From Alistipes sp. (lineage in GTDB: Bacteria > Bacteroidota > Bacteroidia > Bacteroidales > Rikenellaceae), in the NCBI GenBank assembly GCA_017520545.1, contig JAFXFM010000007.1:1-64000 (forward strand): 64,000 nucleotides of DNA, in the 5' to 3' direction. Made by a program: the position numbers and the translations under genes. The notes under the pieces were generated by a model. The model was not told the DNA's origin, ran no database searches, and was given only the letters and a program-made list of their open reading frames with translations. Shown here piece after piece: positions 1-64,000 of the stretch; position 1 is the stretch's first letter, and every line of letters begins with the position of its first letter.

Positions 1-891
1 AATGCGAGCGAACTCGATGAGAGCCTCCTTGCTGTCGATGATGAATACATCCTCGCTGTCGTTGGTGTTAGCCTCGTAGGTGAATTCGGTGAACTCGCGA
101 ACAGTAGCAGCGTTGATTGGCTTCACGTCGCTGTTGAACTTAACAGTCATCTTATCGTGAGCCTCGGTAGTGATTGTTATCACGAATGTACCATAGCTGC
201 CCGAAGGAACGGTTACATAAACCGGAGTAGCCTCTGCGCCGAGTACCAATGGCTCTGCGAAAGTAACGGTAACGGTGTTCGATGCCTCAACAGCAGTCAA
301 AGTGCCGTTTGTGCAATCAACAGTGAAAGCACCTGCAATCTTGCCATTCTGAGCACGAACTGCGATATTGGTTACCTTCTCGCCATTACCCGAGATAGCA
401 AAGCGAAGAACACCTGTGAGGTGCTGCATCTGAATACCGCCCTCTGGCAACTCGGCAGCGTAGCCGTACATTGGCGCAGCCTGTGGAGCAAATGTACCAA
501 CAGTGTAGGGTTGCACGGCAGCAAAAGTTACAGGGAAGGTTGTACCCTCGCCCTCACCCTCTTGTGCAGGGTAAACCACGCAGTAAGGAGCAATCAAGCC
601 CTCACCCTCGAACTGGAAGAATGCCGAAGACGCACCATCGCTCTCTGCCGGCAAAGCCTTCGAAACATCGCCATTGATGGCAATCTGGTCGCCCGCACTC
701 CAATAGAGCGGATATTTGCCCTCTGCGTCGCGGTCGCCGAGTTGAGTTCTCGACTCCTCCAACGAGATTGCAAACTCGGTAACGCCGGTCTGACCAACGT
801 TTACACCGAGATCTTCGGTTGTGTCGGTAACGCACGAAAATGCAAACATTCCCGCCACAACCGCCGTGAAAATTTTTATCAAATTTTTCAT
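1..891 (-). CDS. Fimbrillin-like lipoprotein, C-terminus cut by the left edge
   Basis: The frame is open from an ATG at 891 to the window edge, giving 297 codons without a stop. The N-terminus (MKNLIKIFTAVVAGMFAFSC) is a lipoprotein signal with the lipobox Cys at residue 20. Next comes a stretch with TQLGD and then LYWSAGDQIAING, the pattern usual at the start of Bacteroidetes fimbrillin-like (Mfa-like) surface proteins. The rest is Thr/Val-rich beta-type sequence. A possible leftward promoter lies at 1067-1074, although the leader would be long. The role is inferred to be a surface or adhesin-like lipoprotein. The family assignment rests on the WSAGDQI region only. The opposite strand carries a long shadow frame here that should be ignored. 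Confidence 0.75.
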   Translation of the reverse strand, partial: MKNLIKIFTAVVAGMFAFSCVTDTTEDLGVNVGQTGVTEFAISLEESRTQLGDRDAEGKYPLYWSAGDQIAINGDVSKALPAESDGASSAFFQFEGEGLIAPYCVVYPAQEGEGEGTTFPVTFAAVQPYTVGTFAPQAAPMYGYAAELPEGGIQMQHLTGVLRFAISGNGEKVTNIAVRAQNGKIAGAFTVDCTNGTLTAVEASNTVTVTFAEPLVLGAEATPVYVTVPSGSYGTFVITITTEAHDKMTVKFNSDVKPINAATVREFTEFTYEANTNDSEDVFIIDSKEALIEFARI

Positions 892-1001
892 CGTTTTTTT
901 GGTTTTTGGTTAATAAATTAAATTAAGTAAAATGGTATCTTTGTTAATGTATAAATTCAAATTATCGTCGTAACTCGCTGATAACGAATATATTAAACCT
1001 C

Positions 1002-1041
1002 AAAATCCCCCCCCCCCGAAAAAAATCGGGGAAGGGATTTT
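1002..1041 (-). terminator. Terminator of the upstream leftward pair, containing a C11 tract
   Basis: AAAATCCC at 1002-1009 pairs with GGGATTTT at 1034-1041, and CCCCGA at 1014-1019 pairs with TCGGGG at 1026-1031. It lies just past the stop of the exported protein at 1163. The 5' arm holds eleven consecutive C residues (1007-1017), a likely slippage site. Confidence 0.65.
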
Positions 1042-1066
1042 AAGTATTGCACCTCTGTGTATGGTG

Positions 1067-1074
1067 CAAATATA
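1067..1074 (-). promoter_or_regulatory. Possible promoter -7 box (TATATTTG)
   Basis: CAAATATA on the + strand reads TATATTTG leftward and matches the Bacteroidetes TAnnTTTG box. It is the best candidate I see for the gene starting at 891, but it is about 175 bases away. Confidence 0.4.
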
Positions 1075-1162
1075 CGATTTATTTTTTAAAATAGGTATTC
1101 TATGCAAAAAAAAATCGCAACCCTCTCGGATTGCGACCAAAATTTCGCCTACATCTCAAACA

Positions 1163-2305
1163 CTACTCCACCAATTCAAAGGCTTGCGATTTACCGCCGA
1201 CAAAACGAGCAAGAAGCAACGTCGCTCCGCGGCCCTGCTTGCTTTTGGTAGCTTTTGTGAGGTAGAAATAGTCGTTGCCCAAGGCGCAAATTCCACACGC
1301 GCCATACTTGTTTCGCCAACCATAAATTTTGCCATTGTTCGGATCTTTTGCACCAAGTTTTGCGAGTGATAGCAAAGCTCCCTTCTTCTGATAGTCTACG
1401 CCTTTTAAGCTCTTAACCTTTGCTTTTTTTGCCCCATCGACACAGAAGAGCGAGTAGTTGGCAAAATGCTCTTTCTTACCCGTGTAGCACGCTAAAAACC
1501 AAAGATTTGAACTCTTGTCGTATTCGAGGTTCTGCACACCCCAAGTGGTATTTCCTGTATATACGAAGTACTTTCCGTAAGGCTCCTTTGGACCTTTGCG
1601 ATGCAGCTCGTCCTGCGAGTGAATAGTCTCATATTTCGCCCAATCGGCAACATCGTACTGCAAGAAGACTTGGTGGTCGTTGTCATTGCGATTTTTATCG
1701 CCATAGATGCCATACGCCACCGTCAGCAGCCTCTTGCCCGAGCCATCGAATGCCGGACCAAACGATATACCGTCGAAGCCGGCACAGCCATAGCGGTGTT
1801 TGAGCGTTGCACCCGACTTGGTTGTAACCTCTGCCTCGAAATCATCGACAATAGTGCTCAATAGCACACTCTTCATTATGCCGTCCTTGTCGGCACTCAT
1901 ATTCTCACGCGTAATCTTCTCAACGTCGAATATCGCAACATAGAAGCCGGTCTTAAACTGCTTTTTTACGCCCTCCTGCCTCAAAATGCCCTTGCCGATA
2001 GCGTCATTTTTATACTCCAACGAGCCATAAAGACGTCCGTCCTCTTCGTTAAATTCGAGGCAACCCAAATGTCCTAAAATTCCCGTAACCGTTCCGACAA
2101 CATTGCCCTTCATATCCAATTTCACGAGCATTGTCGTAAAGGACAGATAGACAAACTCCCGCTTAGCATCGACTGCTATACCCTGCACGTGTCCAGCCTT
2201 CCAGCCCTCCGTATGCAGCTTTTTTGGAAGATCAGAGAGAGGTGTTGCGGCAAGAACAGCTGTCGTCATAATCAGAGCCGACAACGCCAAAATGAGTCGT
2301 TTCAT
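1163..2305 (-). CDS. Exported protein of unknown function, possibly a beta-propeller
   Basis: This 380-residue protein starts with a classical signal peptide (MKRLILALSALIMTTAVLAA), followed by a mature chain rich in short hydrophobic beta-strand-like stretches. Segments such as VQGIAVDAKREFVYLSF and YGCAGFDGISFGPAFDGSGK look like blades of a propeller, but I cannot name a family. It starts three bases after the stop of the small Cys-rich membrane protein, so the two are co-transcribed from the promoter at 2588-2595 and end at the hairpin at 1002-1041. A periplasmic or surface location is inferred from the signal peptide. No catalytic motif is obvious. Confidence 0.7.
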   Translation of the reverse strand: MKRLILALSALIMTTAVLAATPLSDLPKKLHTEGWKAGHVQGIAVDAKREFVYLSFTTMLVKLDMKGNVVGTVTGILGHLGCLEFNEEDGRLYGSLEYKNDAIGKGILRQEGVKKQFKTGFYVAIFDVEKITRENMSADKDGIMKSVLLSTIVDDFEAEVTTKSGATLKHRYGCAGFDGISFGPAFDGSGKRLLTVAYGIYGDKNRNDNDHQVFLQYDVADWAKYETIHSQDELHRKGPKEPYGKYFVYTGNTTWGVQNLEYDKSSNLWFLACYTGKKEHFANYSLFCVDGAKKAKVKSLKGVDYQKKGALLSLAKLGAKDPNNGKIYGWRNKYGACGICALGNDYFYLTKATKSKQGRGATLLLARFVGGKSQAFELVE

Positions 2306-2307
2306 CG

Positions 2308-2568
2308 TTATTGTTTGTTTTGGTTAGAATGTTCAATATCACACCCTGCACAGTTTCCACTACAAGGATTGTCGTCGCACTTCTCCGCCGCCATATCCTC
2401 GCGAGTCTCCTGCACGGCGCACTTAATTCCAAGACGTTGCATATCCTTGTTTGTAGATATCTCGGAGTCGATGTGGTGTCCCTTGAAAATCAGCGTCAGC
2501 GACATAGCCAAGATGAAAAATGCCACCGCAGCAATCGCCACAAGTATTACCGTGAAAGTTGTTCCCAT
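2308..2568 (-). CDS. Small membrane protein with Cys-rich tail (NqrM-like?)
   Basis: The protein has 86 residues. Residues 5-30 form one hydrophobic segment, and the C-terminus carries a tight cluster, CDDNPCSGNCAGC (four Cys in 13 residues), plus one earlier Cys in GIKCAVQ. The topology resembles small Cys-rich membrane factors such as NqrM, which helps assemble the Na+-pumping NADH:quinone reductase, but no nqr genes are present here, so that is only a suggestion. It is the first gene of a two-gene unit and has its own consensus promoter. Metal or Fe-S handling is a plausible inference from the Cys spacing. Confidence 0.6.
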   Translation of the reverse strand: MGTTFTVILVAIAAVAFFILAMSLTLIFKGHHIDSEISTNKDMQRLGIKCAVQETREDMAAEKCDDNPCSGNCAGCDIEHSNQNKQ

Positions 2569-2587
2569 AATCGATGTTTTAACTCTG

Positions 2588-2595
2588 CAAATTTA
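2588..2595 (-). promoter_or_regulatory. Promoter -7 box for the leftward pair (TAAATTTG)
   Basis: CAAATTTA on the + strand reads TAAATTTG leftward, 20 bases before the ATG at 2568. It is divergent from the ruvA promoter about 65 bases away. Confidence 0.6.
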
Positions 2596-2657
2596 CTCTT
2601 TTTGCGTTACATTACAAGATTATAACGATGAAATTTCGTATTTTAATCTCTTTTTCC

Positions 2658-2665
2658 TATTTTTG
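2658..2665 (+). promoter_or_regulatory. ruvA promoter -7 box (TATTTTTG)
   Basis: TATTTTTG matches TAnnTTTG and lies 22 bases before the ruvA start codon. Confidence 0.6.
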
Positions 2666-2687
2666 CACCAAATAATTATTTGGTAGT

Positions 2688-3281
2688 ATGTACGAATACA
2701 TCAATGGAACACTCGCCGAGGTAGCACCTGCGTATGCTGTAGTAGATGCCGGGGGCGTCGGTTACTTTGTAAACATATCGCTTCACACCTACTCCGAGAT
2801 TGAAAAAGCGGAGAACGTGAAGCTCTACATCCATCACATCGTACGCGAAGATGCAGAGTTGCTCTACGGCTTCTCCTCAAAAGAGGAGCGTGATTTATTC
2901 CGCCTGTTGATAAGCGTTTCGGGCGTGGGAGGAAACACCGCTCGAATGATACAATCGACCTACTCTCCATCGGAGTTGCGCAATATCATCGCAACAGGAA
3001 ATGCTACTCTCCTGAAAAATGTCAAAGGTTTAGGCTTGAAAACAGCACAGAAGATCATCGTAGATTTGAGTGGCAAGATGCTCGACCTGCCGTCGCATAA
3101 TGCAGCCGACAACGCTTTGGCAGCATCGCAACGCTCGGAGGCATTTGACGAGGCCTTGGCAGCACTCGTTATGCTCGGATTTACGAAGGCTGCTTCCGAA
3201 AAGGTGTTGCAGAAGATATTCAAAGCAGACTCGTCGCTTGGAGTCGAGGAGGCTATTCGCAGCGCACTGAAACAGTTATAA
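2688..3281 (+). CDS. ruvA: Holliday junction DNA helicase subunit RuvA
   Basis: RuvA binds four-way DNA junctions and loads the RuvB motor for branch migration during recombination repair. The 197 residues fit the family length. Domain I is the N-terminal OB fold (MYEYINGTLAEV, with VGYFVNI). Helix-hairpin-helix motifs follow (ISVSGVGGNTARMIQ and LLKNVKGLGLKTAQKIIVDL). The C-terminal domain III (about 145-197), which contacts RuvB, is joined by a flexible linker. It is transcribed alone or at the head of a rightward series; no ruvB or ruvC is adjacent. Confidence 0.97.
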   Translation: MYEYINGTLAEVAPAYAVVDAGGVGYFVNISLHTYSEIEKAENVKLYIHHIVREDAELLYGFSSKEERDLFRLLISVSGVGGNTARMIQSTYSPSELRNIIATGNATLLKNVKGLGLKTAQKIIVDLSGKMLDLPSHNAADNALAASQRSEAFDEALAALVMLGFTKAASEKVLQKIFKADSSLGVEEAIRSALKQL

Positions 3282-3327
3282 AGTAAATTTTCGACTACAA
3301 AAACATAGTTTTTGAATAATAATTTCT

Positions 3328-3335
3328 ATATTTGT
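3328..3335 (+). promoter_or_regulatory. Promoter -7 box for the FKBP-like lipoprotein pair (TATATTTG)
   Basis: TATATTTG lies nine bases before the ATG at 3344. Transcription would start about at 3340-3342, so the more upstream TTG at 3332 cannot be the start codon, and the mRNA has almost no leader. Confidence 0.6.
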
Positions 3336-3343
3336 CCGTTATA

Positions 3344-3937
3344 ATGGCTATGAAGAGGTTGCTGATCATACTATTTTTGCTACCGATACTCGTAGGTTGC
3401 AAGCAGGAGGACACCCTTCTCTCGGAGCGCGACCAGATTGAGAAGTATCTCACCTCGTCGCGTCGTATGGTTGCCGAGGACCAAATTGGAAATGTTATAG
3501 AGGAGCATCCAAAGTTCTACACCGTATTCGGTCGCTACGCCTATCGGCACATCGTAAACTACTACGATGCCGACCGCGAAAGCAGACCGGAGGTGGCGTG
3601 GGGCGATAGTTTGAAGATACGTTTCAACGCCTATACTTTCAGTGGTTCGGAACCTTCGGAGTCGTCGATATATTGGTCGAACGTTCCCGAAGTTATACAG
3701 GAGCTCGGCACAACAAGCAACAATACGCTCGATTGGTCGAGTGAACCGTTGGCGATAAAATTGGGTACGACACCCATATTGGCAGGATTGGAACACACAC
3801 TACCGGGTTGTCGCGAGGCGGACTCGGTGCAGGTATATATGACCTCGAACCTCGCCTATGGAGAGCAACTTATCGGCGTTGTGCCCAAGAACTCGATGGT
3901 GGCGTGGTATATGAAGATAGAGAGAGTTACAAAGTAA
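3344..3937 (+). CDS. FKBP-like peptidyl-prolyl isomerase lipoprotein
   Basis: The protein has 197 residues from the ATG at 3344 (a second ATG at 3350 is equally possible). It has a lipoprotein signal ending in ILVGC. The C-terminal half reads as an FKBP fold: a first strand SLKIRFNAYTF, then LAIKLGTTPILAGLEHTL, VQVYMTSNLAYGEQ and VPKNSMVAWYMKI, which match the FKBP order of lG..vi.Gl, v.iP..lAYG and IP.nstlvf.iel. Several active-site aromatics of true FKBPs seem to be replaced, so isomerase activity is uncertain. The next gene starts three bases after its stop and encodes a larger FKBP-like lipoprotein, so the pair is probably a folding or surface-assembly unit of the envelope. Confidence 0.8.
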   Translation: MAMKRLLIILFLLPILVGCKQEDTLLSERDQIEKYLTSSRRMVAEDQIGNVIEEHPKFYTVFGRYAYRHIVNYYDADRESRPEVAWGDSLKIRFNAYTFSGSEPSESSIYWSNVPEVIQELGTTSNNTLDWSSEPLAIKLGTTPILAGLEHTLPGCREADSVQVYMTSNLAYGEQLIGVVPKNSMVAWYMKIERVTK

Positions 3938-3940
3938 GAT

Positions 3941-5446
3941 ATGAGTTTTACGAAAAGCATAGTTAAAGGTCTTTTGGCGGTGGCTGTTGCAGCCTTTGCC
4001 CTAACATCGTGTATAAAGGAGGAGAGTATATCGAACGAGGAGCGCGAAAAAATTTCGCTCGAAGCGTGGATAAAGCTCAACAAGCCCGAACTCCTCAACA
4101 ACTACCAAGAGGAGGGCGGCTACTACGTCGAAATTCTCGATGGCGACACGAACGAGAATCTACCCATAAATGGCAACGACTACGGCTCGGAGCCGCTTAT
4201 GGATCAGGACACCTGTTGGGTATACACCAATATGACGGGACGAGATATCAACGGTGCAATCTGTATGACACGCAGTGGTCAGTTGGCGGATATGTGCGGT
4301 ACATTCTCATACTCCACCCACTATGTTCCATACATAAACTACTGTGGAAGCAACAATATGGGACTTTTGGAGGGTACATACCTCGCGATGCGTCACGAGT
4401 TGAAGATTGGCGACCAGACCTATAAGATGCGTCGCGGTTCGAAGGTGCGTCTTTATCTCCCATCGACCATCGCCTATGGCGAGAACGGCACCTCAACCGA
4501 AGGTGGCTACGAAGGACAATACTCGCTCGATGCATCACGACCTTTTGTATTGGATATTGAGGTGTTGGGCGCAATAAAAAACCCCTCTGACAAGGAGTTG
4601 GATATGATAAAAAGTTACGTCGGCTGGGAGGGCTATTGGACACAGGCAACCAAGGACGAGAGCGAGAAGGTCGATGAGAACGACGACTTGACACTCAAAG
4701 GTTTGTACTACAACCACAAATACAACCCTGCGACCGATGATGTGCACAACTACCGCTATATGCAGCCACATCTCAAAGGCTTGAACAACCCGTACATCGA
4801 CTCCAAGCTTTACAAGGCAGGAGGTATGCCGGAGCTCAACAAGAAGATCAACGACATTCTTTTGAAGCGTTTTGGCGAGGGTTTGGAGGCGTCGAAGCGC
4901 AACGAGAAGAACCTTGTTACAAAGAATGGTCGTGCAGATGTGTGGTACGTATTGCGATTCCTCGATGGCTTTGTTGTAGACACGAATATCGCCGAGATTC
5001 GCAAACTCGTATTCAACGAGCAAAATCCCGTATGCGAGGTATTCAGCTACAGCCCTTCGGACGACGAAGGTAAGGGAGAAACCGAGCGTCAGGCCATTGG
5101 AGCGTGGTTCTACTGCATTCCACAGATGCACTACGGAGGTTACGGACAGATTATAACATCGTCCGGCTATGCATACGGAGCGGCCGGCTTATCGGGTACA
5201 ACCACCACCGAGACCACATCGACAGGTAATAGTATGGCGAACTACTATAATATGATGAACTATTACAACTACTACAATTCGTATTATAACTACTACAGCC
5301 CGTACTACAACTACTACGATTACAACTTCTACAACTATAATTACAACGTCGAGGAGGAGGAGACAACAACAAAGACCACTATAAGCACAGAGATTCTGCC
5401 ATATACACCGTTGGTATTCACAATCTTTGTAGAGCCAAATGAATAG
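3941..5446 (+). CDS. Double FKBP-like lipoprotein with a Tyr/Asn-rich insertion
   Basis: The protein has 501 residues and a lipobox Cys in FALTSC near residue 24. Two FKBP-like regions can be read. The first ends about residue 210, with YKMRRGSKVRLYLPSTIAYG then RPFVLDIEVLG. The second runs from about residue 330 to the end, with RADVWYVLRFLDGFVVD, then IGAWFYCIPQMHYGG, SGYAYGAAG and finally LPYTPLVFTIFVEP. Between AYGAAG (about 411-415) and LPYTPLVF (about 486-493), where FKBPs have the 80s loop, there is a Thr/Ser linker and then about 38 residues almost entirely Tyr and Asn (about 432-470). The nucleotide sequence there is a run of tac/tat and aac/aat codons. It is the second gene of a translationally coupled pair and overlaps the rlmI frame by eight bases. 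Confidence 0.75.
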   Translation: MSFTKSIVKGLLAVAVAAFALTSCIKEESISNEEREKISLEAWIKLNKPELLNNYQEEGGYYVEILDGDTNENLPINGNDYGSEPLMDQDTCWVYTNMTGRDINGAICMTRSGQLADMCGTFSYSTHYVPYINYCGSNNMGLLEGTYLAMRHELKIGDQTYKMRRGSKVRLYLPSTIAYGENGTSTEGGYEGQYSLDASRPFVLDIEVLGAIKNPSDKELDMIKSYVGWEGYWTQATKDESEKVDENDDLTLKGLYYNHKYNPATDDVHNYRYMQPHLKGLNNPYIDSKLYKAGGMPELNKKINDILLKRFGEGLEASKRNEKNLVTKNGRADVWYVLRFLDGFVVDTNIAEIRKLVFNEQNPVCEVFSYSPSDDEGKGETERQAIGAWFYCIPQMHYGGYGQIITSSGYAYGAAGLSGTTTTETTSTGNSMANYYNMMNYYNYYNSYYNYYSPYYNYYDYNFYNYNYNVEEEETTTKTTISTEILPYTPLVFTIFVEPNE

Positions 5447-6647
5447 AACGATGACAAGAGCAAAGATATATCTGCGACGCGGCAAAGAGGAGTCGCTACA
5501 ACGTCGCCACCCGTGGATCTTCTCGGGCGCAATTGAGCGCATCGAATGCGAGGGCGAAAACATTCCCGAAGGCTCGGTGGTTGATGTCCTCACTCAACGA
5601 GGCGACTATATTGCTCGCGGACACTACCAAATTGGCTCTATCGCTGTGCGTATCCTCACCTTCGAGAAGGAGGAGATCGACGCTGTATGGTGGCAGAAGC
5701 GCATTGCAAGTGCCTACGATGTGCGTCATACTCTCAAACTCACCGACAATCCGCAGACAACGTGCTACCGACTTATTCACGGCGAGGGCGACCTTTTACC
5801 GGGATTGGTAGTCGATATATATGGCACAACAGCCGTCGTGCAGTGCCACTCGGTGGGTATGTATCACTCTCGCAACGACATTGCTGAGGCGATACGCGAG
5901 ATCTATGGCGAAAAAATCACCGCAATATACGACAAAAGCGCACAAACAGTACCTTTCAAGGCGAATTTGAACGCCGTCGATGGCTACCTCTATGGCTCGG
6001 CAGAAAAAGATAACGTAGTATTGGAGAATGGTCATAAGTTCCTCGTAAATTGGGAAGAGGGACAAAAGACCGGTTTCTTCATTGACCAACGTTTCAACCG
6101 CCACCTTGTACAGGAGTATGCCAAGGGCCGTACCGTATTGAACACCTTCTGCTACACGGGAGGTTTTTCGGTATATGCGTTGGCAGGAGGAGCGAAAGAG
6201 GTGTGCTCAATAGATGCTTCGGAGCGTGCAGTAAGGCTCGTTGATGAGAATATCCGACTCAACTTTGGCGACGACGCGCCTCACACCTCGTTGGCGTGCG
6301 ATGCAGTGGAGTACCTGAAAGATATTGGCGACAAGTACGATATGATAATCCTCGACCCGCCTGCATTTGCCAAGCACCACAAGGTTCTCGGAAATGCAAT
6401 GCAGGGATATAAGCGATTGAACGCCAGAGCACTATCACAAATCAAAAGTGGAGGTATACTCTTCACATTCTCCTGCTCACAAGCGGTTTCGAAGGAGTTA
6501 TTCCGCACTACCGTATTTACGGCAGCGGCTATTGCAGGGCGCAAAGTACGTATTTTGCATCAACTGACACAGCCTACCGACCACCCTATCAACATCTACC
6601 ACCCCGAGGGCGAGTATTTGAAGGGATTGGTACTTTACGTGGAGTAA
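5439..6647 (+). CDS. rlmI: 23S rRNA cytosine-5 methyltransferase, RlmI-like
   Basis: Members of this family (COG1092) methylate a 23S rRNA cytosine with S-adenosylmethionine. The N-terminus (KIYLRRGKEESLQRRHPWIFSGAI) is the RNA-binding PUA domain. The middle carries FIDQRFNRHLV, and the Rossmann core has VLNTFCYTGGFSVYALAGGA (SAM binding) and MIILDPPAFAK (motif IV, about residue 305). A catalytic Cys is expected at FTFSCSQAV. The 402-residue length fits. Two starts are possible: ATG 5439, overlapping the previous gene by eight bases, or ATG 5451, giving MTRAKIYL, which is closer to homologous N-termini. Confidence 0.93.
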   Translation: MNRTMTRAKIYLRRGKEESLQRRHPWIFSGAIERIECEGENIPEGSVVDVLTQRGDYIARGHYQIGSIAVRILTFEKEEIDAVWWQKRIASAYDVRHTLKLTDNPQTTCYRLIHGEGDLLPGLVVDIYGTTAVVQCHSVGMYHSRNDIAEAIREIYGEKITAIYDKSAQTVPFKANLNAVDGYLYGSAEKDNVVLENGHKFLVNWEEGQKTGFFIDQRFNRHLVQEYAKGRTVLNTFCYTGGFSVYALAGGAKEVCSIDASERAVRLVDENIRLNFGDDAPHTSLACDAVEYLKDIGDKYDMIILDPPAFAKHHKVLGNAMQGYKRLNARALSQIKSGGILFTFSCSQAVSKELFRTTVFTAAAIAGRKVRILHQLTQPTDHPINIYHPEGEYLKGLVLYVE

Positions 6648-6744
6648 GAGCAACGGGGTGAGAGCAACGGAACGAGAGCAACGGGACGAGAGGAACGCGA
6701 CGAGAGGAACGCGACGAGAGGAACGCGACGAGAGGAACGAGGTA
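6647..6744. repeat. 14-bp tandem repeat, seven units
   Basis: Seven units of 14 bases follow the pattern AGAGSAACGNGACG. Units 4-6 (6689-6730) are identical, AGAGGAACGCGACG. Units 1-3 have AGAGCAACGG, and unit 7 degenerates into AGAGGAACGAGGTA. The array begins at the last base of the rlmI stop codon and ends before a purine-rich stretch leading to prmA. The purine-rich AGAGGAA parts resemble ribosome-binding sites. Confidence 0.95.
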
Positions 6745-6768
6745 AGAGGTAAGAGGAAAACGATATAA

Positions 6769-7599
6769 ATGGCAACCTATACGAAACTATCCATACAAGC
6801 CACCGAGGAGCAGGGCGAGATTCTTGCTGCCTACCTTGCGGATTATCCGTTCGATAGTTTCGACTATGCGAATGGGCTCTTCAATGCCTACATTCCGCAG
6901 AGTGAGTTGGAGAGTTATCTGGCAAACGTAGAGCAGCTACTCGAAGAAGAGGGCATCATCGACTACTACTTCGAAGATATAGAGTCGCAGAATTGGAATG
7001 CCCTGTGGGAGAGCAACTTCGAAGAGGTGGAGGTAAGGGATAAGGTGCTTATTCGCGCCCCTTTCCACAATACCCGTCCCCACTACAAGGGTTTGGAGGT
7101 AATTATCCAACCAAAGATGTCATTCGGTACCGGCCACCACGCCACCACGCAATTGATGGTAGAGATACTATTAAGCTCGCACCTCGAAGGTAAACGCATA
7201 CTCGATATGGGCAGTGGAACGGGTGTTTTGGCGATTGTGGCGGCTAAACTTGGCGCCGAAAGCGTCTTTGCAGTTGAGATTGACGATATGGCAGAGGAGA
7301 GTGTTCGCGAAAACATCCTACTCAACGCCGTGGAAGAGAAGATAACCTCGGTACGTGGTGATGCGAGGGCTATCGAGGGCAAGAAGTTTGACCTCGTATT
7401 GGCAAATATCAATCGCAATGTGCTGCTTGCTGATATGGACACATACGCAGCAACACTTTCGAAGGGTGGAAAACTCGTTATGAGCGGTTTTTTGGCTGAT
7501 GACGTACCAATGCTGCTCAAAAAGGCGAAGCAGCTCGGAATGAAGAGGACAAAACAGTTGTCGCACGGTGAGTGGCAGGCCATTCAAGTTGAAAAGTAA
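6769..7599 (+). CDS. prmA: Ribosomal protein L11 methyltransferase
   Basis: PrmA trimethylates ribosomal protein L11 in the cytoplasm. The protein has 276 residues. The N-terminal substrate-binding domain includes NWNALWESNFEEVEVRDKVL, the typical W...F.P transition. The methyltransferase core has MSFGTGHHATTQLM, RILDMGSGTGVLAI and LVLANINRNVL, the last being the NANI-type motif IV. The sequence lies downstream of the 14-bp array and is followed by dsbD in the same direction after 39 bases. Confidence 0.95.
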   Translation: MATYTKLSIQATEEQGEILAAYLADYPFDSFDYANGLFNAYIPQSELESYLANVEQLLEEEGIIDYYFEDIESQNWNALWESNFEEVEVRDKVLIRAPFHNTRPHYKGLEVIIQPKMSFGTGHHATTQLMVEILLSSHLEGKRILDMGSGTGVLAIVAAKLGAESVFAVEIDDMAEESVRENILLNAVEEKITSVRGDARAIEGKKFDLVLANINRNVLLADMDTYAATLSKGGKLVMSGFLADDVPMLLKKAKQLGMKRTKQLSHGEWQAIQVEK

Positions 7600-7638
7600 G
7601 AGAAAAGAGGAGTAAGAGATAAATTTAAACTACATAAT

Positions 7639-9582
7639 ATGAGAATTTTGAAGAAGCTATTTTTAATGCTATTGTGCGTAGTGCCTATAACGGCATTGGC
7701 GCAGAACGAGAGCGTTGTGAAGTGGAGCAACACCGTAACTGACAAGGGCGACGGGCTCTACACCGTACAGTTTAAGGCGGCTATCGACGAGGGCTGGCAC
7801 ATATACGTAAATGACTCGGCAAAGGCGTTCAACCCCACCGAAATAAAGTTCGAGGCGGGCGAGGGCGTTGAGCCGCAGGGCACATTGCGTTCATTGTCAG
7901 AGGCAAAATACGAGAAGGACGAGCTTCTAATGATGGAGATTGGCCACCACGAGAAGGAAGCAATCTTCGAGCAGGACTTCAAGGTAGAGGGCAAAGGTGG
8001 CGAGGTGAAGGCCTCAATCACCTATCAGGCGTGCAACGTAGGCACCTGCCTCTCCCCAACCACCGAAGAGGTAAGTATCGCACTTGGCGAGGTTTCCGAC
8101 ACAGCCACCATCTCGGAGGAGAAAACTTCGAAGGGAGGCTCGCTTTGGGCTTTGATTCTCGAAGCGATAATCTGGGGTTTTGCCGCTCTGCTTACTCCTT
8201 GCGTTTTCCCTATGGTTCCGATGACCGTATCGTTCTTTATGAAGAATAGCGGCTCGGCAGCGCGTGGTCGCATAAATGCAGCACTCTATGGACTATTTAT
8301 AATTGCGCTCTACACCCTGCCAATCGCAATACTTATAATTATTACGCGCGTTGCAGGCGGCGACACTGTTACTGCCGACATATTCAATTGGTTGGCTACA
8401 CATTGGCTACCAAATATAGTATTCTTCGTGGTATTTATGATCTTTGCGGCATCGTTCTTTGGTGCATTCGAGATCACCTTGCCAAGTTCGCTCGTAAACA
8501 AGAGCGATGCAAAGTCGGACAAGGGAGGTATCGCAGGTATCTTCTTTATGGCATTGACACTCGTATTGGTATCGTTCTCCTGCACAGGACCAATTGTGGG
8601 CTCGGTGCTTATCAAATCGACCTCGGGTGAGGTGTGGTCGCCAATTATCACAATGCTGGCATTCTCCACCGCTTTTGCCTTGCCATTCACCCTATTTGCA
8701 TTCTTCCCTTCGTTGCTGAAGAAATTGCCTAAGAGTGGCGGTTGGCTCAACTCGGTGAAGGTGGTACTCGGATTTATCGAGGTGGCTCTCGGCTTCAAGT
8801 TCCTCAGCGTTGCCGACCAAGTTTACCACTGGAACCTGCTCGACCGCGAGGTATATCTCGCCATCTGGATTGTGGTATTCTCGCTGCTCGGGCTCTATCT
8901 GTTGGGCAAAATCCGCTTCGCTCACGACAGCGAAACAACCCATATCGGCGTAGGTCGCTTGGCTTTGGCAATTGGAGTATTTACATTCGTAGTGTATATG
9001 ATTCCGGGTATGTGGGGCGCACCTTTGAAGGCTCTATCGGGCTACCTACCTCCTCTCTCTACGCAAGATTTCGTAATGGGCGCAGCGGGTAGAATAAGCA
9101 ACCGCGTATCGTCGGATATCGACAATCCGAAGTATGGCGACAAACTTCATCTTCCACACGATTTGAAGGGCTTTTTCGATATGAAGGAGGCTGTCGATTA
9201 TGCAACAAAGGTCGACAAACCGATATTTATCGACTTTACAGGACACGGCTGCGTAAATTGCCGTGAGATGGAGGCTCGCGTATGGTCGGACGAGAGAGTT
9301 TTGCAGATTCTGCGCGACGAGTATGTTGTCGTAGCGCTATACACCGACGATAAGATGAAGTTACCAAAGAAAGAGTGGGTTGAGGCACATAATGGCAAGA
9401 TGCTCAAAACTTTGGGCGAGAAGAACGCCAACTATGCACTCTCGCGCTTTGGTGTAAATGCCCAACCTTACTACGTTTTGCAGGGTAAAATGGGCGAGAT
9501 TTTGGGCGAAAGAGGCTACGATCTCTCGGTTGAGGGCTTTGTAGAGTTCTTGCAACAGGGTCTCGAGAAGTACAAAAAATAG
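7639..9582 (+). CDS. dsbD: Thiol:disulfide interchange protein DsbD
   Basis: DsbD carries electrons from cytoplasmic thioredoxin to periplasmic thiol proteins. All three parts are visible in 647 residues. After a signal peptide (MRILKKLFLMLLCVVPITALA) comes the N-terminal periplasmic alpha domain with its Cys pair in ACNVGTCLSP (about 132 and 137). The membrane domain (about 170-490) has Cys residues in LLTPCVFPMVP and FSCTGPIVGS. The C-terminal thioredoxin-like gamma domain has FTGHGCVNCREME. It ends at a strong terminator. It directly precedes a unit encoding a TlpA-like thioredoxin and an Omp28-like CxxC lipoprotein, which are likely electron acceptors (inference). Confidence 0.95.
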   Translation: MRILKKLFLMLLCVVPITALAQNESVVKWSNTVTDKGDGLYTVQFKAAIDEGWHIYVNDSAKAFNPTEIKFEAGEGVEPQGTLRSLSEAKYEKDELLMMEIGHHEKEAIFEQDFKVEGKGGEVKASITYQACNVGTCLSPTTEEVSIALGEVSDTATISEEKTSKGGSLWALILEAIIWGFAALLTPCVFPMVPMTVSFFMKNSGSAARGRINAALYGLFIIALYTLPIAILIIITRVAGGDTVTADIFNWLATHWLPNIVFFVVFMIFAASFFGAFEITLPSSLVNKSDAKSDKGGIAGIFFMALTLVLVSFSCTGPIVGSVLIKSTSGEVWSPIITMLAFSTAFALPFTLFAFFPSLLKKLPKSGGWLNSVKVVLGFIEVALGFKFLSVADQVYHWNLLDREVYLAIWIVVFSLLGLYLLGKIRFAHDSETTHIGVGRLALAIGVFTFVVYMIPGMWGAPLKALSGYLPPLSTQDFVMGAAGRISNRVSSDIDNPKYGDKLHLPHDLKGFFDMKEAVDYATKVDKPIFIDFTGHGCVNCREMEARVWSDERVLQILRDEYVVVALYTDDKMKLPKKEWVEAHNGKMLKTLGEKNANYALSRFGVNAQPYYVLQGKMGEILGERGYDLSVEGFVEFLQQGLEKYKK

Positions 9583-9644
9583 ATAGTGGTGAGGAGATAG
9601 GATTGAGTGGTTTTCCTACCAATTTCTATCAAGTCCGACAAATG

Positions 9645-9670
9645 AAAAGCCGAGCGATTGCTCGGCTTTT
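9645..9670 (+). terminator. dsbD terminator
   Basis: AAAAGCCGAG at 9645-9654 pairs with CTCGGCTTTT at 9661-9670 around a six-base loop. It closes the prmA-dsbD unit. Confidence 0.85.
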
Positions 9671-9831
9671 CCTGCATAATTATTCCATATTCGCTCCTTT
9701 CTCTTGCGCGTGAGAGCATAATACGCGAGCGCAGGAGAAAAATATGGGCAAAATCACAAATTTTCAAAAAAAAATCACTATCTTGCGCCAGATATTTAGA
9801 GATTTATTTTCAATCATTTAATACTCATTTT

Positions 9832-12825
9832 ATGAAAAACTTATTCAAATCACTCTTAATCTGCGGTCTTGTTGCAATGATCAGCGGATTGATGTCGGCC
9901 TGTACGCCAGATATGGGCGACGACTACAAAGGCCCTCCTGTATTGAAGGTCGGCACACCGGAAGTAGTTTCGGCTATCGAGGTAAACATTCCTCTCGATG
10001 CCAAAAAATTGACTTCGGTAGGTTACAAACTTGTAGAGAAGGTTGATGGCCAAGAGCCAACTGCCCCTGCAAGCGCGATGTTGCTCTATCGTGGCGGTAA
10101 GAGCGTTAATGGTTGTCCAAGCGCTATCAAACTCACCGGTAACGACGGTCTTAACCGAGGCAAAACATTCGTAGTATTTATCGCTGCGACTATCTCGGAC
10201 ACCGAGTTCTACAACAATGGCGAGATTTTCTCGGTAGAGTTCACCACTCCTGACAACTTTGTCGATGACGATGTTCAGGTTCTCCGCACTCACTACGAGG
10301 GTGCCGACGTGGAGGTTATCGTACCGGAGCGCATCAAGCAGCAGAATCGCCGCATCAAGTGGGGTATCACAGACTATGCCGTAATCGAGTACTACGGTCA
10401 GGCTCCTGATCCAGAGAAGTTGCACTCGAACGATGTTATATACCCTGCATCGCTCATCAAGAACGACACGACACTCAAAATCAACCACTACAACGCTTAT
10501 CGCCGCACTGCGGATGGCGAGATTGGTTACTACTACTTTGCCGGTAGCAATCCTGATGGCACTACTATTCAGGGTGTTTGCGGTCCGAACGACCCACGCG
10601 TTGAGAGTGGCGAGGCTACGCCTACACAGTACTACCCTCTCTTCCAGCCGGGTGCGCCTCTCGTACTTTTGTTGTCGGAGGTTGCCTATGCCGATTGTCC
10701 GTACATCAACGCATTGGAGGGCGATGCTTACATCGACCATTTGACACAATGCGACGAGAATTGCCCAGAGGGTTGTACCGCTCACACCAACTGTCCTCAC
10801 CTCCACCCAATGATCGATTGGGGCTGGGGTCCGGGTTACTATTGGTATCCATACGACTATCAGGCGTACATAAAGGCTAAGGGCGGCGATCGTGAGCCGG
10901 GCGAGTTGCCAATGCCGGGTGTAGGTGGCGGAAACAACAACAATATCGACTTCGACCAGTTCTGGCACGAAGGTGCTTGGCACAAGCACATCGAGATTCG
11001 CTTGCCTGGTCCGGAGGAGTTCACAACGGGAGATGTTAAGGTAAATATTTCGGGACTCCGTCCAGATGGAGGCAAACTTACCTTCACCCCAACAGGCGAC
11101 ACCTACGCATACTTTGTCTATATTTGTCCAGAAACAAGTATGATGGGTGCAGGCTATGTCGATTTGTTGAAGTTCGTGAGAAACGACCCAAGTTTGTTGC
11201 AGTGGCTCACCACTTCGGAGGTCGGAATGTATTTAGGTATCTTCCCTTTTGAGGGACAGACCATTATAAACCTCGAAGAGTTCCTCTACGAGATTGAGGC
11301 TAATATGAGATATCACGTTATCGTAAATGCTGTTCCGGGCAAGATGGAGAACGGCGATATGACGCTCGATATTACAAAACAGAAGTTCCAGCACCTCACA
11401 TTCACATTGCCAAAGTACACCATCGACGAGCCAGAGTTGGTTGTAACGCCTATGGAGGCTTACTCACCATACAAGGTTAAGTTCAATGTGAAGAACGTTA
11501 CCCCTAACATCCCTGTTAAGAAGGTGGCTTATGCATTCAACTACTCGCGCGACTTCTCGTCGTATATGAGCCAGACAGGCTACACCTACGAAGATATTGT
11601 ATTGTCTAACGATGGTTATGCAAATCTTACCGAGGCAGAGGTTGAGCAGGTTAATTCGGACTTCGGTTGCGACATCGAGTTCGATGTTCGCGAGAACTCG
11701 CTCTCGACTCTCGCAGTTATCGGTTGGAACGAGGAGGGACGTCCAAGTTCTATCGGCGAAGGCTCGAAGGCTGTTGCAGAGGCTCGTTCGTTGCCTATGC
11801 CTGCGGCAGATCCACTCGATATGACCAAGTTGAACGCTTTGAAGGGCAACTGGACTGCAACTGCAACTATCAAGACTGTGGATTACAACACCGGCAACAC
11901 AACCACTTCGCAGAAGTCGTGGGGTGTTACCATCGGCGACTTGAAGACCGACAACGCACTCACAGCCGAGCATTACGCAATCTTCGAGAGCGTAGGTGTT
12001 CAGAAGGAGGCTGCCGACGAGTATCTCAAAGAGTTCAACAAGCAGGCTGCCGACTACAACGCAGCAGTTCTCGGTCAGAACCGCGTACTCTGTCAGGGTT
12101 GGGACGTTTCGGGTGAGCGTGGCACAAGCACCGCATCGCCTTGGGACTTGTTCCTGATGACCGACTACAACGCATCGTTGGTTGATTACCTCTTCTACGA
12201 CTTCGGTCCGAAGTGGTACTTACAGACCGATGCCGAGGGCAATATCTTCGTTCCGGTTAATTACAACGTAGTTCCACCGATGATGTTGTGGTACAACGGT
12301 ATGGAGCACTACTTGTGTAGTGGTAACTACGAGAAGGGTATCGCAAACTACATTAAGAGTTTGAATCCGGCAGACGCATTCGACGTTCAGTCGGTAGGTA
12401 TTCCTGTCGAGATTTCGGAGGACGGCAACACCATTACTTTGAAGTCGGTAGTTGTACCTCACACCAACGACAGCGGCGTAACCGAGGATATCACCCTCTA
12501 CCCTACTATGATCTACAACAATCAGGGTGCGCTTGCATTCTACACTCCTTACGTTGTTTCGGAGGTTGTATTGACCAAGGGTGCTGCTTCGACCGCAAGC
12601 ACAAAGAAGAGCGCCACAGGCAAGGTTGGCTTTGGCAAGAATGTATTGAACAGCACAGCATTCAAGGCTCCTGCAAAGCATCACAGCCGCACCGTAATGG
12701 TTGAGAAGGTTAAGAGCAACAGCACCAAAGTCAATGTCGTAACCAAGAAGGTTCCTACCAAGGAGGAGATCCGTAAGGGTATGGAGCAGATGGGTAAGCG
12801 ATTGGGCTACTTGCCACGTAAATAG
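9832..12825 (+). CDS. Large surface-type lipoprotein with a Cys/His cluster
   Basis: The frame is open far upstream, but the start is ATG 9832, which gives a lipoprotein signal ending in LMSACTPDMGDD and a mature protein of about 975 residues. The early region (30-330) looks like beta-sandwich repeats. Residues 307-325 hold a dense cluster, CDENCPEGCTAHTNCPHLH: Cys at 307, 311, 315 and 321, and His at 318, 323 and 325, just before a Trp/Tyr/Gly-rich stretch (WGWGPGYYWYPYDYQ). The C-terminal 250 residues include ALKGNWTATATI and other lipocalin-like strands, and end in a Lys-rich tail. I do not recognise the whole protein. It heads a rightward unit with a TlpA-like thioredoxin, a DUF6029 protein and an Omp28-like protein, so metal or thiol chemistry at the cell surface is a reasonable inference. 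Confidence 0.8.
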   Translation: MKNLFKSLLICGLVAMISGLMSACTPDMGDDYKGPPVLKVGTPEVVSAIEVNIPLDAKKLTSVGYKLVEKVDGQEPTAPASAMLLYRGGKSVNGCPSAIKLTGNDGLNRGKTFVVFIAATISDTEFYNNGEIFSVEFTTPDNFVDDDVQVLRTHYEGADVEVIVPERIKQQNRRIKWGITDYAVIEYYGQAPDPEKLHSNDVIYPASLIKNDTTLKINHYNAYRRTADGEIGYYYFAGSNPDGTTIQGVCGPNDPRVESGEATPTQYYPLFQPGAPLVLLLSEVAYADCPYINALEGDAYIDHLTQCDENCPEGCTAHTNCPHLHPMIDWGWGPGYYWYPYDYQAYIKAKGGDREPGELPMPGVGGGNNNNIDFDQFWHEGAWHKHIEIRLPGPEEFTTGDVKVNISGLRPDGGKLTFTPTGDTYAYFVYICPETSMMGAGYVDLLKFVRNDPSLLQWLTTSEVGMYLGIFPFEGQTIINLEEFLYEIEANMRYHVIVNAVPGKMENGDMTLDITKQKFQHLTFTLPKYTIDEPELVVTPMEAYSPYKVKFNVKNVTPNIPVKKVAYAFNYSRDFSSYMSQTGYTYEDIVLSNDGYANLTEAEVEQVNSDFGCDIEFDVRENSLSTLAVIGWNEEGRPSSIGEGSKAVAEARSLPMPAADPLDMTKLNALKGNWTATATIKTVDYNTGNTTTSQKSWGVTIGDLKTDNALTAEHYAIFESVGVQKEAADEYLKEFNKQAADYNAAVLGQNRVLCQGWDVSGERGTSTASPWDLFLMTDYNASLVDYLFYDFGPKWYLQTDAEGNIFVPVNYNVVPPMMLWYNGMEHYLCSGNYEKGIANYIKSLNPADAFDVQSVGIPVEISEDGNTITLKSVVVPHTNDSGVTEDITLYPTMIYNNQGALAFYTPYVVSEVVLTKGAASTASTKKSATGKVGFGKNVLNSTAFKAPAKHHSRTVMVEKVKSNSTKVNVVTKKVPTKEEIRKGMEQMGKRLGYLPRK

Positions 12826-12846
12826 TTAAAAAATCGGTCGCATCGA

Positions 12847-12870
12847 GGAGCCTTCCACGGCGAAGGCTCC
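12847..12870 (+). promoter_or_regulatory. Intercistronic hairpin before tlpA
   Basis: GGAGCCTTC at 12847-12855 pairs with GAAGGCTCC at 12862-12870. No U-run follows, so it is more likely an mRNA processing or stability element, or a partial terminator that lowers downstream expression. Confidence 0.55.
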
Positions 12871-12895
12871 TTGGCGGCTCAAAAAAGTTGAGAAT

Positions 12896-13390
12896 ATGAA
12901 AAGATTTTTTTCGCTTTTATGTCTCGCCTTGGCGGTTTCGTTTGCCTCGGCACAGCAGCTCCCCGATGTAAAGGTGGAGAATGCACAGGGTAAACTTATT
13001 TCGGTACGCGATCTCTCGCAGGGTAAACCGATGATTATCGCCTATTGGTCTATCGCCTGCAAGCCTTGTATTCAGGAGCTGAACGCCATAAACGACGCGT
13101 TGGCAGATTGGCGTTCGGAGGCTGACGTAGTGGTTGTTGCCGTATCGGTTGATGACGCTCGTTTGAAGGCTACCGCAAAGAACCTCGCATCGTCGCGTGG
13201 TTGGGAGTTTGTGTGCGTATATGACCCTAATCAGGAGCTTAAACGTGCAATGAATGTTTCGCTCACTCCGCAGTCGTTTGTGGTTGATGCCGCAGGTAAC
13301 GTCATCTACTCGCACTCGGGCTACACTCCGGGCAGCGAGCAGGAGTTGTTCGACAAGGTTGTTGCATTGAAAAAGGGCAAAAAGAAGTAG
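12896..13390 (+). CDS. TlpA-like periplasmic thioredoxin
   Basis: The protein has 164 residues and a signal peptide (KRFFSLLCLALAVSFASA). It has a thioredoxin/peroxiredoxin-like (AhpC-TSA/Redoxin) fold: LPDVKVENAQGKLISVRDL, then the active site SIACKPCIQEL (C55 and C58; the usual W of WCxxC is replaced), then TPQSFVVDAAGNVIYSHSG with the cis-Pro region. It should reduce or isomerise thiols in the periplasm and be kept reduced by DsbD. It sits 70 bases after the large lipoprotein gene and six bases before the DUF6029 gene. Confidence 0.9.
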   Translation: MKRFFSLLCLALAVSFASAQQLPDVKVENAQGKLISVRDLSQGKPMIIAYWSIACKPCIQELNAINDALADWRSEADVVVVAVSVDDARLKATAKNLASSRGWEFVCVYDPNQELKRAMNVSLTPQSFVVDAAGNVIYSHSGYTPGSEQELFDKVVALKKGKKK

Positions 13391-13396
13391 TAAGCA

Positions 13397-14989
13397 ATGA
13401 AGCGATTAACACTCATACTCGTTGGCATCTTTGCGCTCACGCTCTCGGCATCGGCACAGCAGGTACTCGGCAATGGTCAGGTATCGGGTAGTTTAGAATC
13501 GTCGTCGATTTACTACACGCCCGACAGCAAAATTTACGCCGATGACCCTCGTCCCGATGACCGCTTCGGCTCGAACAACTACATAAAGGTTGATTACGCC
13601 AATGGTCGTTTCTCGGCGGGTATTCAGATGAACGCCTTTTTGCCTGCACTTATCGGCTACGAGGATTTGGCTGACGGTTACAAGTTCTACCTCGCATCGA
13701 AGTATATCCAGTGGCGCGATAAGAATTTCGAGATTTTGGTGGGCGATATATTCGATCAATACGGAAGTGGTTTGATTTTCCGCTCGTTCGAGGATCGCCA
13801 ACTCGGTTTGAACAACTCGTTGGAGGGTGTGCGTGCAGCCTACAACTTCGGTCGCTACGTAACCATTAAGGGAATGTATGGTCGTCCACGCTTCTACACC
13901 GACTACTCGAAAACGTGGGTGCGTGGTGCCGACTTGTCAATCTCGATTGCCGATATTATCAAGGCTCCCGTAATCAACTTTACGGTAGAGGGTTCGTATG
14001 TAAATCGTTACCAGAGTGTAGGAGGCGACAACGCACTGACTGCCGAGATGTACGGCATCGTGCCAAACCTCAATATGGCTTCGGGCCGTTTGAACTTCGG
14101 TTGGAATGGTTTGAGTGTGCGTGGCGAGTATGTTCACAAGAGCAAAGACTACACAAGTGGCGAGTTTGCAACATATAAGGGTTGGGCTGCACTCGGAGAG
14201 GTTGGTTACAACTACAAGACATTCAGTGCGATGGCCACATTCCGAGCATTGAGCCGAATGAAGACTCCGATGGATATGTTTGCAAAGAACAGCATTGGCA
14301 ATAACATCAACTACCTCCCTGCTCTGACTCGTCAGTACACATATATGTTGGCAAACCTCAACCCATACGAGGTGCGTTGGATAGGCGAGATGGGAGGTCA
14401 GGTAGATTTATGCTACTCCTATCGTAGCAAGACCGACCGCTATCGCTATTGGAACTTCCACGCCAACTTCTCGACCTTCTACTCGCTCGATAAGCAGCCG
14501 TGGACGGACAACAAACGAGAGTTGTTCTGGCGAGATATCAACGTCGATGTAGAGCGTCAGTGGAACAAGAAGTGGAAGTCGTTGATTCTCTACTCGTTCC
14601 AAGACAACGGAGGACACCAGTCGCATATCTTCGTGGGCGATGTAACGCACAAGTTCAACCGCAAGATGTCGTTGCGCTTCGAGTTGCAGTATCTCCTCTC
14701 GGGCGACGACAAGAGCGAGTGGGACGGCATACACAGCGAGGGCGACTGGGTTGCAGGACTCGTAGAGTTTAGCCTTGCACCTCGTTGGAGTTTCTACGTT
14801 CAGGATATGTACAATATCGGAATGCGCAAGACTCACTACTACAACGGAGGTTTCAGTTACACCTACAACCGCACTCGTGTACAGTTGAGTTATGGTCGTA
14901 ACCGTGCAGGCTACATCTGCTCGGGCGGTGTTTGCCGCTGGTCGCCAGCATACTCAGGTATCAACCTTATGCTGACTTCATCATTCTAA
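13397..14989 (+). CDS. DUF6029 family exported protein, likely beta-barrel
   Basis: The protein has 530 residues and a signal peptide ending in LSASAQ. The mature part alternates short amphipathic strands and polar turns and ends in a hydrophobic strand finishing with Phe (INLMLTSSF), the usual C-terminal signature of outer-membrane barrels. The early segment GQVSGSLESSSIYY and the DIFDQYGSGLIFR region fit the Bacteroidetes DUF6029 family as I remember it. No biochemical role is established to my knowledge. The gene is tightly packed between the TlpA-like and Omp28-like genes, so it probably acts with them in the outer membrane. Confidence 0.8.
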   Translation: MKRLTLILVGIFALTLSASAQQVLGNGQVSGSLESSSIYYTPDSKIYADDPRPDDRFGSNNYIKVDYANGRFSAGIQMNAFLPALIGYEDLADGYKFYLASKYIQWRDKNFEILVGDIFDQYGSGLIFRSFEDRQLGLNNSLEGVRAAYNFGRYVTIKGMYGRPRFYTDYSKTWVRGADLSISIADIIKAPVINFTVEGSYVNRYQSVGGDNALTAEMYGIVPNLNMASGRLNFGWNGLSVRGEYVHKSKDYTSGEFATYKGWAALGEVGYNYKTFSAMATFRALSRMKTPMDMFAKNSIGNNINYLPALTRQYTYMLANLNPYEVRWIGEMGGQVDLCYSYRSKTDRYRYWNFHANFSTFYSLDKQPWTDNKRELFWRDINVDVERQWNKKWKSLILYSFQDNGGHQSHIFVGDVTHKFNRKMSLRFELQYLLSGDDKSEWDGIHSEGDWVAGLVEFSLAPRWSFYVQDMYNIGMRKTHYYNGGFSYTYNRTRVQLSYGRNRAGYICSGGVCRWSPAYSGINLMLTSSF

Positions 14990-15026
14990 AAAAGAGAAAG
15001 TTTAACAATTAAAACAATAAACAACT

Positions 15027-16163
15027 ATGAAAACATTAAAGACATTAGCACTCCTTTTCATCGGTGCATTGGCGTTCGTAGGTTGCGAGCCTGGCGATGG
15101 CGATGATACTTCGAGAAAGGGTTTGATTCTTGTTGCAGACAAGACCACCATCTACGACAATGGCGAGGATTGCGCCACCTTCACCGCTTATTGCGATGGA
15201 GAGACCTTGACACAGGGCTTCCAGCTCTATATTGGCGAGGAGCCAATCGAGGGTAATACATTCTCATCTACCGAGCAGGGCACATTCAAGGTTTGGGCTT
15301 CGTACGGAACTCTTATCTCGCCGGAGGTATCAATCAATGTTGTTGCTACCCCACCACCAGCACCTGCTGCTCCGGCAGACCCACAACCTACAAAGACCAA
15401 CTTTGTTCGTCGTGTATTGCTCACACAGTTCACAGGTACAGGTTGCGGCTACTGTCCATATATGATCAACGCGCTCTATCAGGTGGCTAACGACGAAACA
15501 TTGAACAGCAAGGTTGTATTCTCGGCTGCTCACCTCTTCAACGAAAGCGACCCTGCATATTTGAGTGCATCGGCAACTTTGGACAACGCAATGGGTATCA
15601 CCTCGTTCCCTAACCTCGTTGTTGATTTGAACAAGAGCACAAAGGGCGTTCAGCCAATGTTCGCTGATGTTTCGAATGCTATCACCACCGCAATGAATCG
15701 TGTTGCTGTTAAGGGTGGTATCTCGGTAAGCAGCAAGTACTATGCAGATGAGGAGTATATCGTTGTAACTGCTACCGTTAAGGCAAAGGAGGCAGGCGAG
15801 TTCCGCGTAGGTGCTTGGTTGTTGGAGGACGGCATTAAGGCCAACCAAGGCAACAATGGTATCTCTGCTCTTCCGGGCGTAGATTTCAACACTCACAACA
15901 ACTGCATCCGCATTGCCGATAGTCAGGCTACTCCAAATGTATTCTCGGGCTATACACTCGGCAATATCGAGGCAGGTGCAACCGCTTCGCGCGAGTTTGC
16001 TTTCAAGTTGAAGCCTAACGGCACAGGTAATAAGAAAAATTGGAACCACGACAACCTCCGCGTCATCGTATTCATCACTACCAAGGAGGGCGAGAACTGG
16101 TATGTAAACAATGTTGTTACCGCTCCGAAGGAGGGCTCGGTGGCATTCGAGTACGCAGAGTAA
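15027..16163 (+). CDS. Omp28-like lipoprotein with a thioredoxin CxxC motif
   Basis: The protein has 378 residues. It has a lipoprotein signal (FIGALAFVGCEPGDGDD) and an N-terminal Ig-like domain of about 90 residues with a Pro/Ala-rich linker (PPPAPAAPADP). An Omp28-related domain follows with LLTQFTGTGCGYCPYMI, a thioredoxin-type CxxC, and a cis-Pro-like GITSFPNLVV. Omp28 of Porphyromonas gingivalis was described as a surface protein; the biochemical function is open. As last gene of the unit it ends at a strong terminator. A surface thiol oxidoreductase is inferred. Confidence 0.85.
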   Translation: MKTLKTLALLFIGALAFVGCEPGDGDDTSRKGLILVADKTTIYDNGEDCATFTAYCDGETLTQGFQLYIGEEPIEGNTFSSTEQGTFKVWASYGTLISPEVSINVVATPPPAPAAPADPQPTKTNFVRRVLLTQFTGTGCGYCPYMINALYQVANDETLNSKVVFSAAHLFNESDPAYLSASATLDNAMGITSFPNLVVDLNKSTKGVQPMFADVSNAITTAMNRVAVKGGISVSSKYYADEEYIVVTATVKAKEAGEFRVGAWLLEDGIKANQGNNGISALPGVDFNTHNNCIRIADSQATPNVFSGYTLGNIEAGATASREFAFKLKPNGTGNKKNWNHDNLRVIVFITTKEGENWYVNNVVTAPKEGSVAFEYAE

Positions 16164-16181
16164 ATAGTAACTCTCAACTAC

Positions 16182-16216
16182 AAAAAACGCACAGGAACAA
16201 TTCTTGTGCGTTTTTT
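16182..16216 (+). terminator. Terminator of the TlpA/DUF6029/Omp28 unit
   Basis: AAAAAACGCACA and TGTGCGTTTTTT form a long stem with a U-run, 19 bases after the stop codon. Confidence 0.9.
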
Positions 16217-16303
16217 GTTTTGGCTATTAGACATTGGCCATTAGCCATTGGCTTCTCTCGGCTCAATTTTTAATGTTTAATTCTTAATTTTTAATTTTTT
16301 TAG

Positions 16304-16311
16304 TATCTTTG
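16304..16311 (+). promoter_or_regulatory. Promoter -7 box for the radical SAM gene (TATCTTTG)
   Basis: TATCTTTG lies 20 bases before the ATG at 16332, after an AT-rich stretch. Confidence 0.7.
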
Positions 16312-16331
16312 CATAGCAAAGATTTACTAAA

Positions 16332-17099
16332 ATGTTGTTCACTGATATTATATATGGTCCTGTACGTTCACGCCGTTTGGGTATCTCTCTCGGTGTGAAT
16401 TTGTTGCCGCTTCACTCGAAGTTGTGCAACTTCGACTGCATATATTGCGAGTGCGGTTGGAACGAGGATAATCGCACCGAGAAGCCACGCTTCAACTCGC
16501 GCGAGGATATCCGTGAGGCACTTCGCGCAACCCTCGCAAAGATGGCTGCGGAGAAGCAACTCCCCGATGTTATAACCTTTGCCGGTAATGGCGAGCCAAC
16601 AATCCATCCCCACTTCGAAGGCATTATCGACGACACGATTGCTCTACGCAATGAGTTCGCACCCGAGGCGAAGGTGTCGGTGTTGAGCAACGCCACACAG
16701 TTGCATCGTGAGGATGTGTGTCGCGCATTGCGAAAGGTTGATAACCCGATACTGAAACTCGACTCGGCAATAGATGCTACGGCACACCTTATAAATAAAC
16801 CGTGTGGCAACTACTCGGTCGAGGAGGTTGTGAAAAACCTCAAAAAATTTGGCAGAGAGTTTGTGTTGCAGACGATGTTTCTGCGTGGCGAGTACAACGG
16901 CAAATATATAGACAACACCACCGAGCGAGAGTTCTTGGCGTGGGCGGCTGTGGTCGAGTCATTGCACCCTCGGAGCGTTATGGTCTATTCGATAGATCGC
17001 GCTACCCCTTGCCAAACCATCGAGAAGGTTTCGCGCGAGGAGTTGGAGAAAATAGCCGAGAAGATACGCGCACTTGGCATTGAATGTTCTGCGGTGTAG
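16332..17099 (+). CDS. Radical SAM protein, COG0731-like
   Basis: The protein has 255 residues. The [4Fe-4S]/SAM motif CNFDCIYCECG (CxxxCxxC) is at about residues 32-42, followed by the GNGEP motif (ITFAGNGEPTIHP) and SNATQLHREDV. The layout fits the COG0731 group of uncharacterised Fe-S oxidoreductases, which is related to TYW1-like wyosine enzymes, but the substrate here is unknown. It is about half the length of multi-domain radical SAM proteins, so it is a bare catalytic core. The antiporter gene follows in the same direction after 56 bases. Confidence 0.88.
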   Translation: MLFTDIIYGPVRSRRLGISLGVNLLPLHSKLCNFDCIYCECGWNEDNRTEKPRFNSREDIREALRATLAKMAAEKQLPDVITFAGNGEPTIHPHFEGIIDDTIALRNEFAPEAKVSVLSNATQLHREDVCRALRKVDNPILKLDSAIDATAHLINKPCGNYSVEEVVKNLKKFGREFVLQTMFLRGEYNGKYIDNTTEREFLAWAAVVESLHPRSVMVYSIDRATPCQTIEKVSREELEKIAEKIRALGIECSAV

Positions 17100-17155
17100 T
17101 TCAAAATTGACACCGTAAGAGTAACGAAAAACGGTGTTTAAGATATATTTTTGAA

Positions 17156-18472
17156 ATGCACAATATAGAACCATACTTGCTGATTCCCTTTGCGATAATG
17201 TTGCTCTCGATAGCGATATTGCCGCTTGCACTACCCCGCTTCTGGGGCAAAAACTCGAATAAACTCCTCTTTGTACTACTCGTGTCGGTGCCTACGGCAA
17301 TTATGTTGTCGCGTGCAGGCTTGGGCGAGAACTTGGAACATCAGATGTTGTACGACTACGTGCCATTTATAGTGCTTTTGATGGCATTGTACGTAGTTAC
17401 GGGAGGTATCCGCATAAACTACACAACCACCCCACGCCCAACGGTAAACGCTGCGATTATGTTTATCGGCTACGGCTTGGCTTCGATTGTTGGTACTACG
17501 GGTGCAGCGATGTTGCTTATCCGCCCGCTATTGGAGATAAACCGCGACCGCACATATAAGGTACACACCATACTATTCTTTATCGCTATGGTGGCGAACT
17601 GCGGAGGCGTTCTCACTCCGCTGGGCGATCCGCCATTGTTCCTGCTCTATCTGCGTGGCGCAGAGTTCTCGTGGTTCCAGACACTCTTTCCACAATGGGT
17701 ATTTGTGGGCTCGGTTTTACTCTTTGTTTATGTGATTATCGACACCTATATCTGGAAACGCAAGGAGTTGATGGGTGTGCGACCACGTTCGGAGAGTGAG
17801 GAGGACGAACCTATTAAAATTTCATTCTCGGGCTCGGTAAATCTATTCTACCTCTCGGCCATTCTGTTATCGGTGGCATTCATTAACCCATCGCAAATTC
17901 CGGCTATGGCAGCGGACGATGCAGCGTGGTATATGCGTTTCTTACGCGAAATAGTGCTTATATTGATTATCATTCTGTCGCTTATTTCGACCCGCCGACG
18001 CGTGCGACGCGAGAACCACTTCTCGTGGGAACCTATTACCGAGGTTGCGATACTCTTTGTAGGTATATTCGTTACGATGACTCCGGCACTGCTTTTCCTG
18101 AACGATAACGCCGCATCGCTCGGTATTACCGAGCCCTCACAGTTCTTCTTCGCTTCGGGAGCATTGAGTTCATTCTTGGATAATGCACCTACGGCGGTGG
18201 CGTTCCACTCAGTAGCGCAGGCTCTGCCTGTTACCGAGGGCACACAACTCGTTGCGGGTATCTCAAATCAGCTATTGACAGCTATCGCTCTCGGCTCTGT
18301 GCTGTTTGGTGCAATGACTTATATAGGCAATGGCCCTAACTTTATGGTGAAGGCTGTGGCGGAGAATGACGGCGTGCGAATGCCATCGTTCTTTGGCTAT
18401 ATTTTCAAGTTCTCGCTGATTATCCTGTTGCCTACCTATATATTAATGGCATTGGTGTTTTTTAGCCGTTAG
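17156..18472 (+). CDS. Na+/H+ antiporter, NhaD/ArsB-type membrane protein
   Basis: The protein has 438 residues and about eleven hydrophobic segments. The conserved middle, VANCGGVLTPLGDPPLFLLYL, and the late FFASGALSSFLDNAPTAVAF carry the paired motifs of the NhaD / ion-transporter (IT) superfamily: a polar G.LTP.GDPP loop and an SFLDNAPT loop that together form the ion site. A sodium/proton antiporter of the cytoplasmic membrane is the best reading. The ion is not fixed by sequence alone. Confidence 0.85.
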   Translation: MHNIEPYLLIPFAIMLLSIAILPLALPRFWGKNSNKLLFVLLVSVPTAIMLSRAGLGENLEHQMLYDYVPFIVLLMALYVVTGGIRINYTTTPRPTVNAAIMFIGYGLASIVGTTGAAMLLIRPLLEINRDRTYKVHTILFFIAMVANCGGVLTPLGDPPLFLLYLRGAEFSWFQTLFPQWVFVGSVLLFVYVIIDTYIWKRKELMGVRPRSESEEDEPIKISFSGSVNLFYLSAILLSVAFINPSQIPAMAADDAAWYMRFLREIVLILIIILSLISTRRRVRRENHFSWEPITEVAILFVGIFVTMTPALLFLNDNAASLGITEPSQFFFASGALSSFLDNAPTAVAFHSVAQALPVTEGTQLVAGISNQLLTAIALGSVLFGAMTYIGNGPNFMVKAVAENDGVRMPSFFGYIFKFSLIILLPTYILMALVFFSR

Positions 18473-18496
18473 CCATTGGCTAAATTTTAACGCATA

Positions 18497-18528
18497 AAAG
18501 ACGGGTATCGTTTTCGATACCCGTCTTT
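18497..18528. terminator. Terminator with a 14-bp stem after the antiporter gene
   Basis: AAAGACGGGTATCG at 18497-18510 and CGATACCCGTCTTT at 18515-18528 are perfect complements around TTTT. A related stem (with GATACCCATC) precedes the second copy of the repeat element near 60.4 kb. Confidence 0.9.
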
Positions 18529-18583
18529 GTTAGTATAACCAGAGGTCTTGCCTAACTCTGTCAAAAATTGCTTTTGGGTGAGG

Positions 18584-18668
18584 AAATTTAGTGCTAAACA
18601 AGAAACCCGAAGCGCAGCATAGTAGACCTATGTGAGCATTCGGGTTATCGCAGAGCAGTGCTAAATTT
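18584..18668 (+). repeat. Structured intergenic repeat, type 1, copy A
   Basis: The core GCATAGTAGACCTATGTGAG (from about 18616) is shared with copy B at 60474-60556. In copy A it sits inside two helices: an outer AAATTTAG (18584-18591) / CTAAATTT (18661-18668) and an inner AACCCGAA (18604-18611) / TTCGGGTT (18639-18646). In copy B these helices have different sequences but still pair. The core itself holds CATAG...CTATG. The element follows a terminator and lies between convergent genes (antiporter and cysS). It could be a small RNA, a 3'-UTR structure or a non-autonomous mobile repeat. Confidence 0.75.
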
Positions 18669-18686
18669 ACCGCTCAAAACAATTTT

Positions 18687-20156
18687 TTACTCGATTTCCC
18701 AGTCATACCCGTCCTTACGATCCTTAACTCTGATACCTATGGCGGTGAGTTTGTCGCGTATCTCGTCGGAGAGAGCCCAATTTTTATCGGCTTTCGCCTG
18801 CATACGCATATCGAGAAGGAGAGTTACGAGTGGCGATACCATATCCTTGCCACCTGTTGCCTCGGCCTTCTCATTTTCAAGACCGAGAATATCGAATACC
18901 CAACGATTAACAATAGATTCAGCCTTCGCCTTATCCTCAGCCGTAAGGGTTTGTTTGCCCTCGGAGAGCTGATTGAACAGACGAACGTAGTCGAACATCG
19001 TAGAGATTACGATTGGCGAGTTCAGATCATCTGCCATAGCCTCGGCACAACGGTTCTCAATCTCATCGACATTGAACGAGGAGGTAGCCGATACAGGTGC
19101 CTTGTGGAGCGCCTCGATACCCTTCATAAGTCGGTCGAGTCCCTTCTCCGCAGCCTGCAACGCCTCGTTCGAAAAGTCGAGCGTCGAGCGATAGTGCGCC
19201 TGCAAGATGAAGAAACGCACAGTCATTGGCGAGTAGGCCTGCTCCAACGCAGGGTGGTCGCCATTGAACATCTGTTCGAGGGTTATGAAGTTGTTGTAGG
19301 ACTTACCCATCTTCTTGCCGTTGATGGTAATCATATTGTTATGCACCCAATAGCGTGCCGAGTCGTGTCCGAGCGCAGCGGTAGATTGCGCAATCTCGCA
19401 CTCGTGGTGTGGAAACATCAAGTCCATACCACCTCCGTGAATATCGAACTTCTCGCCGAGGTACTTGGTACTCATCGCCGAACACTCCATATGCCAACCC
19501 GGAAATCCATCGCTCCACGGCGAAGGCCAGCGCATAATATGCTCCGGTGCAGCCTTCTTCCACAAGGCAAAGTCGAACGAGTGCTTTTTGTCGTCCTGAC
19601 CGTCCAACTTGCGAGTATCGGTAACGATATCGTCGAGGTTACGTCCCGACAGTACGCCATATCGGTGGTCGTGGTTGTACTTCTCGACATCGAAGTAGAT
19701 TGAGCCATTCGACTCGTAGGCATAGCCTGCATTGAGGATGCGCTGCACAAAATCAATCTGCTCGATGATATGTCCCGATGCGTGAGGCTCAATCGAAGGG
19801 GTCTGCACGCCCAATTTATCCATAAAGGTCTTGTATCGCTCGGTGTAGTAGTGGGCAACCTCCATAGGCTCCAGCTGCTCCAAACGAGCCTTCTTTGCGA
19901 TTTTATCCTCGCCCTCATCGGCATCGTGTTCAAGGTGGCCTACATCGGTGATATTACGCACATAGCGCACCTTGTAACCTTCCGCCTTCAAGTAGCGGAA
20001 AATAAGGTCGAAAGTGATAGCAGGACGGGTGTGTCCGAGGTGTGGATCGCCATAAACGGTAGGTCCGCAGACGTACATTCCGACACGTCCCTCGTTGAGA
20101 GGCTTAAACTCCTCCTTGCGGCGAGTAAGCGTGTTGTAAAGATTTAACTTTGCCAT
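18687..20156 (-). CDS. cysS: Cysteinyl-tRNA synthetase
   Basis: CysRS charges tRNA-Cys. The 489 residues fit the family. Class I signatures are present: [19 protein letters not shown] holds the zinc Cys and the HIGH-type HLGH. Zinc ligands recur in GWHMECSAM and [11 protein letters not shown]. The second signature is KKMGKSYNN, a KMGKS variant of KMSKS. The C-terminal anticodon-binding part ends [22 protein letters not shown]. The gene starts 36 bases after the stop of the GT117 gene, so it may be read through from it. Confidence 0.97.
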
Positions 20157-20192
20157 ATATTTTTAGTTTTAGTTTCTATTGTGGTAAATGGA

Positions 20193-23100
20193 TTAATTTT
20201 TGGACGCCTTCTTTTGGGCAGCAATAGTCTCCTTCTCCTGCTGGGTGAGGATAAGGTCTTCATCTCTGGCTCCAAGCAGGCGATAGTACTTATTCATCTC
20301 CTGAATGATATGATCTCGGCTGTAATATGCCGCCAAGTAGTACAATCGCTCCAACTCGTCCATCTTATCGTAGATAGCATTATCCACCATCTTGCCCTGA
20401 ATACCTTGGAACTGCATATAGTAGTCGATATACTCCACGATATTGTTGCTATACAACGCCAACAAGTTATCCGCCTTTTCGTTCAAACCGAGGTCGTAGT
20501 AGCACTCTATAAACGGATAGGTATTTGACTCGACAAAGCGAATCTGATTTACAGGCAACACCTCCAAACCTCGGTCGAGAAGCTGTTCGGCACGGCGAAG
20601 GCTCTCCTTGTCGCCACGCTTGATATACTCACGTGCTACACGCGCAAACGCTTCACGTGCCTTCGAAACTTTGAGGTTATACTGCGTGAACTCATCGACA
20701 TAGACACGTGGATCTGCCACATTGCCGTAGCGGAACGTATTCATAAGTTTATCGTATGCGTAGTCGGCGTCGATACGTCCGATGCTCCACGAATCCTTGT
20801 ACGGAGTGAGAATCGGCACAAAACGATATGCGTAGCCATCGAACTGCAAGTAGTCCAACAGTCCAAATGTCTGCAACATCGACACCTGCGTAAAGTATAT
20901 TGGGCGTTTCCAATCGAAGTGGGCAAACATATCCAACAACATCAAATCGGAACGCGTTAGCGACGAGCCCTTGATGTTGATATAGACGGTATCGACCATC
21001 AAATCTCTATCCTTCTCGGCAACAATGCCCGAGGCGATAGCCGCCTCTTTATCCACAGGGATAGCGATACGGCGTGCAGGGATATAATCGACCGCGCCAT
21101 AGTAGGACTCCTCCTTTGTAGCAGGATTCTCGCTCGCTACGAACTCGATAATCTGCTTGGCATCGACCACGCGGTCAATCTTCGGAATCACCGGCACATA
21201 ATCGTTTACGTGGGTATATTTGCGACTTGGCAACGAGAATGGAACACCCTCGGCGTCGTTTGCCTTACACTTCATCTCGTCGGCATACCACGCACCACCC
21301 AAGTAGCTCGAATTCATAATGCGAACATCGGTGCGTACACCATCAACCTCCTGATTGAACCACAACGGGAAGGTGTCGTTATCGCCATAATTGACAATGA
21401 TAGGACTTATGCCCTCCTTCTCGACTATCGAAGTGAGGTAGTTGTAGCCCAAGTCGCGCGCCATTGTGCGGTGCGAACGGTCGTGGTCGTCCCAATTCTC
21501 GGCACAGAGGATACCCGGAACAACCATAGCCACGACAATAGCAGCCACAGCTGCCACCTTCTGGTGTTTCTTTTGCAAAATCCACTCTGCAAAGTTGTAC
21601 AATGCCAACACTCCCAAGCCTATCCACATCGAGAAGGCGTAGAAAGAGCCGGCATACACGTAGTCGCGCTCACGCACCTCGCCCGGCGAGGAGTTAAAAT
21701 ATACCACCAACGCAATACCCATCATCACAAAGAGCCACGTAACAACGATAAAGTTGCGAGGGTCGCGATTAAGTTGATAGATAAGACCTATCATTCCAAG
21801 CAGGAACGGCAGGAAGAAGTAGGTGTTGCGAGCTCTATTCTCTGCCTTCTCGCGTGGAAGGTTCTCCTGCGGACCTACAACAAGTTCGTCGATAGCGTCG
21901 ATACCCGACAGCCAATTGCCATTTGTGATGGTGCTATCCTCAGCCTGAATATCGTCCTGACGACCTACGAAGTTCCACAAAAAGTAGCGCCAATACATAT
22001 GTTGCAACTGATATGAGAAGAAATACTTCATATTCTCGGCAAATGTAGGCACCGTATATTTCTCGCCCGAGTAGCGGATTGTGCGACCGTAGTCGGGAAC
22101 CTCCTCTACCATAGGCTTTCCGTTCTGATTATAGACCACATTACCATTCTCGTCGCGAACGTAGTCCTCCTTGGTACGATATGCCGCCCAAGCCTTGTAC
22201 TCCGCCTCTCGCTTCGAGTAGTTCCACATACGAGGGAAGAAGTGCATAAACTTGTCAGGGAAGACGTAATCGACAATCGTGGAGTGCTTCTCGTACTTCT
22301 TCGTCTCGGCGTTGTACGAATAGCTCTCCTTCTCTACGTAGTCAAGTACAGGTGCCGCATACGAAGGGCCATAAATCAATGGGTGGTTGCCGTACTGTTC
22401 ACGATTGAGCATCGAGAGCAAGGCGGTCGGATTGTCGGGGTTATTCGAATTCATCGGAGGGTTTACCGATGCACGAATAGTAACCGCTGCGTAGGACGAG
22501 AAGCCAAGCATAATCATCGTAACGCATATAGCCACCAAGTTGAGATATTTTGCACCCGCATTATGAGTGAGGTAAATAGCTGCACCAAGAAGTGCAAACA
22601 TAACGAATACAAACACTACGATGCCCGTATTAACCGGCAAGGACAATACATTGACGAAGAAGACATCGACCATAGCACCGACATAGACGGTGTATGGTAT
22701 GATAACACTGTTGATAATGAGCAAAATCGCTCCGGCAATCAGCGTTGCAAGGCACAGACCTTTGAAGGTAACCTTACTACTCTTGCGGAAGTAGTAGATA
22801 AACACCAACGCAGGGATAGTCAGCAAGTTCAAGATATGAACGCCAATCGACAATCCCATCATATAGGCTATAAGGATAATCCAACGTGCGGACGATGGCT
22901 CGTCCGCCTCCTCTTCCCAACGCAACATCAGCCATACGACCAAAGCCGTAAACATCGACGAGAGAGCATAGACCTCGCCCTCGACAGCCGAGAACCAGAA
23001 TGTATCGGTAAAGGTGTATGCCAATGCACCCACTGCACCCGCACCAAGTATGGCGATGCCGTTAGCTACAGTGAGTTTTTTACCCTCGCGAGTGATAAGG

Positions 23101-23414
23101 CGACGTGCAATGTGAGTTATAGTCCAGAATAGGAACAGAATACAGAATGCACTCGCTAAGGCGTTCATACCATTCACCATATGTGGTACGTAGTATGGCG
23201 ACGGCGCAAACATCGTAGCTATACGAGCCAAGAGCATAAAGAGAGGTGCTCCGGGTGGGTGTCCCACCTCCAACTTATACGAGGTCGCCACAAACTCACC
23301 ACAATCCCACAACGAGGACGATGGCTCGATAGTCAGCAGGTAGGTTGTTGCAGCGACGAGAAATACCGCCCAGCCGACAACTCTATTCCATAATTTGAAT
23401 GTTTTCTGTTCCAT
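20193..23414 (-). CDS. GT117 (DUF2723) membrane glycosyltransferase-like protein
   Basis: The start is ATG 23414 (1073 residues). An upstream TTG in frame overlaps the promoter box and is excluded. The N-terminal half has about a dozen membrane segments. Conserved early residues in IEPSSSLWDCGEFVATSYKL and GHPPGAPLFML are typical of DUF2723, classed as glycosyltransferase family 117 and related to protein O-mannosyltransferases (GT-C fold), with an acidic residue (WDCGEF) in the first external loop. A soluble C-terminal half (about 680-1073) contains helical, TPR-like repeats. A role in Bacteroidetes protein O-glycosylation is inferred from the family. A palindrome lies in its short leader. 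Confidence 0.85.
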   Translation of the reverse strand: MEQKTFKLWNRVVGWAVFLVAATTYLLTIEPSSSLWDCGEFVATSYKLEVGHPPGAPLFMLLARIATMFAPSPYYVPHMVNGMNALASAFCILFLFWTITHIARRLITREGKKLTVANGIAILGAGAVGALAYTFTDTFWFSAVEGEVYALSSMFTALVVWLMLRWEEEADEPSSARWIILIAYMMGLSIGVHILNLLTIPALVFIYYFRKSSKVTFKGLCLATLIAGAILLIINSVIIPYTVYVGAMVDVFFVNVLSLPVNTGIVVFVFVMFALLGAAIYLTHNAGAKYLNLVAICVTMIMLGFSSYAAVTIRASVNPPMNSNNPDNPTALLSMLNREQYGNHPLIYGPSYAAPVLDYVEKESYSYNAETKKYEKHSTIVDYVFPDKFMHFFPRMWNYSKREAEYKAWAAYRTKEDYVRDENGNVVYNQNGKPMVEEVPDYGRTIRYSGEKYTVPTFAENMKYFFSYQLQHMYWRYFLWNFVGRQDDIQAEDSTITNGNWLSGIDAIDELVVGPQENLPREKAENRARNTYFFLPFLLGMIGLIYQLNRDPRNFIVVTWLFVMMGIALVVYFNSSPGEVRERDYVYAGSFYAFSMWIGLGVLALYNFAEWILQKKHQKVAAVAAIVVAMVVPGILCAENWDDHDRSHRTMARDLGYNYLTSIVEKEGISPIIVNYGDNDTFPLWFNQEVDGVRTDVRIMNSSYLGGAWYADEMKCKANDAEGVPFSLPSRKYTHVNDYVPVIPKIDRVVDAKQIIEFVASENPATKEESYYGAVDYIPARRIAIPVDKEAAIASGIVAEKDRDLMVDTVYINIKGSSLTRSDLMLLDMFAHFDWKRPIYFTQVSMLQTFGLLDYLQFDGYAYRFVPILTPYKDSWSIGRIDADYAYDKLMNTFRYGNVADPRVYVDEFTQYNLKVSKAREAFARVAREYIKRGDKESLRRAEQLLDRGLEVLPVNQIRFVESNTYPFIECYYDLGLNEKADNLLALYSNNIVEYIDYYMQFQGIQGKMVDNAIYDKMDELERLYYLAAYYSRDHIIQEMNKYYRLLGARDEDLILTQQEKETIAAQKKASKN

Positions 23415-23423
23415 AACAATTGC

Positions 23424-23442
23424 GCGTTTATGCAATAAACGC
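23424..23442 (-). promoter_or_regulatory. Palindrome between promoter and start codon of the GT117 gene
   Basis: GCGTTTAT and ATAAACGC are perfect 8-base complements around GCA. They lie directly downstream of the -7 box, so they would be at the very 5' end of the mRNA: an operator or a 5' hairpin protecting the message. Confidence 0.6.
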
Positions 23443-23443
23443 A

Positions 23444-23451
23444 CAAAGTTA
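23444..23451 (-). promoter_or_regulatory. Promoter -7 box of the GT117-cysS unit (TAACTTTG)
   Basis: CAAAGTTA on the + strand reads TAACTTTG leftward, 30 bases before ATG 23414. Confidence 0.7.
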
Positions 23452-23596
23452 CAAAAAGTTATTTGAATAAATCGTTTTTTTCGCGATTTATTGTTAGAAA
23501 GAGAGGATAAGGGCTTGTAAGGAGTTTTTAATGTACGGAATTATATACGTTCTTCCACCTTCTGCTGTGCAGCTAACGGCTAATGGATAAAAAAAA

Positions 23597-23620
23597 GTGG
23601 CAACCTTTTACAGTTGCCAC
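23597..23620 (-). terminator. Terminator of the acyl-CoA ligase gene
   Basis: GTGGCAAC at 23597-23604 pairs with GTTGCCAC at 23613-23620. Leftward, the stem is followed by a run of T residues. Confidence 0.8.
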
Positions 23621-23641
23621 CGACATATAATCCCTATCGAA

Positions 23642-25285
23642 CTACTTCTCCTGCTCGTCGTTTTTCTTCTTGGTGTAGAGGAAGCGACGAATCTTCTTCG
23701 TTGCCGTCTTCTCGAACTCCTGCTCCTCCTCGACAACCTCGGCGATTTTGGAGTTTCGATTTACACGCTCATTAACAAAGTTTTTAACCTCCTGCATCAT
23801 CTCCTCCTTGAAGAGGGTAAATTCGTGTTTCTTCTTGTGCCAAGTATCAACCAACTCGGAGTACTTTGCCTCGAGAGCCTCGGTGTCGAAATGCACCAAT
23901 GCCACCAGTTTGCCGTCCATCTCGGTAACCACCGACTCCGAGATAAAGACGTGCGAATTGAGGACATTCTCGATATCCTCCGGATAGATATTCTCACCAC
24001 TCGGACCAAGAATCATATTCTTGCAACGGCCCTTAATGTAGAGCCAGCCATCGTCGTCCAGACTACACAGATCGCCTGTACGGAAAAATCCATCTTCGGT
24101 AAATGCGGCAGCTGTAGCCTCAGGATTTTTGTAGTAGCCCTGCATCTGCGACGGGCTCTTAACCACCAACTCGCCGATACCATCCTCGTTCATATTCTCC
24201 AAACGATACTCTATACCCTTCAAAATAGGTCCCGTAGAGCCAAGGCGCAACATTCCATCCACAGCGCCTGCAATAAGCGGTGCTGTTTCGGTCAAACCAT
24301 AGCCAATATCGTAGATAAATCTCGCTTCGAGGAGGAACTGCTCAACCTCGGCATCAAGTTTCGCGCCTCCGATACCAAAGAAGCGAACACGTCCACCAAA
24401 GGTTTTGGTGAGTTTTTTACCGGCAATACGGTGCAGATAGCGGCGAATAAAGCCTACACCATAGAGGGCACGCATAAATCCGCTCGATGTGAACTGTTTC
24501 TTAACCTTACCCTTGTAAATTTTCTCGATAATGAGCGGTACGGTAAGCATAATCGTTGGACGGATCTCCTTCAACGCAGGCAACAAAACCGATACGGTCG
24601 GAGCCTTGTCGAGATACGCCACGTGCGCTCCGTGGTGAAAGGCAAGGATAAGTCCCAACGTACATTCGTAGGTGTGCGCCATAGGCAACACCGAGAGGAA
24701 AATATCATCCTCGCGAACGAGGAACAGCGGGTCGATAAGCCACATCTGCGATGCAATGTTGTAGTGCGTAAGCATAACACCTTTTGGAGCAGATGTAGTG
24801 CCCGAAGTATAGATAATTGCCGCTAAGTCCTCGGGCTGCGGAATGGTAATCTCGCCCTCCTCGTGAACATTCTGCGACAAAACCGAGAGATTCTTTGTGC
24901 GGACAATGATGTTGAGTTTCGAGGATAGCTCTTTCGAAATTTTTGTAAAAAGTTTATCCGACACGCACATCGCCTTAGCCTCCGAGTGCTCTACGATACG
25001 GTCGAGGTCTGCCGAGGTAAAATCCGGCAATACCGGAACAACCGTATAGCCGCCCGTAGTAATAGCAAAGTAGCAAACGCCCCAGTTAGGCATATTGCTA
25101 CTTAGCAGCACGACCTTGTCGCCTTTCTTTAAACCTGCCGAGCGGAGCAACTCTTGTACCTCGGCCACCTTTTCGCCCACCTGCTTAAAGGTGTAGCTAC
25201 CGCCTCTCCACAATGAAAAGGCTATACGCTCCGAGAAATTCTTCACACTATTGTTCAGAATTTCGTAAAGTGTTTTCAACTTCAT
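23642..25285 (-). CDS. Long-chain acyl-CoA synthetase (AMP-binding enzyme)
   Basis: This class activates fatty acids to acyl-CoA through an acyl-adenylate in the cytoplasm or at the inner membrane. The 547 residues contain the adenylation motif IIYTSGTTSAPKGVMLTHYN (about 170-190), YGLTETAPLIAG, and GFFRTGDLCSLDDDGWLYI with the ribose-binding Asp. The lysine region near the end is KKIRRFL. The length and charged C-terminus fit the FadD / long-chain group better than acetyl-CoA synthetase. It is transcribed alone, divergently from queG. Confidence 0.92.
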   Translation of the reverse strand: MKLKTLYEILNNSVKNFSERIAFSLWRGGSYTFKQVGEKVAEVQELLRSAGLKKGDKVVLLSSNMPNWGVCYFAITTGGYTVVPVLPDFTSADLDRIVEHSEAKAMCVSDKLFTKISKELSSKLNIIVRTKNLSVLSQNVHEEGEITIPQPEDLAAIIYTSGTTSAPKGVMLTHYNIASQMWLIDPLFLVREDDIFLSVLPMAHTYECTLGLILAFHHGAHVAYLDKAPTVSVLLPALKEIRPTIMLTVPLIIEKIYKGKVKKQFTSSGFMRALYGVGFIRRYLHRIAGKKLTKTFGGRVRFFGIGGAKLDAEVEQFLLEARFIYDIGYGLTETAPLIAGAVDGMLRLGSTGPILKGIEYRLENMNEDGIGELVVKSPSQMQGYYKNPEATAAAFTEDGFFRTGDLCSLDDDGWLYIKGRCKNMILGPSGENIYPEDIENVLNSHVFISESVVTEMDGKLVALVHFDTEALEAKYSELVDTWHKKKHEFTLFKEEMMQEVKNFVNERVNRNSKIAEVVEEEQEFEKTATKKIRRFLYTKKKNDEQEK

Positions 25286-25353
25286 AAAGATAAATCAGAT
25301 TAACATTTAATGTGGGCGGCCTCTTCGACCCTTTTACCCATCACAATTTGGTG

Positions 25354-25361
25354 CAAATATA
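25354..25361 (-). promoter_or_regulatory. Promoter -7 box of the acyl-CoA ligase gene (TATATTTG)
   Basis: CAAATATA reads TATATTTG leftward, about 70 bases before ATG 25285. It is back to back with the queG promoter. Confidence 0.6.
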
Positions 25362-25383
25362 GCATTTTTTCTTAAAAATAGAC

Positions 25384-25391
25384 TATCTTTG
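25384..25391 (+). promoter_or_regulatory. queG promoter -7 box (TATCTTTG)
   Basis: TATCTTTG is 20 bases before ATG 25411. With transcription starting near 25397, a TTG at 25399 is an unlikely start codon. Confidence 0.7.
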
Positions 25392-25410
25392 TACTAAATT
25401 GTATCAACAA

Positions 25411-26298
25411 ATGTTCGATGTAGGTGTTATAAAGCGCTTGGCGCAAGATGTAGGCTTCGACCTTTGTGGCGTTGCTCAATGTCGCAAATTTGAGCAAGAG
25501 AGCAACTTCTTGAAGGAGTGGCTCGACAAGGGTTTTGGCTCATCATTGGAGTATTTGAAACGCAATATCGAATGCCGAGGCGATGCCACAGCACTTGTTG
25601 AGGGGGCAAAGAGTGTAATTGTATGCGCCGTTTCGTACAAAAATGAAATTAGCGATGGTTACCCCGCAGACCACAACGCCAAAGTTGCATCGTACGCCTG
25701 CACCACCGACTACCACATCACAATAAAGCAGATGTTATTTGCCCTCTGCAAGAAGTTGAAGGAGATTGAGCCGGACCTCTCGGCTCGCTGCTTTGTCGAT
25801 AGTGCGCCCATCTTCGAAAAACGATACGCTGTCGAGGCGGGATTGGGTTGGATTGGACGACAATCGCTCCTTGTAACACCCAAATACGGAACCTTTGTGC
25901 TTCTGGGTGAGATTGTGATGACGGCTGAGTGCAACGAGTACGACACACCATACAAAGGCGCAGGCTGCGGCGAGTGTCGCAGATGTGTCGAAGCGTGCCC
26001 AAATAACGCTATAAAAGAGCGACATATCGACACCTCGCGCTGTATTTCGTGTGCGACCATCGAGTGTCGCGATGAGGGCGAGCAGTGCAACCTTCACGGT
26101 TGGATTTTCGGCTGCGACGAGTGCCAAACCGTCTGCCCCTACAACAAGAAGGCACCACGCCTCTCCAACACAAAGTTTGCACCTCTATTTAACCCGGTGG
26201 CGATGACTCGGCAAGCGTGGGCTACACTCTCGCACGAGGAGTTTGTTGAGCGATTCGGCACTACCCCACTTATGAGGAGCCTAAGAAAGACAAAATAG
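25411..26298 (+). CDS. queG: Epoxyqueuosine reductase QueG
   Basis: QueG reduces epoxyqueuosine to queuosine in tRNA, the last step of queuosine synthesis, using a cobalamin and two [4Fe-4S] clusters. The start at ATG 25411 gives 295 residues. The N-terminal cobalamin-binding domain has VGFDLCGVAQC and RCFVDSAPIFEKRYAVEAGLG. The ferredoxin-like part has GAGCGECRRCVEACPNNAI and the second set CDECQTVCPYN. It is slightly shorter than many QueG proteins and lacks a long HEAT-repeat tail. The peptidase gene follows after 21 bases. Confidence 0.95.
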   Translation: MFDVGVIKRLAQDVGFDLCGVAQCRKFEQESNFLKEWLDKGFGSSLEYLKRNIECRGDATALVEGAKSVIVCAVSYKNEISDGYPADHNAKVASYACTTDYHITIKQMLFALCKKLKEIEPDLSARCFVDSAPIFEKRYAVEAGLGWIGRQSLLVTPKYGTFVLLGEIVMTAECNEYDTPYKGAGCGECRRCVEACPNNAIKERHIDTSRCISCATIECRDEGEQCNLHGWIFGCDECQTVCPYNKKAPRLSNTKFAPLFNPVAMTRQAWATLSHEEFVERFGTTPLMRSLRKTK

Positions 26299-26319
26299 AA
26301 ATACCAAACAGATACAACT

Positions 26320-27705
26320 ATGAAAAAGACCTTTATCACACTGCTTGCCACTGCACTTGTTGTCGGAGCTTCTGCTCAAACCGCAGATGGTGGAATCGAT
26401 GCGAAAATGCTCGAAAGAATCAAGAGCGGATACACCAATTCGCCCGAGCAAAGAGCCATTAAAAACGCTTTGGCATCGGCCTCCATCGCCACACTTTCGA
26501 TTAATGGCGACAACCTTGCAAAGTGCGACAACCACTTCTCGCACCGCGTTAAAACAAGGGGCATAACCGACCAAAAATCGTCGGGCAGATGTTGGCTCTT
26601 CACTGGATTGAACGTGCTGCGTGCCAAGATGATAGACCGATACAACCTCAGCGAGATGGAGTTCTCGCAGAACTACTGTTCGTTCTACGATTTGCTCGAA
26701 AAGTCGAACCTCTTCTTGCAGGCGATAATCGACACCCGCTCGCGCTCGCTCGACGACAGAAAGGTCAATTGGTTGCTACGCCACCCTATCGGCGACGGAG
26801 GACAATTCACGGGCGTTTCGAACCTTATTATGAAGTACGGTATTGTGCCAAAGGAGGCTATGCCCGAAACATTCCAGAGCAACAACACCCGCCATATGAG
26901 AACTATCCTCTCTCTTAAACTCCGCGAGTACGCGTTGGCTCTTCGCGCTGCCAAGAGTGATAAGGCCGCTTCGGCATTGAAGGTCGAGCAACTGACCGTG
27001 ATATATCGCATTTTGGTAGAGTGCTTGGGCGTTCCTCCAACCGAGTTCGAATGGACAATGCGCAACCGCAAGGGCGAAGTTGTTTCAACCGCAAAATATA
27101 CCCCAAAATCATTTTATGAGGAGTTTATCGGAGAGGATTTGGAGGGCAACTACATTATGGTTATGAATGACCCTTCGCGCGAGTATGGTAAGGTATACGA
27201 GATCGAGTACGCCCGCCACGTCTATAATGGCGATAATTGGCTCTACATAAACCTTCCTATCGAGCGTATCCGCGAGATGGCCATCGCCTCAATCAAGGAT
27301 AATACGGCTATGTACTTCTCGTGCGATGTAGGCAAATACTTCGACCGCAAAAAGGGAACACTCGATTTGAAGAACTACGACTACGAATCGCTCTTCCGCA
27401 CATCGTTCCCGATGAGCAAGAGCCAGCGTATTCAGACATACGCCAGCAGCTCATCGCACGCAATGACACTTATAGGTGTCGATATCGACGACGAGGGCAA
27501 GGCTCGTAAGTGGCTGGTTGAGAATAGTTGGGGCGCAAAATCGGGCGACAAAGGAAAACTCATTATGACTGACGACTGGTTCAGTGAGTATATGTTCCGA
27601 CTCGTTGTGGAGCGCAAATATGTTCCACAAGACATTCTCGATATGCTCAAGCAGAAGCCAATAATGTTGGAGCCTTGGAACCCGATGTTTGCACCGGAAG
27701 AGTAA
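26320..27705 (+). CDS. Exported C1-family aminopeptidase, bleomycin hydrolase-like
   Basis: The 461-residue protein belongs to the papain-like C1B group (bleomycin hydrolase / PepC). The catalytic Cys is in TDQKSSGRCWLFTGLN (about residue 92). The His is in SSSHAMTLIGVDI and the Asn in WLVENSWGAKSGDKG. Unlike classical cytoplasmic PepC it starts with a signal peptide (MKKTFITLLATALVVGASAQ), so it acts in the periplasm or outside, probably trimming peptides. Related Bacteroidales enzymes are exported too. It is co-oriented with queG. Confidence 0.92.
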   Translation: MKKTFITLLATALVVGASAQTADGGIDAKMLERIKSGYTNSPEQRAIKNALASASIATLSINGDNLAKCDNHFSHRVKTRGITDQKSSGRCWLFTGLNVLRAKMIDRYNLSEMEFSQNYCSFYDLLEKSNLFLQAIIDTRSRSLDDRKVNWLLRHPIGDGGQFTGVSNLIMKYGIVPKEAMPETFQSNNTRHMRTILSLKLREYALALRAAKSDKAASALKVEQLTVIYRILVECLGVPPTEFEWTMRNRKGEVVSTAKYTPKSFYEEFIGEDLEGNYIMVMNDPSREYGKVYEIEYARHVYNGDNWLYINLPIERIREMAIASIKDNTAMYFSCDVGKYFDRKKGTLDLKNYDYESLFRTSFPMSKSQRIQTYASSSSHAMTLIGVDIDDEGKARKWLVENSWGAKSGDKGKLIMTDDWFSEYMFRLVVERKYVPQDILDMLKQKPIMLEPWNPMFAPEE

Positions 27706-27895
27706 GAAGCGGAAAAACGGAAAAGTCCAAAAAAGAAAATAATTTTTAATTTAGCTAATGGCAAAAACAATTTTCAATTCAACACTTTCCGCCTCCTACG
27801 GCACTACAGCAAGGATTAAAATTTTTTGTTAATAACCTGTCAATAAACTACGCAATTTTAGTTGCACTTTTCGTTTGAAAGGTCCTAACTTTGTA

Positions 27896-27903
27896 TCGGT
27901 CAA
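27896..27903 (+). promoter_or_regulatory. Ribonucleotide reductase promoter -7 box (TAACTTTG)
   Basis: TAACTTTG lies 75 bases before ATG 27979, leaving a leader of about 70 bases that contains a hairpin. Confidence 0.65.
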
Positions 27904-27924
27904 AAACGAAAATAACCCTCCCCA

Positions 27925-27945
27925 AAAAGGAGGGTATTTCCACCC
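27925..27945 (+). promoter_or_regulatory. Leader hairpin of the ribonucleotide reductase gene
   Basis: ACCCTCC at 27925-27931 pairs with GGAGGGT at 27939-27945. It could mask or attenuate expression. It is far too short for a cobalamin riboswitch. Confidence 0.5.
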
Positions 27946-27978
27946 ATAGGGAAAAACTATTTAAATACCATATATATA

Positions 27979-30525
27979 ATGAAGAACAATTCTAATCTTA
28001 AAAAGGTCCAGTACGCTGATGCTGTTGCCGCTTCGAAGGAGTACTTTGGAGGCGACGAACTTGCTGCTACTGTGTGGGTTAGCAAGTACGCGTTGAAGGA
28101 CTCGGCAGGTAACATCTACGAGTCTTCACCCGAGCAGATGCACTACCGTCTGGCACGTGAACTCGCCCGCATTGAGAGCAAGTACGGCGAGGCTCTTTCG
28201 GAGCAGGAGATCTTCGACCTGCTCGACCACTTCCGTTATATAATTCCGCAGGGTGGTCCTATGACAGGTATAGGCAACAACTTACAAGTTGCTTCACTCT
28301 CGAACTGTTTTGTGATTGGCCACAAGAATCCGGCTGACTCGTATGGAGGTATCTTCCGTATGGACGAGGAGCAGGTGCAGCTGATGAAGCGTCGCGGTGG
28401 CGTTGGTCACGACCTCTCGCACATCCGTCCTTCGGGAAGTCCGGTTCTCAACTCGGCACTCACCTCAACAGGTATAGTTCCATTTATGGAGCGCTACTCG
28501 AACTCGACTCGCGAGGTTGCTCAGGACGGTCGTCGTGGAGCATTGATGCTCTCGATTTCGATTAAGCACCCCGATTCGGAGAAGTTTATCGATGCCAAGC
28601 TCGATACCAACAAGGTTACCGGAGCAAATGTTTCGGTGAAGATTGATGACGAGTTTATGCGTGCAGCTATCGAGGGACGCACCTACACACAGCAGTTCCC
28701 TATCAACTCTGACAAGCCAAAGGTTGTACAGAATATCGACGCATCGAAGTTGTGGAGCAAAATCATTCATAATGCGTGGAAGTCGGCAGAGCCGGGTGTA
28801 TTGTTCTGGGACACAATCATTCGCGAGAGTGTACCTGACTGCTACGCTGACGAGGGATTTGTAACTGTTTCGACAAACCCTTGCGGTGAGATTCCGTTGT
28901 GCCCATACGACAGCTGCCGTTTGTTGGCTATCAACCTTTACAGCTACGTTGAGAATCCGTTTACCAAGGAGGCATCGTTCAATTTCGACCTCTTCAAGGA
29001 GCACGTTCATAAGGCAATGCACTTGATGGACGATATCATCGACCTCGAATTGGAGAAAATCGACCTTATCATTGATAAAATTGCTTCGGACCCTGAGGAT
29101 AAGGATGTTCGTCGTGTTGAGTTGGATTTGTGGCACAAAATCAAGGATATGGCACTCAAAGGTCGCCGAACAGGTCTTGGTATCACCGCCGAGGGCGATA
29201 TGTTGGCTGCACTCGGTTTGCGCTACGGTTCCAACAAGGCTCTCGACTTCGCTACAAAGGTTCACCAGACCTTGGCAGTTGAGGCTTACCGTGAGTCTGT
29301 AAATATGGCTCGTGTACGCGGTCCTTTCACCGTATTCAACGCAGAGAAGGAGAAGGATAACCCAATGATTAACCGCCTCAAGAATGCCGATCCATCGCTC
29401 TACGAGGCAATGGTTAAGTATGGTCGTCGTAATATCGCAATGCTTACAATTGCTCCTACCGGCACAACCTCGTTGATGTCGCAGACAACTTCGGGTATCG
29501 AGCCTGTATTCCGTCCGGTTTACAAGCGTCGCCGTAAAATCAACCCTTCGGACCGCGATGTAAAGGCTACATTTACCGACGAGCAGGGTCAGATGTTTGA
29601 GGAGTACAACGTATACCACCACAAGTTTGTAGATTGGTTGCGCATCAACGGCTACGATATCTCGCGCCTCGACACTATCAGCGACGAGGAGTTGGAGAAG
29701 TGGGTTGCCGCATCGCCTTACCACAAAGCTACCGCAAACGATATCGACTGGGTTGCCAAGGTTAAGATGCAGGGTGCTATTCAGAAGTGGGTTGATCACT
29801 CGATTTCGGTTACCGTAAACCTCCCGAACAACATCTCGGAGGAGATTGTTGCCGACGTATATCGCACTGCTTGGGAGTCGGGCTGTAAGGGTATCACAGT
29901 ATATCGCGACGGCTGCCGTGCCGGAGTCTTGGTCGATAAGAAGAGCAAGAAGGCGGAGGCTAAGAAGTGCGAAGAGGCTACTGGCGAGAATCGTCGTCCG
30001 AAGTCGATTCCTGCCGACGTTATCCGCTTCAAGAATGGCTCGGAGATGTGGATTGCCTTCGTAGGAAAGGTTGATGGTCGCCCATACGAGATCTTCACCG
30101 GTAAAATCGAGGACGATGCGATGTATATCCCTCCAAAAATTGTTAAGGGAAACATCATCAAGGTTCGCGAAGAGGACGGCACAAAGCGTTACGACTTCCA
30201 ATATACCGACCGCTACGGTTACACCAACACTATCGGTGGTATCTCGCGCTTGTTCGACGAGAGTTTCTGGAACTACGCGAAGTTGATTTCGGGCGTTTTG
30301 CGTTACAATATGCCTATCGAGAAGGTGGTATCACTGATTGACGGCTTGCACCTCGACGACGAGAACATCAACACTTGGAAGAATGGTGTTAAGCGTGCTT
30401 TGAAGCAGTATATCGAGGACGGAACACACGCAAAGGGCAAGTGTCCACAGTGTGGTCAGGAGCAGATGGCTTACCAGAACGGTTGCCTCACCTGTCTCTC
30501 GTGCGGCTACTCGAAGTGCGGTTGA
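27979..30525 (+). CDS. nrdJ: Class II (B12-dependent) ribonucleoside-diphosphate reductase
   Basis: The enzyme makes deoxyribonucleotides using adenosylcobalamin as radical source, so it needs neither oxygen nor a separate radical subunit. The 848 residues contain the catalytic NPCGEIPLCPYDSCR region, the substrate loop NLQVASLSNCFVIG with its Cys, and the phosphate-binding LTIAPTGTTSLM. The C-terminus has a CxxC..CxxC pattern (CPQCGQ and CLTCLSCGYSKCG), the reducible/zinc tail of NrdJ. It is a single-gene unit with its own promoter and terminator. The next gene is convergent. Confidence 0.95.
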   Translation: MKNNSNLKKVQYADAVAASKEYFGGDELAATVWVSKYALKDSAGNIYESSPEQMHYRLARELARIESKYGEALSEQEIFDLLDHFRYIIPQGGPMTGIGNNLQVASLSNCFVIGHKNPADSYGGIFRMDEEQVQLMKRRGGVGHDLSHIRPSGSPVLNSALTSTGIVPFMERYSNSTREVAQDGRRGALMLSISIKHPDSEKFIDAKLDTNKVTGANVSVKIDDEFMRAAIEGRTYTQQFPINSDKPKVVQNIDASKLWSKIIHNAWKSAEPGVLFWDTIIRESVPDCYADEGFVTVSTNPCGEIPLCPYDSCRLLAINLYSYVENPFTKEASFNFDLFKEHVHKAMHLMDDIIDLELEKIDLIIDKIASDPEDKDVRRVELDLWHKIKDMALKGRRTGLGITAEGDMLAALGLRYGSNKALDFATKVHQTLAVEAYRESVNMARVRGPFTVFNAEKEKDNPMINRLKNADPSLYEAMVKYGRRNIAMLTIAPTGTTSLMSQTTSGIEPVFRPVYKRRRKINPSDRDVKATFTDEQGQMFEEYNVYHHKFVDWLRINGYDISRLDTISDEELEKWVAASPYHKATANDIDWVAKVKMQGAIQKWVDHSISVTVNLPNNISEEIVADVYRTAWESGCKGITVYRDGCRAGVLVDKKSKKAEAKKCEEATGENRRPKSIPADVIRFKNGSEMWIAFVGKVDGRPYEIFTGKIEDDAMYIPPKIVKGNIIKVREEDGTKRYDFQYTDRYGYTNTIGGISRLFDESFWNYAKLISGVLRYNMPIEKVVSLIDGLHLDDENINTWKNGVKRALKQYIEDGTHAKGKCPQCGQEQMAYQNGCLTCLSCGYSKCG

Positions 30526-30549
30526 TGCAATAACAACCATACAAACAAC

Positions 30550-30575
30550 AAAGGCTGACCGAGCGGTCAGCCTTT
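30550..30575. terminator. Terminator between nrdJ and a convergent lipoprotein gene
   Basis: AAAGGCTGACC at 30550-30560 pairs with GGTCAGCCTTT at 30565-30575 around GAGC. It can serve both strands. Confidence 0.85.
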
Positions 30576-30594
30576 GTTGTTGCACCTATTAACG

Positions 30595-30990
30595 TTATAC
30601 GGTCTTCTCTGTACCTTTCTCTACGGGTTTTTCCTCGGTTGGCGCAGGCGCAGGCGCTGCCTCAGGCTCTGGTACCGGTGCAGGCTCTACAACTCTATCC
30701 TCCATTCCTTGTGGGCGCTTAAACACATAGCTTACGATTGTTGTCTGAACGTGAATACGCTCGCTGTAACCACTCTTTACAATAGAGGTTCCAATCTGTG
30801 AGTAGGAGGTTACAAGTTCCCAACCTTTGCTACTCATTTCATTGAGCATCTCGGTAGTCTTTGCCGCCTCACTCTTCTTTACCTTCAAAATTTTATACTC
30901 CCAAGCGATATTCTCACCTGTCGGGCGATTCGATGTGCAAGAGATTAGGCTCATTGCTATAAGACTGATAATAATGGCTATCTTTTTCAT
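30595..30990 (-). CDS. Lipoprotein with one DUF4177-like domain and Pro/Glu-rich tail
   Basis: The protein has 131 residues and a lipobox Cys in AMSLISC. The domain IAWEYKILKVKKSEAAKTTEMLNEMSSKGWELVTSY ... IVSYVFKRPQ fits the small DUF4177 pattern (WEY.i / LN..G..GWELV / y.FkR). The tail (about 95-131) is Pro, Ala and Glu rich. It shares the repeat with the neighbouring 244-residue lipoprotein, so the two are paralogues. The function is unknown. A weak TAACTTTA promoter-like box lies upstream. Confidence 0.75.
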   Translation of the reverse strand: MKKIAIIISLIAMSLISCTSNRPTGENIAWEYKILKVKKSEAAKTTEMLNEMSSKGWELVTSYSQIGTSIVKSGYSERIHVQTTIVSYVFKRPQGMEDRVVEPAPVPEPEAAPAPAPTEEKPVEKGTEKTV

Positions 30991-31052
30991 AATATATTTG
31001 TTTTTTTAGAATTGTCTATCGTTTAAATAATTGTAAAGTTATAAATTGGGTA

Positions 31053-31787
31053 CTACAACTCGGCGAGAGCGTTACGCCTAAACACATAGCACTCGGCATA
31101 AGTGCCCACATATCCTGCACGCCAAGAGCCGCGATTTACTCCGACTTCGCCTTCTACTGTATAGGAGCTGACAAGTTCCCACTTCTCTGCACCCAAATCG
31201 TTCAGTAATTTCGTTTTGTGATCCATCGACTTCTCGACAGGAATCTGTATAACTTTGTACTCCATACGTGCTCTACCCTCATCATTGATATAGGCAAGAG
31301 AGGCTTCGGTTGATTGGGTTAAGGTATAGTTAATCGCGGTTGTTTTCACCACCCAAAGATTGCGTGCACGACCCTTTACAGGACCTATTTCGGTGTATGA
31401 CCCTACAAGTATCCAGCCATCACTGCCCACACTATTGAGCAGCTTATTCTGCGCCTTCAAGCCCTTGCCCGCAGCCGGTACAATACGATACTCCCAAGCG
31501 ATATCCGCCTCGGCATCTTCGCCAAGATATAGACGCTTGAAGAGGTGGTTGATTGCGGTAGTGCCGACATCGACACTCGAACCATTTGGATTTGTCGTTG
31601 CCACATTAGTATCGATGCTGATAACCTCCCAGCCCTGCTTGCCCAATTCGTTGAGCATTGCGGTTTGGGTTTTTATGCCCTTCCCGCTGATTTTCAGATG
31701 CTTGTACTCCTTATCCGCCCCCGCTGGACCTTGGCACGAGACGAAAGTTATTGCAACCAAGCAACAAATTAACATCAATCTCTTCAT
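31053..31787 (-). CDS. Lipoprotein with three tandem DUF4177-like units
   Basis: The protein has 244 residues and a lipoprotein signal (AITFVSCQGPAG). Three repeats of about 70 residues each contain the LN.lG..GW..v..y core: LNELGKQGWEVISID, LNSVGSDGWILVGSY and LNDLGAEKWELVSSY. Each is preceded by a YK/YR strand and followed by a hydrophobic or basic strand (INHLFKRL, INYTLTQS, CYVFRRN). I recognise the unit but not a function. It is next to a one-unit relative in the same orientation, and each has a similar TAACTTTA upstream box. Confidence 0.75.
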   Translation of the reverse strand: MKRLMLICCLVAITFVSCQGPAGADKEYKHLKISGKGIKTQTAMLNELGKQGWEVISIDTNVATTNPNGSSVDVGTTAINHLFKRLYLGEDAEADIAWEYRIVPAAGKGLKAQNKLLNSVGSDGWILVGSYTEIGPVKGRARNLWVVKTTAINYTLTQSTEASLAYINDEGRARMEYKVIQIPVEKSMDHKTKLLNDLGAEKWELVSSYTVEGEVGVNRGSWRAGYVGTYAECYVFRRNALAEL

Positions 31788-31909
31788 TGTTTGTAAAATT
31801 TAAGGATTATATCAACCATAAAGTTACAATACTTTTCTCAAATGACAAAGTTTTTAGGCAACTTTAGATTATTTCGTAATTTACATTTTGAATTCTCAAT
31901 TAAATTTTG

Positions 31910-31917
31910 TATCTTTG
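31910..31917 (+). promoter_or_regulatory. lipA promoter -7 box (TATCTTTG)
   Basis: TATCTTTG lies 31 bases before ATG 31949. Confidence 0.7.
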
Positions 31918-31948
31918 CGCCAATAGGAATAATGAACTTAATTGAGAA

Positions 31949-32833
31949 ATGCCGAAATTGTATGGTGAAAATGCACCTGCGAGAAAGCCTGAATGGTTAA
32001 AAATCAGACTCCACAGAAGCGACACTTTCGCGGAAGTGGCTCGTATAGTGCGTGAACACTCTCTCCATACGATTTGCAGCAGCGGACGATGCCCAAATAA
32101 GGCAGAATGTTGGAGTAAGCGAACTGCTACATTTATGATTTTGGGCGATGTATGTACCAGAGGTTGTCGTTTTTGTGCAACCAAAACAGGCGTACCGTTG
32201 CCGCCAAATCCGGTAGAGCCACAGGAGGTGGCAGAGAGTGTAAACCTTATGGGACTTCGGCACGTTGTAGTAACTTCTGTTACTCGCGACGATTTGGCTG
32301 ATGGCGGTGCAGCACATTGGGCTCAGACCGTAGAGGCCATAAAAACGAAAAATCCAAACGCAACAATTGAGCTCCTTATTCCAGACCTCGATGCAAAGCC
32401 CGCTTCGTTGGAGGTGGTGATGGCATCGAAGCCCGACATTATCGGGCACAACATCGAGACCGTGGAGCGTCTTACACCCATCGTGCGCGCAAAGGCGACA
32501 TACCGCACTTCGTTGGCGGCATTGCGCTATATGAGTGAGCGAGGGGTTACGACCAAAAGCGGATTGATGGTAGGACTTGGCGAGAGCGAAGAGGAGGTGG
32601 TACAAACCTTGCACGACTTGCGCGATGCAGGCGTGAAGATTGTAACCCTCGGACAGTATCTTCGACCTTCGGAGGAGCAGGTTCCCGTTGCGGAGTATAT
32701 CACCCCCGAAACATTCGAGCGATACCGCCAAATAGCTCTCGATATGGGCTTCTCGCACTGTGCAAGCGGTCCGCTGGTACGCTCGTCGTACCTCGCAGAC
32801 GAGGCACTCTCCTCCATCAAGGCAACACGATGA
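31949..32833 (+). CDS. lipA: Lipoyl synthase
   Basis: LipA inserts two sulfur atoms into octanoyl groups bound to the lipoyl domains of 2-oxoacid dehydrogenases and the glycine cleavage H protein. It has 294 residues. The auxiliary cluster motif CSSGRCPNKAECW and the radical SAM motif CTRGCRFCATKTG are intact, followed by DDLADGGAAHWA. The C-terminus SGPLVRSSYLADE includes the RSSY motif whose Ser binds the auxiliary cluster. lipB follows, so the two lipoate-synthesis steps are encoded together. Confidence 0.98.
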   Translation: MPKLYGENAPARKPEWLKIRLHRSDTFAEVARIVREHSLHTICSSGRCPNKAECWSKRTATFMILGDVCTRGCRFCATKTGVPLPPNPVEPQEVAESVNLMGLRHVVVTSVTRDDLADGGAAHWAQTVEAIKTKNPNATIELLIPDLDAKPASLEVVMASKPDIIGHNIETVERLTPIVRAKATYRTSLAALRYMSERGVTTKSGLMVGLGESEEEVVQTLHDLRDAGVKIVTLGQYLRPSEEQVPVAEYITPETFERYRQIALDMGFSHCASGPLVRSSYLADEALSSIKATR

Positions 32834-32868
32834 GTTGTTGCTAAAATCTCGATTTCAGCCATAGGTTG

Positions 32869-32925
32869 TTTGAATTTTGAATTGCATTTTGAATTCTGCA
32901 TTTTGCATTTTGAATTTTGCATTTT
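32869..32925. repeat. Degenerate AT-rich repeat between lipA and lipB
   Basis: About four imperfect copies of TTTTGAATT / TTTTGCA alternate (TTTGAATTG, TTTGAATTCTGC, TTTTGCA, TTTTGAATTTTGC). There is no coding potential. It may be simple-sequence expansion. Confidence 0.6.
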
Positions 32926-32935
32926 ATAGTTGTAT

Positions 32936-33634
32936 ATGCGTGTTGAGTGCAAATGGGTAGGGCGAATGCCTTACAAGGAGTGCTGGGAGTATCAGCAAAG
33001 GCTGTTCAACGACCTGCTCGCAAAGCAGGGCGACGGCAGCGACTTCGCAGGCACCATAATTTTTGTGGAGCACCCCGCAGTATATACGCTTGGTAAGAGC
33101 GGCAAGATGAGCAATATGCTTATCGACGAGGCTCGATTGAAGGCACTCGGAGCCGAGTTCTACCACATTGATCGTGGTGGCGACATCACTTTTCACGGCG
33201 AGGGGCAGGTGGTATGCTACCCCATTCTCGACCTCGAAAAGTTGGGCATAGGATTGCGTCGCTACATTGAAATTTTGGAACAGAGCATCATCGAAGCGGT
33301 TGCCGAGTATGGCATCGATGGTCGAAGATTGGAGGGCGCTACGGGCGTATGGCTCTGCGACGAGGCAGAGACGACAAGCGGTGAGAAGGTTGAGCGTAAT
33401 TGGCGAAAAATTTGCGCCATAGGCGTCAAGGCATCGCGTTTTGTTACGATGCACGGCTTGGCTCTAAATGCTTCGACCGACCTCAAATGGTTTACGATGA
33501 TAAATCCTTGCGGCTTCGTTGATAAGGGTGTAACCTCCATCTCAAAGGAGCTCGGTAGTGAGGTTTCGTTCGAGGATGCAAGCAAGGTACTTTGCGAGAA
33601 GTTGCTCGCAAACTTTGGGCTCGAAAGAGTATAA
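32936..33634 (+). CDS. lipB: Octanoyl-[acyl carrier protein]:protein octanoyltransferase
   Basis: LipB transfers octanoate from acyl carrier protein to lipoyl domains, the step before LipA. From ATG 32936 it has 232 residues. The early motif EHPAVYTLGKSG, the IDRGGDITFHGEGQVVCYPI segment and WRKICAIGVKASRFVTMHGLALN (catalytic Lys in VKA) are clear, and the acyl-carrying Cys is in MINPCGF. A TTG six bases upstream is also in frame but less likely. Confidence 0.97.
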   Translation: MRVECKWVGRMPYKECWEYQQRLFNDLLAKQGDGSDFAGTIIFVEHPAVYTLGKSGKMSNMLIDEARLKALGAEFYHIDRGGDITFHGEGQVVCYPILDLEKLGIGLRRYIEILEQSIIEAVAEYGIDGRRLEGATGVWLCDEAETTSGEKVERNWRKICAIGVKASRFVTMHGLALNASTDLKWFTMINPCGFVDKGVTSISKELGSEVSFEDASKVLCEKLLANFGLERV

Positions 33635-33686
33635 CACTAAAAACGAAAAAAATTGAGAAAAATATATAATATAAAAATTAACGAGT

Positions 33687-35447
33687 ATGCCTATTCAGAA
33701 AAGGTGGGTAGTCAAACCACAGGGCAACTCTCTGACGGTAGATCATATTGCTACCTCGTTGAGAATCCCTACGGTATTGGCGAACCTGTTGGTACAAAGA
33801 GGCATAGACACAGTAGACAAAGCGAAGAAGTTTTTCAATCCTCGCCTCGAAGATTTGCACAATCCATTCCTGATGAAAGATATGGAGCGTGCGGTCGAGA
33901 GATTGGAGGAGGCGGTTGCCAAGAACCAGAAGATTATGGTTTATGGCGACTACGACGTAGATGGCACAACTGCCGTTGCGCTCGTATATAAATTTCTCCG
34001 CCACATCGGACACAACAACCTGATGTTCTACATTCCCGACCGTTATACCGAGGGTTATGGTATTTCGAAGAGGGGTATCGACATTGCCGCAAAGAAGGGA
34101 GTGAAATTGGTAATCGCTCTCGACTGTGGTATTAAGGCGGTCGAAAAGGTGGACTATGCAACACAGAGAGGAGTAGATTTTATCATCTGCGACCATCATC
34201 TTCCGGCGGAGGAGATTCCTCGTGCCGTAGCAGTTCTCGATCCGAAGCGCAACGACTGCAACTATCCTTTCGATGAGTTGTCGGGTTGCGGTGTCGGCTT
34301 TAAGTTGGTGCAAGCCTATTCGCAAAAACACAACATTCCGTTTAGCGAAATCGAACAATTCCTCGATTTATTGGCATTGAGTATCGCATCGGATATCGTG
34401 GCGCTGACCGACGAAAATCGTGTCTTGGCGCACTATGGTTTAAAACGATTAAACTCACAGCCTTCGGAGGGTCTATCTTCGATTATCCGCATCTGCGGTT
34501 TGGAGGAGCAAAATATCACCATCGACGATATCGTCTTCAAGATTGGCCCTCGCATCAATGCAGCGGGTCGTATGCGTATGGACGAGTATCCCGAGGACTC
34601 GGTTCCTTCGGGTGGATACGCAGCCGTCAAGTTGCTCGTAGAGGGCGACGAGGACGCAGCACGTGAGCTCGGCGAGGGCATCGACAACTACAATCAGGAT
34701 CGCAAGAAGGAGGACCGCTCCGTAACGCTCGAAGCGCACGAATTTGTGGAGAATAATCCACAGTTGAAGGCGCAGAAGAGCATCGTTATATACAATCCGA
34801 AGTGGATGAAGGGTATCGTGGGTATCGTGGCGTCGCGCCTTATCGAGACCTACTACCGCCCTACCGTAGTGCTCACCCAGAGCAACGGATTTGTTACCGG
34901 CTCGGCACGCTCGATTGCAGGATTCGACCTCTATCAGGCGGTAGAGTCGTGTTCGGATTTATTGGAGAACTTCGGAGGTCATATGTACGCCGCAGGTCTT
35001 ACAATGCGTCCCGAAAACGTAGAGGAGTTCAAGCGCCGCTTCAATAAGTATGTCGAGGAGAATATCGACCCGAAGAGCCTTGTGCCACAGGTCGAGATTG
35101 ACAGTTTGCTCTCGTTTGCCGATATTACGCCAAACTTTTTCCGCGAGTTGAATCGTTTCCAACCGTTTGGCCCGGGCAATAACTTGCCTGTGTTTGCATC
35201 GGAGCAGTGCGTAAACAATGGCGACGCGAAGTTGGTAGGAGCCGATGCCGAGCATCTGCGTATGGATCTGACTCAGCGCTCAGCCCCATCAGCACGAATG
35301 CAGACTATCGCCTTCCAGCAGCCTACTCACTATGAGTGGGTACGCGCAGGCAGACCAATCGACATCTGCTATCAGATTATCGAGAACAACTACCGCGGAA
35401 AGGCGTCGTTACAACTCCGAATTAAGGATATCAAGCACGAGTTGTAG
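33687..35447 (+). CDS. recJ: Single-stranded-DNA-specific exonuclease RecJ
   Basis: RecJ degrades single-stranded DNA 5' to 3' in recombination and mismatch repair. It has 586 residues. The DHH-family metal motifs are VYGDYDVDGTTAV, ALDCG and ICDHHLP. The DHHA1 domain includes RINAAGRM and, late, GHMYAAGLTM. The C-terminal OB domain follows RFQPFGPGN. It stands 52 bases after lipB and ends at a terminator shared with the convergent protease gene. Confidence 0.96.
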   Translation: MPIQKRWVVKPQGNSLTVDHIATSLRIPTVLANLLVQRGIDTVDKAKKFFNPRLEDLHNPFLMKDMERAVERLEEAVAKNQKIMVYGDYDVDGTTAVALVYKFLRHIGHNNLMFYIPDRYTEGYGISKRGIDIAAKKGVKLVIALDCGIKAVEKVDYATQRGVDFIICDHHLPAEEIPRAVAVLDPKRNDCNYPFDELSGCGVGFKLVQAYSQKHNIPFSEIEQFLDLLALSIASDIVALTDENRVLAHYGLKRLNSQPSEGLSSIIRICGLEEQNITIDDIVFKIGPRINAAGRMRMDEYPEDSVPSGGYAAVKLLVEGDEDAARELGEGIDNYNQDRKKEDRSVTLEAHEFVENNPQLKAQKSIVIYNPKWMKGIVGIVASRLIETYYRPTVVLTQSNGFVTGSARSIAGFDLYQAVESCSDLLENFGGHMYAAGLTMRPENVEEFKRRFNKYVEENIDPKSLVPQVEIDSLLSFADITPNFFRELNRFQPFGPGNNLPVFASEQCVNNGDAKLVGADAEHLRMDLTQRSAPSARMQTIAFQQPTHYEWVRAGRPIDICYQIIENNYRGKASLQLRIKDIKHEL

Positions 35448-35465
35448 AGTGTAATACTACGCATA

Positions 35466-35502
35466 AAAAAATCGCTTCGCAGCAATTGCGAAGCGATTTT
35501 TT
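35466..35502. terminator. Bidirectional terminator between recJ and the protease gene
   Basis: AAAAAATCGCTTCGCA at 35466-35481 and TGCGAAGCGATTTTTT at 35487-35502 are perfect complements with A/T runs at both ends. Confidence 0.95.
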
Positions 35503-35519
35503 ATCGTCCGGAAGACCTA

Positions 35520-37562
35520 TTACAACCAACCACCGTTGTTCGCTACACCCTGCTTCGATATCACCACAAACTTTCGGGTAACCTCGGTTGGGAACGGTTC
35601 ATATTTATCCGAGAGCGAACCACCACCTACAAGCATCTTAACTGTGATTGTCGCAACGCCGACCTTCGAGCTCTTTACTCTAACTCTGAGTTTCGAACTC
35701 GACACAATCTGCAAGCCCGCAGTATCGCCCTCTTCAACCACCGCTTCGACGAACTCCGCAGCATCCACACCACCGAAGTATAGACGGAGATCAATATCTG
35801 TCTCAACACCGGTTGATACTACCTTACAAGGTGTTCCCTCCACCATCAAGAGCATTTTGTAGGCATCGATATATCCGCCACCCATTTGTCCGTCGTAGTC
35901 GGGATAATAGACTACTTGCGAACTGCCATCGCTGAAATCGATTTTAATGTTTCCCGTCAAATACTGTGAGAGACTATTCGTTGCAGAGAGCAACAGCGAA
36001 CGGAACTCGCTTGCTGTGTAACGCTTGCCCAACTGCTTGGCATACGACAAACCGAGTGCTGCAACGCCCGAAACGTGCGGTGTCGCTTGCGAAGTACCCT
36101 GCATCCAACCGTAATTAGGTTTGTTCGATGCCGAGAAGTCGCTCGGTACGGTCGAAAGAATATCGCCATTGCTATACAACGACTCACCACCCGGAGCCGA
36201 GATATCTGTACCTGCGCCAAAGTTGGTATAGTAGGCTGGTCGTGCTGCCGGATTTATAGCCGCAACTGCCACACACGGCTCGTATGCACCCGGGTAGCAC
36301 GGGAGTCCTGCGCTGTCGTTGCCACCGGCGAAGATAGCCAAACCGCCCTCAATCGGACCGTCCTCGGTACCGCCATTCTTTATAAAGTAGTCTATGGCAC
36401 TCGCCTCTGACGAGAGTTGATACTTGTAATCTTTATCGTTGGCGGGGCCAAGTTCCCAATAATCCACGCCCTCGGTTTCGGCAGAGAGGTAACCCCAACT
36501 ATTCTGCGAGATGTGCGCCCCATTGTCGGCAGCATACTGGAAAGCACGCACAAGATTCGAGGTGGAAGCACCCGAATCGCCATTGAAAATCTGCACCGAC
36601 ATAAGTTTTACGCCGTCGTTTTTGCCGCTTCCGCCCGCAATACCGCATATACCTATGCCATTGTTATTCTCTGCCGCTATAATTCCTGCAACGTGCGAGC
36701 CGTGGCCTGTGTCGCTACTCTTGTTCCACGTAATAGTACCCTTCATCGTGGTGAAGTTGAAGCCGTAGATATCATCTTTGTAGCCATTGCCGTCATCATC
36801 AACGCCCGACTGACCATTCAACTCTGCCTCGTTTACCCAGATGTTATTTTTCAAATCCTCGTGGGTATTCATCACACCTTCGTCCAACACGGCAACTACA
36901 ATCGAAGGGTCGCCCGTGCAGAGTTCCCACGCCGGAACAACGTTTACGTCGGCACCGGCGACAGCGTCAGGCAAATTGCTGATACGGCCGCTCAAATTAC
37001 CCGAGTTCACAAGTCCCCACTGCGAACGACGATGCGTATCATTGAAAGGGATAGTCGATGTTGCACGAGTAACAGGCATCTCCTCATCAACGCTCTTTGT
37101 AACGACCTTTGGCGAGCCGACACGCTTCACACGGTGAACATACTGCACCACCTGCACCTCGCCAACCTTCGCCAACTTCGCAGCCGTAGCCTCCATATCG
37201 CTCGACTCATCGAAGAGGAGTTCGTACCACAAGTGATAACCACCTGCGTAGACCTTCTCGCGATTCTTCTCGGTAACCACATAAAGAGGCACTACCGAGT
37301 AGCCTTTTACCTCGTCGAGTACGGCATCGACGCCACTGACACCCGTGCGGGTTGCACCGCTGCGTGTCGCACGCTCCGCCAAACGGCTCTCTGCCGCAGC
37401 GTTGAAGCGCACTATCAACGTACCACCCACGCAGTTGCGAGATGTATTCAAAATTTTACCGCCAACACCATTGTCGGTTGTGGATATTGTCTGATTCTCC
37501 AAGTCTGCCGTGCACGCTGCCAGCAACGCTACAATGGCAAAATATATCAACTTCTTCATCAT
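35520..37562 (-). CDS. Subtilisin-like (S8) serine peptidase lipoprotein
   Basis: The frame extends to 37604, but ATG 37562 (or 37559) begins a proper lipoprotein signal (KKLIYFAIVALLAAC), giving about 680 residues. After a propeptide-like N-terminal region (about 30-180) comes the catalytic domain: Asp in VVAVLDEGVMNTHEDL, His in DTGHGSHVAGIIAAE, the oxyanion Asn probably in GGNDSAG, and the nucleophile Ser in GTSQATPHVSGVAALG. The C-terminal part is a short beta domain. An extracellular or surface-anchored protease is inferred. It begins ten bases after the stop of the small lipoprotein gene, so the two are co-transcribed. Confidence 0.92.
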   Translation of the reverse strand: MMKKLIYFAIVALLAACTADLENQTISTTDNGVGGKILNTSRNCVGGTLIVRFNAAAESRLAERATRSGATRTGVSGVDAVLDEVKGYSVVPLYVVTEKNREKVYAGGYHLWYELLFDESSDMEATAAKLAKVGEVQVVQYVHRVKRVGSPKVVTKSVDEEMPVTRATSTIPFNDTHRRSQWGLVNSGNLSGRISNLPDAVAGADVNVVPAWELCTGDPSIVVAVLDEGVMNTHEDLKNNIWVNEAELNGQSGVDDDGNGYKDDIYGFNFTTMKGTITWNKSSDTGHGSHVAGIIAAENNNGIGICGIAGGSGKNDGVKLMSVQIFNGDSGASTSNLVRAFQYAADNGAHISQNSWGYLSAETEGVDYWELGPANDKDYKYQLSSEASAIDYFIKNGGTEDGPIEGGLAIFAGGNDSAGLPCYPGAYEPCVAVAAINPAARPAYYTNFGAGTDISAPGGESLYSNGDILSTVPSDFSASNKPNYGWMQGTSQATPHVSGVAALGLSYAKQLGKRYTASEFRSLLLSATNSLSQYLTGNIKIDFSDGSSQVVYYPDYDGQMGGGYIDAYKMLLMVEGTPCKVVSTGVETDIDLRLYFGGVDAAEFVEAVVEEGDTAGLQIVSSSKLRVRVKSSKVGVATITVKMLVGGGSLSDKYEPFPTEVTRKFVVISKQGVANNGGWL

Positions 37563-37572
37563 CTTTGCTCTT

Positions 37573-38091
37573 TTACAACGGTTTAACATCGTTTGGCATA
37601 GCATTTCGCAGATTTACAACCTTGGTTACAGGCGCATCTGCAATCTCGTAAATCGCCACCTCGGCAGGATTTTTAACACTCACCAGGGTAAGCTCCTCAG
37701 CCTCGGTATTCACCTCGTATATGTAGTCTGTAGCCCACTTCACACCATCGTCATATACGCCCGACAATTGTTTCTTCTCCTCGTCGGTGGTGTAGGTACC
37801 CTTGAATACCGTATAGGAGAGCTCCTCGCTGCGCTGATAGATTGTAAACTTACCGTCTTTTGCAAAGTCGATAAGGATATCAACATCGGCAGGCGCACCA
37901 CAGAAACTAACCAAACGCCAACATCTCGTCAGCGACACATCAACCTGAGTATTGTTGTTATTATTATTGTTGTTGTCGTCATCGCCACCACCGCCGAAGG
38001 TAATCTCTATACCTTCGCAACTCGTTGCACCAACCGCCAAAGCCATCACGCATACCAAGTGGAGCAGGCATCTTTTAATCTCTTGTATCAT
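37573..38091 (-). CDS. Small lipoprotein with poly-Asn linker
   Basis: The protein has 172 residues. The lipoprotein signal ends in ALAVGATSC. A Gly/Asp stretch and a run of eight Asn (DDDNNNNNNNN, aac/aat codons) separate the anchor from a C-terminal lipocalin-like domain (CWRLVSFCG ... FAKDGKFTIYQ ... GTYTTDE). It is the first gene before the subtilisin-like lipoprotein and might be its partner or inhibitor; that is speculative. Confidence 0.75.
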   Translation of the reverse strand: MIQEIKRCLLHLVCVMALAVGATSCEGIEITFGGGGDDDNNNNNNNNTQVDVSLTRCWRLVSFCGAPADVDILIDFAKDGKFTIYQRSEELSYTVFKGTYTTDEEKKQLSGVYDDGVKWATDYIYEVNTEAEELTLVSVKNPAEVAIYEIADAPVTKVVNLRNAMPNDVKPL

Positions 38092-38123
38092 AAAAACACT
38101 CCTTTCTTTTATTGTCTTTGGTG

Positions 38124-38131
38124 CAAAGATA
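38124..38131 (-). promoter_or_regulatory. Promoter -7 box of the lipoprotein-protease unit (TATCTTTG)
   Basis: CAAAGATA reads TATCTTTG leftward, 33 bases before ATG 38091. Confidence 0.7.
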
Positions 38132-38264
38132 CTAAAAATAACGGAAAACGGAAAGCGGAAAGCGGAAAACTTTTTAAGAGTACAGAGTACAGATAACAGA
38201 GTACAGAGAGGCGGGAGCGTTTATCTCGTCTCTCGTCTTTGACCCGTGTAAGCACGGCTCTTTA

Positions 38265-38309
38265 CCGCTCCATCTCGGCATAATCTGCAAGCGACCTCTG
38301 CTCTTGCTT
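38265..38309 (-). repeat. Structured intergenic repeat, type 2, copy A
   Basis: Leftward it reads GAGCAGAGG, GCTTGCA, TTATGCCGAGATGGAGCGG, followed by a hairpin CCGTG/CACGG. It is about 70% identical to copy B and is related to copy C at 62982-63029. The 424-base gap between the lipoprotein gene and ileS holds copies A and B, the two divergent promoters and AT-rich sequence, and no gene. Confidence 0.7.
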
Positions 38310-38335
38310 CGTGCGTCGGTTGCCCTTCGGGCTTC

Positions 38336-38381
38336 ACCGCTCCGTCTTGGCACAGTGTGCAAGCACCCTCTGCTCTCGGTT
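38336..38381 (-). repeat. Structured intergenic repeat, type 2, copy B
   Basis: Leftward it reads GAGAGCAGAGG, GCTTGCA, TGTGCCAAGACGGAGCGG, followed by a hairpin GCCC/GGGC. It is a direct repeat of copy A, offset by 71 bases. Confidence 0.7.
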
Positions 38382-38470
38382 TGGCGTCAGTTCCGTTTTT
38401 CCACTACAAGCGAAAACCGAAAAACAAAAGTTTTCCGTTTTCCGCTTTCCGTTTTCAGTTTTTATTAGTA

Positions 38471-38478
38471 CCTTTGCG
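38471..38478 (+). promoter_or_regulatory. ileS promoter -7 box (TACCTTTG)
   Basis: TACCTTTG lies 37 bases before ATG 38516. No T-box leader is visible in the short leader. Confidence 0.65.
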
Positions 38479-38515
38479 CGATTGTAACTGAAATAAATTT
38501 GAATTTATTTGTCGT

Positions 38516-41500
38516 ATGAAGTTCAAAGAGTATAAAAATCTCGATTTATCGGCACTCGCCAATGAGGTTTTGGCAGAGTGGGACAAGAAGGATACTTTTG
38601 CTAAAAGTATCGAAACTCGTGAAGGTGCGCCTGCATTTATCTTTTTTGAAGGTCCCCCTTCGGCTAACGGTATGCCGGGTATTCACCACGTTATGGCACG
38701 AACCATCAAGGACGTATTCTGCCGTTACAAGACGCAGCAGGGCTATCGCGTAAATCGTAAAGCGGGTTGGGATACTCACGGTCTGCCTGTGGAGTTGGGT
38801 GTTGAGAAGACTCTCGGCATCACCAAGGAGGATATCGGCAAGAAGATAACCGTCGAGGAGTACAACCGTCGCTGCCGCGAGGATGTGATGAAGTACACCG
38901 ACGTTTGGAGCGACCTCACCCACCAGATGGGCTATTGGGTAAACCTCGACGACCCATACATTACATACGACAACAAATATATCGAGACATTGTGGTATCT
39001 TTTGAAGCGACTCTACGACAAAGGGTTGCTCTACAAGGGATATACCATTCAGCCATACTCGCCTGCTGCAGGTACAGGACTTTCGACTCACGAATTGAAC
39101 CAGCCGGGTTGCTACCGCGACGTTAAGGACACAACCTGCACCGCACAGTTCCGCATCGTACGCAACAAGAAGAGCGAGCACCTCTTCGAGGGTGCCGAGG
39201 GCGAGGTATTCTTCCTCGCTTGGACCACAACCCCTTGGACACTCCCTTCGAATACTGCGCTCTGCGTAGGTCCGCAGATTGAGTATGTTCGCGTGAAGTG
39301 CCAAAACCCATACACCGAGGCTCGTCAAACTATCATTATGGCAAAGGACCTCGTAGGCTCATACTTCGGCAAGAAGCAGGAGGGTACATTCGAGGTCGAA
39401 GAGCAGACCTTCAAGGGCAAGGAGTTGGAGGGCATCTGCTACGAGCAACTTATCCCTTGGGTACAGCCTATGGGCGATGCATTCCGCGTAATCGTAGGCG
39501 ACTACGTAACAACTTCGGACGGTACAGGTATCGTACATATCGCACCTACCTTTGGTGCCGATGACGACCGCGTGGCACGTGCTGCGGGTATTGCGCCACT
39601 CTTTATGGTCGATACCGCAGGTAAAAACTGCCCTATGGTAGATCGTTCGGGACGATTCTTCCGCCTCGAAGACCTCGACAAGGAGTTTGTGGAGAAGTAT
39701 GTGGACGTAGCACGCTACAACGAGTGGGCGGGTCGCTACGTTAAGAATGCCTACGATGCTGCGCTGTCAGATAGCGACACTACGCTCGATATCGACATCT
39801 GCGTAATGCTCAAAGGCGAGAGCAAAGTCTTCAAAATTGAGAAGCACACCCACTCTTACCCACACTGCTGGCGTACCGACAAGCCGGTGTTGTACTACCC
39901 TCTCGACTCGTGGTTTATCCGCACTACGGCACTCCGTGAGCGTATGATTGAGCTGAACAACACCATCAAGTGGCAGCCTGACTATACAGGCTCGGGACGC
40001 TTTGGTAAGTGGTTGGAGGGTCTGGTTGATTGGAACCTCTCGCGTTCGCGATTCTGGGGTACGCCACTCCCAATATGGGCTAACGAGGACTACTCGGAAA
40101 TGAAGTGTATCGGCTCCGTCGAGGAGTTGATGGCGGAGATTGAGAAGTCTATCGCTGCGGGCTTTATGACCGAAAATCCATACAAGAACTTTAAGGTGGG
40201 CGATATGTCGGCAGAGAACTACTCGACCAACAACATCGACCTCCACAAGCCATACGTTGATAACATCATTCTCGTATCGTCGAAGGGCGAGCCTATGCGT
40301 CGTGAGAGCGATTTGATTGATGTTTGGTTCGACTCGGGTGCTATGCCTTATGCTCAGCGCCACTATCCATTCGAGAATGCCGACAACTTCGACAAGTTGT
40401 TCCCTGCGGACTTTATCGCCGAGGGTGTCGATCAAACTCGTGGCTGGTTCTTCACTCTGCACGCAATCGCTACAATGCTGTTCGACAGTGTAGCATTCAA
40501 GAATATAATCTCGAACGGTTTGGTACTCGACAAGAATGGCAACAAGATGTCAAAGCGTTTGGGCAATGCCGTAGATCCATTCGAGGTACTCAACAAGTAC
40601 GGAGCAGATGCCACTCGTTGGTATATGATATCGAACTCCGACCCTTGGGACAACCTCAAATTCGACGTTGAGGGCGTAGACGAGGTGCGTCGTAAGTTCT
40701 TTGGAACGCTCTATAACACCTACTCGTTCTTTGCGCTCTACGCCAATATCGACGGCTTCACAGGCAAGGAGACGGAGGTTCCTATGGAGCGCCGTCCGGA
40801 GATTGACCGATGGATTATCTCGCTGTTGAACACCCTCGTAAAAGATGTTACCGCATCGCTCGAGGATTACGACCCAACACCTGCGGCTCGTGCTATTCAG
40901 GAGTTTGTAGGCGAGAATTTGTCAAATTGGTACGTACGCCTCAACCGTAAACGTTTCTGGGGTGGCGAGATGAACGAGGATAAACTCGCAGCATACCAAA
41001 CACTCTACACCTGTCTGGAAACTGTTGCGAAGTTGTCAGCTCCGTTTGCTCCATTCATTTCGGACCGCATCTTCTGCGATTTGAACGCATTGAGTGGTCG
41101 CCACTCGGAGGATTCGGTGCACCTTGCATCGTTCCCTAAGTGCGACGAGTCGCTCATCGACAGCCGCTTGGAGGATATGATGGCTATGGCACAGCAGGTA
41201 TCGTCTATGGTACTCGCCTTGCGCCGTAAGGTAAATATAAAGGTGCGTCAGCCTCTTGCAAAGGTGTTGATTCCTGTACTCGACGATGCTACCGAAGAGC
41301 ACTTATCGGCAGTTAAGGCGCTTATTCTTAACGAGGTAAACATCAAGGATATGGAACTTATCCGCGAAACCACAGGTCTTATCACAAAGCGCATCAAGCC
41401 TAATTTCAAGACTTTGGGACCTCGTTATGGCAAATATATGAAGCAGATTGCTGCAATGACTACCGAGTTCTCGCAGGAGAAGATTGCCGAGATTGAGGCT

Positions 41501-41911
41501 TCGACCGAGATTGTTCTCGATATGGGCGGCGAGCAGATTACCGTAACGCCTGCCGACTTCGAGATTATGTCGGAGGATCTGCCGGGTTGGTTGGTAACGA
41601 GCGAAGGCAAACTCACCGTAGCACTCGACATCACCCTCACCGAGGAGTTGCAGAAGGAGGGTGTTGCTCGTGAGTTGGTAAATCGTATTCAGAATATCCG
41701 TAAGGACTCGGGCTTGGAGGTTACCGACAAAATAGAGGTTGAGATTGAGGACATCGAGGCGGTACATACAGCCGTAGCAGAGTTCGCGCAGTACATCGGT
41801 CAGCAGACTTTGGCAGTAAGCGTCAAGACCACAGCCGAGCCGCAAGGCGAGTTCGTTGTGGCGAGCGATGTGAACGAAATTCCGTTGAAGATAGCTATCA
41901 AGCACGCCTAA
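38516..41911 (+). CDS. ileS: Isoleucyl-tRNA synthetase
   Basis: IleRS charges tRNA-Ile in the cytoplasm and edits Val-tRNA-Ile. It has 1131 residues, the long bacterial type 2 form also seen in eukaryotic-like IleRS. The class I signatures are GPPSANGMPGIHHVMART (HIGH as GIHH) and NKMSKRLGNAVDP (KMSKS as KMSKR). The editing domain lies between (LAWTTTPWTLPSNTALCVG). WFDSGAMPYAQ and DQTRGWFFTLHAI are further core motifs. The C-terminus lacks the zinc-finger Cys set of E. coli IleRS, as expected for this form. Confidence 0.97.
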   Translation: MKFKEYKNLDLSALANEVLAEWDKKDTFAKSIETREGAPAFIFFEGPPSANGMPGIHHVMARTIKDVFCRYKTQQGYRVNRKAGWDTHGLPVELGVEKTLGITKEDIGKKITVEEYNRRCREDVMKYTDVWSDLTHQMGYWVNLDDPYITYDNKYIETLWYLLKRLYDKGLLYKGYTIQPYSPAAGTGLSTHELNQPGCYRDVKDTTCTAQFRIVRNKKSEHLFEGAEGEVFFLAWTTTPWTLPSNTALCVGPQIEYVRVKCQNPYTEARQTIIMAKDLVGSYFGKKQEGTFEVEEQTFKGKELEGICYEQLIPWVQPMGDAFRVIVGDYVTTSDGTGIVHIAPTFGADDDRVARAAGIAPLFMVDTAGKNCPMVDRSGRFFRLEDLDKEFVEKYVDVARYNEWAGRYVKNAYDAALSDSDTTLDIDICVMLKGESKVFKIEKHTHSYPHCWRTDKPVLYYPLDSWFIRTTALRERMIELNNTIKWQPDYTGSGRFGKWLEGLVDWNLSRSRFWGTPLPIWANEDYSEMKCIGSVEELMAEIEKSIAAGFMTENPYKNFKVGDMSAENYSTNNIDLHKPYVDNIILVSSKGEPMRRESDLIDVWFDSGAMPYAQRHYPFENADNFDKLFPADFIAEGVDQTRGWFFTLHAIATMLFDSVAFKNIISNGLVLDKNGNKMSKRLGNAVDPFEVLNKYGADATRWYMISNSDPWDNLKFDVEGVDEVRRKFFGTLYNTYSFFALYANIDGFTGKETEVPMERRPEIDRWIISLLNTLVKDVTASLEDYDPTPAARAIQEFVGENLSNWYVRLNRKRFWGGEMNEDKLAAYQTLYTCLETVAKLSAPFAPFISDRIFCDLNALSGRHSEDSVHLASFPKCDESLIDSRLEDMMAMAQQVSSMVLALRRKVNIKVRQPLAKVLIPVLDDATEEHLSAVKALILNEVNIKDMELIRETTGLITKRIKPNFKTLGPRYGKYMKQIAAMTTEFSQEKIAEIEASTEIVLDMGGEQITVTPADFEIMSEDLPGWLVTSEGKLTVALDITLTEELQKEGVARELVNRIQNIRKDSGLEVTDKIEVEIEDIEAVHTAVAEFAQYIGQQTLAVSVKTTAEPQGEFVVASDVNEIPLKIAIKHA

Positions 41912-41989
41912 AAACGGAAGAGTGGGCAAGGTATAGCAAAAAAATTGAAACTTTTTGCTATAAAAGTTTGCAGGTATCAATTTTTTGCG

Positions 41990-41997
41990 TACCTTTG
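41990..41997 (+). promoter_or_regulatory. tRNA-Leu promoter -7 box (TACCTTTG)
   Basis: TACCTTTG lies 33 bases before the mature tRNA start. Confidence 0.7.
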
Positions 41998-42029
41998 TCG
42001 CGCTGATTTGAAGAAATCGGCTCCTCAAA

Positions 42030-42113
42030 GCCCAGGTGGTGGAATTGGTAGACACGCTACTTTGAGGGGGTAGTGGGCATTAGCCCGTGTGAGTTCGAGT
42101 CTCGTCCTGGGCA
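42030..42113 (+). tRNA. tRNA-Leu (anticodon GAG)
   Basis: The acceptor GCCCAGG pairs with CCTGGGC, discriminator A. The D-loop is followed by the anticodon arm CTACT-TTGAGGG-GGTAG, which gives anticodon GAG. The long variable arm (TGGGCATTAGCCCG) is typical of a class II tRNA such as Leu. The T-arm contains GTTCGAGTC. It is 84 nucleotides long. CCA is not encoded. Confidence 0.93.
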
Positions 42114-42115
42114 CT

Positions 42116-42148
42116 AAAAAAGAGAAGTGGTTTTCACTTCTCTTTTTT
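42116..42148 (+). terminator. tRNA-Leu terminator
   Basis: AAAAAAGAGAAGTG and CACTTCTCTTTTTT form a long stem directly after the tRNA. Confidence 0.9.
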
Positions 42149-42193
42149 CTCTATTTATATTTTTCTCTATTTACCCCCCCCCTCGCCGATATA

Positions 42194-43717
42194 TTAGAAC
42201 GCGGCATAAACAGGCAGACCTCCACCATCGCCCGCAAGCATCAACTGACACTGGGCACTCAGCCAGATTGCTACAACCAAAATTATAAGTTGTCCAACCA
42301 ACCCTAAGCGTGTTGCCGCCTTTATCGCTAAATCATTAAAGCTCTTCGGCAGGAAGTGAATAAAGTAGCCTATAAGCACCAAAACAAGGGCAAAACCCGC
42401 CTTGTGGGTGAGTTGCATAAAGTCGGCTGCCGCGAAGTTTGTAAAGATACGTGTGTATATCACACTGACAGCCTCCCAATTATCGCAACAAATCATCGGC
42501 CAAGTGGCGGTGATAAATGCAAAACAGAAGAGTGTGCCGAGTATTCGACGTACAGGAGTCATATCCTTGCCCAGAATTTTCGCTCCCGGAACATACTCAA
42601 CCCATATTTTATGCAACGCCAAGCCGCAACCTTGCAACAAGCCCCACACTACATACGGCAGATTTACCTTATGCCACATAGCACAGACGAACATCGTCAT
42701 TGCAAGGTTGAAGTATTGACGCAGGCGACCTTTGCGATTTCCGCCCAACGAGATATAGACATAATCGCGCAACCAAGTAGAGAGCGAGATGTGCCAACGA
42801 CGCCAAAACTCGGTTATGGTAGCGGACTTGAATGGGGCATCGAAGTTATCGGGAAGTTTATATCCCATAACCAACGCAATACCGATTGCTATATCCGAGA
42901 AGCCCGAGAAATCGCAGTAAAGACGTATTCCGAAGGCGAGTAGCGCCACCAACATAACAACACCGCTATCACCAAATTCACCTGCCGTAGCAGGGATAAG
43001 GAGCAGACTATCTATAGCCTTTGCGATAACTGCATACTTTATCAAACCTCTCGAAATGAGAATTGAGGCACGACCTATATCCTCGCGTGTAACGGGGAGG
43101 TTATCGCTCTCAATCTGTGGAATGAACTCCTTGTTTCGCACCAGCGGTCCCAAGAAAATCTTCGGGAAGAAACTGAGCAAGAACAGATAGTCGATAAATC
43201 GCTTTACAGGCGATATTACCCCACGCGAGATGTCGATGATATACGACATCGACTGAAAGATAAAGAACGACACTCCGGCAGGTATTGCAGCTGCTGCGAT
43301 GTCGAGCATCGCACCGTCGAACAAGTTGTTTATAAGCTGCTCGAACAGACCCGATACCTTGAAGTATACGAGAATACCTATATTTATAAACAAACTCAAC
43401 GCAACCCAACCCTTAGCGCCCCTTCCCTGACGCACACGATTGGCTACGCGACCACCAATCAAAAAGTCGCTTATCGCCACTCCAAGTAGAAGCAGCACGT
43501 ACAAGCCCGATATTTTGTAGTAGAAATATAATGATACAAGAATAACATATATGGTACGAAGTGTTACCTTGCGACGCACAGCCATATATCCCAAGCCCAC
43601 GATGAAGAATGCAAAGAGGAAAAATCCACTCGTAAAGGTCATCGGAGCAGTAGAATCGTACTGTAGAAGCGCCAAAAGTCGCTCCCAAACATACTCGTCA
43701 AATTTGAAAAATTCCAT
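42194..43717 (-). CDS. MBOAT family O-acyltransferase (AlgI-like)
   Basis: AlgI/DltB-type membrane proteins pass acetyl groups across the membrane to glycans. The 507-residue protein has about ten or more membrane segments. The hallmark His is in CAMWHKVNLPYVVWGLLQG, with the preceding FWRRWHISLSTWLRDYVYI and GYKLPDNFDAPFKS, all typical of the family. A run of nine C residues lies close to its 3' end (about 42176-42184). Its start codon overlaps the stop codon of the SGNH protein gene, so the two are coupled and likely act as a transport-plus-transfer pair. Confidence 0.94.
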   Translation of the reverse strand: MEFFKFDEYVWERLLALLQYDSTAPMTFTSGFFLFAFFIVGLGYMAVRRKVTLRTIYVILVSLYFYYKISGLYVLLLLGVAISDFLIGGRVANRVRQGRGAKGWVALSLFINIGILVYFKVSGLFEQLINNLFDGAMLDIAAAAIPAGVSFFIFQSMSYIIDISRGVISPVKRFIDYLFLLSFFPKIFLGPLVRNKEFIPQIESDNLPVTREDIGRASILISRGLIKYAVIAKAIDSLLLIPATAGEFGDSGVVMLVALLAFGIRLYCDFSGFSDIAIGIALVMGYKLPDNFDAPFKSATITEFWRRWHISLSTWLRDYVYISLGGNRKGRLRQYFNLAMTMFVCAMWHKVNLPYVVWGLLQGCGLALHKIWVEYVPGAKILGKDMTPVRRILGTLFCFAFITATWPMICCDNWEAVSVIYTRIFTNFAAADFMQLTHKAGFALVLVLIGYFIHFLPKSFNDLAIKAATRLGLVGQLIILVVAIWLSAQCQLMLAGDGGGLPVYAAF

Positions 43718-45840
43718 TATTCTGCACTCTTTTCAGGGTTAGACTCATTTGCCTTCTTCTTGGCATCTCTCCGCTTTTGTCGCTCCTTTCTCTGACGCTC
43801 CCTATTGTCGGGCTCAACAGGTTGCTCCTCCTTCTTTGGCTCGGCAGACGTTACAGCCTGCTCTGCCTTTGGAGCTGCGGGCTCGGCTTTCGGGGTTTCT
43901 GCTTTTGGAGTTGCGGGCTTTTCGGTCTTTGGAGCTACAGGCTCGGTCTTTGGCTCAACCTTTTGCTCTACGGGCTTAACCTCTGCCTTCACCGGTTCAG
44001 CCTTTGGTTCCTCTTTTTTAGGCTCCTCTGCCTTTTTCTCCGGTTCAGTCGTCTTCTCCTCCTTTGGTTCTACCTTCTCCTCAGGCTCGGATTTTTTCTC
44101 CTCTTTGGACTCTTCGGCTTTCTCTTCCTTCGATTCTTCACTCTTCTTCTCCGACTCCTCTGCCTTCTCCTCCTTTTCAGCCTCTTTTTCCGATTCCGTC
44201 TTCTCTTCAACCGGCTCAACCTCACTCTTTGCCTCCGCCTTCACAACAGGCACAGCCTCGGCTCCTGGCTGGAAAATAAGCGGAGTTATGCAGAGGTCAG
44301 CCTCTGTAACACCATCTTTGTAGGCCTTCCAAGGTTGGAGATTTATCGGACAGACGAGATCTTTATCCTTACCCTCTCGTTTAAGGAGCATATCGTAGGC
44401 TCGTTGCTGTATTGCCTGCACTAAAGACTCCGCAATACGCGCACCGCCCTTGAAATTAATATGGATATGGTCGCCTGCAGCCCAACCATTCTTAACAAAG
44501 CCATTAATACCGCCATACGACATCACTACCCTACCGAGATCCCAGAAGCAAGCGCCATTAGTCTTCGCCGCCGCACGCTGCACAGGACCGAGATAGCCCA
44601 CAGAGTTGATAGACTTCCAACCACCGTCGCCCTTAATTGCTCGATCGCTTACACCAAGAACAAGAATTGCTGCATCGGGGAAGCAACGCTGGCAATAGCG
44701 AATCATATCGCCCAACTTCTGCTGGTATCGCGAGAAATTGCGCTGTCCCGGCTGCATAGCATTAAGACCATACTCCAACACAACAAGGTCGTAGCCAAGC
44801 ATCTTATCTATCTGGGTGTTGGTTGCGATGCTCGAACCGAAGATTGTATGACCGCTATTACCTCGAATCGAGAGGTTATCGACCATCACGCCCCTATCAC
44901 CTTCGAGCGACACACCGTGGCAGATAACATTGCCACTCAAAACCCTCATTTTAATTGACGAGATAGGAGCCTCAACGTACAACTCGCGCACATAATCTGC
45001 GCCCGAAATACCGATATTGTGTTTGAGGGTATCATTCACCGTAAGTTCGACACTGCTTGTATCGCGGCACGACACCAGTATTCGAGCGCGCGAACAAGAG
45101 TCGAGGCGCGGTTTCACATCGGTAGTCTGCCAACGTACCGTAGCACCACGCTGTCCCGACGAGAGATAACCCGACATAAAGAAGCGATTGCGATATGCCT
45201 CAGGTATCGAGCCCGGGTTGAGAAGGCTATACGACGACCAACCCGAAGCCGAACGCTTTACACTTGTGCGGAAAATTGCAAATGGGAGTTCACACGGAAC
45301 AAATCCTACGCCTCGTCCGCCAAACATCTGCTGCAACTGCTCACGCATATCCACCGTGATAATATCGCCCTCGATAAACGAGTCGCCAAGGAACGCTACA
45401 CGAACGTCATCGCCATCAATCAACTTATTGATAAATCTATCCAAACGAGAAACACCGGTTGTGTCGAAATCCTCGATTGGCACCTGATGTTTGGTGGTTT
45501 CAAGTTTGATATGCTCACTAAAAATCTCTCGTCGCTGCGGAATACTATCCGCCGCAATAATCCACTCGTAACGTATCGGCGCAACATTCTGCAATGAATC
45601 GGCAGGCTCACTCTGCGCCTCTGCCAACTCAGCGTCCAAGGTTGCGAAGTCGGCCGAATAATCTACGGTCGAAGACTCATCGCTCACTTCGCTCTTATCT
45701 CGCAACTCCGAAAGGATATCCATCTTCTTCGTTGTTAGTCCGAAAACCTTGAACGAAGGGACAAAACTCAAACCTCCCATCGAGAGAATTATGGCAAAGA
45801 CCAGAAGCCACACTCGATATGAATAATCTTTTTTCTCCAT
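43717..45840 (-). CDS. Membrane-anchored SGNH hydrolase-like protein with long charged tail
   Basis: The protein has 707 residues. One N-terminal membrane segment (about 8-30) would place the rest outside. An SGNH/GDSL domain follows (about 150-480): block I VRVAFLGDSFIEGD (nucleophile Ser), VVLEYGLNAMQPG, and block V GDHIHINFKG with the Asp-x-x-His pair. The last 180 residues (about 520-707) are a low-complexity tail of Glu, Lys, Pro, Ala and Ser, with KEE/PKAE-like repeats and a final basic stretch (RERQRKERQKRRDAKKK). With the MBOAT partner it fits an O-acetyltransferase or esterase of an envelope glycan, as in AlgI/AlgX- or PatA/PatB-type pairs. Confidence 0.88.
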   Translation of the reverse strand: MEKKDYSYRVWLLVFAIILSMGGLSFVPSFKVFGLTTKKMDILSELRDKSEVSDESSTVDYSADFATLDAELAEAQSEPADSLQNVAPIRYEWIIAADSIPQRREIFSEHIKLETTKHQVPIEDFDTTGVSRLDRFINKLIDGDDVRVAFLGDSFIEGDIITVDMREQLQQMFGGRGVGFVPCELPFAIFRTSVKRSASGWSSYSLLNPGSIPEAYRNRFFMSGYLSSGQRGATVRWQTTDVKPRLDSCSRARILVSCRDTSSVELTVNDTLKHNIGISGADYVRELYVEAPISSIKMRVLSGNVICHGVSLEGDRGVMVDNLSIRGNSGHTIFGSSIATNTQIDKMLGYDLVVLEYGLNAMQPGQRNFSRYQQKLGDMIRYCQRCFPDAAILVLGVSDRAIKGDGGWKSINSVGYLGPVQRAAAKTNGACFWDLGRVVMSYGGINGFVKNGWAAGDHIHINFKGGARIAESLVQAIQQRAYDMLLKREGKDKDLVCPINLQPWKAYKDGVTEADLCITPLIFQPGAEAVPVVKAEAKSEVEPVEEKTESEKEAEKEEKAEESEKKSEESKEEKAEESKEEKKSEPEEKVEPKEEKTTEPEKKAEEPKKEEPKAEPVKAEVKPVEQKVEPKTEPVAPKTEKPATPKAETPKAEPAAPKAEQAVTSAEPKKEEQPVEPDNRERQRKERQKRRDAKKKANESNPEKSAE

Positions 45841-45922
45841 TTAATTAAGTTTTTCTCTATTCTAACTCTCCCCAAAAAGGTCCTAAGCATATTGCTTTTG
45901 GACACTTTATCATCATAGGCGG

Positions 45923-45930
45923 CAAAGGTA
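45923..45930 (-). promoter_or_regulatory. Promoter -7 box of the SGNH-MBOAT unit (TACCTTTG)
   Basis: CAAAGGTA reads TACCTTTG leftward, 83 bases before ATG 45840. Confidence 0.6.
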
Positions 45931-45934
45931 TAAA

Positions 45935-45962
45935 AAAATTCGCCCGAAAACGAGCGAATTTT
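45935..45962 (-). terminator. sdaA terminator
   Basis: AAAATTCGC at 45935-45943 pairs with GCGAATTTT at 45954-45962 over a GC-containing loop, 22 bases past the sdaA stop. Confidence 0.75.
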
Positions 45963-45984
45963 AATCTATTTTTGCAAAAATACA

Positions 45985-47187
45985 CTATTTTAGTGTATGC
46001 GCCTTTGCCAAACCACCTGTCGAGGTTTCACGATAGAGGCTCGGAAGGTTGTGTCCCGTCTCGTGCATAACCGCTACAACCTTATCGAACGATACCAAGT
46101 GTGAGCCGTCCGAAAGTATCGCATAAGTATTGGCATCGAGAGCGCGTGCCGCAGCCACAGCATTGCGCTCGATACAAGGTACCTGCACAAGTCCGCAAAC
46201 AGGGTCGCAAGTGAGTCCCAGGTGGTGTTCCAAGCCCATCTCGGCTGCATACTCAATCTGCGCCGGTGTTCCGCCAAATAGCTGGCACGCCGCTGCTGCC
46301 GCCATAGCACAAGCCACACCAATCTCACCCTGACAACCCACCTCGGCACCCGAGATTGAAGAGTTTGTCTTAACTACATTGCCAAACAGTCCCGCCGTAG
46401 CAAGGGCTCGCAAAATTCTGATTCGAAGAAAGTCGCGCGAAGTATTCAAGTGATACAACACGCCCGGTAGCACACCGCACGAGCCACAAGTAGGTGCCGT
46501 AACGACGGTACCTCCTGCGGCATTCTCCTCGGCAGCAGCCAAGGCAAAGGCGTAAATTCGGGCACGCGAACTCAACGAATCGGCATACCCCTTGCTCTTA
46601 ACGTAGTAGGTGCTCGCCTTACGTGCCACTTTAAGACCTCCGGGCAGTACGCCATCGTTGTTCAATCCTCGCTCGACAGTTTCGCACATCACCGTCCAGA
46701 TATGGTCCAGAAATTCCCAAATCTCCTTGCCCTCGCACTCTTCGACATACTCCCAGAAGGTCTTTCCTTCGTTGTAACACCACTCTTTGATCTCCTGAAT
46801 GGTAGTGAGCGGATATATGCTTTTATGGGCGACCTTTTCAGTTGTTTCGTTCGCTAACGAGCCACCTCCAACGCTGAAAATTGTCCAATTGTCGAATACC
46901 TCGCCACCCCTTAACGCCTCGAACAACATTCCATTGGGGTGAAAGTCGAGCTCCACATCCGCCCTCCAAACTATCTCGGTCGGCGCAAGTGGCTCCAAAA
47001 CAGAGAGTATGGCACTGTGCGTGAGGTGCCCTTTGCCCGTAGCCGCCAACGAGCCATAAAGAGTTACTCGATACGATTCGGCTCCCGAGGTACGCTCGGC
47101 AAACTGCACGGCTGCAAGTTTAGGGCCCATAGTGTGGCTACTCGAAGGGCCACAACCCACTTTGTATAATTCGCGTAATGATTCCAT
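45985..47187 (-). CDS. sdaA: L-serine ammonia-lyase (L-serine dehydratase, iron-sulfur type)
   Basis: The enzyme deaminates L-serine to pyruvate and ammonia using a [4Fe-4S] cluster. The 400 residues hold both domains in one chain. The beta domain has VGCGPSSSHTMGPKLAA, and the alpha domain has TAPTCGSCGVLPG, AEVGCQGEIGVACAMAAAA and GLTCDPVCGLVQVPCIERN, the cluster-binding Cys regions. It is a single gene with its own promoter and terminator. Confidence 0.96.
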   Translation of the reverse strand: MESLRELYKVGCGPSSSHTMGPKLAAVQFAERTSGAESYRVTLYGSLAATGKGHLTHSAILSVLEPLAPTEIVWRADVELDFHPNGMLFEALRGGEVFDNWTIFSVGGGSLANETTEKVAHKSIYPLTTIQEIKEWCYNEGKTFWEYVEECEGKEIWEFLDHIWTVMCETVERGLNNDGVLPGGLKVARKASTYYVKSKGYADSLSSRARIYAFALAAAEENAAGGTVVTAPTCGSCGVLPGVLYHLNTSRDFLRIRILRALATAGLFGNVVKTNSSISGAEVGCQGEIGVACAMAAAAACQLFGGTPAQIEYAAEMGLEHHLGLTCDPVCGLVQVPCIERNAVAAARALDANTYAILSDGSHLVSFDKVVAVMHETGHNLPSLYRETSTGGLAKAHTLK

Positions 47188-47216
47188 AACGTTTATTTAG
47201 ATAGTGCAAATATAGA

Positions 47217-47224
47217 CATTTTTA
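47217..47224 (-). promoter_or_regulatory. sdaA promoter -7 box (TATATTTG)
   Basis: CAAATATA reads TATATTTG leftward, 30 bases before ATG 47187. Confidence 0.65.
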
Positions 47225-47310
47225 CGACATCTGCGCAAATAGTGAGCCTTATGAAAGTATAATATTTCGAAAAAAATTGCAAAACTTTTTGGTGTAACGA
47301 AAATTTCCAC

Positions 47311-47318
47311 TATCTTTG
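47311..47318 (+). promoter_or_regulatory. tRNA-Met promoter -7 box (TATCTTTG)
   Basis: TATCTTTG lies 22 bases before the tRNA 5' end. Confidence 0.75.
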
Positions 47319-47339
47319 CACTCGCTTTCAAACAATAAT

Positions 47340-47413
47340 GGCGGGATAGCTCAGCTGGTTAGAGCGCATGATTCATAATCATGAGGTCGAGAGTTCAAGT
47401 CTCTCTCCCGCTA
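47340..47413 (+). tRNA. tRNA with CAT anticodon (Met, or Ile2 after modification)
   Basis: The acceptor GGCGGGA pairs with TCCCGCT (last pair G-U), discriminator A. The anticodon arm CATGA-TTCATAA-TCATG gives CAT. The T-arm is GAGAG-TTCAAGT-CTCTC. The D-arm GCTCAGCTGGTTAGAGC lacks the initiator features, so it is an elongator Met tRNA or a lysidine-modified Ile tRNA; sequence alone does not decide. Confidence 0.92.
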
Positions 47414-47425
47414 CAAAAAAAATTC

Positions 47426-47452
47426 AGGAGTGGTTTTGCCACTCCTTTTTTT
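47426..47452 (+). terminator. tRNA terminator
   Basis: AGGAGTGG and CCACTCCT form a stem followed by a run of seven T residues. Confidence 0.85.
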
Positions 47453-47473
47453 GTAGCGGAGAGAGACCGTGTG

Positions 47474-47512
47474 TTACCCACCCCCTAAATCCCCCTCCTG
47501 TGAGGGGGACTT
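47474..47512. repeat. C/G-rich intergenic repeat, type 3, copy A
   Basis: CCACCCCCTAAATCCCCCTC and then GTGAGGGGGACTT form a hairpin of the kind scattered in many Bacteroidetes genomes. Related pieces are at 52998-53032 and 53928-53982. The space between the tRNA and the esterase operon (to 47667) otherwise holds only terminators. Confidence 0.6.
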
Positions 47513-47598
47513 ATTTATATACGCAGCAAACGCAATTACTCTTTCATAATCCCTCAAAAATGAGTTAGAAATTTCGATACTTTGTACTACAAAAAAAA

Positions 47599-47627
47599 CC
47601 TGCCTAACAAAAAACTTGTTAGACAGG
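47599..47627 (-). terminator. Terminator of the esterase operon
   Basis: CCTGCCTAACAA at 47599-47610 pairs, with one mismatch, with TTGTTAGACAGG at 47616-47627. Leftward it runs into eight T residues. Confidence 0.85.
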
Positions 47628-47667
47628 CCACCCTTGTATTTCTAATTTTTTTAGGACGATACAAACT

Positions 47668-48495
47668 TTAAAGGCTCAGGAGCCACGGCGTTAGTTTTGC
47701 CTTCATTGGTTGAAGGTAGGTCGCTTCGTGATCGTTGTTACCGTGATGCCAGCCGTGCCTTGCTCCTTCGAGTTCCAACAATTCGGCATCTGCACCAGCG
47801 TTTATCATAGCCTTATAGAATGCATTTCCATTCGATGCCGGTGGCACTACGGTTTCCGACTTTGCGTAGGTAATAAACGCCTTTGGAGTCTGCGATGAGA
47901 CGAATAGTTCGCTCGAATAGCGCAAAATATCTTCATCAGAGGGATGACTTCCCAAAAAGTTGGTGCGAGAGCCACTGTGTGTACCTGTTCGCATCGTAAC
48001 TACGGGATAGACGAGTATCTGAAAATCGGGGATAATGTTGGCCGGATATTCGGATGCGGTAGCGGCATAGCACGCAAGGTGTCCGCCCGCAGAGAAGCCT
48101 ATTACACCAATTTTGTTCCTATTTATCAACCATTTGCTCGACATATCATTGAATATGGTCAATGCCCTCTCCATATCGTCAATAGGTTTAGATGGGTCGC
48201 CATTGGGCAGAGTGTATTTAAGTACAGCATAGGCGATGCCTAATTCGTTGAAGTAGGGGGCCCATACTGCGCCCTCGTGCGCTGCGTGAGATGAGTAAGA
48301 ACCTCCGGGACAGCCTATTACGGCAACTCCGATATTCTTCTCTTCTGCTGGAAGAAAAACCTCCATCTCCACACCATCAATCTCCTTGGTGTAGGTGTAG
48401 TGCAACTCTCGATTATACACCTCCGGCTTCTCCTCCGGCGTGCAGGCAGGTAGTGCCATCAAGAGTGTAATTGCGCAAAATATAAACTTTTTCAT
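47668..48495 (-). CDS. Alpha/beta-hydrolase esterase lipoprotein
   Basis: The protein has 275 residues and a lipoprotein signal (LLMALPACTPEEKPEV). It is an alpha/beta hydrolase of the carbohydrate-esterase-like COG0657 type: oxyanion region VIGCPGGSYSSH, nucleophile elbow IGVIGFSAGGHLACYAA, and a C-terminal His in ARHGWHHGN. Its start overlaps the stop of the SGNH gene by four bases (ATGA). It is a close paralogue of the third gene of the operon (49247-50068). Deacetylation or deacylation of plant or host glycans is inferred. Confidence 0.88.
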   Translation of the reverse strand: MKKFIFCAITLLMALPACTPEEKPEVYNRELHYTYTKEIDGVEMEVFLPAEEKNIGVAVIGCPGGSYSSHAAHEGAVWAPYFNELGIAYAVLKYTLPNGDPSKPIDDMERALTIFNDMSSKWLINRNKIGVIGFSAGGHLACYAATASEYPANIIPDFQILVYPVVTMRTGTHSGSRTNFLGSHPSDEDILRYSSELFVSSQTPKAFITYAKSETVVPPASNGNAFYKAMINAGADAELLELEGARHGWHHGNNDHEATYLQPMKAKLTPWLLSL

Positions 48496-49232
48496 ATCTT
48501 CACCTGTTTTAGATCAAACTCCAACTGCTCCCAAATCTGGTCTGCCATTTCCTGCATACCTTTGGCGTTAGGATGCACTTTGTCGTATGTGGAGGCTGCG
48601 CGATTTTGGAATATAACCATAGCGTACGGGAGGTTGTAGTGTGAGGCGAGTTGCATTACAATATCGCGGTATCTCGGATAGTCATTCATTGCATCGCCAA
48701 TGATAAGCATAATTTTCGCCTTCGGGTAGTCGCGACGAATAAGTCGGATGAGTTTGTCGTATGCTTGTGCAAATTGGTACTCATCGAGCTCCTCCAACGC
48801 AAGGTCGAAGTTGTGCTCGCCAACAGGCAATTTATAACTCGAATCGTTCGTGCCACCATTTATAAGCACCACATCGGGATCGTTCATATCGTCATATCGG
48901 CGCAAGAAGCAGTAGCCCGGATGTCCCTTCGTGTCGTGTTCTTGTACGCAAGTACCCGTGTATGAGGTATTCACATCGAGTTCGGCATATGGCATCTTCT
49001 CGTAGATGAGCTTCCACCAGTACGACTGCTCCACCGAGGTCAAATCGGTATAGGAACTCCTCGGATACTGATGGTTATCAGGGTAGGGGGTGTAACCCTC
49101 CCAGGTGGTGATACTATCCCCTATAAGTGCAACCCTTACGGGACGCGTAGGCTGCTTGTCGCCCGATTCATCCGATTTGTTGTCGCAGGCATACAGACCA
49201 AGTATGGCAAGCAGAAATAGCAGCTTTTTCAT
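48492..49232 (-). CDS. SGNH/GDSL hydrolase lipoprotein
   Basis: Start ATG 49232 gives a lipoprotein signal (KKLLFLLAILGLYAC) and 246 residues; an upstream ATG at 49265 would overlap the previous gene and spoil the signal. Block I is VRVALIGDSITTWEG (nucleophile Ser), block III NGGTNDSSY with the oxyanion Asn, and block V DKVHPNAKGM with the Asp-His pair. It sits between two alpha/beta-hydrolase lipoproteins, so the unit likely attacks several ester linkages of one substrate. Confidence 0.9.
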   Translation of the reverse strand: MKKLLFLLAILGLYACDNKSDESGDKQPTRPVRVALIGDSITTWEGYTPYPDNHQYPRSSYTDLTSVEQSYWWKLIYEKMPYAELDVNTSYTGTCVQEHDTKGHPGYCFLRRYDDMNDPDVVLINGGTNDSSYKLPVGEHNFDLALEELDEYQFAQAYDKLIRLIRRDYPKAKIMLIIGDAMNDYPRYRDIVMQLASHYNLPYAMVIFQNRAASTYDKVHPNAKGMQEMADQIWEQLEFDLKQVKI

Positions 49233-49246
49233 AATAAGATAATTTT

Positions 49247-50068
49247 TTATAGGTTGCAAATCCACTCTAAAAGCTTGTTGCGAACATCTTCGGCGTATTT
49301 GAACGAGGTTGTCCAGCCGTGTCCGCCCTCATTGTAAACCTCGCGTTGTACCTCTACGCCGTGTTCAATCAGAGCGTTGTAGTATGCTTCGCCATTGAAT
49401 TTTGGCGGTACAGATGTGTCGTTTGTGGCGTAGGTCAAGAAGCACTTCGGCGTATTTTCGGTTACCTGTAACTCGTTGGAATACTCTTCAATCAACGCCT
49501 GACTCGGACTCTCTCCCAAGAGTTCCTGACGGGAGCGAGCGTGAGTTCCTACGCCCATTGTAATTACAGGGTAGAACAGAATCTGAAAGCCCGGTCTCCA
49601 CGATCCTGATGGGTGTGTCGCTACGGTTGAGGCGAGGTGTCCGCCTGCCGAGAATCCCATAACACCTATCTTGCTCTTGTCGATACCCCAATTTACCGAA
49701 TTTTCCAAGAATATACTGATAGCTCTGTCTATATCGTGCCTTGGCACCGCTGGGTCGCCTTTCGGGAATGAATAGTACAACACGGCATAGGCGCACCCTA
49801 TGGAGTTGAACTGCTTTGCCCAATAGGTACTCTCGAACTCTCCGCCATACTTGTAGTAGGCTCCGCCCGGGCAATCAATAATGGCTATACCCATATTCGA
49901 CGCCTCGGTCGGCAGATAGACCTCCATACGTATACCCTCTTCGCCATCGGTAGTGAAAGAGTATCGCAACTCTCGACCCAAAGGGCCCTCCTTTTCCTCA
50001 ACGTTAGGCGTATTATCGCATCCAACAAATAGTAGCGCCATAACAAAACATAGTAACTTATACTTCAT
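49247..50068 (-). CDS. Alpha/beta-hydrolase esterase lipoprotein, paralogue
   Basis: The protein has 273 residues and a lipoprotein signal (FVMALLFVGCDNTPNV). The layout matches the 47668-48495 protein: IIDCPGGAYYKYGG, IGVMGFSAGGHLASTVA with the nucleophile Ser, and a C-terminal GGHGWTTSF for the His. The sequences are related but clearly diverged, which suggests an old duplication with specialisation. It is the first gene of the three-gene operon; the promoter is at 50100-50107. Confidence 0.88.
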   Translation of the reverse strand: MKYKLLCFVMALLFVGCDNTPNVEEKEGPLGRELRYSFTTDGEEGIRMEVYLPTEASNMGIAIIDCPGGAYYKYGGEFESTYWAKQFNSIGCAYAVLYYSFPKGDPAVPRHDIDRAISIFLENSVNWGIDKSKIGVMGFSAGGHLASTVATHPSGSWRPGFQILFYPVITMGVGTHARSRQELLGESPSQALIEEYSNELQVTENTPKCFLTYATNDTSVPPKFNGEAYYNALIEHGVEVQREVYNEGGHGWTTSFKYAEDVRNKLLEWICNL

Positions 50069-50099
50069 TGCATTAATTAAGGTTAGTCATTCCCTCACA

Positions 50100-50107
50100 C
50101 AAAGATA
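50100..50107 (-). promoter_or_regulatory. Promoter -7 box of the esterase operon (TATCTTTG)
   Basis: CAAAGATA reads TATCTTTG leftward, 32 bases before ATG 50068. Confidence 0.65.
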
Positions 50108-50151
50108 ATAAATATAATCGTAGAAAACAGAAAGAAACGGCAAAAAATAAA

Positions 50152-50175
50152 AGATGTCGAATCTCTTCGACATCT
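50152..50175. terminator. Hairpin upstream of the esterase operon, first of two
   Basis: AGATGTCGAA at 50152-50161 pairs perfectly with TTCGACATCT at 50166-50175. The leftward continuation is T-rich, so it may terminate transcription coming from the tRNA-Glu side. Confidence 0.6.
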
Positions 50176-50208
50176 CCTTGCTTCGTTTTTTAGGTACATA
50201 ACCGAAAA

Positions 50209-50245
50209 AATAATAAAGGAGTTCAGTTCGAACTCCTTTATTATT
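50209..50245. terminator. Perfect 16-bp stem hairpin, second of two
   Basis: AATAATAAAGGAGTTC at 50209-50224 and GAACTCCTTTATTATT at 50230-50245 are perfect complements around AGTTC. It works as a terminator in either direction. Confidence 0.75.
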
Positions 50246-50372
50246 TTATTCATATTCAAGTGGCTATGGCGCTTCGAGCCCCACTCAAAAACCACTCAAA
50301 AATCACGGTTTTTTCGCCCGAAAATCACCCCAAAAATTTTATCGAAAATTTGGGGGTCACTTCATTTTTTGA

Positions 50373-50392
50373 TTTGTAGTGGATAGGGGATT
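50373..50392 (-). repeat. Duplicated 3' end of tRNA-Glu (att-like site, distal copy)
   Basis: TTTGTAGTGGATAGGGGATT is identical to 50693-50712, which covers the 3' end of tRNA-Glu plus three bases beyond it. The copies are 320 bases apart in direct orientation, the footprint of integration into a tRNA 3' end. Confidence 0.85.
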
Positions 50393-50668
50393 GGCTACTG
50401 CGTTCGCTTATGCTCACTCCGCTTAACGCGCCCACATTAACATTAGGATTCGACCGGCGGCAGAAGCCGAGAGCAGACCAAGTGGAATGGGATAGACATT
50501 AAACCAAAGGTTTAAATAAAAAATCAAATGGCAGCAACCAAACTCGTTTGAGTTGATGACGTTTGATTTGTTATCGTAGTTGCGCAGCAACAATGGCTAT
50601 AACATACCACGCAGACAAGTCTGCCGAGGCGCAACAAGCTGAACGAAGACCCTATACACGGAAAAAGA
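50393..50668. other. Hairpin-rich gene-free interval between the tRNA-Glu 3'-end copies
   Basis: No convincing protein gene is present. I see many perfect short inverted repeats: CGGC/GCCG near 50455-50470, TTAAACC/GGTTTAA, AAATCAAA/TTTGATTT enclosing CAAAC/GTTTG, GTTGC/GCAAC, and GCAGAC/GTCTGC. The density of stems suggests a structured RNA or a recombination site left by an integrated element. I could not match it to tmRNA, RNase P RNA or SRP RNA. Confidence 0.5.
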
Positions 50669-50690
50669 AAAGCAGTCCGAAGACTGCTTT
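50669..50690 (-). terminator. tRNA-Glu terminator with UUCG loop
   Basis: Leftward, AAAGCAGTC-TTCG-GACTGCTTT forms a stable C(UUCG)G tetraloop stem followed by TCTTTTTC. It stands six bases beyond the tRNA. Confidence 0.85.
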
Positions 50691-50696
50691 CTTTTG

Positions 50697-50768
50697 TAGT
50701 GGATAGGGGATTCGAACCCCTATGTCCTGCGTGAGAGGCAGGTATCCTAGCCCTTAGATGAATCCACC
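50697..50768 (-). tRNA. tRNA-Glu (anticodon CTC)
   Basis: The leftward acceptor GGTGGAT pairs with ATCCACT (last pair G-U). The anticodon arm CCTGC-CTCTCAC-GCAGG gives CTC. The T-arm AGGGG-TTCGAAT-CCCCT is canonical. It is 72 nucleotides long and CCA is not encoded. Its last 17 bases are duplicated at 50376-50392. Confidence 0.92.
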
Positions 50769-50786
50769 ATTGCTGTATTGCGAGTG

Positions 50787-50794
50787 CAAAGGTA
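50787..50794 (-). promoter_or_regulatory. tRNA-Glu promoter -7 box (TACCTTTG)
   Basis: CAAAGGTA reads TACCTTTG leftward, 18 bases before the tRNA. The rest of the gap to 51083 is AT-rich with no gene that I can support. Confidence 0.75.
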
Positions 50795-51083
50795 GTGCAA
50801 AATTTTTAATCTGCAAATTTTTCTGCAAAAAATCTGCAACTTTCTGTTTTTTTAACATACAAAATAGATAAAAAGCACTTCTTGCTCGAAAAATCGCTCG
50901 CATATATCCTCTTCCGACTTTCCCTTTTTGAATATGGAGAGGGTCCGTTTCGCTAAACGCCACAATATATCGCAACCAAATTATTAAATTATCAACTATT
51001 TTTCACTTTTTGCCTCTTTTATTGCGTTATTCGATAAATTTTCACTACTTTCGTGTATTCGTGTATGTAAAAAACAAATTAAG

Positions 51084-52040
51084 ATGAAAAAGATTCTTAT
51101 CGTGGGCGCAGGTGGTCAAATCGGCTCGGAACTCGTGCCGTACCTGCGTAGTATTTACGGCGCCGATAATGTTGTCGCAACAGATGTGCGTGAGTGCAAA
51201 GGTCTGGCAGAGGATGGGCCTTTCGAGGTACTCGATGCGTTGAATCCTACAAATATGGCCTCGGCCGTAGCGCGCCACAATATCGACACCATATTCAACC
51301 TTGTGGCGTTACTCTCGGCAGTAGGTGAACGCAACCCTCAGATGGCGTGGAATATAAATATGAACGCGCTGTTCAACTCATTGGAGGTGGCACGTCAGCA
51401 CCATTGCGCCGTCTTTACACCTTCGTCTATCGGTGCATTTGGACCTACCTCACCAAAGGATATGACTCCACAGGATACCATTATGCAACCTACCACAATC
51501 TACGGCATCTGCAAGGTTACGGGCGAGTTGCTCTCGAACTACTACCACCAGAAATATGGTATCGACACTCGCTCGATACGCTTTCCGGGTATCATCTCGA
51601 ACAAGACACTGCCGGGTGGTGGCACTACCGACTACGCTGTGGAGATATACTATGAGGCTATCCGCAATGGTCGCTACACTTGTGCCGTACCGCACGATGT
51701 CTATATGGATATGATCTATATGCCTGATGCATTGCGTTCCATCGTGGAGTTGATGGAGGCTGACCCATCGAAGTTGAAGCACCGCAACTCGTTCAATGTT
51801 GCTTCGATGAGCTTTACACCCGACATTTTGGCTGCGGAGATTTGCAAGCGTATGCCTAACTTCGTGATGGACTACAATATCGACCCCGTGAAAGAGGCTA
51901 TTGCCAATAGTTGGCCAAATCAGTTGGACGACTCGTGCGCACGCGAGGAGTGGGGCTGGAAGCCGCAGTGGGATATCTCGTCAATGACCGACGATATGCT
52001 TGCAGCAATCGCCAAGAAGTTGGAGGCAGAGAAGTTGTAA
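51084..52040 (+). CDS. NAD-dependent epimerase/dehydratase family L-threonine dehydrogenase
   Basis: The 318-residue extended short-chain dehydrogenase has the Rossmann start KKILIVGAGGQIGSELVPYL (GxGGxIG), a first acidic strand end VVATDVRE, the catalytic TPSSIGAFGPTSP and YGICKVTGELL (Tyr-x-x-x-Lys). The RFPGIISNKTLPGGGTTDYA segment is characteristic of the SDR-type L-threonine 3-dehydrogenases, which oxidise threonine to 2-amino-3-ketobutyrate. Assignment to threonine rather than a sugar nucleotide rests on this segment. No kbl gene is adjacent. The region upstream has only a weak promoter match. Confidence 0.85.
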   Translation: MKKILIVGAGGQIGSELVPYLRSIYGADNVVATDVRECKGLAEDGPFEVLDALNPTNMASAVARHNIDTIFNLVALLSAVGERNPQMAWNINMNALFNSLEVARQHHCAVFTPSSIGAFGPTSPKDMTPQDTIMQPTTIYGICKVTGELLSNYYHQKYGIDTRSIRFPGIISNKTLPGGGTTDYAVEIYYEAIRNGRYTCAVPHDVYMDMIYMPDALRSIVELMEADPSKLKHRNSFNVASMSFTPDILAAEICKRMPNFVMDYNIDPVKEAIANSWPNQLDDSCAREEWGWKPQWDISSMTDDMLAAIAKKLEAEKL

Positions 52041-52064
52041 TCTACGACCTCCGTAAAAACAGAA

Positions 52065-52087
52065 AAGGCTCGGAAATTCCGAGCCTT
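52065..52087. terminator. Bidirectional terminator after the threonine dehydrogenase gene
   Basis: AAGGCTCGG at 52065-52073 pairs with CCGAGCCTT at 52079-52087 between convergent genes. Confidence 0.8.
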
Positions 52088-52109
52088 ATCTATTTATGCG
52101 CTTACGCTA

Positions 52110-52715
52110 TTAGAAGCAGTAAGTAGCCGAAAGACCAAGGTTGAGAAGACCGTTGGTGTAGAAGCCTGCGCTGCCACCAACCTTAACGGTTGTCTTAACA
52201 GTGTTTCCTGTTGGTACACCATTTGCATCGAGTTCAGGAGTCTCAACAGTCTCACGATAAGGCAAACCTAATACAGGGCCGAAACCTGGGGTTACATCAA
52301 CTGCAAGACGGATAGGCACCTTGTTGAACTTGATACCGAACTTAACCTGACCTGCAACGCCTACCCACATAACGTGCTTTGCACCACCGATAGTAGCACC
52401 AACACCGGCATCGAGGAACCACTTACCTGCCTGTGGAGTCCAATCCCAGTTGCAGCAGTTCCAGTTGTGGAGAACCGAGCAGTCTGCACCAAAACCGCCA
52501 ATCCAACCCAAACCGAGGCGAGCCTCAACATACTTGTCGCCAGCATAGAAGCACTCTGCATCTACCTGTGCGCCACTACCCAAACGAAGACCAACCGACC
52601 ACTTCTGCGAAGCAACAGTCTGCGCAGCCTGCTTAACCGACGACTTGAAATCGTTCTGAGCCGAAACAGTTGCTACACACATCAACGCAACAACTGCGAG
52701 TAAAATCTTTTTCAT
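52110..52715 (-). CDS. Exported beta-barrel-like protein of unknown function
   Basis: The protein has 201 residues and a signal peptide (KKILLAVVALMCVATVSAQ). The mature chain alternates Gly/aromatic-rich strands (WSVGLRLGSGAQVDAECFY, YVEARLGLGWIGGFG, FLDAGVGATIGG) and ends in an aromatic residue (LSATYCF), a small outer-membrane barrel pattern. An unusual external-loop-like segment holds CSVLHNWNCCNWDW. The function is unknown. It is a single gene with a promoter-like CAAAATTA (52784-52791). Confidence 0.75.
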   Translation of the reverse strand: MKKILLAVVALMCVATVSAQNDFKSSVKQAAQTVASQKWSVGLRLGSGAQVDAECFYAGDKYVEARLGLGWIGGFGADCSVLHNWNCCNWDWTPQAGKWFLDAGVGATIGGAKHVMWVGVAGQVKFGIKFNKVPIRLAVDVTPGFGPVLGLPYRETVETPELDANGVPTGNTVKTTVKVGGSAGFYTNGLLNLGLSATYCF

Positions 52716-52783
52716 ACGCTTAATTTTTGAATGTTAATAAATTAGATATAAAAACATAGTTTTTGTTATCACCTTTCCTATTG

Positions 52784-52791
52784 CAAAATTA
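52784..52791 (-). promoter_or_regulatory. Promoter -7 box of the barrel-like protein gene (TAATTTTG)
   Basis: CAAAATTA reads TAATTTTG leftward, 69 bases before ATG 52715. Confidence 0.5.
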
Positions 52792-52876
52792 ACTATTTTA
52801 TCGGTAAGTGCAAATAATTATGTCTATTTTTTCAACGAAAAAGGAAAATTCTAAAATGAATTTATTAGCTATATTT

Positions 52877-52952
52877 AGCAATCGTAATGCAGTTAAATAG
52901 CCCTGCAACCACCTTACATAAAAAAAGAGCGTTACCACAACGGACAACGCTC
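52877..52952 (-). repeat. Inverted copy of the rplT 3' end plus second terminator
   Basis: AGCAATCGTAATGCAGTTAA at 52877-52896, continuing ATAGCC, is an inverted near-copy of the last codons of rplT (53132-53158), with one indel and one change. It is followed by a terminator stem GAGCGTT/AACGCTC (52927-52952). The unit 52888-52965 is a direct repeat of 53043-53118. Confidence 0.8.
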
Positions 52953-52997
52953 CACTCTCTTGAATCGAATCAATAGGTTAATGGAGCGCAGCGACAA

Positions 52998-53032
52998 GCC
53001 GCCCTTTTCCAAAGGGAGGTTTGGAGGGAATG
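52998..53032. repeat. C/G-rich intergenic repeat, type 3, copy B
   Basis: CCGCCCTTTTCCAAAGGGAG and GTTTGGAGGG form the CCCTTT/AAAGGG hairpin of the type-3 family. Confidence 0.55.
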
Positions 53033-53041
53033 TAAATATGG

Positions 53042-53118
53042 AAGCAGTTAAATAGCCCCTGTAACCACATTGCATAAAAAAAGAGCGCTACCTCAACCGG
53101 CAACGCTCCACTCTTCCG
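53042..53118 (-). terminator. rplT terminator inside a repeated unit
   Basis: Leftward, AAGCAGTTAAATAGCC (end of rplT) is followed by a stem GAGCG/CGCTC with a run of T (53083-53108), then GGCTATTTAACTGCTT at 53042-53057, complementary to the rplT end. The transcript end can therefore fold back on the stop-codon region. Confidence 0.75.
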
Positions 53119-53133
53119 TAACAAGACAGAAGG

Positions 53134-53478
53134 CTATTTAACTGCTTTTACGATTGCTTCGAATGCTTTTGGCTCGTTCATTGCCAAGTCAGCCATAACC
53201 TTGCGGTTGAGGGCGATACCCTTAGCATTGACTTTACCGATAAATTCTGAATAGGTCATACCGTAAGCGCGAACTGCTGCGTTGATACGAGTAATCCACA
53301 ACGAACGGAATGTACGCTTCTTGAGTCGGCGGTGTGCATAAGCATACTGCAAACCCTTCTCGACAGTGTTTTTTGCTACTGTCCAAACATTTCCCCTTGA
53401 ACCAAAGTTACCTTTGGCAAGCTTCAAAACCTTTTTTCTTCTTGCGCGTGATGCGACAGCATTTACTGAACGTGGCAT
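53134..53478 (-). CDS. rplT: 50S ribosomal protein L20
   Basis: L20 binds 23S rRNA early in large-subunit assembly. It has 114 residues, starting [23 protein letters not shown], with the basic N-terminal helix, then [13 protein letters not shown]-like sequence ([20 protein letters not shown]) and the conserved RKVMADLA near the end. It follows rpmI in the standard order, but infC is not upstream. Its last eight codons are inverted and repeated downstream. Confidence 0.98.
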
Positions 53479-53587
53479 AGTTAAAAGTTTTTGATGAGAT
53501 TAACAGCGGCACGATTCTCTCGTACTCTTTAGGGCTGTTTCACCTCGGTTAATAAAAATTGTTAATTGTCGAAATTGTGATTAAAAA

Positions 53588-53782
53588 TTATTTAACCAAC
53601 AACTTCAAAAGCTTTGGCTCGTCCACGCTCGAAACAACTCCGGTGTGGCAGAGGTTACGCTTCTGTTTTGTAGTCTTTTTGGTCAGGATGTGACTGTGAT
53701 AAGCGTGCTTACGCTTGATCTTACCTGTGCCGGTGAAAGAAAAACGCTTCTTTGCAGCGGCATTTGTTTTCATCTTTGGCAT
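53588..53782 (-). CDS. rpmI: 50S ribosomal protein L35
   Basis: The protein has 64 residues: [14 protein letters not shown], then [20 protein letters not shown] and KRNLCHTG, which are diagnostic for L35. In most bacteria infC precedes rpmI and rplT. Here rpmI has its own consensus promoter 36 bases upstream, and infC is not in the window. Confidence 0.97.
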
Positions 53783-53817
53783 AATCGTAAAAAATTAAAT
53801 TAGTTAAACATAGCCCG

Positions 53818-53825
53818 CAAAGGTA
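53818..53825 (-). promoter_or_regulatory. rpmI-rplT promoter -7 box (TACCTTTG)
   Basis: CAAAGGTA reads TACCTTTG leftward, 36 bases before ATG 53782. Confidence 0.75.
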
Positions 53826-53927
53826 AGAATTTTTTTTGAAAAAAAAGAGTTTGCAAAGTTTTTTCCGAAAATGAGGGTGTAATTTTATCGCATCTCGCTC
53901 ACCTTCAAAAAAATTCTCAAATCTGAC

Positions 53928-53982
53928 CCACCCCCAAACCCCCGCCTCGGGCAGGGGCTTAGTCCGCCAAAGGCGGATAAGA
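53928..53982. repeat. C/G-rich intergenic repeat, type 3, copy C
   Basis: CCCACCCCCAAACCCCCGCC, then GGGCAGGGGCTTAG and a CCGCC/GGCGG hairpin. It resembles copies A and B. Confidence 0.55.
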
Positions 53983-54013
53983 TTCAAACCGCAAAATCTA
54001 TTTAGTTAAAAGT

Positions 54014-56965
54014 TCATTTTTTCGACTGTTTCACCAATTTAACGCCCGCAGATAATCGCTTTTTCCAACTCTTTTTGTAGGCTTTTATCGAGGAGTCTGG
54101 CACATATACAAAGCACTTTGAATAGCACTCGCTAAACACATCTGCACCCAACTGTGGAGGTGTTGTAGCCTCAATCGTAACACTCGACAAATTTACATTG
54201 TGCAAGAAGGCGCAATCGCCAATCGAAGTTACACTGCTCGGAAGCGTCAAATCCGCCAAGTTAGCAGAGGCAAAAGCTCGCTCGCCGATTGTTGTTACAC
54301 CATTAGGTATAGTAACAGCCATAACACTAGTATAATCTTGGAATGTTCGCGCGCCAATCTTTGTAATGCCATCGCCGAGGATAATCTTCTTAAACTTCGT
54401 ATCGGCAAGCCACCTACTCTTTGGAGCTGTATCATCGGCACAATCGGCTTCGACAATCTTGCTATTGATTGTCAATGTGCCATAGGCTCCGACGAAGGCA
54501 TTTTTACCAATCGAAGTAACGCTCTTCGGAATGGTTAAATCTTTCACAGAGCAGCGCCAAAATGCAGAGTCGCCAATCTCGACCAAGCCCTCGGGGAGGG
54601 TGAGATTGTGGAGATACCTATATTTTGCAAAGGTATACGCTCCAATCTTCTTCACATTACCGCCAATGACTATAGTGCTAAATGACGAAGAATTAAGCCA
54701 ACTCTCTTTATTATCCGACGGAATAGTTTTCTCCTCACAATCAGTTTCGAGAATCTTGCTATCAATCACGAGTTTGCCTCCGCAACAATAGAAGGCCTTA
54801 CTACCTATCGATGTTACACTCTTAGGGATGGTAATCTCTCTTATATTGTCGCAAGCAGAAAAAGCTTGCTCGCCGATACTCTCCACCCCATCCGGAACAA
54901 CTACTGTTTTGAGTTTGTCGCAGTCGGCAAAGGCAAAGCCCTCGATCCGAGTAACGCCTGCCGGTATCTCAATACTCTCCAAATTTCTACATTTATAGAA
55001 CGCGGCGTACCCAATCGAGGTGAGGTTCCTCGGAAGTGTTACACTCTTCAAACTACTACAATCGGCAAAGGCGAACGATGCAATCCCCGACACCTTGTCT
55101 GGAATAACCACATCGGTAAGTTTATCGCAATAGCGGAAGGCATAACTGCCAATCGAGGTTACATTCTCTCCAATAATTATGACACGCTTCAAGTTTCTAC
55201 AATTAAAAAATGCCGAACCGCCTATCGAGGTTACACTCTTCGGGATAACGACCTCGGTAAGTCTGGTGCAGCCACTAAATGCGGCATAACCAATCGAAGT
55301 AATGAGTCCAAAATCTTTGAAGTCGGTTACGCTACTACACCCCTCGAATGCACTACTTTCGATAGTGGTAAGATTGTACGAGTAGTCTATGTCGCGCAAT
55401 TTTTTGCACCCTTTGAATGCCGAAGAGCCAATCGATGTAACCTCCCAAGCAGAAACATCTTTCAGAGCACTACAACCCTCAAAAGTTGATGATTCAATTC
55501 GCGTTACCCTTTTAGGCAACCGTATACTTGTCAGAGAGGTACAATTCATAAACGCCGAATATCCTATTACCGAGACGCTCTCTGGGATTGTTATATTGGA
55601 CAATGAAGAGCAGTTGTAGAAGGCGCAACCACGAATTGCCGTAAGGCCTTCTGGCAGAGTTATATGCGATAGCATTTTGCAACCACCGAAGGTATTATAC
55701 CCAACCTCTCTAACCGAATTACCGAGCTCCACCGTTGTCAAATTGGCGCAATTCGCAAATACATTACCTTCGATGGTGGCAACACCATCTGGAATTGCAA
55801 TACGACGCAACGATTTACAATCTGAAAAGGCATAGTATTGAATTAGCGCAAGTTCCCTGTCGAATTTGATGATACCTCGACTTCCTCGATAGGTGTGCGA
55901 AATCACCTTTGCTGCACCAAACGAATTGCTCTTAATAGTTATCTTGTTGCCATCTGTGGTCGAGTACCAAATCTCATCTTTGGGTTGCTCCTTGAATTGG
56001 CCATTATCGCCCACTATTGCCGACTTAATAGCATCAATAGCCTGTGTCTGATTCGTAGAAAAGCCTTTATGCCACTCTAAAACATCACCATTGCCATCGA
56101 GCAGAATATAGTATGGAGCAGATCTACCGAAGCACCAATCGTAACTACTCTTCAAATAGATGTGTGTAGCATTCGGCAATGTATGTCTTTTGGGTTTATC
56201 GCCAAGATTTATGACTATAACATTCCAATCTATATCTTCTACATACTTCAAAAGATTTGTCGATGGACCACAACCTTGAATATGCGTTACTACCAGCGTT
56301 TTATCGCCACGCTTAAATAGTGAGGCATCGACTTTATTGCCATTTTCATCGGTAAATTCTGCCATCGGAAATGGTTTGCCAACAGCATTCTCTCGCATAG
56401 ACTTTATCTCCGCCTCTTTACGCTCACGCGCCTTTATATTAGCCTCTGTCTGTTCGTACTTTTCGCGCGCTACATTTTTCGGGGCAGAAGTGGTTGAGAC
56501 ATAGTCATAGATGTCGTATCGACGATAATAGCGTTCTTTATTATTCGGAATAGCCTCGCCATAAGCCAATATCACCAAACGATAATCTGCCGACACATTC
56601 AGGATTATCTCTTTATCCGCAGTCATTGTGCCTTCGAGCACTTCATAGAGCCATCCGTCATATATGGAGTATTCGTACCAGCCATCTTTATCACGATTTC
56701 CGCCTGGAAATTGCAACTCCCGCTTCGCACAATCCAGCCAGACAACTTTGCGGTCAGCCGAGTGGCTCAACACTATTGGGGAGGAGAATTTCGCACTCGA
56801 CAGTTTGTTTGTCATCTCACAAAAACCTTGACCTCCTGCTAGCTCATACTTTGTTCCTACATATTTGTAGCGATAGTGTTTCTCCTTCGACGCAGATTGC
56901 GCCGATAACGACATTGGCAGCAAAACCGCCAATATAGCAACTATAAAAAGAGCAGTTCGTCTCAT
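54014..56965 (-). CDS. Exported protein: thioredoxin-like domain fused to BspA-type leucine-rich repeats
   Basis: The protein has 983 residues and a signal peptide (AILAVLLPMSLSAQ). Residues about 195-330 look like a TlpA/thioredoxin domain (VGKPFPMAEFTDENGNKVDA, then TLVVTHIQGCGPSTNLLKYV), but the active site keeps only one Cys (GCGPS), so disulfide chemistry is doubtful. From about residue 375 to 975 there are some 20 to 25 BspA/TpLRR units of about 23 residues of the pattern LxxIxIPxxVTxIGxxAFxxC (for example LTSIRLPKRVTRIESSTFEG). Such repeats serve surface binding in Bacteroidetes. The fusion is unusual. It is a single gene with a promoter-like box at 57021-57028. Confidence 0.85.
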   Translation of the reverse strand: MRRTALFIVAILAVLLPMSLSAQSASKEKHYRYKYVGTKYELAGGQGFCEMTNKLSSAKFSSPIVLSHSADRKVVWLDCAKRELQFPGGNRDKDGWYEYSIYDGWLYEVLEGTMTADKEIILNVSADYRLVILAYGEAIPNNKERYYRRYDIYDYVSTTSAPKNVAREKYEQTEANIKARERKEAEIKSMRENAVGKPFPMAEFTDENGNKVDASLFKRGDKTLVVTHIQGCGPSTNLLKYVEDIDWNVIVINLGDKPKRHTLPNATHIYLKSSYDWCFGRSAPYYILLDGNGDVLEWHKGFSTNQTQAIDAIKSAIVGDNGQFKEQPKDEIWYSTTDGNKITIKSNSFGAAKVISHTYRGSRGIIKFDRELALIQYYAFSDCKSLRRIAIPDGVATIEGNVFANCANLTTVELGNSVREVGYNTFGGCKMLSHITLPEGLTAIRGCAFYNCSSLSNITIPESVSVIGYSAFMNCTSLTSIRLPKRVTRIESSTFEGCSALKDVSAWEVTSIGSSAFKGCKKLRDIDYSYNLTTIESSAFEGCSSVTDFKDFGLITSIGYAAFSGCTRLTEVVIPKSVTSIGGSAFFNCRNLKRVIIIGENVTSIGSYAFRYCDKLTDVVIPDKVSGIASFAFADCSSLKSVTLPRNLTSIGYAAFYKCRNLESIEIPAGVTRIEGFAFADCDKLKTVVVPDGVESIGEQAFSACDNIREITIPKSVTSIGSKAFYCCGGKLVIDSKILETDCEEKTIPSDNKESWLNSSSFSTIVIGGNVKKIGAYTFAKYRYLHNLTLPEGLVEIGDSAFWRCSVKDLTIPKSVTSIGKNAFVGAYGTLTINSKIVEADCADDTAPKSRWLADTKFKKIILGDGITKIGARTFQDYTSVMAVTIPNGVTTIGERAFASANLADLTLPSSVTSIGDCAFLHNVNLSSVTIEATTPPQLGADVFSECYSKCFVYVPDSSIKAYKKSWKKRLSAGVKLVKQSKK

Positions 56966-57020
56966 AGCAAAATAGGTTATAAATTTAGGCTTATATATCC
57001 GCTACCCAAAGAAGGTTTTA

Positions 57021-57028
57021 CAAATTTA
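57021..57028 (-). promoter_or_regulatory. Promoter -7 box of the LRR protein gene (TAAATTTG)
   Basis: CAAATTTA reads TAAATTTG leftward, 56 bases before ATG 56965. Confidence 0.5.
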
Positions 57029-57080
57029 TGAATTATTTTTCATTTTGGCTAATTTCTTTTAACTTTTAACTTTTTTGTAT

Positions 57081-57088
57081 TATCTTTG
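57081..57088 (+). promoter_or_regulatory. apt promoter -7 box (TATCTTTG)
   Basis: TATCTTTG lies 23 bases before ATG 57112. Confidence 0.75.
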
Positions 57089-57111
57089 TAGGTAATTAGG
57101 ACCATAACGTT

Positions 57112-57672
57112 ATGATTGAAACACTTAAATTTTACAAGAATTTCCCGAAGGAGGGCATCAACTTTATCGATATTATTCCCTTCTTGCAGTCGAAAAAGGC
57201 TTTCCGCGAGGTTGTTGAAGCATTGAAGAAGGCTACGACAGCACCGAATGTCGCTGCTCCCGAGGCACGTGCATTCCTCTTTACCGCACCTTTGCTCTCG
57301 GAAGAGGGTATAGTCGAGAACATTATTCCGATGCGTAAGAGCGGCAAGTTACCATTCAACGATGGCGATTTGATTGAGGTCTGCATCGAGAAGGAGTATG
57401 GTTTCGATAAGTTGTACTATCGTTTGAGCGATATCGCTGCGGGAGTTCCCGAGGGCGACACCTTCTATATCACAATTCTCGACGACGTACTCGCAACGGG
57501 TGGTACGGCTCTCGGCATTGCCGAGTCGCTCGAAAAACTCACAATCTACCGCGACAACAAACCATACAACGTTAAAATCAAGGAGTTTGTATTCCTCGTG
57601 GAGATCGAGGAGATTAACGGCAAGGCTCGCTTGGAGAAGATTGCGCCGGTAACCTCACTGATGTCGATATAG
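57112..57672 (+). CDS. apt: Adenine phosphoribosyltransferase-like protein
   Basis: The 186-residue type I phosphoribosyltransferase converts adenine and PRPP to AMP in salvage. FPKEGINFIDIIPFLQ is the Apt N-terminal motif (usually FPkpGI.FrDi). The PRPP loop is ITILDDVLATGGTALG, with LIEVCIEKEYG before it. A few central residues that usually contact adenine differ (APEARAFLFTAPLL in place of G.eaRGF.fg), so a related purine base is possible. Two bases separate it from the next gene. Confidence 0.85.
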   Translation: MIETLKFYKNFPKEGINFIDIIPFLQSKKAFREVVEALKKATTAPNVAAPEARAFLFTAPLLSEEGIVENIIPMRKSGKLPFNDGDLIEVCIEKEYGFDKLYYRLSDIAAGVPEGDTFYITILDDVLATGGTALGIAESLEKLTIYRDNKPYNVKIKEFVFLVEIEEINGKARLEKIAPVTSLMSI

Positions 57673-57674
57673 TA

Positions 57675-58412
57675 ATGAAAAAACTACTTTTGATTATGGG
57701 ACTTTTATCACTTTTTGGATGTGGCAAGAAAGCCCCGACCTATCCGCAAGATAGGGTTGTGGCAAAAGATGGTTCGGAGATTGTCTTCACATTCTTCGCA
57801 CACGCCTCGTTTGCGATTGAGCATAACGGCAAGCATATCTACATCGACCCCGTAGGTGATTTTGCGTGGGAGCGACTGCCAAAGGCTGATGCGATTCTTA
57901 TTACCCACTCTCACTACGACCACTTCGAGATGGCGACCGTCGAGAAGATTGCGGGCGAGAATTGCGCAATTTTGTGCGACAAAACCTCTGCCGAAGCGTT
58001 CGAGCACGACTGTACAACGATGCTTCCGAGTAGCATAGCAGAGCCTTTCGAGGGTCTGTCGGTAAAGGCTGTCCCTGCCTACAATATCAGTGATGGACAC
58101 ACCGATTTTCACCCACAAGCGCGGGAGGATTGCGGCTATATTCTCACCCTTGGTGGCACAACAATCTATGTCGCAGGCGATACGGAGGACAACGACGATG
58201 TGTTGGCATTGAGGGCTATTGATGTTGCCTTCTTGCCTGTCAATCAGCCTTATACAATGACTATTGAGCAGGCTACACGAGTAGTTAAGGCTATTAAGCC
58301 TACCCTATTCTACCCTTACCACTACGGTCAGGTCGAGGAGAAGACCGATATCGAGGCGTTGGTAAAATCGCTCGACGGCATATGCGAAGTGCGAGTATTC
58401 CCAATGGAGTAA
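57675..58412 (+). CDS. Metallo-beta-lactamase-fold hydrolase lipoprotein
   Basis: The protein has 245 residues and a lipoprotein signal (LLIMGLLSLFGCGKKAP). The MBL fold is of the UlaG-like class: FFAHASFAIEHNGKHIYIDP, metal motif ITHSHYDHFEM, YVAGDTEDNDD and a late His in FYPYHYGQ. It is an envelope-anchored member of a mostly cytoplasmic family; the substrate is unknown. It is coupled to apt (two-base gap) and ends at a strong terminator. Confidence 0.9.
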   Translation: MKKLLLIMGLLSLFGCGKKAPTYPQDRVVAKDGSEIVFTFFAHASFAIEHNGKHIYIDPVGDFAWERLPKADAILITHSHYDHFEMATVEKIAGENCAILCDKTSAEAFEHDCTTMLPSSIAEPFEGLSVKAVPAYNISDGHTDFHPQAREDCGYILTLGGTTIYVAGDTEDNDDVLALRAIDVAFLPVNQPYTMTIEQATRVVKAIKPTLFYPYHYGQVEEKTDIEALVKSLDGICEVRVFPME

Positions 58413-58429
58413 AGTTCTCCCGATAGAGC

Positions 58430-58465
58430 AAAGAGGCGTGTCTAAATCGTTAGACACGCCTCTTT
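58430..58465. terminator. Bidirectional terminator between the hydrolase gene and the micro-ORF unit
   Basis: AAAGAGGCGTGTCTAA at 58430-58445 and TTAGACACGCCTCTTT at 58450-58465 are perfect complements with A/T runs. Confidence 0.95.
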
Positions 58466-58469
58466 TACA

Positions 58470-58631
58470 TTACTCCCTCTTCCAACAATGGTCGTATAGA
58501 GGGCAGTGGGGCTGACAGCCGAAGTCATCGTATCCGAACATACACGACAAGTCCGCATTGGAGGAGTTGCTGGCAGCAACCCCCATCACAACCCCCACAA
58601 GCACGCAGATAAGAAGTATAAATAACCACAT
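58470..58631 (-). CDS. Micro-ORF 3: 53-residue membrane protein with Cys-rich tail
   Basis: Start ATG 58631 is one base after the stop of micro-ORF 2 (TAGTATG). It has one membrane segment (MWLFILLICVLVGVVMGVAA), then a polar tail with five Cys and two His: C30, C39, C43, C49 with H42 and H48 (FGCQPHCPLYDHC), enough to bind a metal or form disulfides. An extended frame upstream would swallow micro-ORF 2, which argues for the internal start. Not a family I recognise. Confidence 0.65.
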   Translation of the reverse strand: MWLFILLICVLVGVVMGVAASNSSNADLSCMFGYDDFGCQPHCPLYDHCWKRE

Positions 58632-58632
58632 A

Positions 58633-58719
58633 CTATCTGCTCCAACTATCGCTGCCACCTGCAACTGTTCCCAACACATTGGCAAGCATACCTATAAATA
58701 CCACTATTGCAAACAACAT
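58633..58719 (-). CDS. Micro-ORF 2: 28-residue membrane peptide
   Basis: It is 28 codons, MLFAIVVFIGMLANVLGTVA then a short Gly/Ser tail. It consists almost only of one membrane segment. It starts seven bases after the stop of micro-ORF 1 (spacer ACGAGAT contains GAG) and its stop is one base before micro-ORF 3. Its reality rests on this tight packing, the terminator and promoter at the ends of the unit, and hydrophobicity. Confidence 0.5.
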   Translation of the reverse strand: MLFAIVVFIGMLANVLGTVAGGSDSWSR

Positions 58720-58726
58720 ATCTCGT

Positions 58727-58834
58727 CTATCTTCTGGACTCCACCAAATAAATTGCTGCGCACGAAACGAGTATCAACGACACCGCTACCACCTTTGCCA
58801 ATACAGCACCCACAGAAACTATCAACTCTACCAT
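58727..58834 (-). CDS. Micro-ORF 1: 35-residue membrane peptide
   Basis: It is 35 codons, MVELIVSVGAVLAKVVAVSL then ILVSCAAIYLVESRR. It has one long hydrophobic segment ending in positive residues, with a Cys that might act as a lipobox (LVSC) in a minimal lipoprotein. It is the first ORF after a consensus promoter with a 30-base distance, so it is the best-supported start of the unit. Confidence 0.55.
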   Translation of the reverse strand: MVELIVSVGAVLAKVVAVSLILVSCAAIYLVESRR

Positions 58835-58863
58835 AACTCTACTGTTTTTATTGTTTGATAGTG

Positions 58864-58871
58864 CAAAGGTA
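58864..58871 (-). promoter_or_regulatory. Promoter -7 box of the micro-ORF unit (TACCTTTG)
   Basis: CAAAGGTA reads TACCTTTG leftward, 30 bases before ATG 58834. Confidence 0.7.
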
Positions 58872-58934
58872 TGGGCACGTTTTGACAATTCTTGTCAAAG
58901 TGTATTTTTTGTTTGTTTTTTAGTGTAGTTTTAT

Positions 58935-58942
58935 TAACTTTG
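58935..58942 (+). promoter_or_regulatory. Promoter -7 box of the BACON-like lipoprotein pair (TAACTTTG)
   Basis: TAACTTTG lies 93 bases before ATG 59035, leaving a leader of about 87 bases. Confidence 0.6.
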
Positions 58943-59034
58943 TGCGTACTTTCTACGCAGTTGTATCGAGCAAGAGAATTGTGTGCCCGACAAACGACGA
59001 AATGGGAAATTTCACTCTTAAATAAATATATTGT

Positions 59035-59622
59035 ATGAAGAAATTATTATTTTATTTTGGAATTATCTCCTGCGCTGCTGCAATGATGGTATCGTGCGGT
59101 GGCGAGGCGACCTGCGACGTAACAGAGGTTAGAGCAGGTATCGATGGAACGCAAGGCGTAATCACGTTCGACGGAGGAGCCTGCGAAGTACTCTACTCGC
59201 CCGATTGGGTGAATGTCTATCCGAAGGATAACACGGCACGTTACTTCGTCGCACAGAACAAGACCTCGGAACTTCGTGAGGGTTGCATCGTTTTGGCGTG
59301 CTCGAAGTCGATCTTCTCGATTCCGGTAATACAGGGCACAAGGGCATCTTATCTGGTTTTATCGGAAAAGGCCGTAAATATGGACCACGACGGCGACAAG
59401 GCACGAGTTGCTGTAATCACCAATGGTGGCAAAGTAGCCATAAAATCTATTCCACAGGTTGAGGCTACGCTCAAAGGCGACTACCTGACTCTCGTTTCGG
59501 AGAAGAACGAAGGCAAGAAAATTTCGGGCCGTATCAAAGTTACGTCGGGCAAACTTGTTCGATACATCAACGTAACGATTGAGGCAAATCCCGATGCTAT
59601 TACTGACGGCTCGGAGCTCTAA
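59035..59622 (+). CDS. BACON-like lipoprotein
   Basis: The protein has 195 residues and a lipobox in AAMMVSCGGEATC. Two Ig/BACON-like units can be read: GTQGVITFDGGACEVLYSPDWVNVYP with REGCIVLACSK ... SIPVIQG, then a second beta unit. The pattern of a Trp after SPDW and a repeated V..G segment is that of BACON domains, which bind carbohydrates or mucin in Bacteroidetes. It is followed by a related lipoprotein carrying zinc motifs. Function unproven. Confidence 0.75.
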   Translation: MKKLLFYFGIISCAAAMMVSCGGEATCDVTEVRAGIDGTQGVITFDGGACEVLYSPDWVNVYPKDNTARYFVAQNKTSELREGCIVLACSKSIFSIPVIQGTRASYLVLSEKAVNMDHDGDKARVAVITNGGKVAIKSIPQVEATLKGDYLTLVSEKNEGKKISGRIKVTSGKLVRYINVTIEANPDAITDGSEL

Positions 59623-59675
59623 AACCGAGCATATAAAGGGTAAAAAATTGATAAACTATTAATAAAAAGAGTAGT

Positions 59676-60389
59676 ATGAAAGCAAAATATATTAAGTTGC
59701 TAAGTTTGGTTGCCGCGATGATATTGTCTTCGTGCGGTCCGGCAACATACCTCAACAGCGAGAAGGAGGTAATAAGCGTAGGTATTGAGGGCGGTTCGGG
59801 CTCGGTTGAACTCAGCTGCGATGGCGATATAGAGTTGATTTATGCTCCTACGTGGGCAAATATCGGCTTGGACGGCTCGACATTGAGTTACGAAGTTGGT
59901 CCTAACGAAACCAAAGAACTTCGCAGAGATTATGTGGTTGTCAAGAGCGACGATTTGAGTCTTGCTTTAGAGATTCGTCAAGCAACAGAGGTGTCGTACC
60001 TCGTAATGCCAAAGACGCAGGTATATATCAACAAGAACGGTGTTGGTGGCAAACTCAAAGTCATAACCGATGGATTTGACGTAAAAGTCGAGTGTCCGGA
60101 GGGCATCTCATACAAGTATGATGGCAGCGTATTGGCGTTCAGTTCGAACGGTCATACAGGTCGAGCAAAGAGTTACTCGGCAAAGGTTACTTGTGGCGAC
60201 TTCGAGCAGAAAATCACCATTGTTCAGAAGGGTGATATCTGCACCACTTGTGGCGGTCGCGGTCGTATAACCTGCTCAAATTGCGATGGAGAAGGCGGTT
60301 GGGGATACTACTACTATCGCTCTTGCGATAAATGTAACGGAAAGGGTTCTATTCGCTGCCGCACTTGTGGCGGAACCGGCAAAATTTAA
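59676..60389 (+). CDS. BACON-like lipoprotein with DnaJ-type zinc-binding C-terminus
   Basis: The protein has 237 residues, a lipobox in ILSSCGPATYL, and the same beta units as its neighbour (GGSGSVELSCDGDIELIYAP, with RRDYVVVKSDD). The last 45 residues hold four CxxC pairs: CTTCGGRGRITCSNCDGEGG and CDKCNGKGSIRCRTCGGTG, i.e. the CxxCxGxG repeats of the DnaJ/Hsp40 zinc domain. DnaJ zinc motifs are cytoplasmic in chaperones; here the lipoprotein signal puts them outside the membrane. It ends at a terminator followed by the type-1 structured repeat. Confidence 0.8.
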   Translation: MKAKYIKLLSLVAAMILSSCGPATYLNSEKEVISVGIEGGSGSVELSCDGDIELIYAPTWANIGLDGSTLSYEVGPNETKELRRDYVVVKSDDLSLALEIRQATEVSYLVMPKTQVYINKNGVGGKLKVITDGFDVKVECPEGISYKYDGSVLAFSSNGHTGRAKSYSAKVTCGDFEQKITIVQKGDICTTCGGRGRITCSNCDGEGGWGYYYYRSCDKCNGKGSIRCRTCGGTGKI

Positions 60390-60414
60390 CCACAACAATA
60401 AATTTGCACACAGA

Positions 60415-60447
60415 AGATGAGTATCGAAAATGATACCCATCTTTTTT
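60415..60447. terminator. Terminator after the DnaJ-motif lipoprotein gene
   Basis: AGATG.GTATC and GATAC.CATCT form a stem with one A-C mismatch, followed by six T residues. The same GATACCC stem type occurs before repeat copy A. Confidence 0.8.
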
Positions 60448-60473
60448 GTGTAAGACACCAAGTGATTGAGGGA

Positions 60474-60556
60474 CTTTTGTGCGATGTTAGGCGACAAAAG
60501 CGCAGCATAGTAAACCTATGTGAGCATTTTGGCAACCGACACACTCGTACAAAAAG
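60474..60556 (+). repeat. Structured intergenic repeat, type 1, copy B
   Basis: The core GCATAGTAAACCTATGTGAG matches copy A with one base change. The inner helix is CAAAA (60495-60499) / TTTTG (60527-60531). The outer helix is CTTTTGTGCGA (60474-60484) / TCGTACAAAAAG (60545-60556) with one bulge and a G-U pair. Lengths of core, arms and 3' flank agree with copy A although the arm sequences differ, and both continue into ATTTTTTA. Confidence 0.75.
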
Positions 60557-60575
60557 AACTCATCAGAACGATTTT

Positions 60576-62771
60576 TTAATTGCCGACTTCGCAAAGGAAC
60601 TTAATACGCACCAGTCGAATCTCCTCCTCGCTGTACTCGCCACCGAGTTCATCGATAGCTTCGTCGAGGGAGTCGCTTTCGGCGTCCTCTTTGAAGTAGA
60701 GGTAGATATCTTCGATTTTATCCTCGTCCATATAGTCGGAGAGGTAGTATTGGATATTGAGTTTCGTTCCCGAATTTACAATTGCCTCAATCTCGGTAAG
60801 GAGTTCGTCGAAAGTGAGATTTTTGGCGCGAGCAATATCCTCGAAGTCCATCTGGCGGTCAATAGATTGGATAATAAATATCTTGTTTCCCGCCTTATTT
60901 GCCACCGCCTTAACGACCATATCCTGCGGACGGATAATATCGTTCTCCTCGACGTATGCCTTAATGAGTTCGACAAACTCTTTGCCGAACTTATTCGCCT
61001 TGCCGACACCCACACCCGAGATATTCTGCATCTCCTCAATGGTTACAGGGTACTGGATTGCCATATCCTGTAACGACGGATCTTGGAAGATGACAAACGG
61101 AGGAAGGTCGTGTTTCTGCGCCACCTTGCGACGTAGATCTTTAAGCATAGCAAAGAGCTGCTCATCTGCCACTCCGCCGCCTTTTGGCACCGATGCTACC
61201 GCCTCTCGTTCCTCTTCGTCGTAGTCGCGGTCTTGCGCCACCATAACCTTCGTAGGTTTTGCTATAAACGCCTCGCCCGCAGCATTTATGGAGATGAGTC
61301 CGTAGTTTTCGATATTCTTGTCGATAAGTCCCATAATAAGACCCTGACGTACCACTGCCGACCAGTGGCGGTCGCCCTTGCTTTTGCCTATGCCGAACCA
61401 CTCCAACTTGGCGTGTCCATAACTCTTTATCGCTGCGGTAACCTTGCCCACGAGCAACGATACGAGGTGTTCCATCTTGAACTTATCGCCAATCGCCTGC
61501 AATGCTCGCAATGCCTTCACCAAATCCTGCGTAGCATCGACTTGTGGTCGTGGATTGCAACAGTTGTCGCACGCGCCGCAGTTATTCTCGGGATACTCCT
61601 CGCCAAAGTAGTGAAGCAGTGTCTTGCGACGACACATTGCACTCTCGGCATACGACTCTGTTTCGAGAAGGAGCAATTTTCCGATCTCCTGCTCGGCAAC
61701 AGGCTTGCCCTGCATAAACTTCTCGAGTTTCTGAATGTCCTTATAATTATAGAAGGTAAGGCAGTGTCCCTCGCCACCATCACGACCGGCACGACCTGTC
61801 TCTTGGTAGTATCCTTCGAGCGATTTCGGGATATCGTAGTGGATAACGAATCGCACATCAGGCTTGTCGATACCCATACCGAAGGCGATAGTTGCAACAA
61901 TCACATCGACACCCTCCATTAAGAAGGCATCCTGATTGTCGGCACGAGTTTGAGCGTCCATACCCGCGTGGTAGGCACGCGCCTTGATATTGTTCGCCAC
62001 GAGCAACTCCGCCAACTCCTCAACCTTCTTACGACTCAAACAGTAGATGATACCGCTCTTGCCCTCGTTCTGCTTGATATAGCGGATAATGTCGCGATCG
62101 GGATCATTTTTTGGTCGCAACTCATAGTAGAGGTTCGGACGGTTGAACGACGATTTAAATACTACGGCATCGGTCATACCGAGGTTCTTCTGGATATCCA
62201 TCTGCACCTTCGGGGTAGCCGTTGCGGTAAGCGTAATAAGCGGTGCCTGACCGATATCGTTTATGATAGGACGGATACGGCGATACTCGGGTCGGAAGTC
62301 GTGTCCCCACTCCGAGATACAGTGAGCCTCGTCTATAGCGTAGAACGAGATTTTTATCTTTCGGAGAAATGCTATATTATCCTCCTTGGTGAGTGATTCG
62401 GGGGCAAAATAGAGCAGTTTTGTCTTACCTGCCAACACCTCATCGCGCACCTGCTGTACGGCAGCGCGACTCAACGAGGAGTTGAGGAAGTGGGCAATGC
62501 CCGAATTGTCGGAAAATGTGCGCATTGCATCGACCTGATTCTTCATCAGTGCAATGAGGGGAGAGATGATAATCGCCACTCCGTCCATCATCAGGGCCGG
62601 CAACTGATAACAAAGCGACTTACCGCCACCCGTAGGCATCAGCACAAAAGTATCACGACCAGAGAGAAGGTTCATTATTACCTCCTCCTGATTACCCTTA
62701 AACGAAGTGAATCCGAAATACTCTTTCAGTTTCTCGCGCAGTAAATTTCTGTCTATCAAAGCTTGCGACAT
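60576..62771 (-). CDS. recQ: ATP-dependent DNA helicase RecQ
   Basis: RecQ unwinds DNA 3' to 5' in recombination repair. The start ATG 62771 (MSQALIDRNLLREKL) gives 731 residues; an in-frame TTG at 62813 would lie at the transcription start. Motifs are LMPTGGGKSLCYQLPAL (Walker A), YAIDEAHCISEWGHDFRPEY (DEAH box) and QETGRAGRDG (motif VI). The zinc domain has YPENNCGACDNCCNP. An HRDC domain (about 580-660) precedes a helical C-terminal extension of about 80 residues that is longer than in E. coli RecQ. Confidence 0.96.
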   Translation of the reverse strand: MSQALIDRNLLREKLKEYFGFTSFKGNQEEVIMNLLSGRDTFVLMPTGGGKSLCYQLPALMMDGVAIIISPLIALMKNQVDAMRTFSDNSGIAHFLNSSLSRAAVQQVRDEVLAGKTKLLYFAPESLTKEDNIAFLRKIKISFYAIDEAHCISEWGHDFRPEYRRIRPIINDIGQAPLITLTATATPKVQMDIQKNLGMTDAVVFKSSFNRPNLYYELRPKNDPDRDIIRYIKQNEGKSGIIYCLSRKKVEELAELLVANNIKARAYHAGMDAQTRADNQDAFLMEGVDVIVATIAFGMGIDKPDVRFVIHYDIPKSLEGYYQETGRAGRDGGEGHCLTFYNYKDIQKLEKFMQGKPVAEQEIGKLLLLETESYAESAMCRRKTLLHYFGEEYPENNCGACDNCCNPRPQVDATQDLVKALRALQAIGDKFKMEHLVSLLVGKVTAAIKSYGHAKLEWFGIGKSKGDRHWSAVVRQGLIMGLIDKNIENYGLISINAAGEAFIAKPTKVMVAQDRDYDEEEREAVASVPKGGGVADEQLFAMLKDLRRKVAQKHDLPPFVIFQDPSLQDMAIQYPVTIEEMQNISGVGVGKANKFGKEFVELIKAYVEENDIIRPQDMVVKAVANKAGNKIFIIQSIDRQMDFEDIARAKNLTFDELLTEIEAIVNSGTKLNIQYYLSDYMDEDKIEDIYLYFKEDAESDSLDEAIDELGGEYSEEEIRLVRIKFLCEVGN

Positions 62772-62814
62772 AGTATTTTGCTCCAAAACGCTCTTTTTTG
62801 TCCAAATTTCCAAT

Positions 62815-62822
62815 CAAAGATA
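62815..62822 (-). promoter_or_regulatory. recQ promoter -7 box (TATCTTTG)
   Basis: CAAAGATA reads TATCTTTG leftward, 44 bases before ATG 62771. Confidence 0.65.
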
Positions 62823-62844
62823 ACAATTATTTCGGAAAAAAACA

Positions 62845-62852
62845 TAACTTTG
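62845..62852 (+). promoter_or_regulatory. Possible lptB promoter -7 box (TAACTTTG)
   Basis: TAACTTTG is divergent from the recQ box and 214 bases upstream of lptB. The long leader includes the type-2 repeat copy C. Confidence 0.5.
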
Positions 62853-62981
62853 TGTGAAATTTATTTGAAAAAAGTTGAGAGAACTATTAAAAATAGAGTT
62901 CGACTTTGCCAATAATTATAACAGTAGTGATTGTTAATTTGTAAAATATATAGTTAATCGCCAATGGCTACCGCTGCGATT

Positions 62982-63029
62982 AAGCCGAGTGCAGAGGCTG
63001 CTTGAAGAGTATGCTGAGGCGGAGCAGCG
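62982..63029 (+). repeat. Structured intergenic repeat, type 2, copy C
   Basis: It reads GAGTGCAGAGGC, GCTTG, TATGCTGAGGCGGAGCAG, followed by GCGAAG and a hairpin GACC/GGTC. It is the diverged third copy of the family at 38265-38381, here in the leader of lptB and in the same direction. Confidence 0.65.
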
Positions 63030-63065
63030 AAGACCAAAGGTCAATGGCTAAAAGCAAAAGAGAGT

Positions 63066-63833
63066 ATGAGGCTTTTCACCACCGATCTTGTCAAAAAATA
63101 TAAGGCGCGAACAGTCGTCGATCACGTATCTATCGATGTTCAGCAGGGAGAGATCGTGGGCTTGCTTGGCCCTAACGGAGCGGGTAAGACCACATCGTTC
63201 TATATGATTGTAGGACTGATTAAGCCAAATGGCGGACGCATCTTCCTCGAACACGACGACGGAAAAATCGACGAATTGACCAAACTTCCGGTCTATAAAC
63301 GTGCACAGATGGGCGTAAGTTATCTGGCACAGGAGGCGTCGGTATTCCGCAATCTGAGTGTCGAGGACAACATCCGCGCCGTGCTCGAAATGACCAATTT
63401 CACAAAGGAGTATCAGCGCGACCGTGTCGAGACCCTTATCGAGGAGTTCCGCCTGCAAAAGGTGCGCAAGAGTTATGGTAATCAGCTTTCGGGTGGCGAG
63501 CGTCGCCGTACCGAGATTGCACGTGCTATCGCCATTAATCCATCGTTCGTCCTGCTCGACGAGCCGTTTGCGGGTGTAGACCCTATCGCCGTGGAGGATA
63601 TCCAGAGTATCGTGGCGACTTTGAAAAACAAGAATATCGGCGTCATCATCACCGACCATAACGTTGATGAAACGCTGGCTATCACCGACCGCACCTACCT
63701 CCTCTATGAGGGTAAAATTCTCAAAACAGGTACAGCCGAGGAGTTGGCAGAGGACGAAATGGTACGAAAGGTCTATCTCGGCAAAAACTTCGAGTTGAGA
63801 AAGAACCACCGATTTGAATTGGAACAAGAGTAA
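63066..63833 (+). CDS. lptB: Lipopolysaccharide export ABC transporter ATP-binding protein
   Basis: LptB is the cytoplasmic ATPase of the LptFG complex that pulls lipopolysaccharide from the inner membrane. It has 255 residues. Walker A is [19 protein letters not shown], the Q loop is [16 protein letters not shown], the signature [14 protein letters not shown], Walker [17 protein letters not shown] and the switch His [10 protein letters not shown]. The DPIAVEDIQ stretch and the TEEL/GKNFEL tail are typical of LptB. aroA starts 13 bases later. Confidence 0.96.
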
Positions 63834-63846
63834 AGCAAAATATAGT

Positions 63847-64000
63847 ATGGATACATCTGTCCCGCGAGGGCGACTTTCAGGCGTGGCAACACCGCCTTGT
63901 TCGAAGAGTTATGCGCAACGAGCCTTGGCAGCGGCACTGCTCGCCGATGGCGAAACTGTATTGCGCAATCTCGATTTCTGTGATGACACCCTATCGGCTA
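63847..64000 (+). CDS. aroA: 3-phosphoshikimate 1-carboxyvinyltransferase, N-terminal part, cut by the right edge
   Basis: 51 codons are visible from ATG 63847. TPPCSKSYAQRALAAALLADGETVLRN has the conserved P.sKSy..Ral..aaLa.G.t.l.n start of EPSP synthase, the shikimate-pathway enzyme, with the substrate-binding KS. The frame is open to the edge. The gap of 13 bases after lptB suggests one transcript. Confidence 0.85.
   Translation, partial: MDTSVPRGRLSGVATPPCSKSYAQRALAAALLADGETVLRNLDFCDDTLSA

What the first reader, a model, noticed from the sequence alone, without database searches (positions are those of the whole stretch)
58470..58871. Three coupled micro-ORFs form a transcription unit of tiny membrane proteins
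Between a consensus promoter (58864-58871) and a perfect terminator (58430-58465) lie three consecutive frames of 35, 28 and 53 codons with gaps of 7 and 1 bases. Each is essentially one membrane segment; the last adds a Cys/His-rich tail (five Cys, two His). The two upstream ORFs are too short for normal gene calling. Promoter, terminator, tight coupling and hydrophobicity together suggest a real small-protein system, perhaps an accessory subunit set of a membrane complex, a toxin-like unit or a metal sensor.
Basis: partly seen in the sequence, partly recalled or inferred. Interest (0 to 1): 0.7.

Follow-up and report, generated by a model that had tools for sequence, protein, structure and literature searches.

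The report
Conserved three-gene membrane micro-protein operon
A gut Alistipes-type bacterium carries a tiny operon of three real, evolutionarily conserved membrane micro-proteins, the last with a cysteine/histidine motif that probably holds a metal, behind a promoter element shared with dozens of other, mostly small or DNA-related genes in the same genus.

Summary
In detail: three frames (35, 28, 53 codons; gaps 7 and 1) lie between a TAnnTTTG promoter box and a perfect 16-bp hairpin. They are genuine genes, kept in relatives under purifying selection (pN/pS 0.46, 0.17, 0.51; 0 of 200 shuffles as low in each case). ORF3 keeps four Cys and one His in all 12 aligned sequences.

A dyad stands there in 12 of 12 ORF3 loci. 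The element occurs 55 times in 34 of 151 genus genomes (reversed control 0) against 3 sites in 294 other genomes of the order. Other genes behind it encode zinc-ribbon proteins, HIRAN and HsdR proteins and unknown small proteins. ORF2-like peptides recur beside the zinc-ribbon protein, so the recurrent pattern is operator, membrane micro-protein(s), cysteine-rich partner.

Best reading: a genus-restricted, regulated, probably stress-linked membrane micro-protein operon with a membrane-anchored metal or Fe-S motif. Regulator, stress and target are unknown. An Rrf2-type regulator was tested and rejected. Toxin, division-checkpoint and redox-sensor roles remain open.

The parts
58881..58899 (-). 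Dyad operator TTTGACAAGAATTGTCAAA (core GACA-N5-TGTC)
   Evidence: Sequence; 0-mismatch site; a dyad at the same place in 12 of 12 ORF3 loci; same element before other genes; 3 sites in 294 other genomes of the order
58864..58871 (-). -7 promoter box TACCTTTG (TAnnTTTG type), 10 bases downstream of the dyad
   Evidence: Sequence; spacer of 10 in all 55 sites although 7-12 was allowed
58727..58834 (-). ORF1, 35 aa, one hydrophobic segment; relatives 40-41 aa
   Evidence: alignment A2; 8 of 151 genus genomes; pN/pS 0.46 vs shuffle mean 0.92; hydropathy 2.59
58633..58719 (-). ORF2, 28 aa, hydrophobic segment plus GGSDSWSR tail
   Evidence: alignment A3; 34 of 151 genus genomes at E <= 0.01; pN/pS 0.17 vs shuffle mean 0.84
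58470..58631 (-). ORF3, 53 aa, hydrophobic N-terminus plus C-x8-C-x3-C-P-x3-H-C motif
   Evidence: alignment A1 with invariant C30 G33 Y34 C39 C43 P44 H48 C49 in 12 sequences (first spacing x7 in L011); 11 of 151 genus genomes; pN/pS 0.51 vs shuffle mean 0.91
58430..58465 (.). Perfect 16-bp inverted repeat, loop CGAT; likely terminator, possibly shared with the convergent gene ending at 58412
   Evidence: Sequence; self-match; not listed by the terminator scan

Best explanation
This is a real operon of three membrane micro-proteins, seen in these samples only in one Alistipes-type genus (Rikenellaceae). Transcription starts from a TAnnTTTG promoter whose upstream element is a dyad (core GACA-N5-TGTC), probably bound by a dimeric regulator that also controls other small and DNA- or defence-related genes. 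Shown: coding status, conservation of all three frames, the dyad and its sharing. Inferred: the three peptides insert in the membrane by one helix each; ORF2, with its GGSDSWSR tail, works with a cysteine-rich partner (ORF3 here, a zinc-ribbon protein elsewhere); ORF3 holds a zinc ion or Fe-S cluster with its Cys/His motif next to the membrane; the set is made under stress and modulates a membrane process, in the manner of stress-induced single-helix regulators. The stress and the target are unknown.
For: Protein-level constraint on each frame. Order ORF1-ORF2-ORF3 behind the dyad in 6 loci (window, L002, L003, L004, L007, L008). Dyad at the same spacing in 12 of 12 ORF3 loci. Element: 55 sites in 34 of 151 genus genomes, reversed control 0; 3 sites in 294 other genomes of the order. 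A zinc-ribbon protein lies next to ORF2 in 9 of the 20 ORF2 loci fetched (the best 20 of 36 matches). Operator-linked genes include HIRAN, HsdR and a weakly CoiA-like gene, and, with the GTG form, a UvrD-type helicase, an AAA ATPase and WYL-type genes.
Against: No known family matches ORF1-3 significantly. No structure could be predicted. The regulator was not identified: Rrf2 was rejected, and only 1 of 13 CI-like S24 genes examined has such a dyad upstream. No dinB- or umuC-like gene was recognised among the sites read, so the type of stress is not established. Membrane insertion rests on hydropathy only. There are no expression data. Many operator-linked genes are of unknown function, so 'stress' is an inference from a minority.
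Confidence: 0.6

Rival explanations
1. Redox or metal unit: ORF3 is a membrane-anchored Fe-S or zinc micro-sensor or carrier, with ORF1 and ORF2 as its membrane partners, acting in oxygen or metal stress.
For: The only hit of the ORF3 profile besides the window's own genome in 295 genomes of the order (E 2.8e-4) is the cysteine loop of an Rrf2-family protein with identical spacing, C-x2-G-x5-C-x3-CPLHEH; Rrf2 loops can hold Fe-S clusters (recalled). A rubrerythrin-like gene (named by recall) is the next frame of 110 aa or more on the same strand in 2 of 11 named loci (L077, L080). The partner elsewhere is a zinc-ribbon protein.
Against: That hit spans about 30 profile positions at an E-value computed for one genome, while 295 were searched, and the two Rrf2 proteins of the genus lack the loop. 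Rubrerythrin adjacency is only 2 of 11. The other operator-linked genes with a recognisable domain look DNA- or defence-related rather than redox.
Confidence: 0.3
2. Toxin-like unit: stress-induced single-helix peptides that depolarise the membrane or stop division, like TisB, DinQ, SidA or YneA.
For: Size and hydropathy and a promoter element shared with DNA-related genes. SidA is a 29-residue SOS-induced inner-membrane division inhibitor (PMC4211646, passages); DinQ is a toxic single-helix SOS peptide (PMC3567139, start of abstract in the listing). TisB is recalled.
Against: No sequence similarity was shown to any of these. Strongly kept features (GGSDSWSR, Cys/His motif) are more than a simple helix needs. 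Antisense RNAs and antitoxins were not sought.
Confidence: 0.2
3. Mobile or selfish cassette that moves between loci.
For: Neighbouring genes differ between loci, and distribution is patchy (11 of 151 genomes).
Against: A relative's ORF3 (57 residues of L003) has no match in 50,697 phage or 72,556 plasmid records, and the profile none in viral contigs. Some neighbourhoods recur: an rplS-like gene (by eye) upstream in L077 and L085, its end also in L080 and L012. Repeats and recombinases at the unit were not searched for.
Confidence: 0.08
4. Chance open frames in an untranslated region or structured RNA.
For: Very short frames. No Rfam match at the locus gives this no support either way.
Against: Codon-position pattern and pN/pS in all three frames; 0 of 200 shuffles reach the observed values.
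Confidence: 0.02

Closest known systems
Stress-induced single-helix membrane peptides (SidA/DidA of Caulobacter, TisB/DinQ of E. coli, YneA of Bacillus)
   Same: Tiny hydrophobic proteins, regulated promoter, possible link to a DNA-related regulon
   Different: No sequence similarity shown; here three peptides in one operon, one with a Cys/His motif; the regulator is unknown
Fe-S loop of Rrf2-family regulators (IscR, NsrR)
   Same: C-x8-C-x3-C-P-L-x-x-H spacing identical to one Rrf2 protein of another Bacteroidales genome
   Different: No DNA-binding domain, membrane anchored by hydropathy; strong full-length Rrf2 proteins in only 2 of 151 genus genomes and none in the window's genome
Non-canonical LexA (S24, CI-like) SOS regulon of Bacteroidetes (PMC8565304)
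   Same: Dyads with a 5-base spacer; topoisomerase IV among predicted targets (parE-like genes here by eye)
   Different: Published motifs are CTAA-N5-TTAG and GGA-N5-TCC, and that paper reports both regulator groups absent from Bacteroidales (sections 12 and 16 read); here GACA-N5-TGTC, with such a dyad before only 1 of 13 S24 genes examined
Catalogued small-protein families of the microbiome (for example GMSC, PMC11364881, passages read)
   Same: Small membrane proteins from metagenomes
   Different: Whether these three families are in such catalogues was not tested

Membership tests
Rrf2 Fe-S sensor family | Winged-helix Rrf2 domain (PF02082) | tested here: not met
   ORF3 has no Pfam match to it; it is 53 aa with a hydrophobic N-terminus
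Rrf2 Fe-S sensor family | Three-cysteine cluster loop | tested here: inconclusive
   Same spacing as one Rrf2 protein in L186; not shared by the two Rrf2 proteins of the genus (L187, L188)
Regulon of an Rrf2/IscR-type repressor | An Rrf2 regulator in genomes that carry the operator | tested here: not met
   G000 (92% complete) has 0 matches; two strong full-length matches among 151 genomes, G128 and G099, neither among the 34 genomes with TTG-form sites
Bacteroidetes LexA (S24) SOS regulon | Operator CTAA-N5-TTAG or GGA-N5-TCC | tested here: not met
   Dyad here is TTGACA-N5-TGTCAA
Bacteroidetes LexA (S24) SOS regulon | The S24 regulator gene and core SOS genes carry the operator | tested here: inconclusive
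   Dyad within 400 bases upstream of 1 of 13 CI-like S24 genes (L153). Zinc-ribbon units lie upstream of recA-like genes; parE-like genes (by eye) at 6 of 30 GTG-form sites read, UvrD-type at 1; no dinB or umuDC recognised
Type I toxin-antitoxin peptides | Small hydrophobic toxin with antisense RNA | not tested
   Hydrophobic peptides yes; antisense RNA not examined
Phage or plasmid moron genes | Homologues on phages or plasmids | tested here: not met
   No match for ORF3; ORF1 and ORF2 were not searched there

The most novel reading that the evidence does not exclude
The dyad GACA-N5-TGTC marks a hitherto undescribed stress regulon (DNA damage or invasion by foreign DNA) in a Bacteroidales genus, an order for which a published survey found neither known Bacteroidetes LexA group. 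Its signature output is membrane micro-proteins paired with small cysteine-rich metal proteins, beside HIRAN, HsdR, helicase and topoisomerase genes.
Probability: 0.25. Interest if true: 0.8.

Novelty: new variant of a known kind. Interest (0 to 1): 0.5.

Why it matters
Proteins of 28-40 residues are usually skipped in annotation. Here three are shown to be conserved together, and the shared operator gives them a regulatory context that can be tested by mutating one dyad. If the regulon is a DNA-damage or defence response, it would address how Bacteroidales control such genes without the described LexA types.

Tried and rejected
Rrf2/IscR-type regulator for the operator: suggested by the dyad geometry of IscR type 1 sites (recalled) and by the ORF3 loop. 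Rejected because the window's genome has no Rrf2 match and only two strong full-length Rrf2 matches appear among 151 genus genomes (weaker, mostly partial matches make 55 of 151 at E <= 0.001, 7 of 151 over the cut-off).

S24/LexA-like regulator: 147 of 151 genomes have an S24 match, so presence does not discriminate. In 13 CI-like S24 genes (15 regions fetched, two without one), the dyad lies within 400 bases upstream in 1 (L153, G088) and not in 12, the window's genome among them; TTCA-N5-TGAA is there in 8 of 13. Not supported, not excluded.

Mutual exclusion of the two operator forms: 34 genomes with the TTG form, 23 with the GTG form, 4 with both against about 5 expected. No claim is made.

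Similarity to solved structures: only bone morphogenetic protein chains at E 0.3 or worse, disregarded. DUF3679 (E 0.019, below its cut-off) disregarded. The hit in L013 lies inside a tRNA-lysidine synthetase-like frame (by eye) and was dropped from the counts of ORF3 loci; G086 still counts as a genome by its other locus. The 'VWA-like' label of one operator-linked gene is by eye; Pfam gave no match.

Full report
What is there. On the minus strand of the window, between a TAnnTTTG-type -7 box (58871-58864; consensus recalled) and a perfect 16-bp hairpin (58465-58430), lie three consecutive frames: ORF1 (58834-58727, 35 aa), ORF2 (58719-58633, 28 aa) and ORF3 (58631-58470, 53 aa), with gaps of 7 and 1 bases. 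Each has one strongly hydrophobic segment (best 19-residue Kyte-Doolittle means 2.59, 2.38 and 2.86). ORF3 adds a C-terminal part with Cys and His. The terminator scan did not list the hairpin, since no run of five T follows the stem; the hairpin may serve the convergent gene as well.

Are they genes? A search with ORF3 in 151 genomes of the genus (drawn evenly from a larger group) found matches in 11 genomes, own included. Of the 13 matched loci, one (L013) is inside another gene and is dropped, leaving 12. ORF1 was found in 8 of 151 genomes (9 loci), ORF2 in 34 of 151 at E <= 0.01 (36 matches). Alignments: ORF1 65% mean column identity over 8 sequences, ORF2 73% over 8 (two of them distant), ORF3 with 8 invariant residues over 12 sequences, C30 G33 Y34 C39 C43 P44 H48 C49 (the first cysteine spacing is x8 in 11 and x7 in L011). 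A Nei-Gojobori count on codon alignments gives pN/pS of 0.46 (8 sequences, 35 codons), 0.17 (6 sequences, 27 codons) and 0.51 (12 sequences, 48 codons), against column-shuffle means of 0.92, 0.84 and 0.91, with 0 of 200 shuffles at or below the observed value in each case. The values are uncorrected proportions and the sequences are related, so they show constraint rather than its exact strength.

Variation of the unit. The order ORF1-ORF2-ORF3 is seen in 6 loci (window, L002, L003, L004, L007, L008). L005 has ORF1 and ORF3 without ORF2. L012, and the further named locus L077, have an unrelated 42-residue hydrophobic frame in place of ORF2. L094 has ORF1 and ORF2 with a different third frame. 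Four loci (L006, L009, L010, L011) have only a longer ORF3-type protein of 144-149 residues (lengths of the stretches aligned) with an acidic tail. ORF1 in the window is shorter than in relatives because of an earlier stop. The named relatives (11 loci) are Alistipes sp. and Rikenellaceae MAGs; the titles that name a host name sheep, yak, water buffalo and water deer. Neighbouring genes differ between loci. By eye, an rplS-like gene lies upstream in L077 and L085 and about 2 kb off in L081, and a rubrerythrin-like gene follows in L077 and L080. The ORF3 of L003 had no match in plasmid or phage records, and the profile found no relative in viral contigs. In 295 genomes of the order, the ORF3 profile hit only the window's genome and one Rrf2 protein; a zinc-ribbon relative (below) hit only the window's genome.

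The operator. Upstream of the -7 box is TTTGACAAGAATTGTCAAA. The pattern TTGnCA-N5-TGTCAA-N(7-12)-TAnnTTTG gave 55 sites in 34 of 151 genus genomes; the reversed control pattern gave none; every site had a spacer of exactly 10. With the spacer fixed at 10, 295 genomes of the order gave 5 sites in 4 genomes: two in the window's genome and three elsewhere. Two of those three lie, by eye, before a VWA-like gene and an HsdR-like gene. A looser check finds a dyad with the same 10-base spacer in all 12 ORF3 loci: 7 fit the TTG pattern exactly, L011 has the GTG form, two have TTGACG on the left (L005, L006) and two have GATATTTG as the box (L004, L012). Over 53 distinct sites the left fourth position is A in 41, T in 11 and G in 1, so the dyad is not always perfect. 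A second form, GTGnCA-N5-TGnCAC with the same spacer, gave 32 sites in 23 of 151 genomes, control none. The outer base thus changes on both sides together, as expected of a two-fold site, but a tandem 10-base repeat of TGnCA fits too.

What else it precedes. One search prints 50 of the 55 genus sites (four more, before ORF3-type genes, are; one is a repeat). By my reading of those 50: ten lead to units with a 67-70 residue zinc-ribbon protein (Pfam zinc-ribbon scores below cut-off), five of these with a hydrophobic micro-ORF first. Six lead to members of the ORF1/ORF2/ORF3 families. Fourteen lead to HIRAN-type genes (PF08797, E 3.3e-15 for the one scanned) and/or a family of 184-324 residues where complete, without Pfam match, which by eye resembles EVE/PUA-like and HD domains (recalled, untested). 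HsdR follows in L059 (PF04313) and, by eye, in L107 and L064 (the latter cut by the contig end). One leads to a weakly CoiA-like protein (below cut-off). The rest are small unknown proteins or unclear, and some may be chance, such as L109. In the GTG set (30 of 32 sites read) six precede parE-like genes (by eye). Others precede a UvrD-type helicase (PF00580), two AAA-type proteins (PF00004 for the one scanned), two WYL-type regulators (PF13280, at the cut-off in L217 and below it in L245), ORF2-like pairs with a zinc ribbon, and acidic micro-proteins. Of the 20 best ORF2 loci, seven are ORF1/ORF2 units, nine have a zinc-ribbon protein next to ORF2 (downstream in eight, upstream in L182), and four have ORF2 alone behind the operator. 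By eye an operator-like dyad stands in front of 19 of the 20; the region before the zinc-ribbon gene in L182 was not examined. In five of these loci (L167, L174, L175, L177, L178) ORF2 and the zinc-ribbon gene lie upstream of a recA-like gene; in the window's genome the zinc-ribbon gene alone does.

How it may work. Shown: three conserved genes in one unit, a shared dyad at a fixed place, and invariant Cys/His residues. Inferred: a dimeric regulator acts at the dyad, which overlaps the -33 region. Repression is the simplest reading, but activation by a protein bound there, as for lambda cII (recalled), is not excluded. The three peptides sit in the membrane, and ORF3 holds a metal there. The spacing C-x2-G-x5-C-x3-C-P-L-x-x-H is identical to that in the cysteine loop of an Rrf2 protein in G187. 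The E-value was 2.8e-4 for one genome and 295 were searched, so this is a lead only, and the two Rrf2 proteins of the genus do not share that loop. The recurrent pairing of ORF2-like peptides with a cysteine-rich partner suggests that the membrane peptide places or regulates that partner. Those operator-linked genes whose domains are recognisable point to DNA- or defence-related stress, which makes stress-induced membrane peptides such as SidA (PMC4211646, passages) the nearest functional analogy; no homology is claimed.

Regulator. Rrf2 was tested and rejected. S24 matches are near universal in the genus (147 of 151); of 13 CI-like S24 genes checked, one (L153) has the dyad within 400 bases upstream and 12 do not. 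WYL-type genes carry GTG-form sites twice (L217, L245), which would fit autoregulation but was not tested. The published Bacteroidetes LexA study (PMC8565304: abstract, sections 12 and 16, and passages read) gives other motifs and reports both LexA groups absent from Bacteroidales. The dyad is therefore not one of the two main SOS motifs described there.

Novelty. ORF1, ORF2 and ORF3 had no significant match in Pfam, NCBIfam or PHROGs. Literature searches (listings, with passages of PMC8565304, PMC4211646 and PMC11364881) showed no description of this unit or motif in what I saw; catalogues of small proteins were not searched by sequence. The genomes are mostly incomplete MAGs, so counts of presence are lower bounds. 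I rate it a new variant of a known kind: regulated membrane micro-proteins, with new families and a new operator.

Noticed in passing
L054 1501-1600, L057, L072, L106 (operator loci): A first operator-promoter leads straight into a short hairpin of the form GTCCC...GGGATTTTT within about 40 bases, in L054, L057 and L072 followed by a second operator-promoter before a HIRAN operon; it looks like an attenuator or a tiny RNA.
   Followed up: no
L167, L174, L175, L177 between the zinc-ribbon gene and the recA-like gene: A further conserved 23-24 residue hydrophobic frame (MLFVxFFS...) lies between the two genes.
   Followed up: no
L054, L055, L057, L076: Operon of a HIRAN protein, a VWA-like protein (only in L054; label by eye, no Pfam match) and a ~324-residue family without Pfam match, repeatedly behind the same operator.
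   Followed up: partly
L217 and L245: WYL-type regulator genes with perfect palindromes (GTGACA-N5-TGTCAC, GTGCCA-N5-TGGCAC) at the same promoter position, suggesting autoregulation.
   Followed up: no
L142, L146-L150, L152, L155 upstream of the S24 gene: 8 of 13 CI-like S24 regulator genes of the genus have a TTCA-N5-TGAA dyad upstream (about 65 bases before the start in 7), a possible own operator.
   Followed up: partly
window 59676-60389: A predicted lipoprotein ends in DnaJ-type CxxCxGxG-like repeats (by eye); it follows a related lipoprotein gene at 59035-59622.
   Followed up: no
L224, protein behind a GTG-form site: Another operator-linked protein with a hydrophobic N-terminus, a four-cysteine motif and an acidic tail, like the long ORF3 type by architecture; similarity was not tested.
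   Followed up: no
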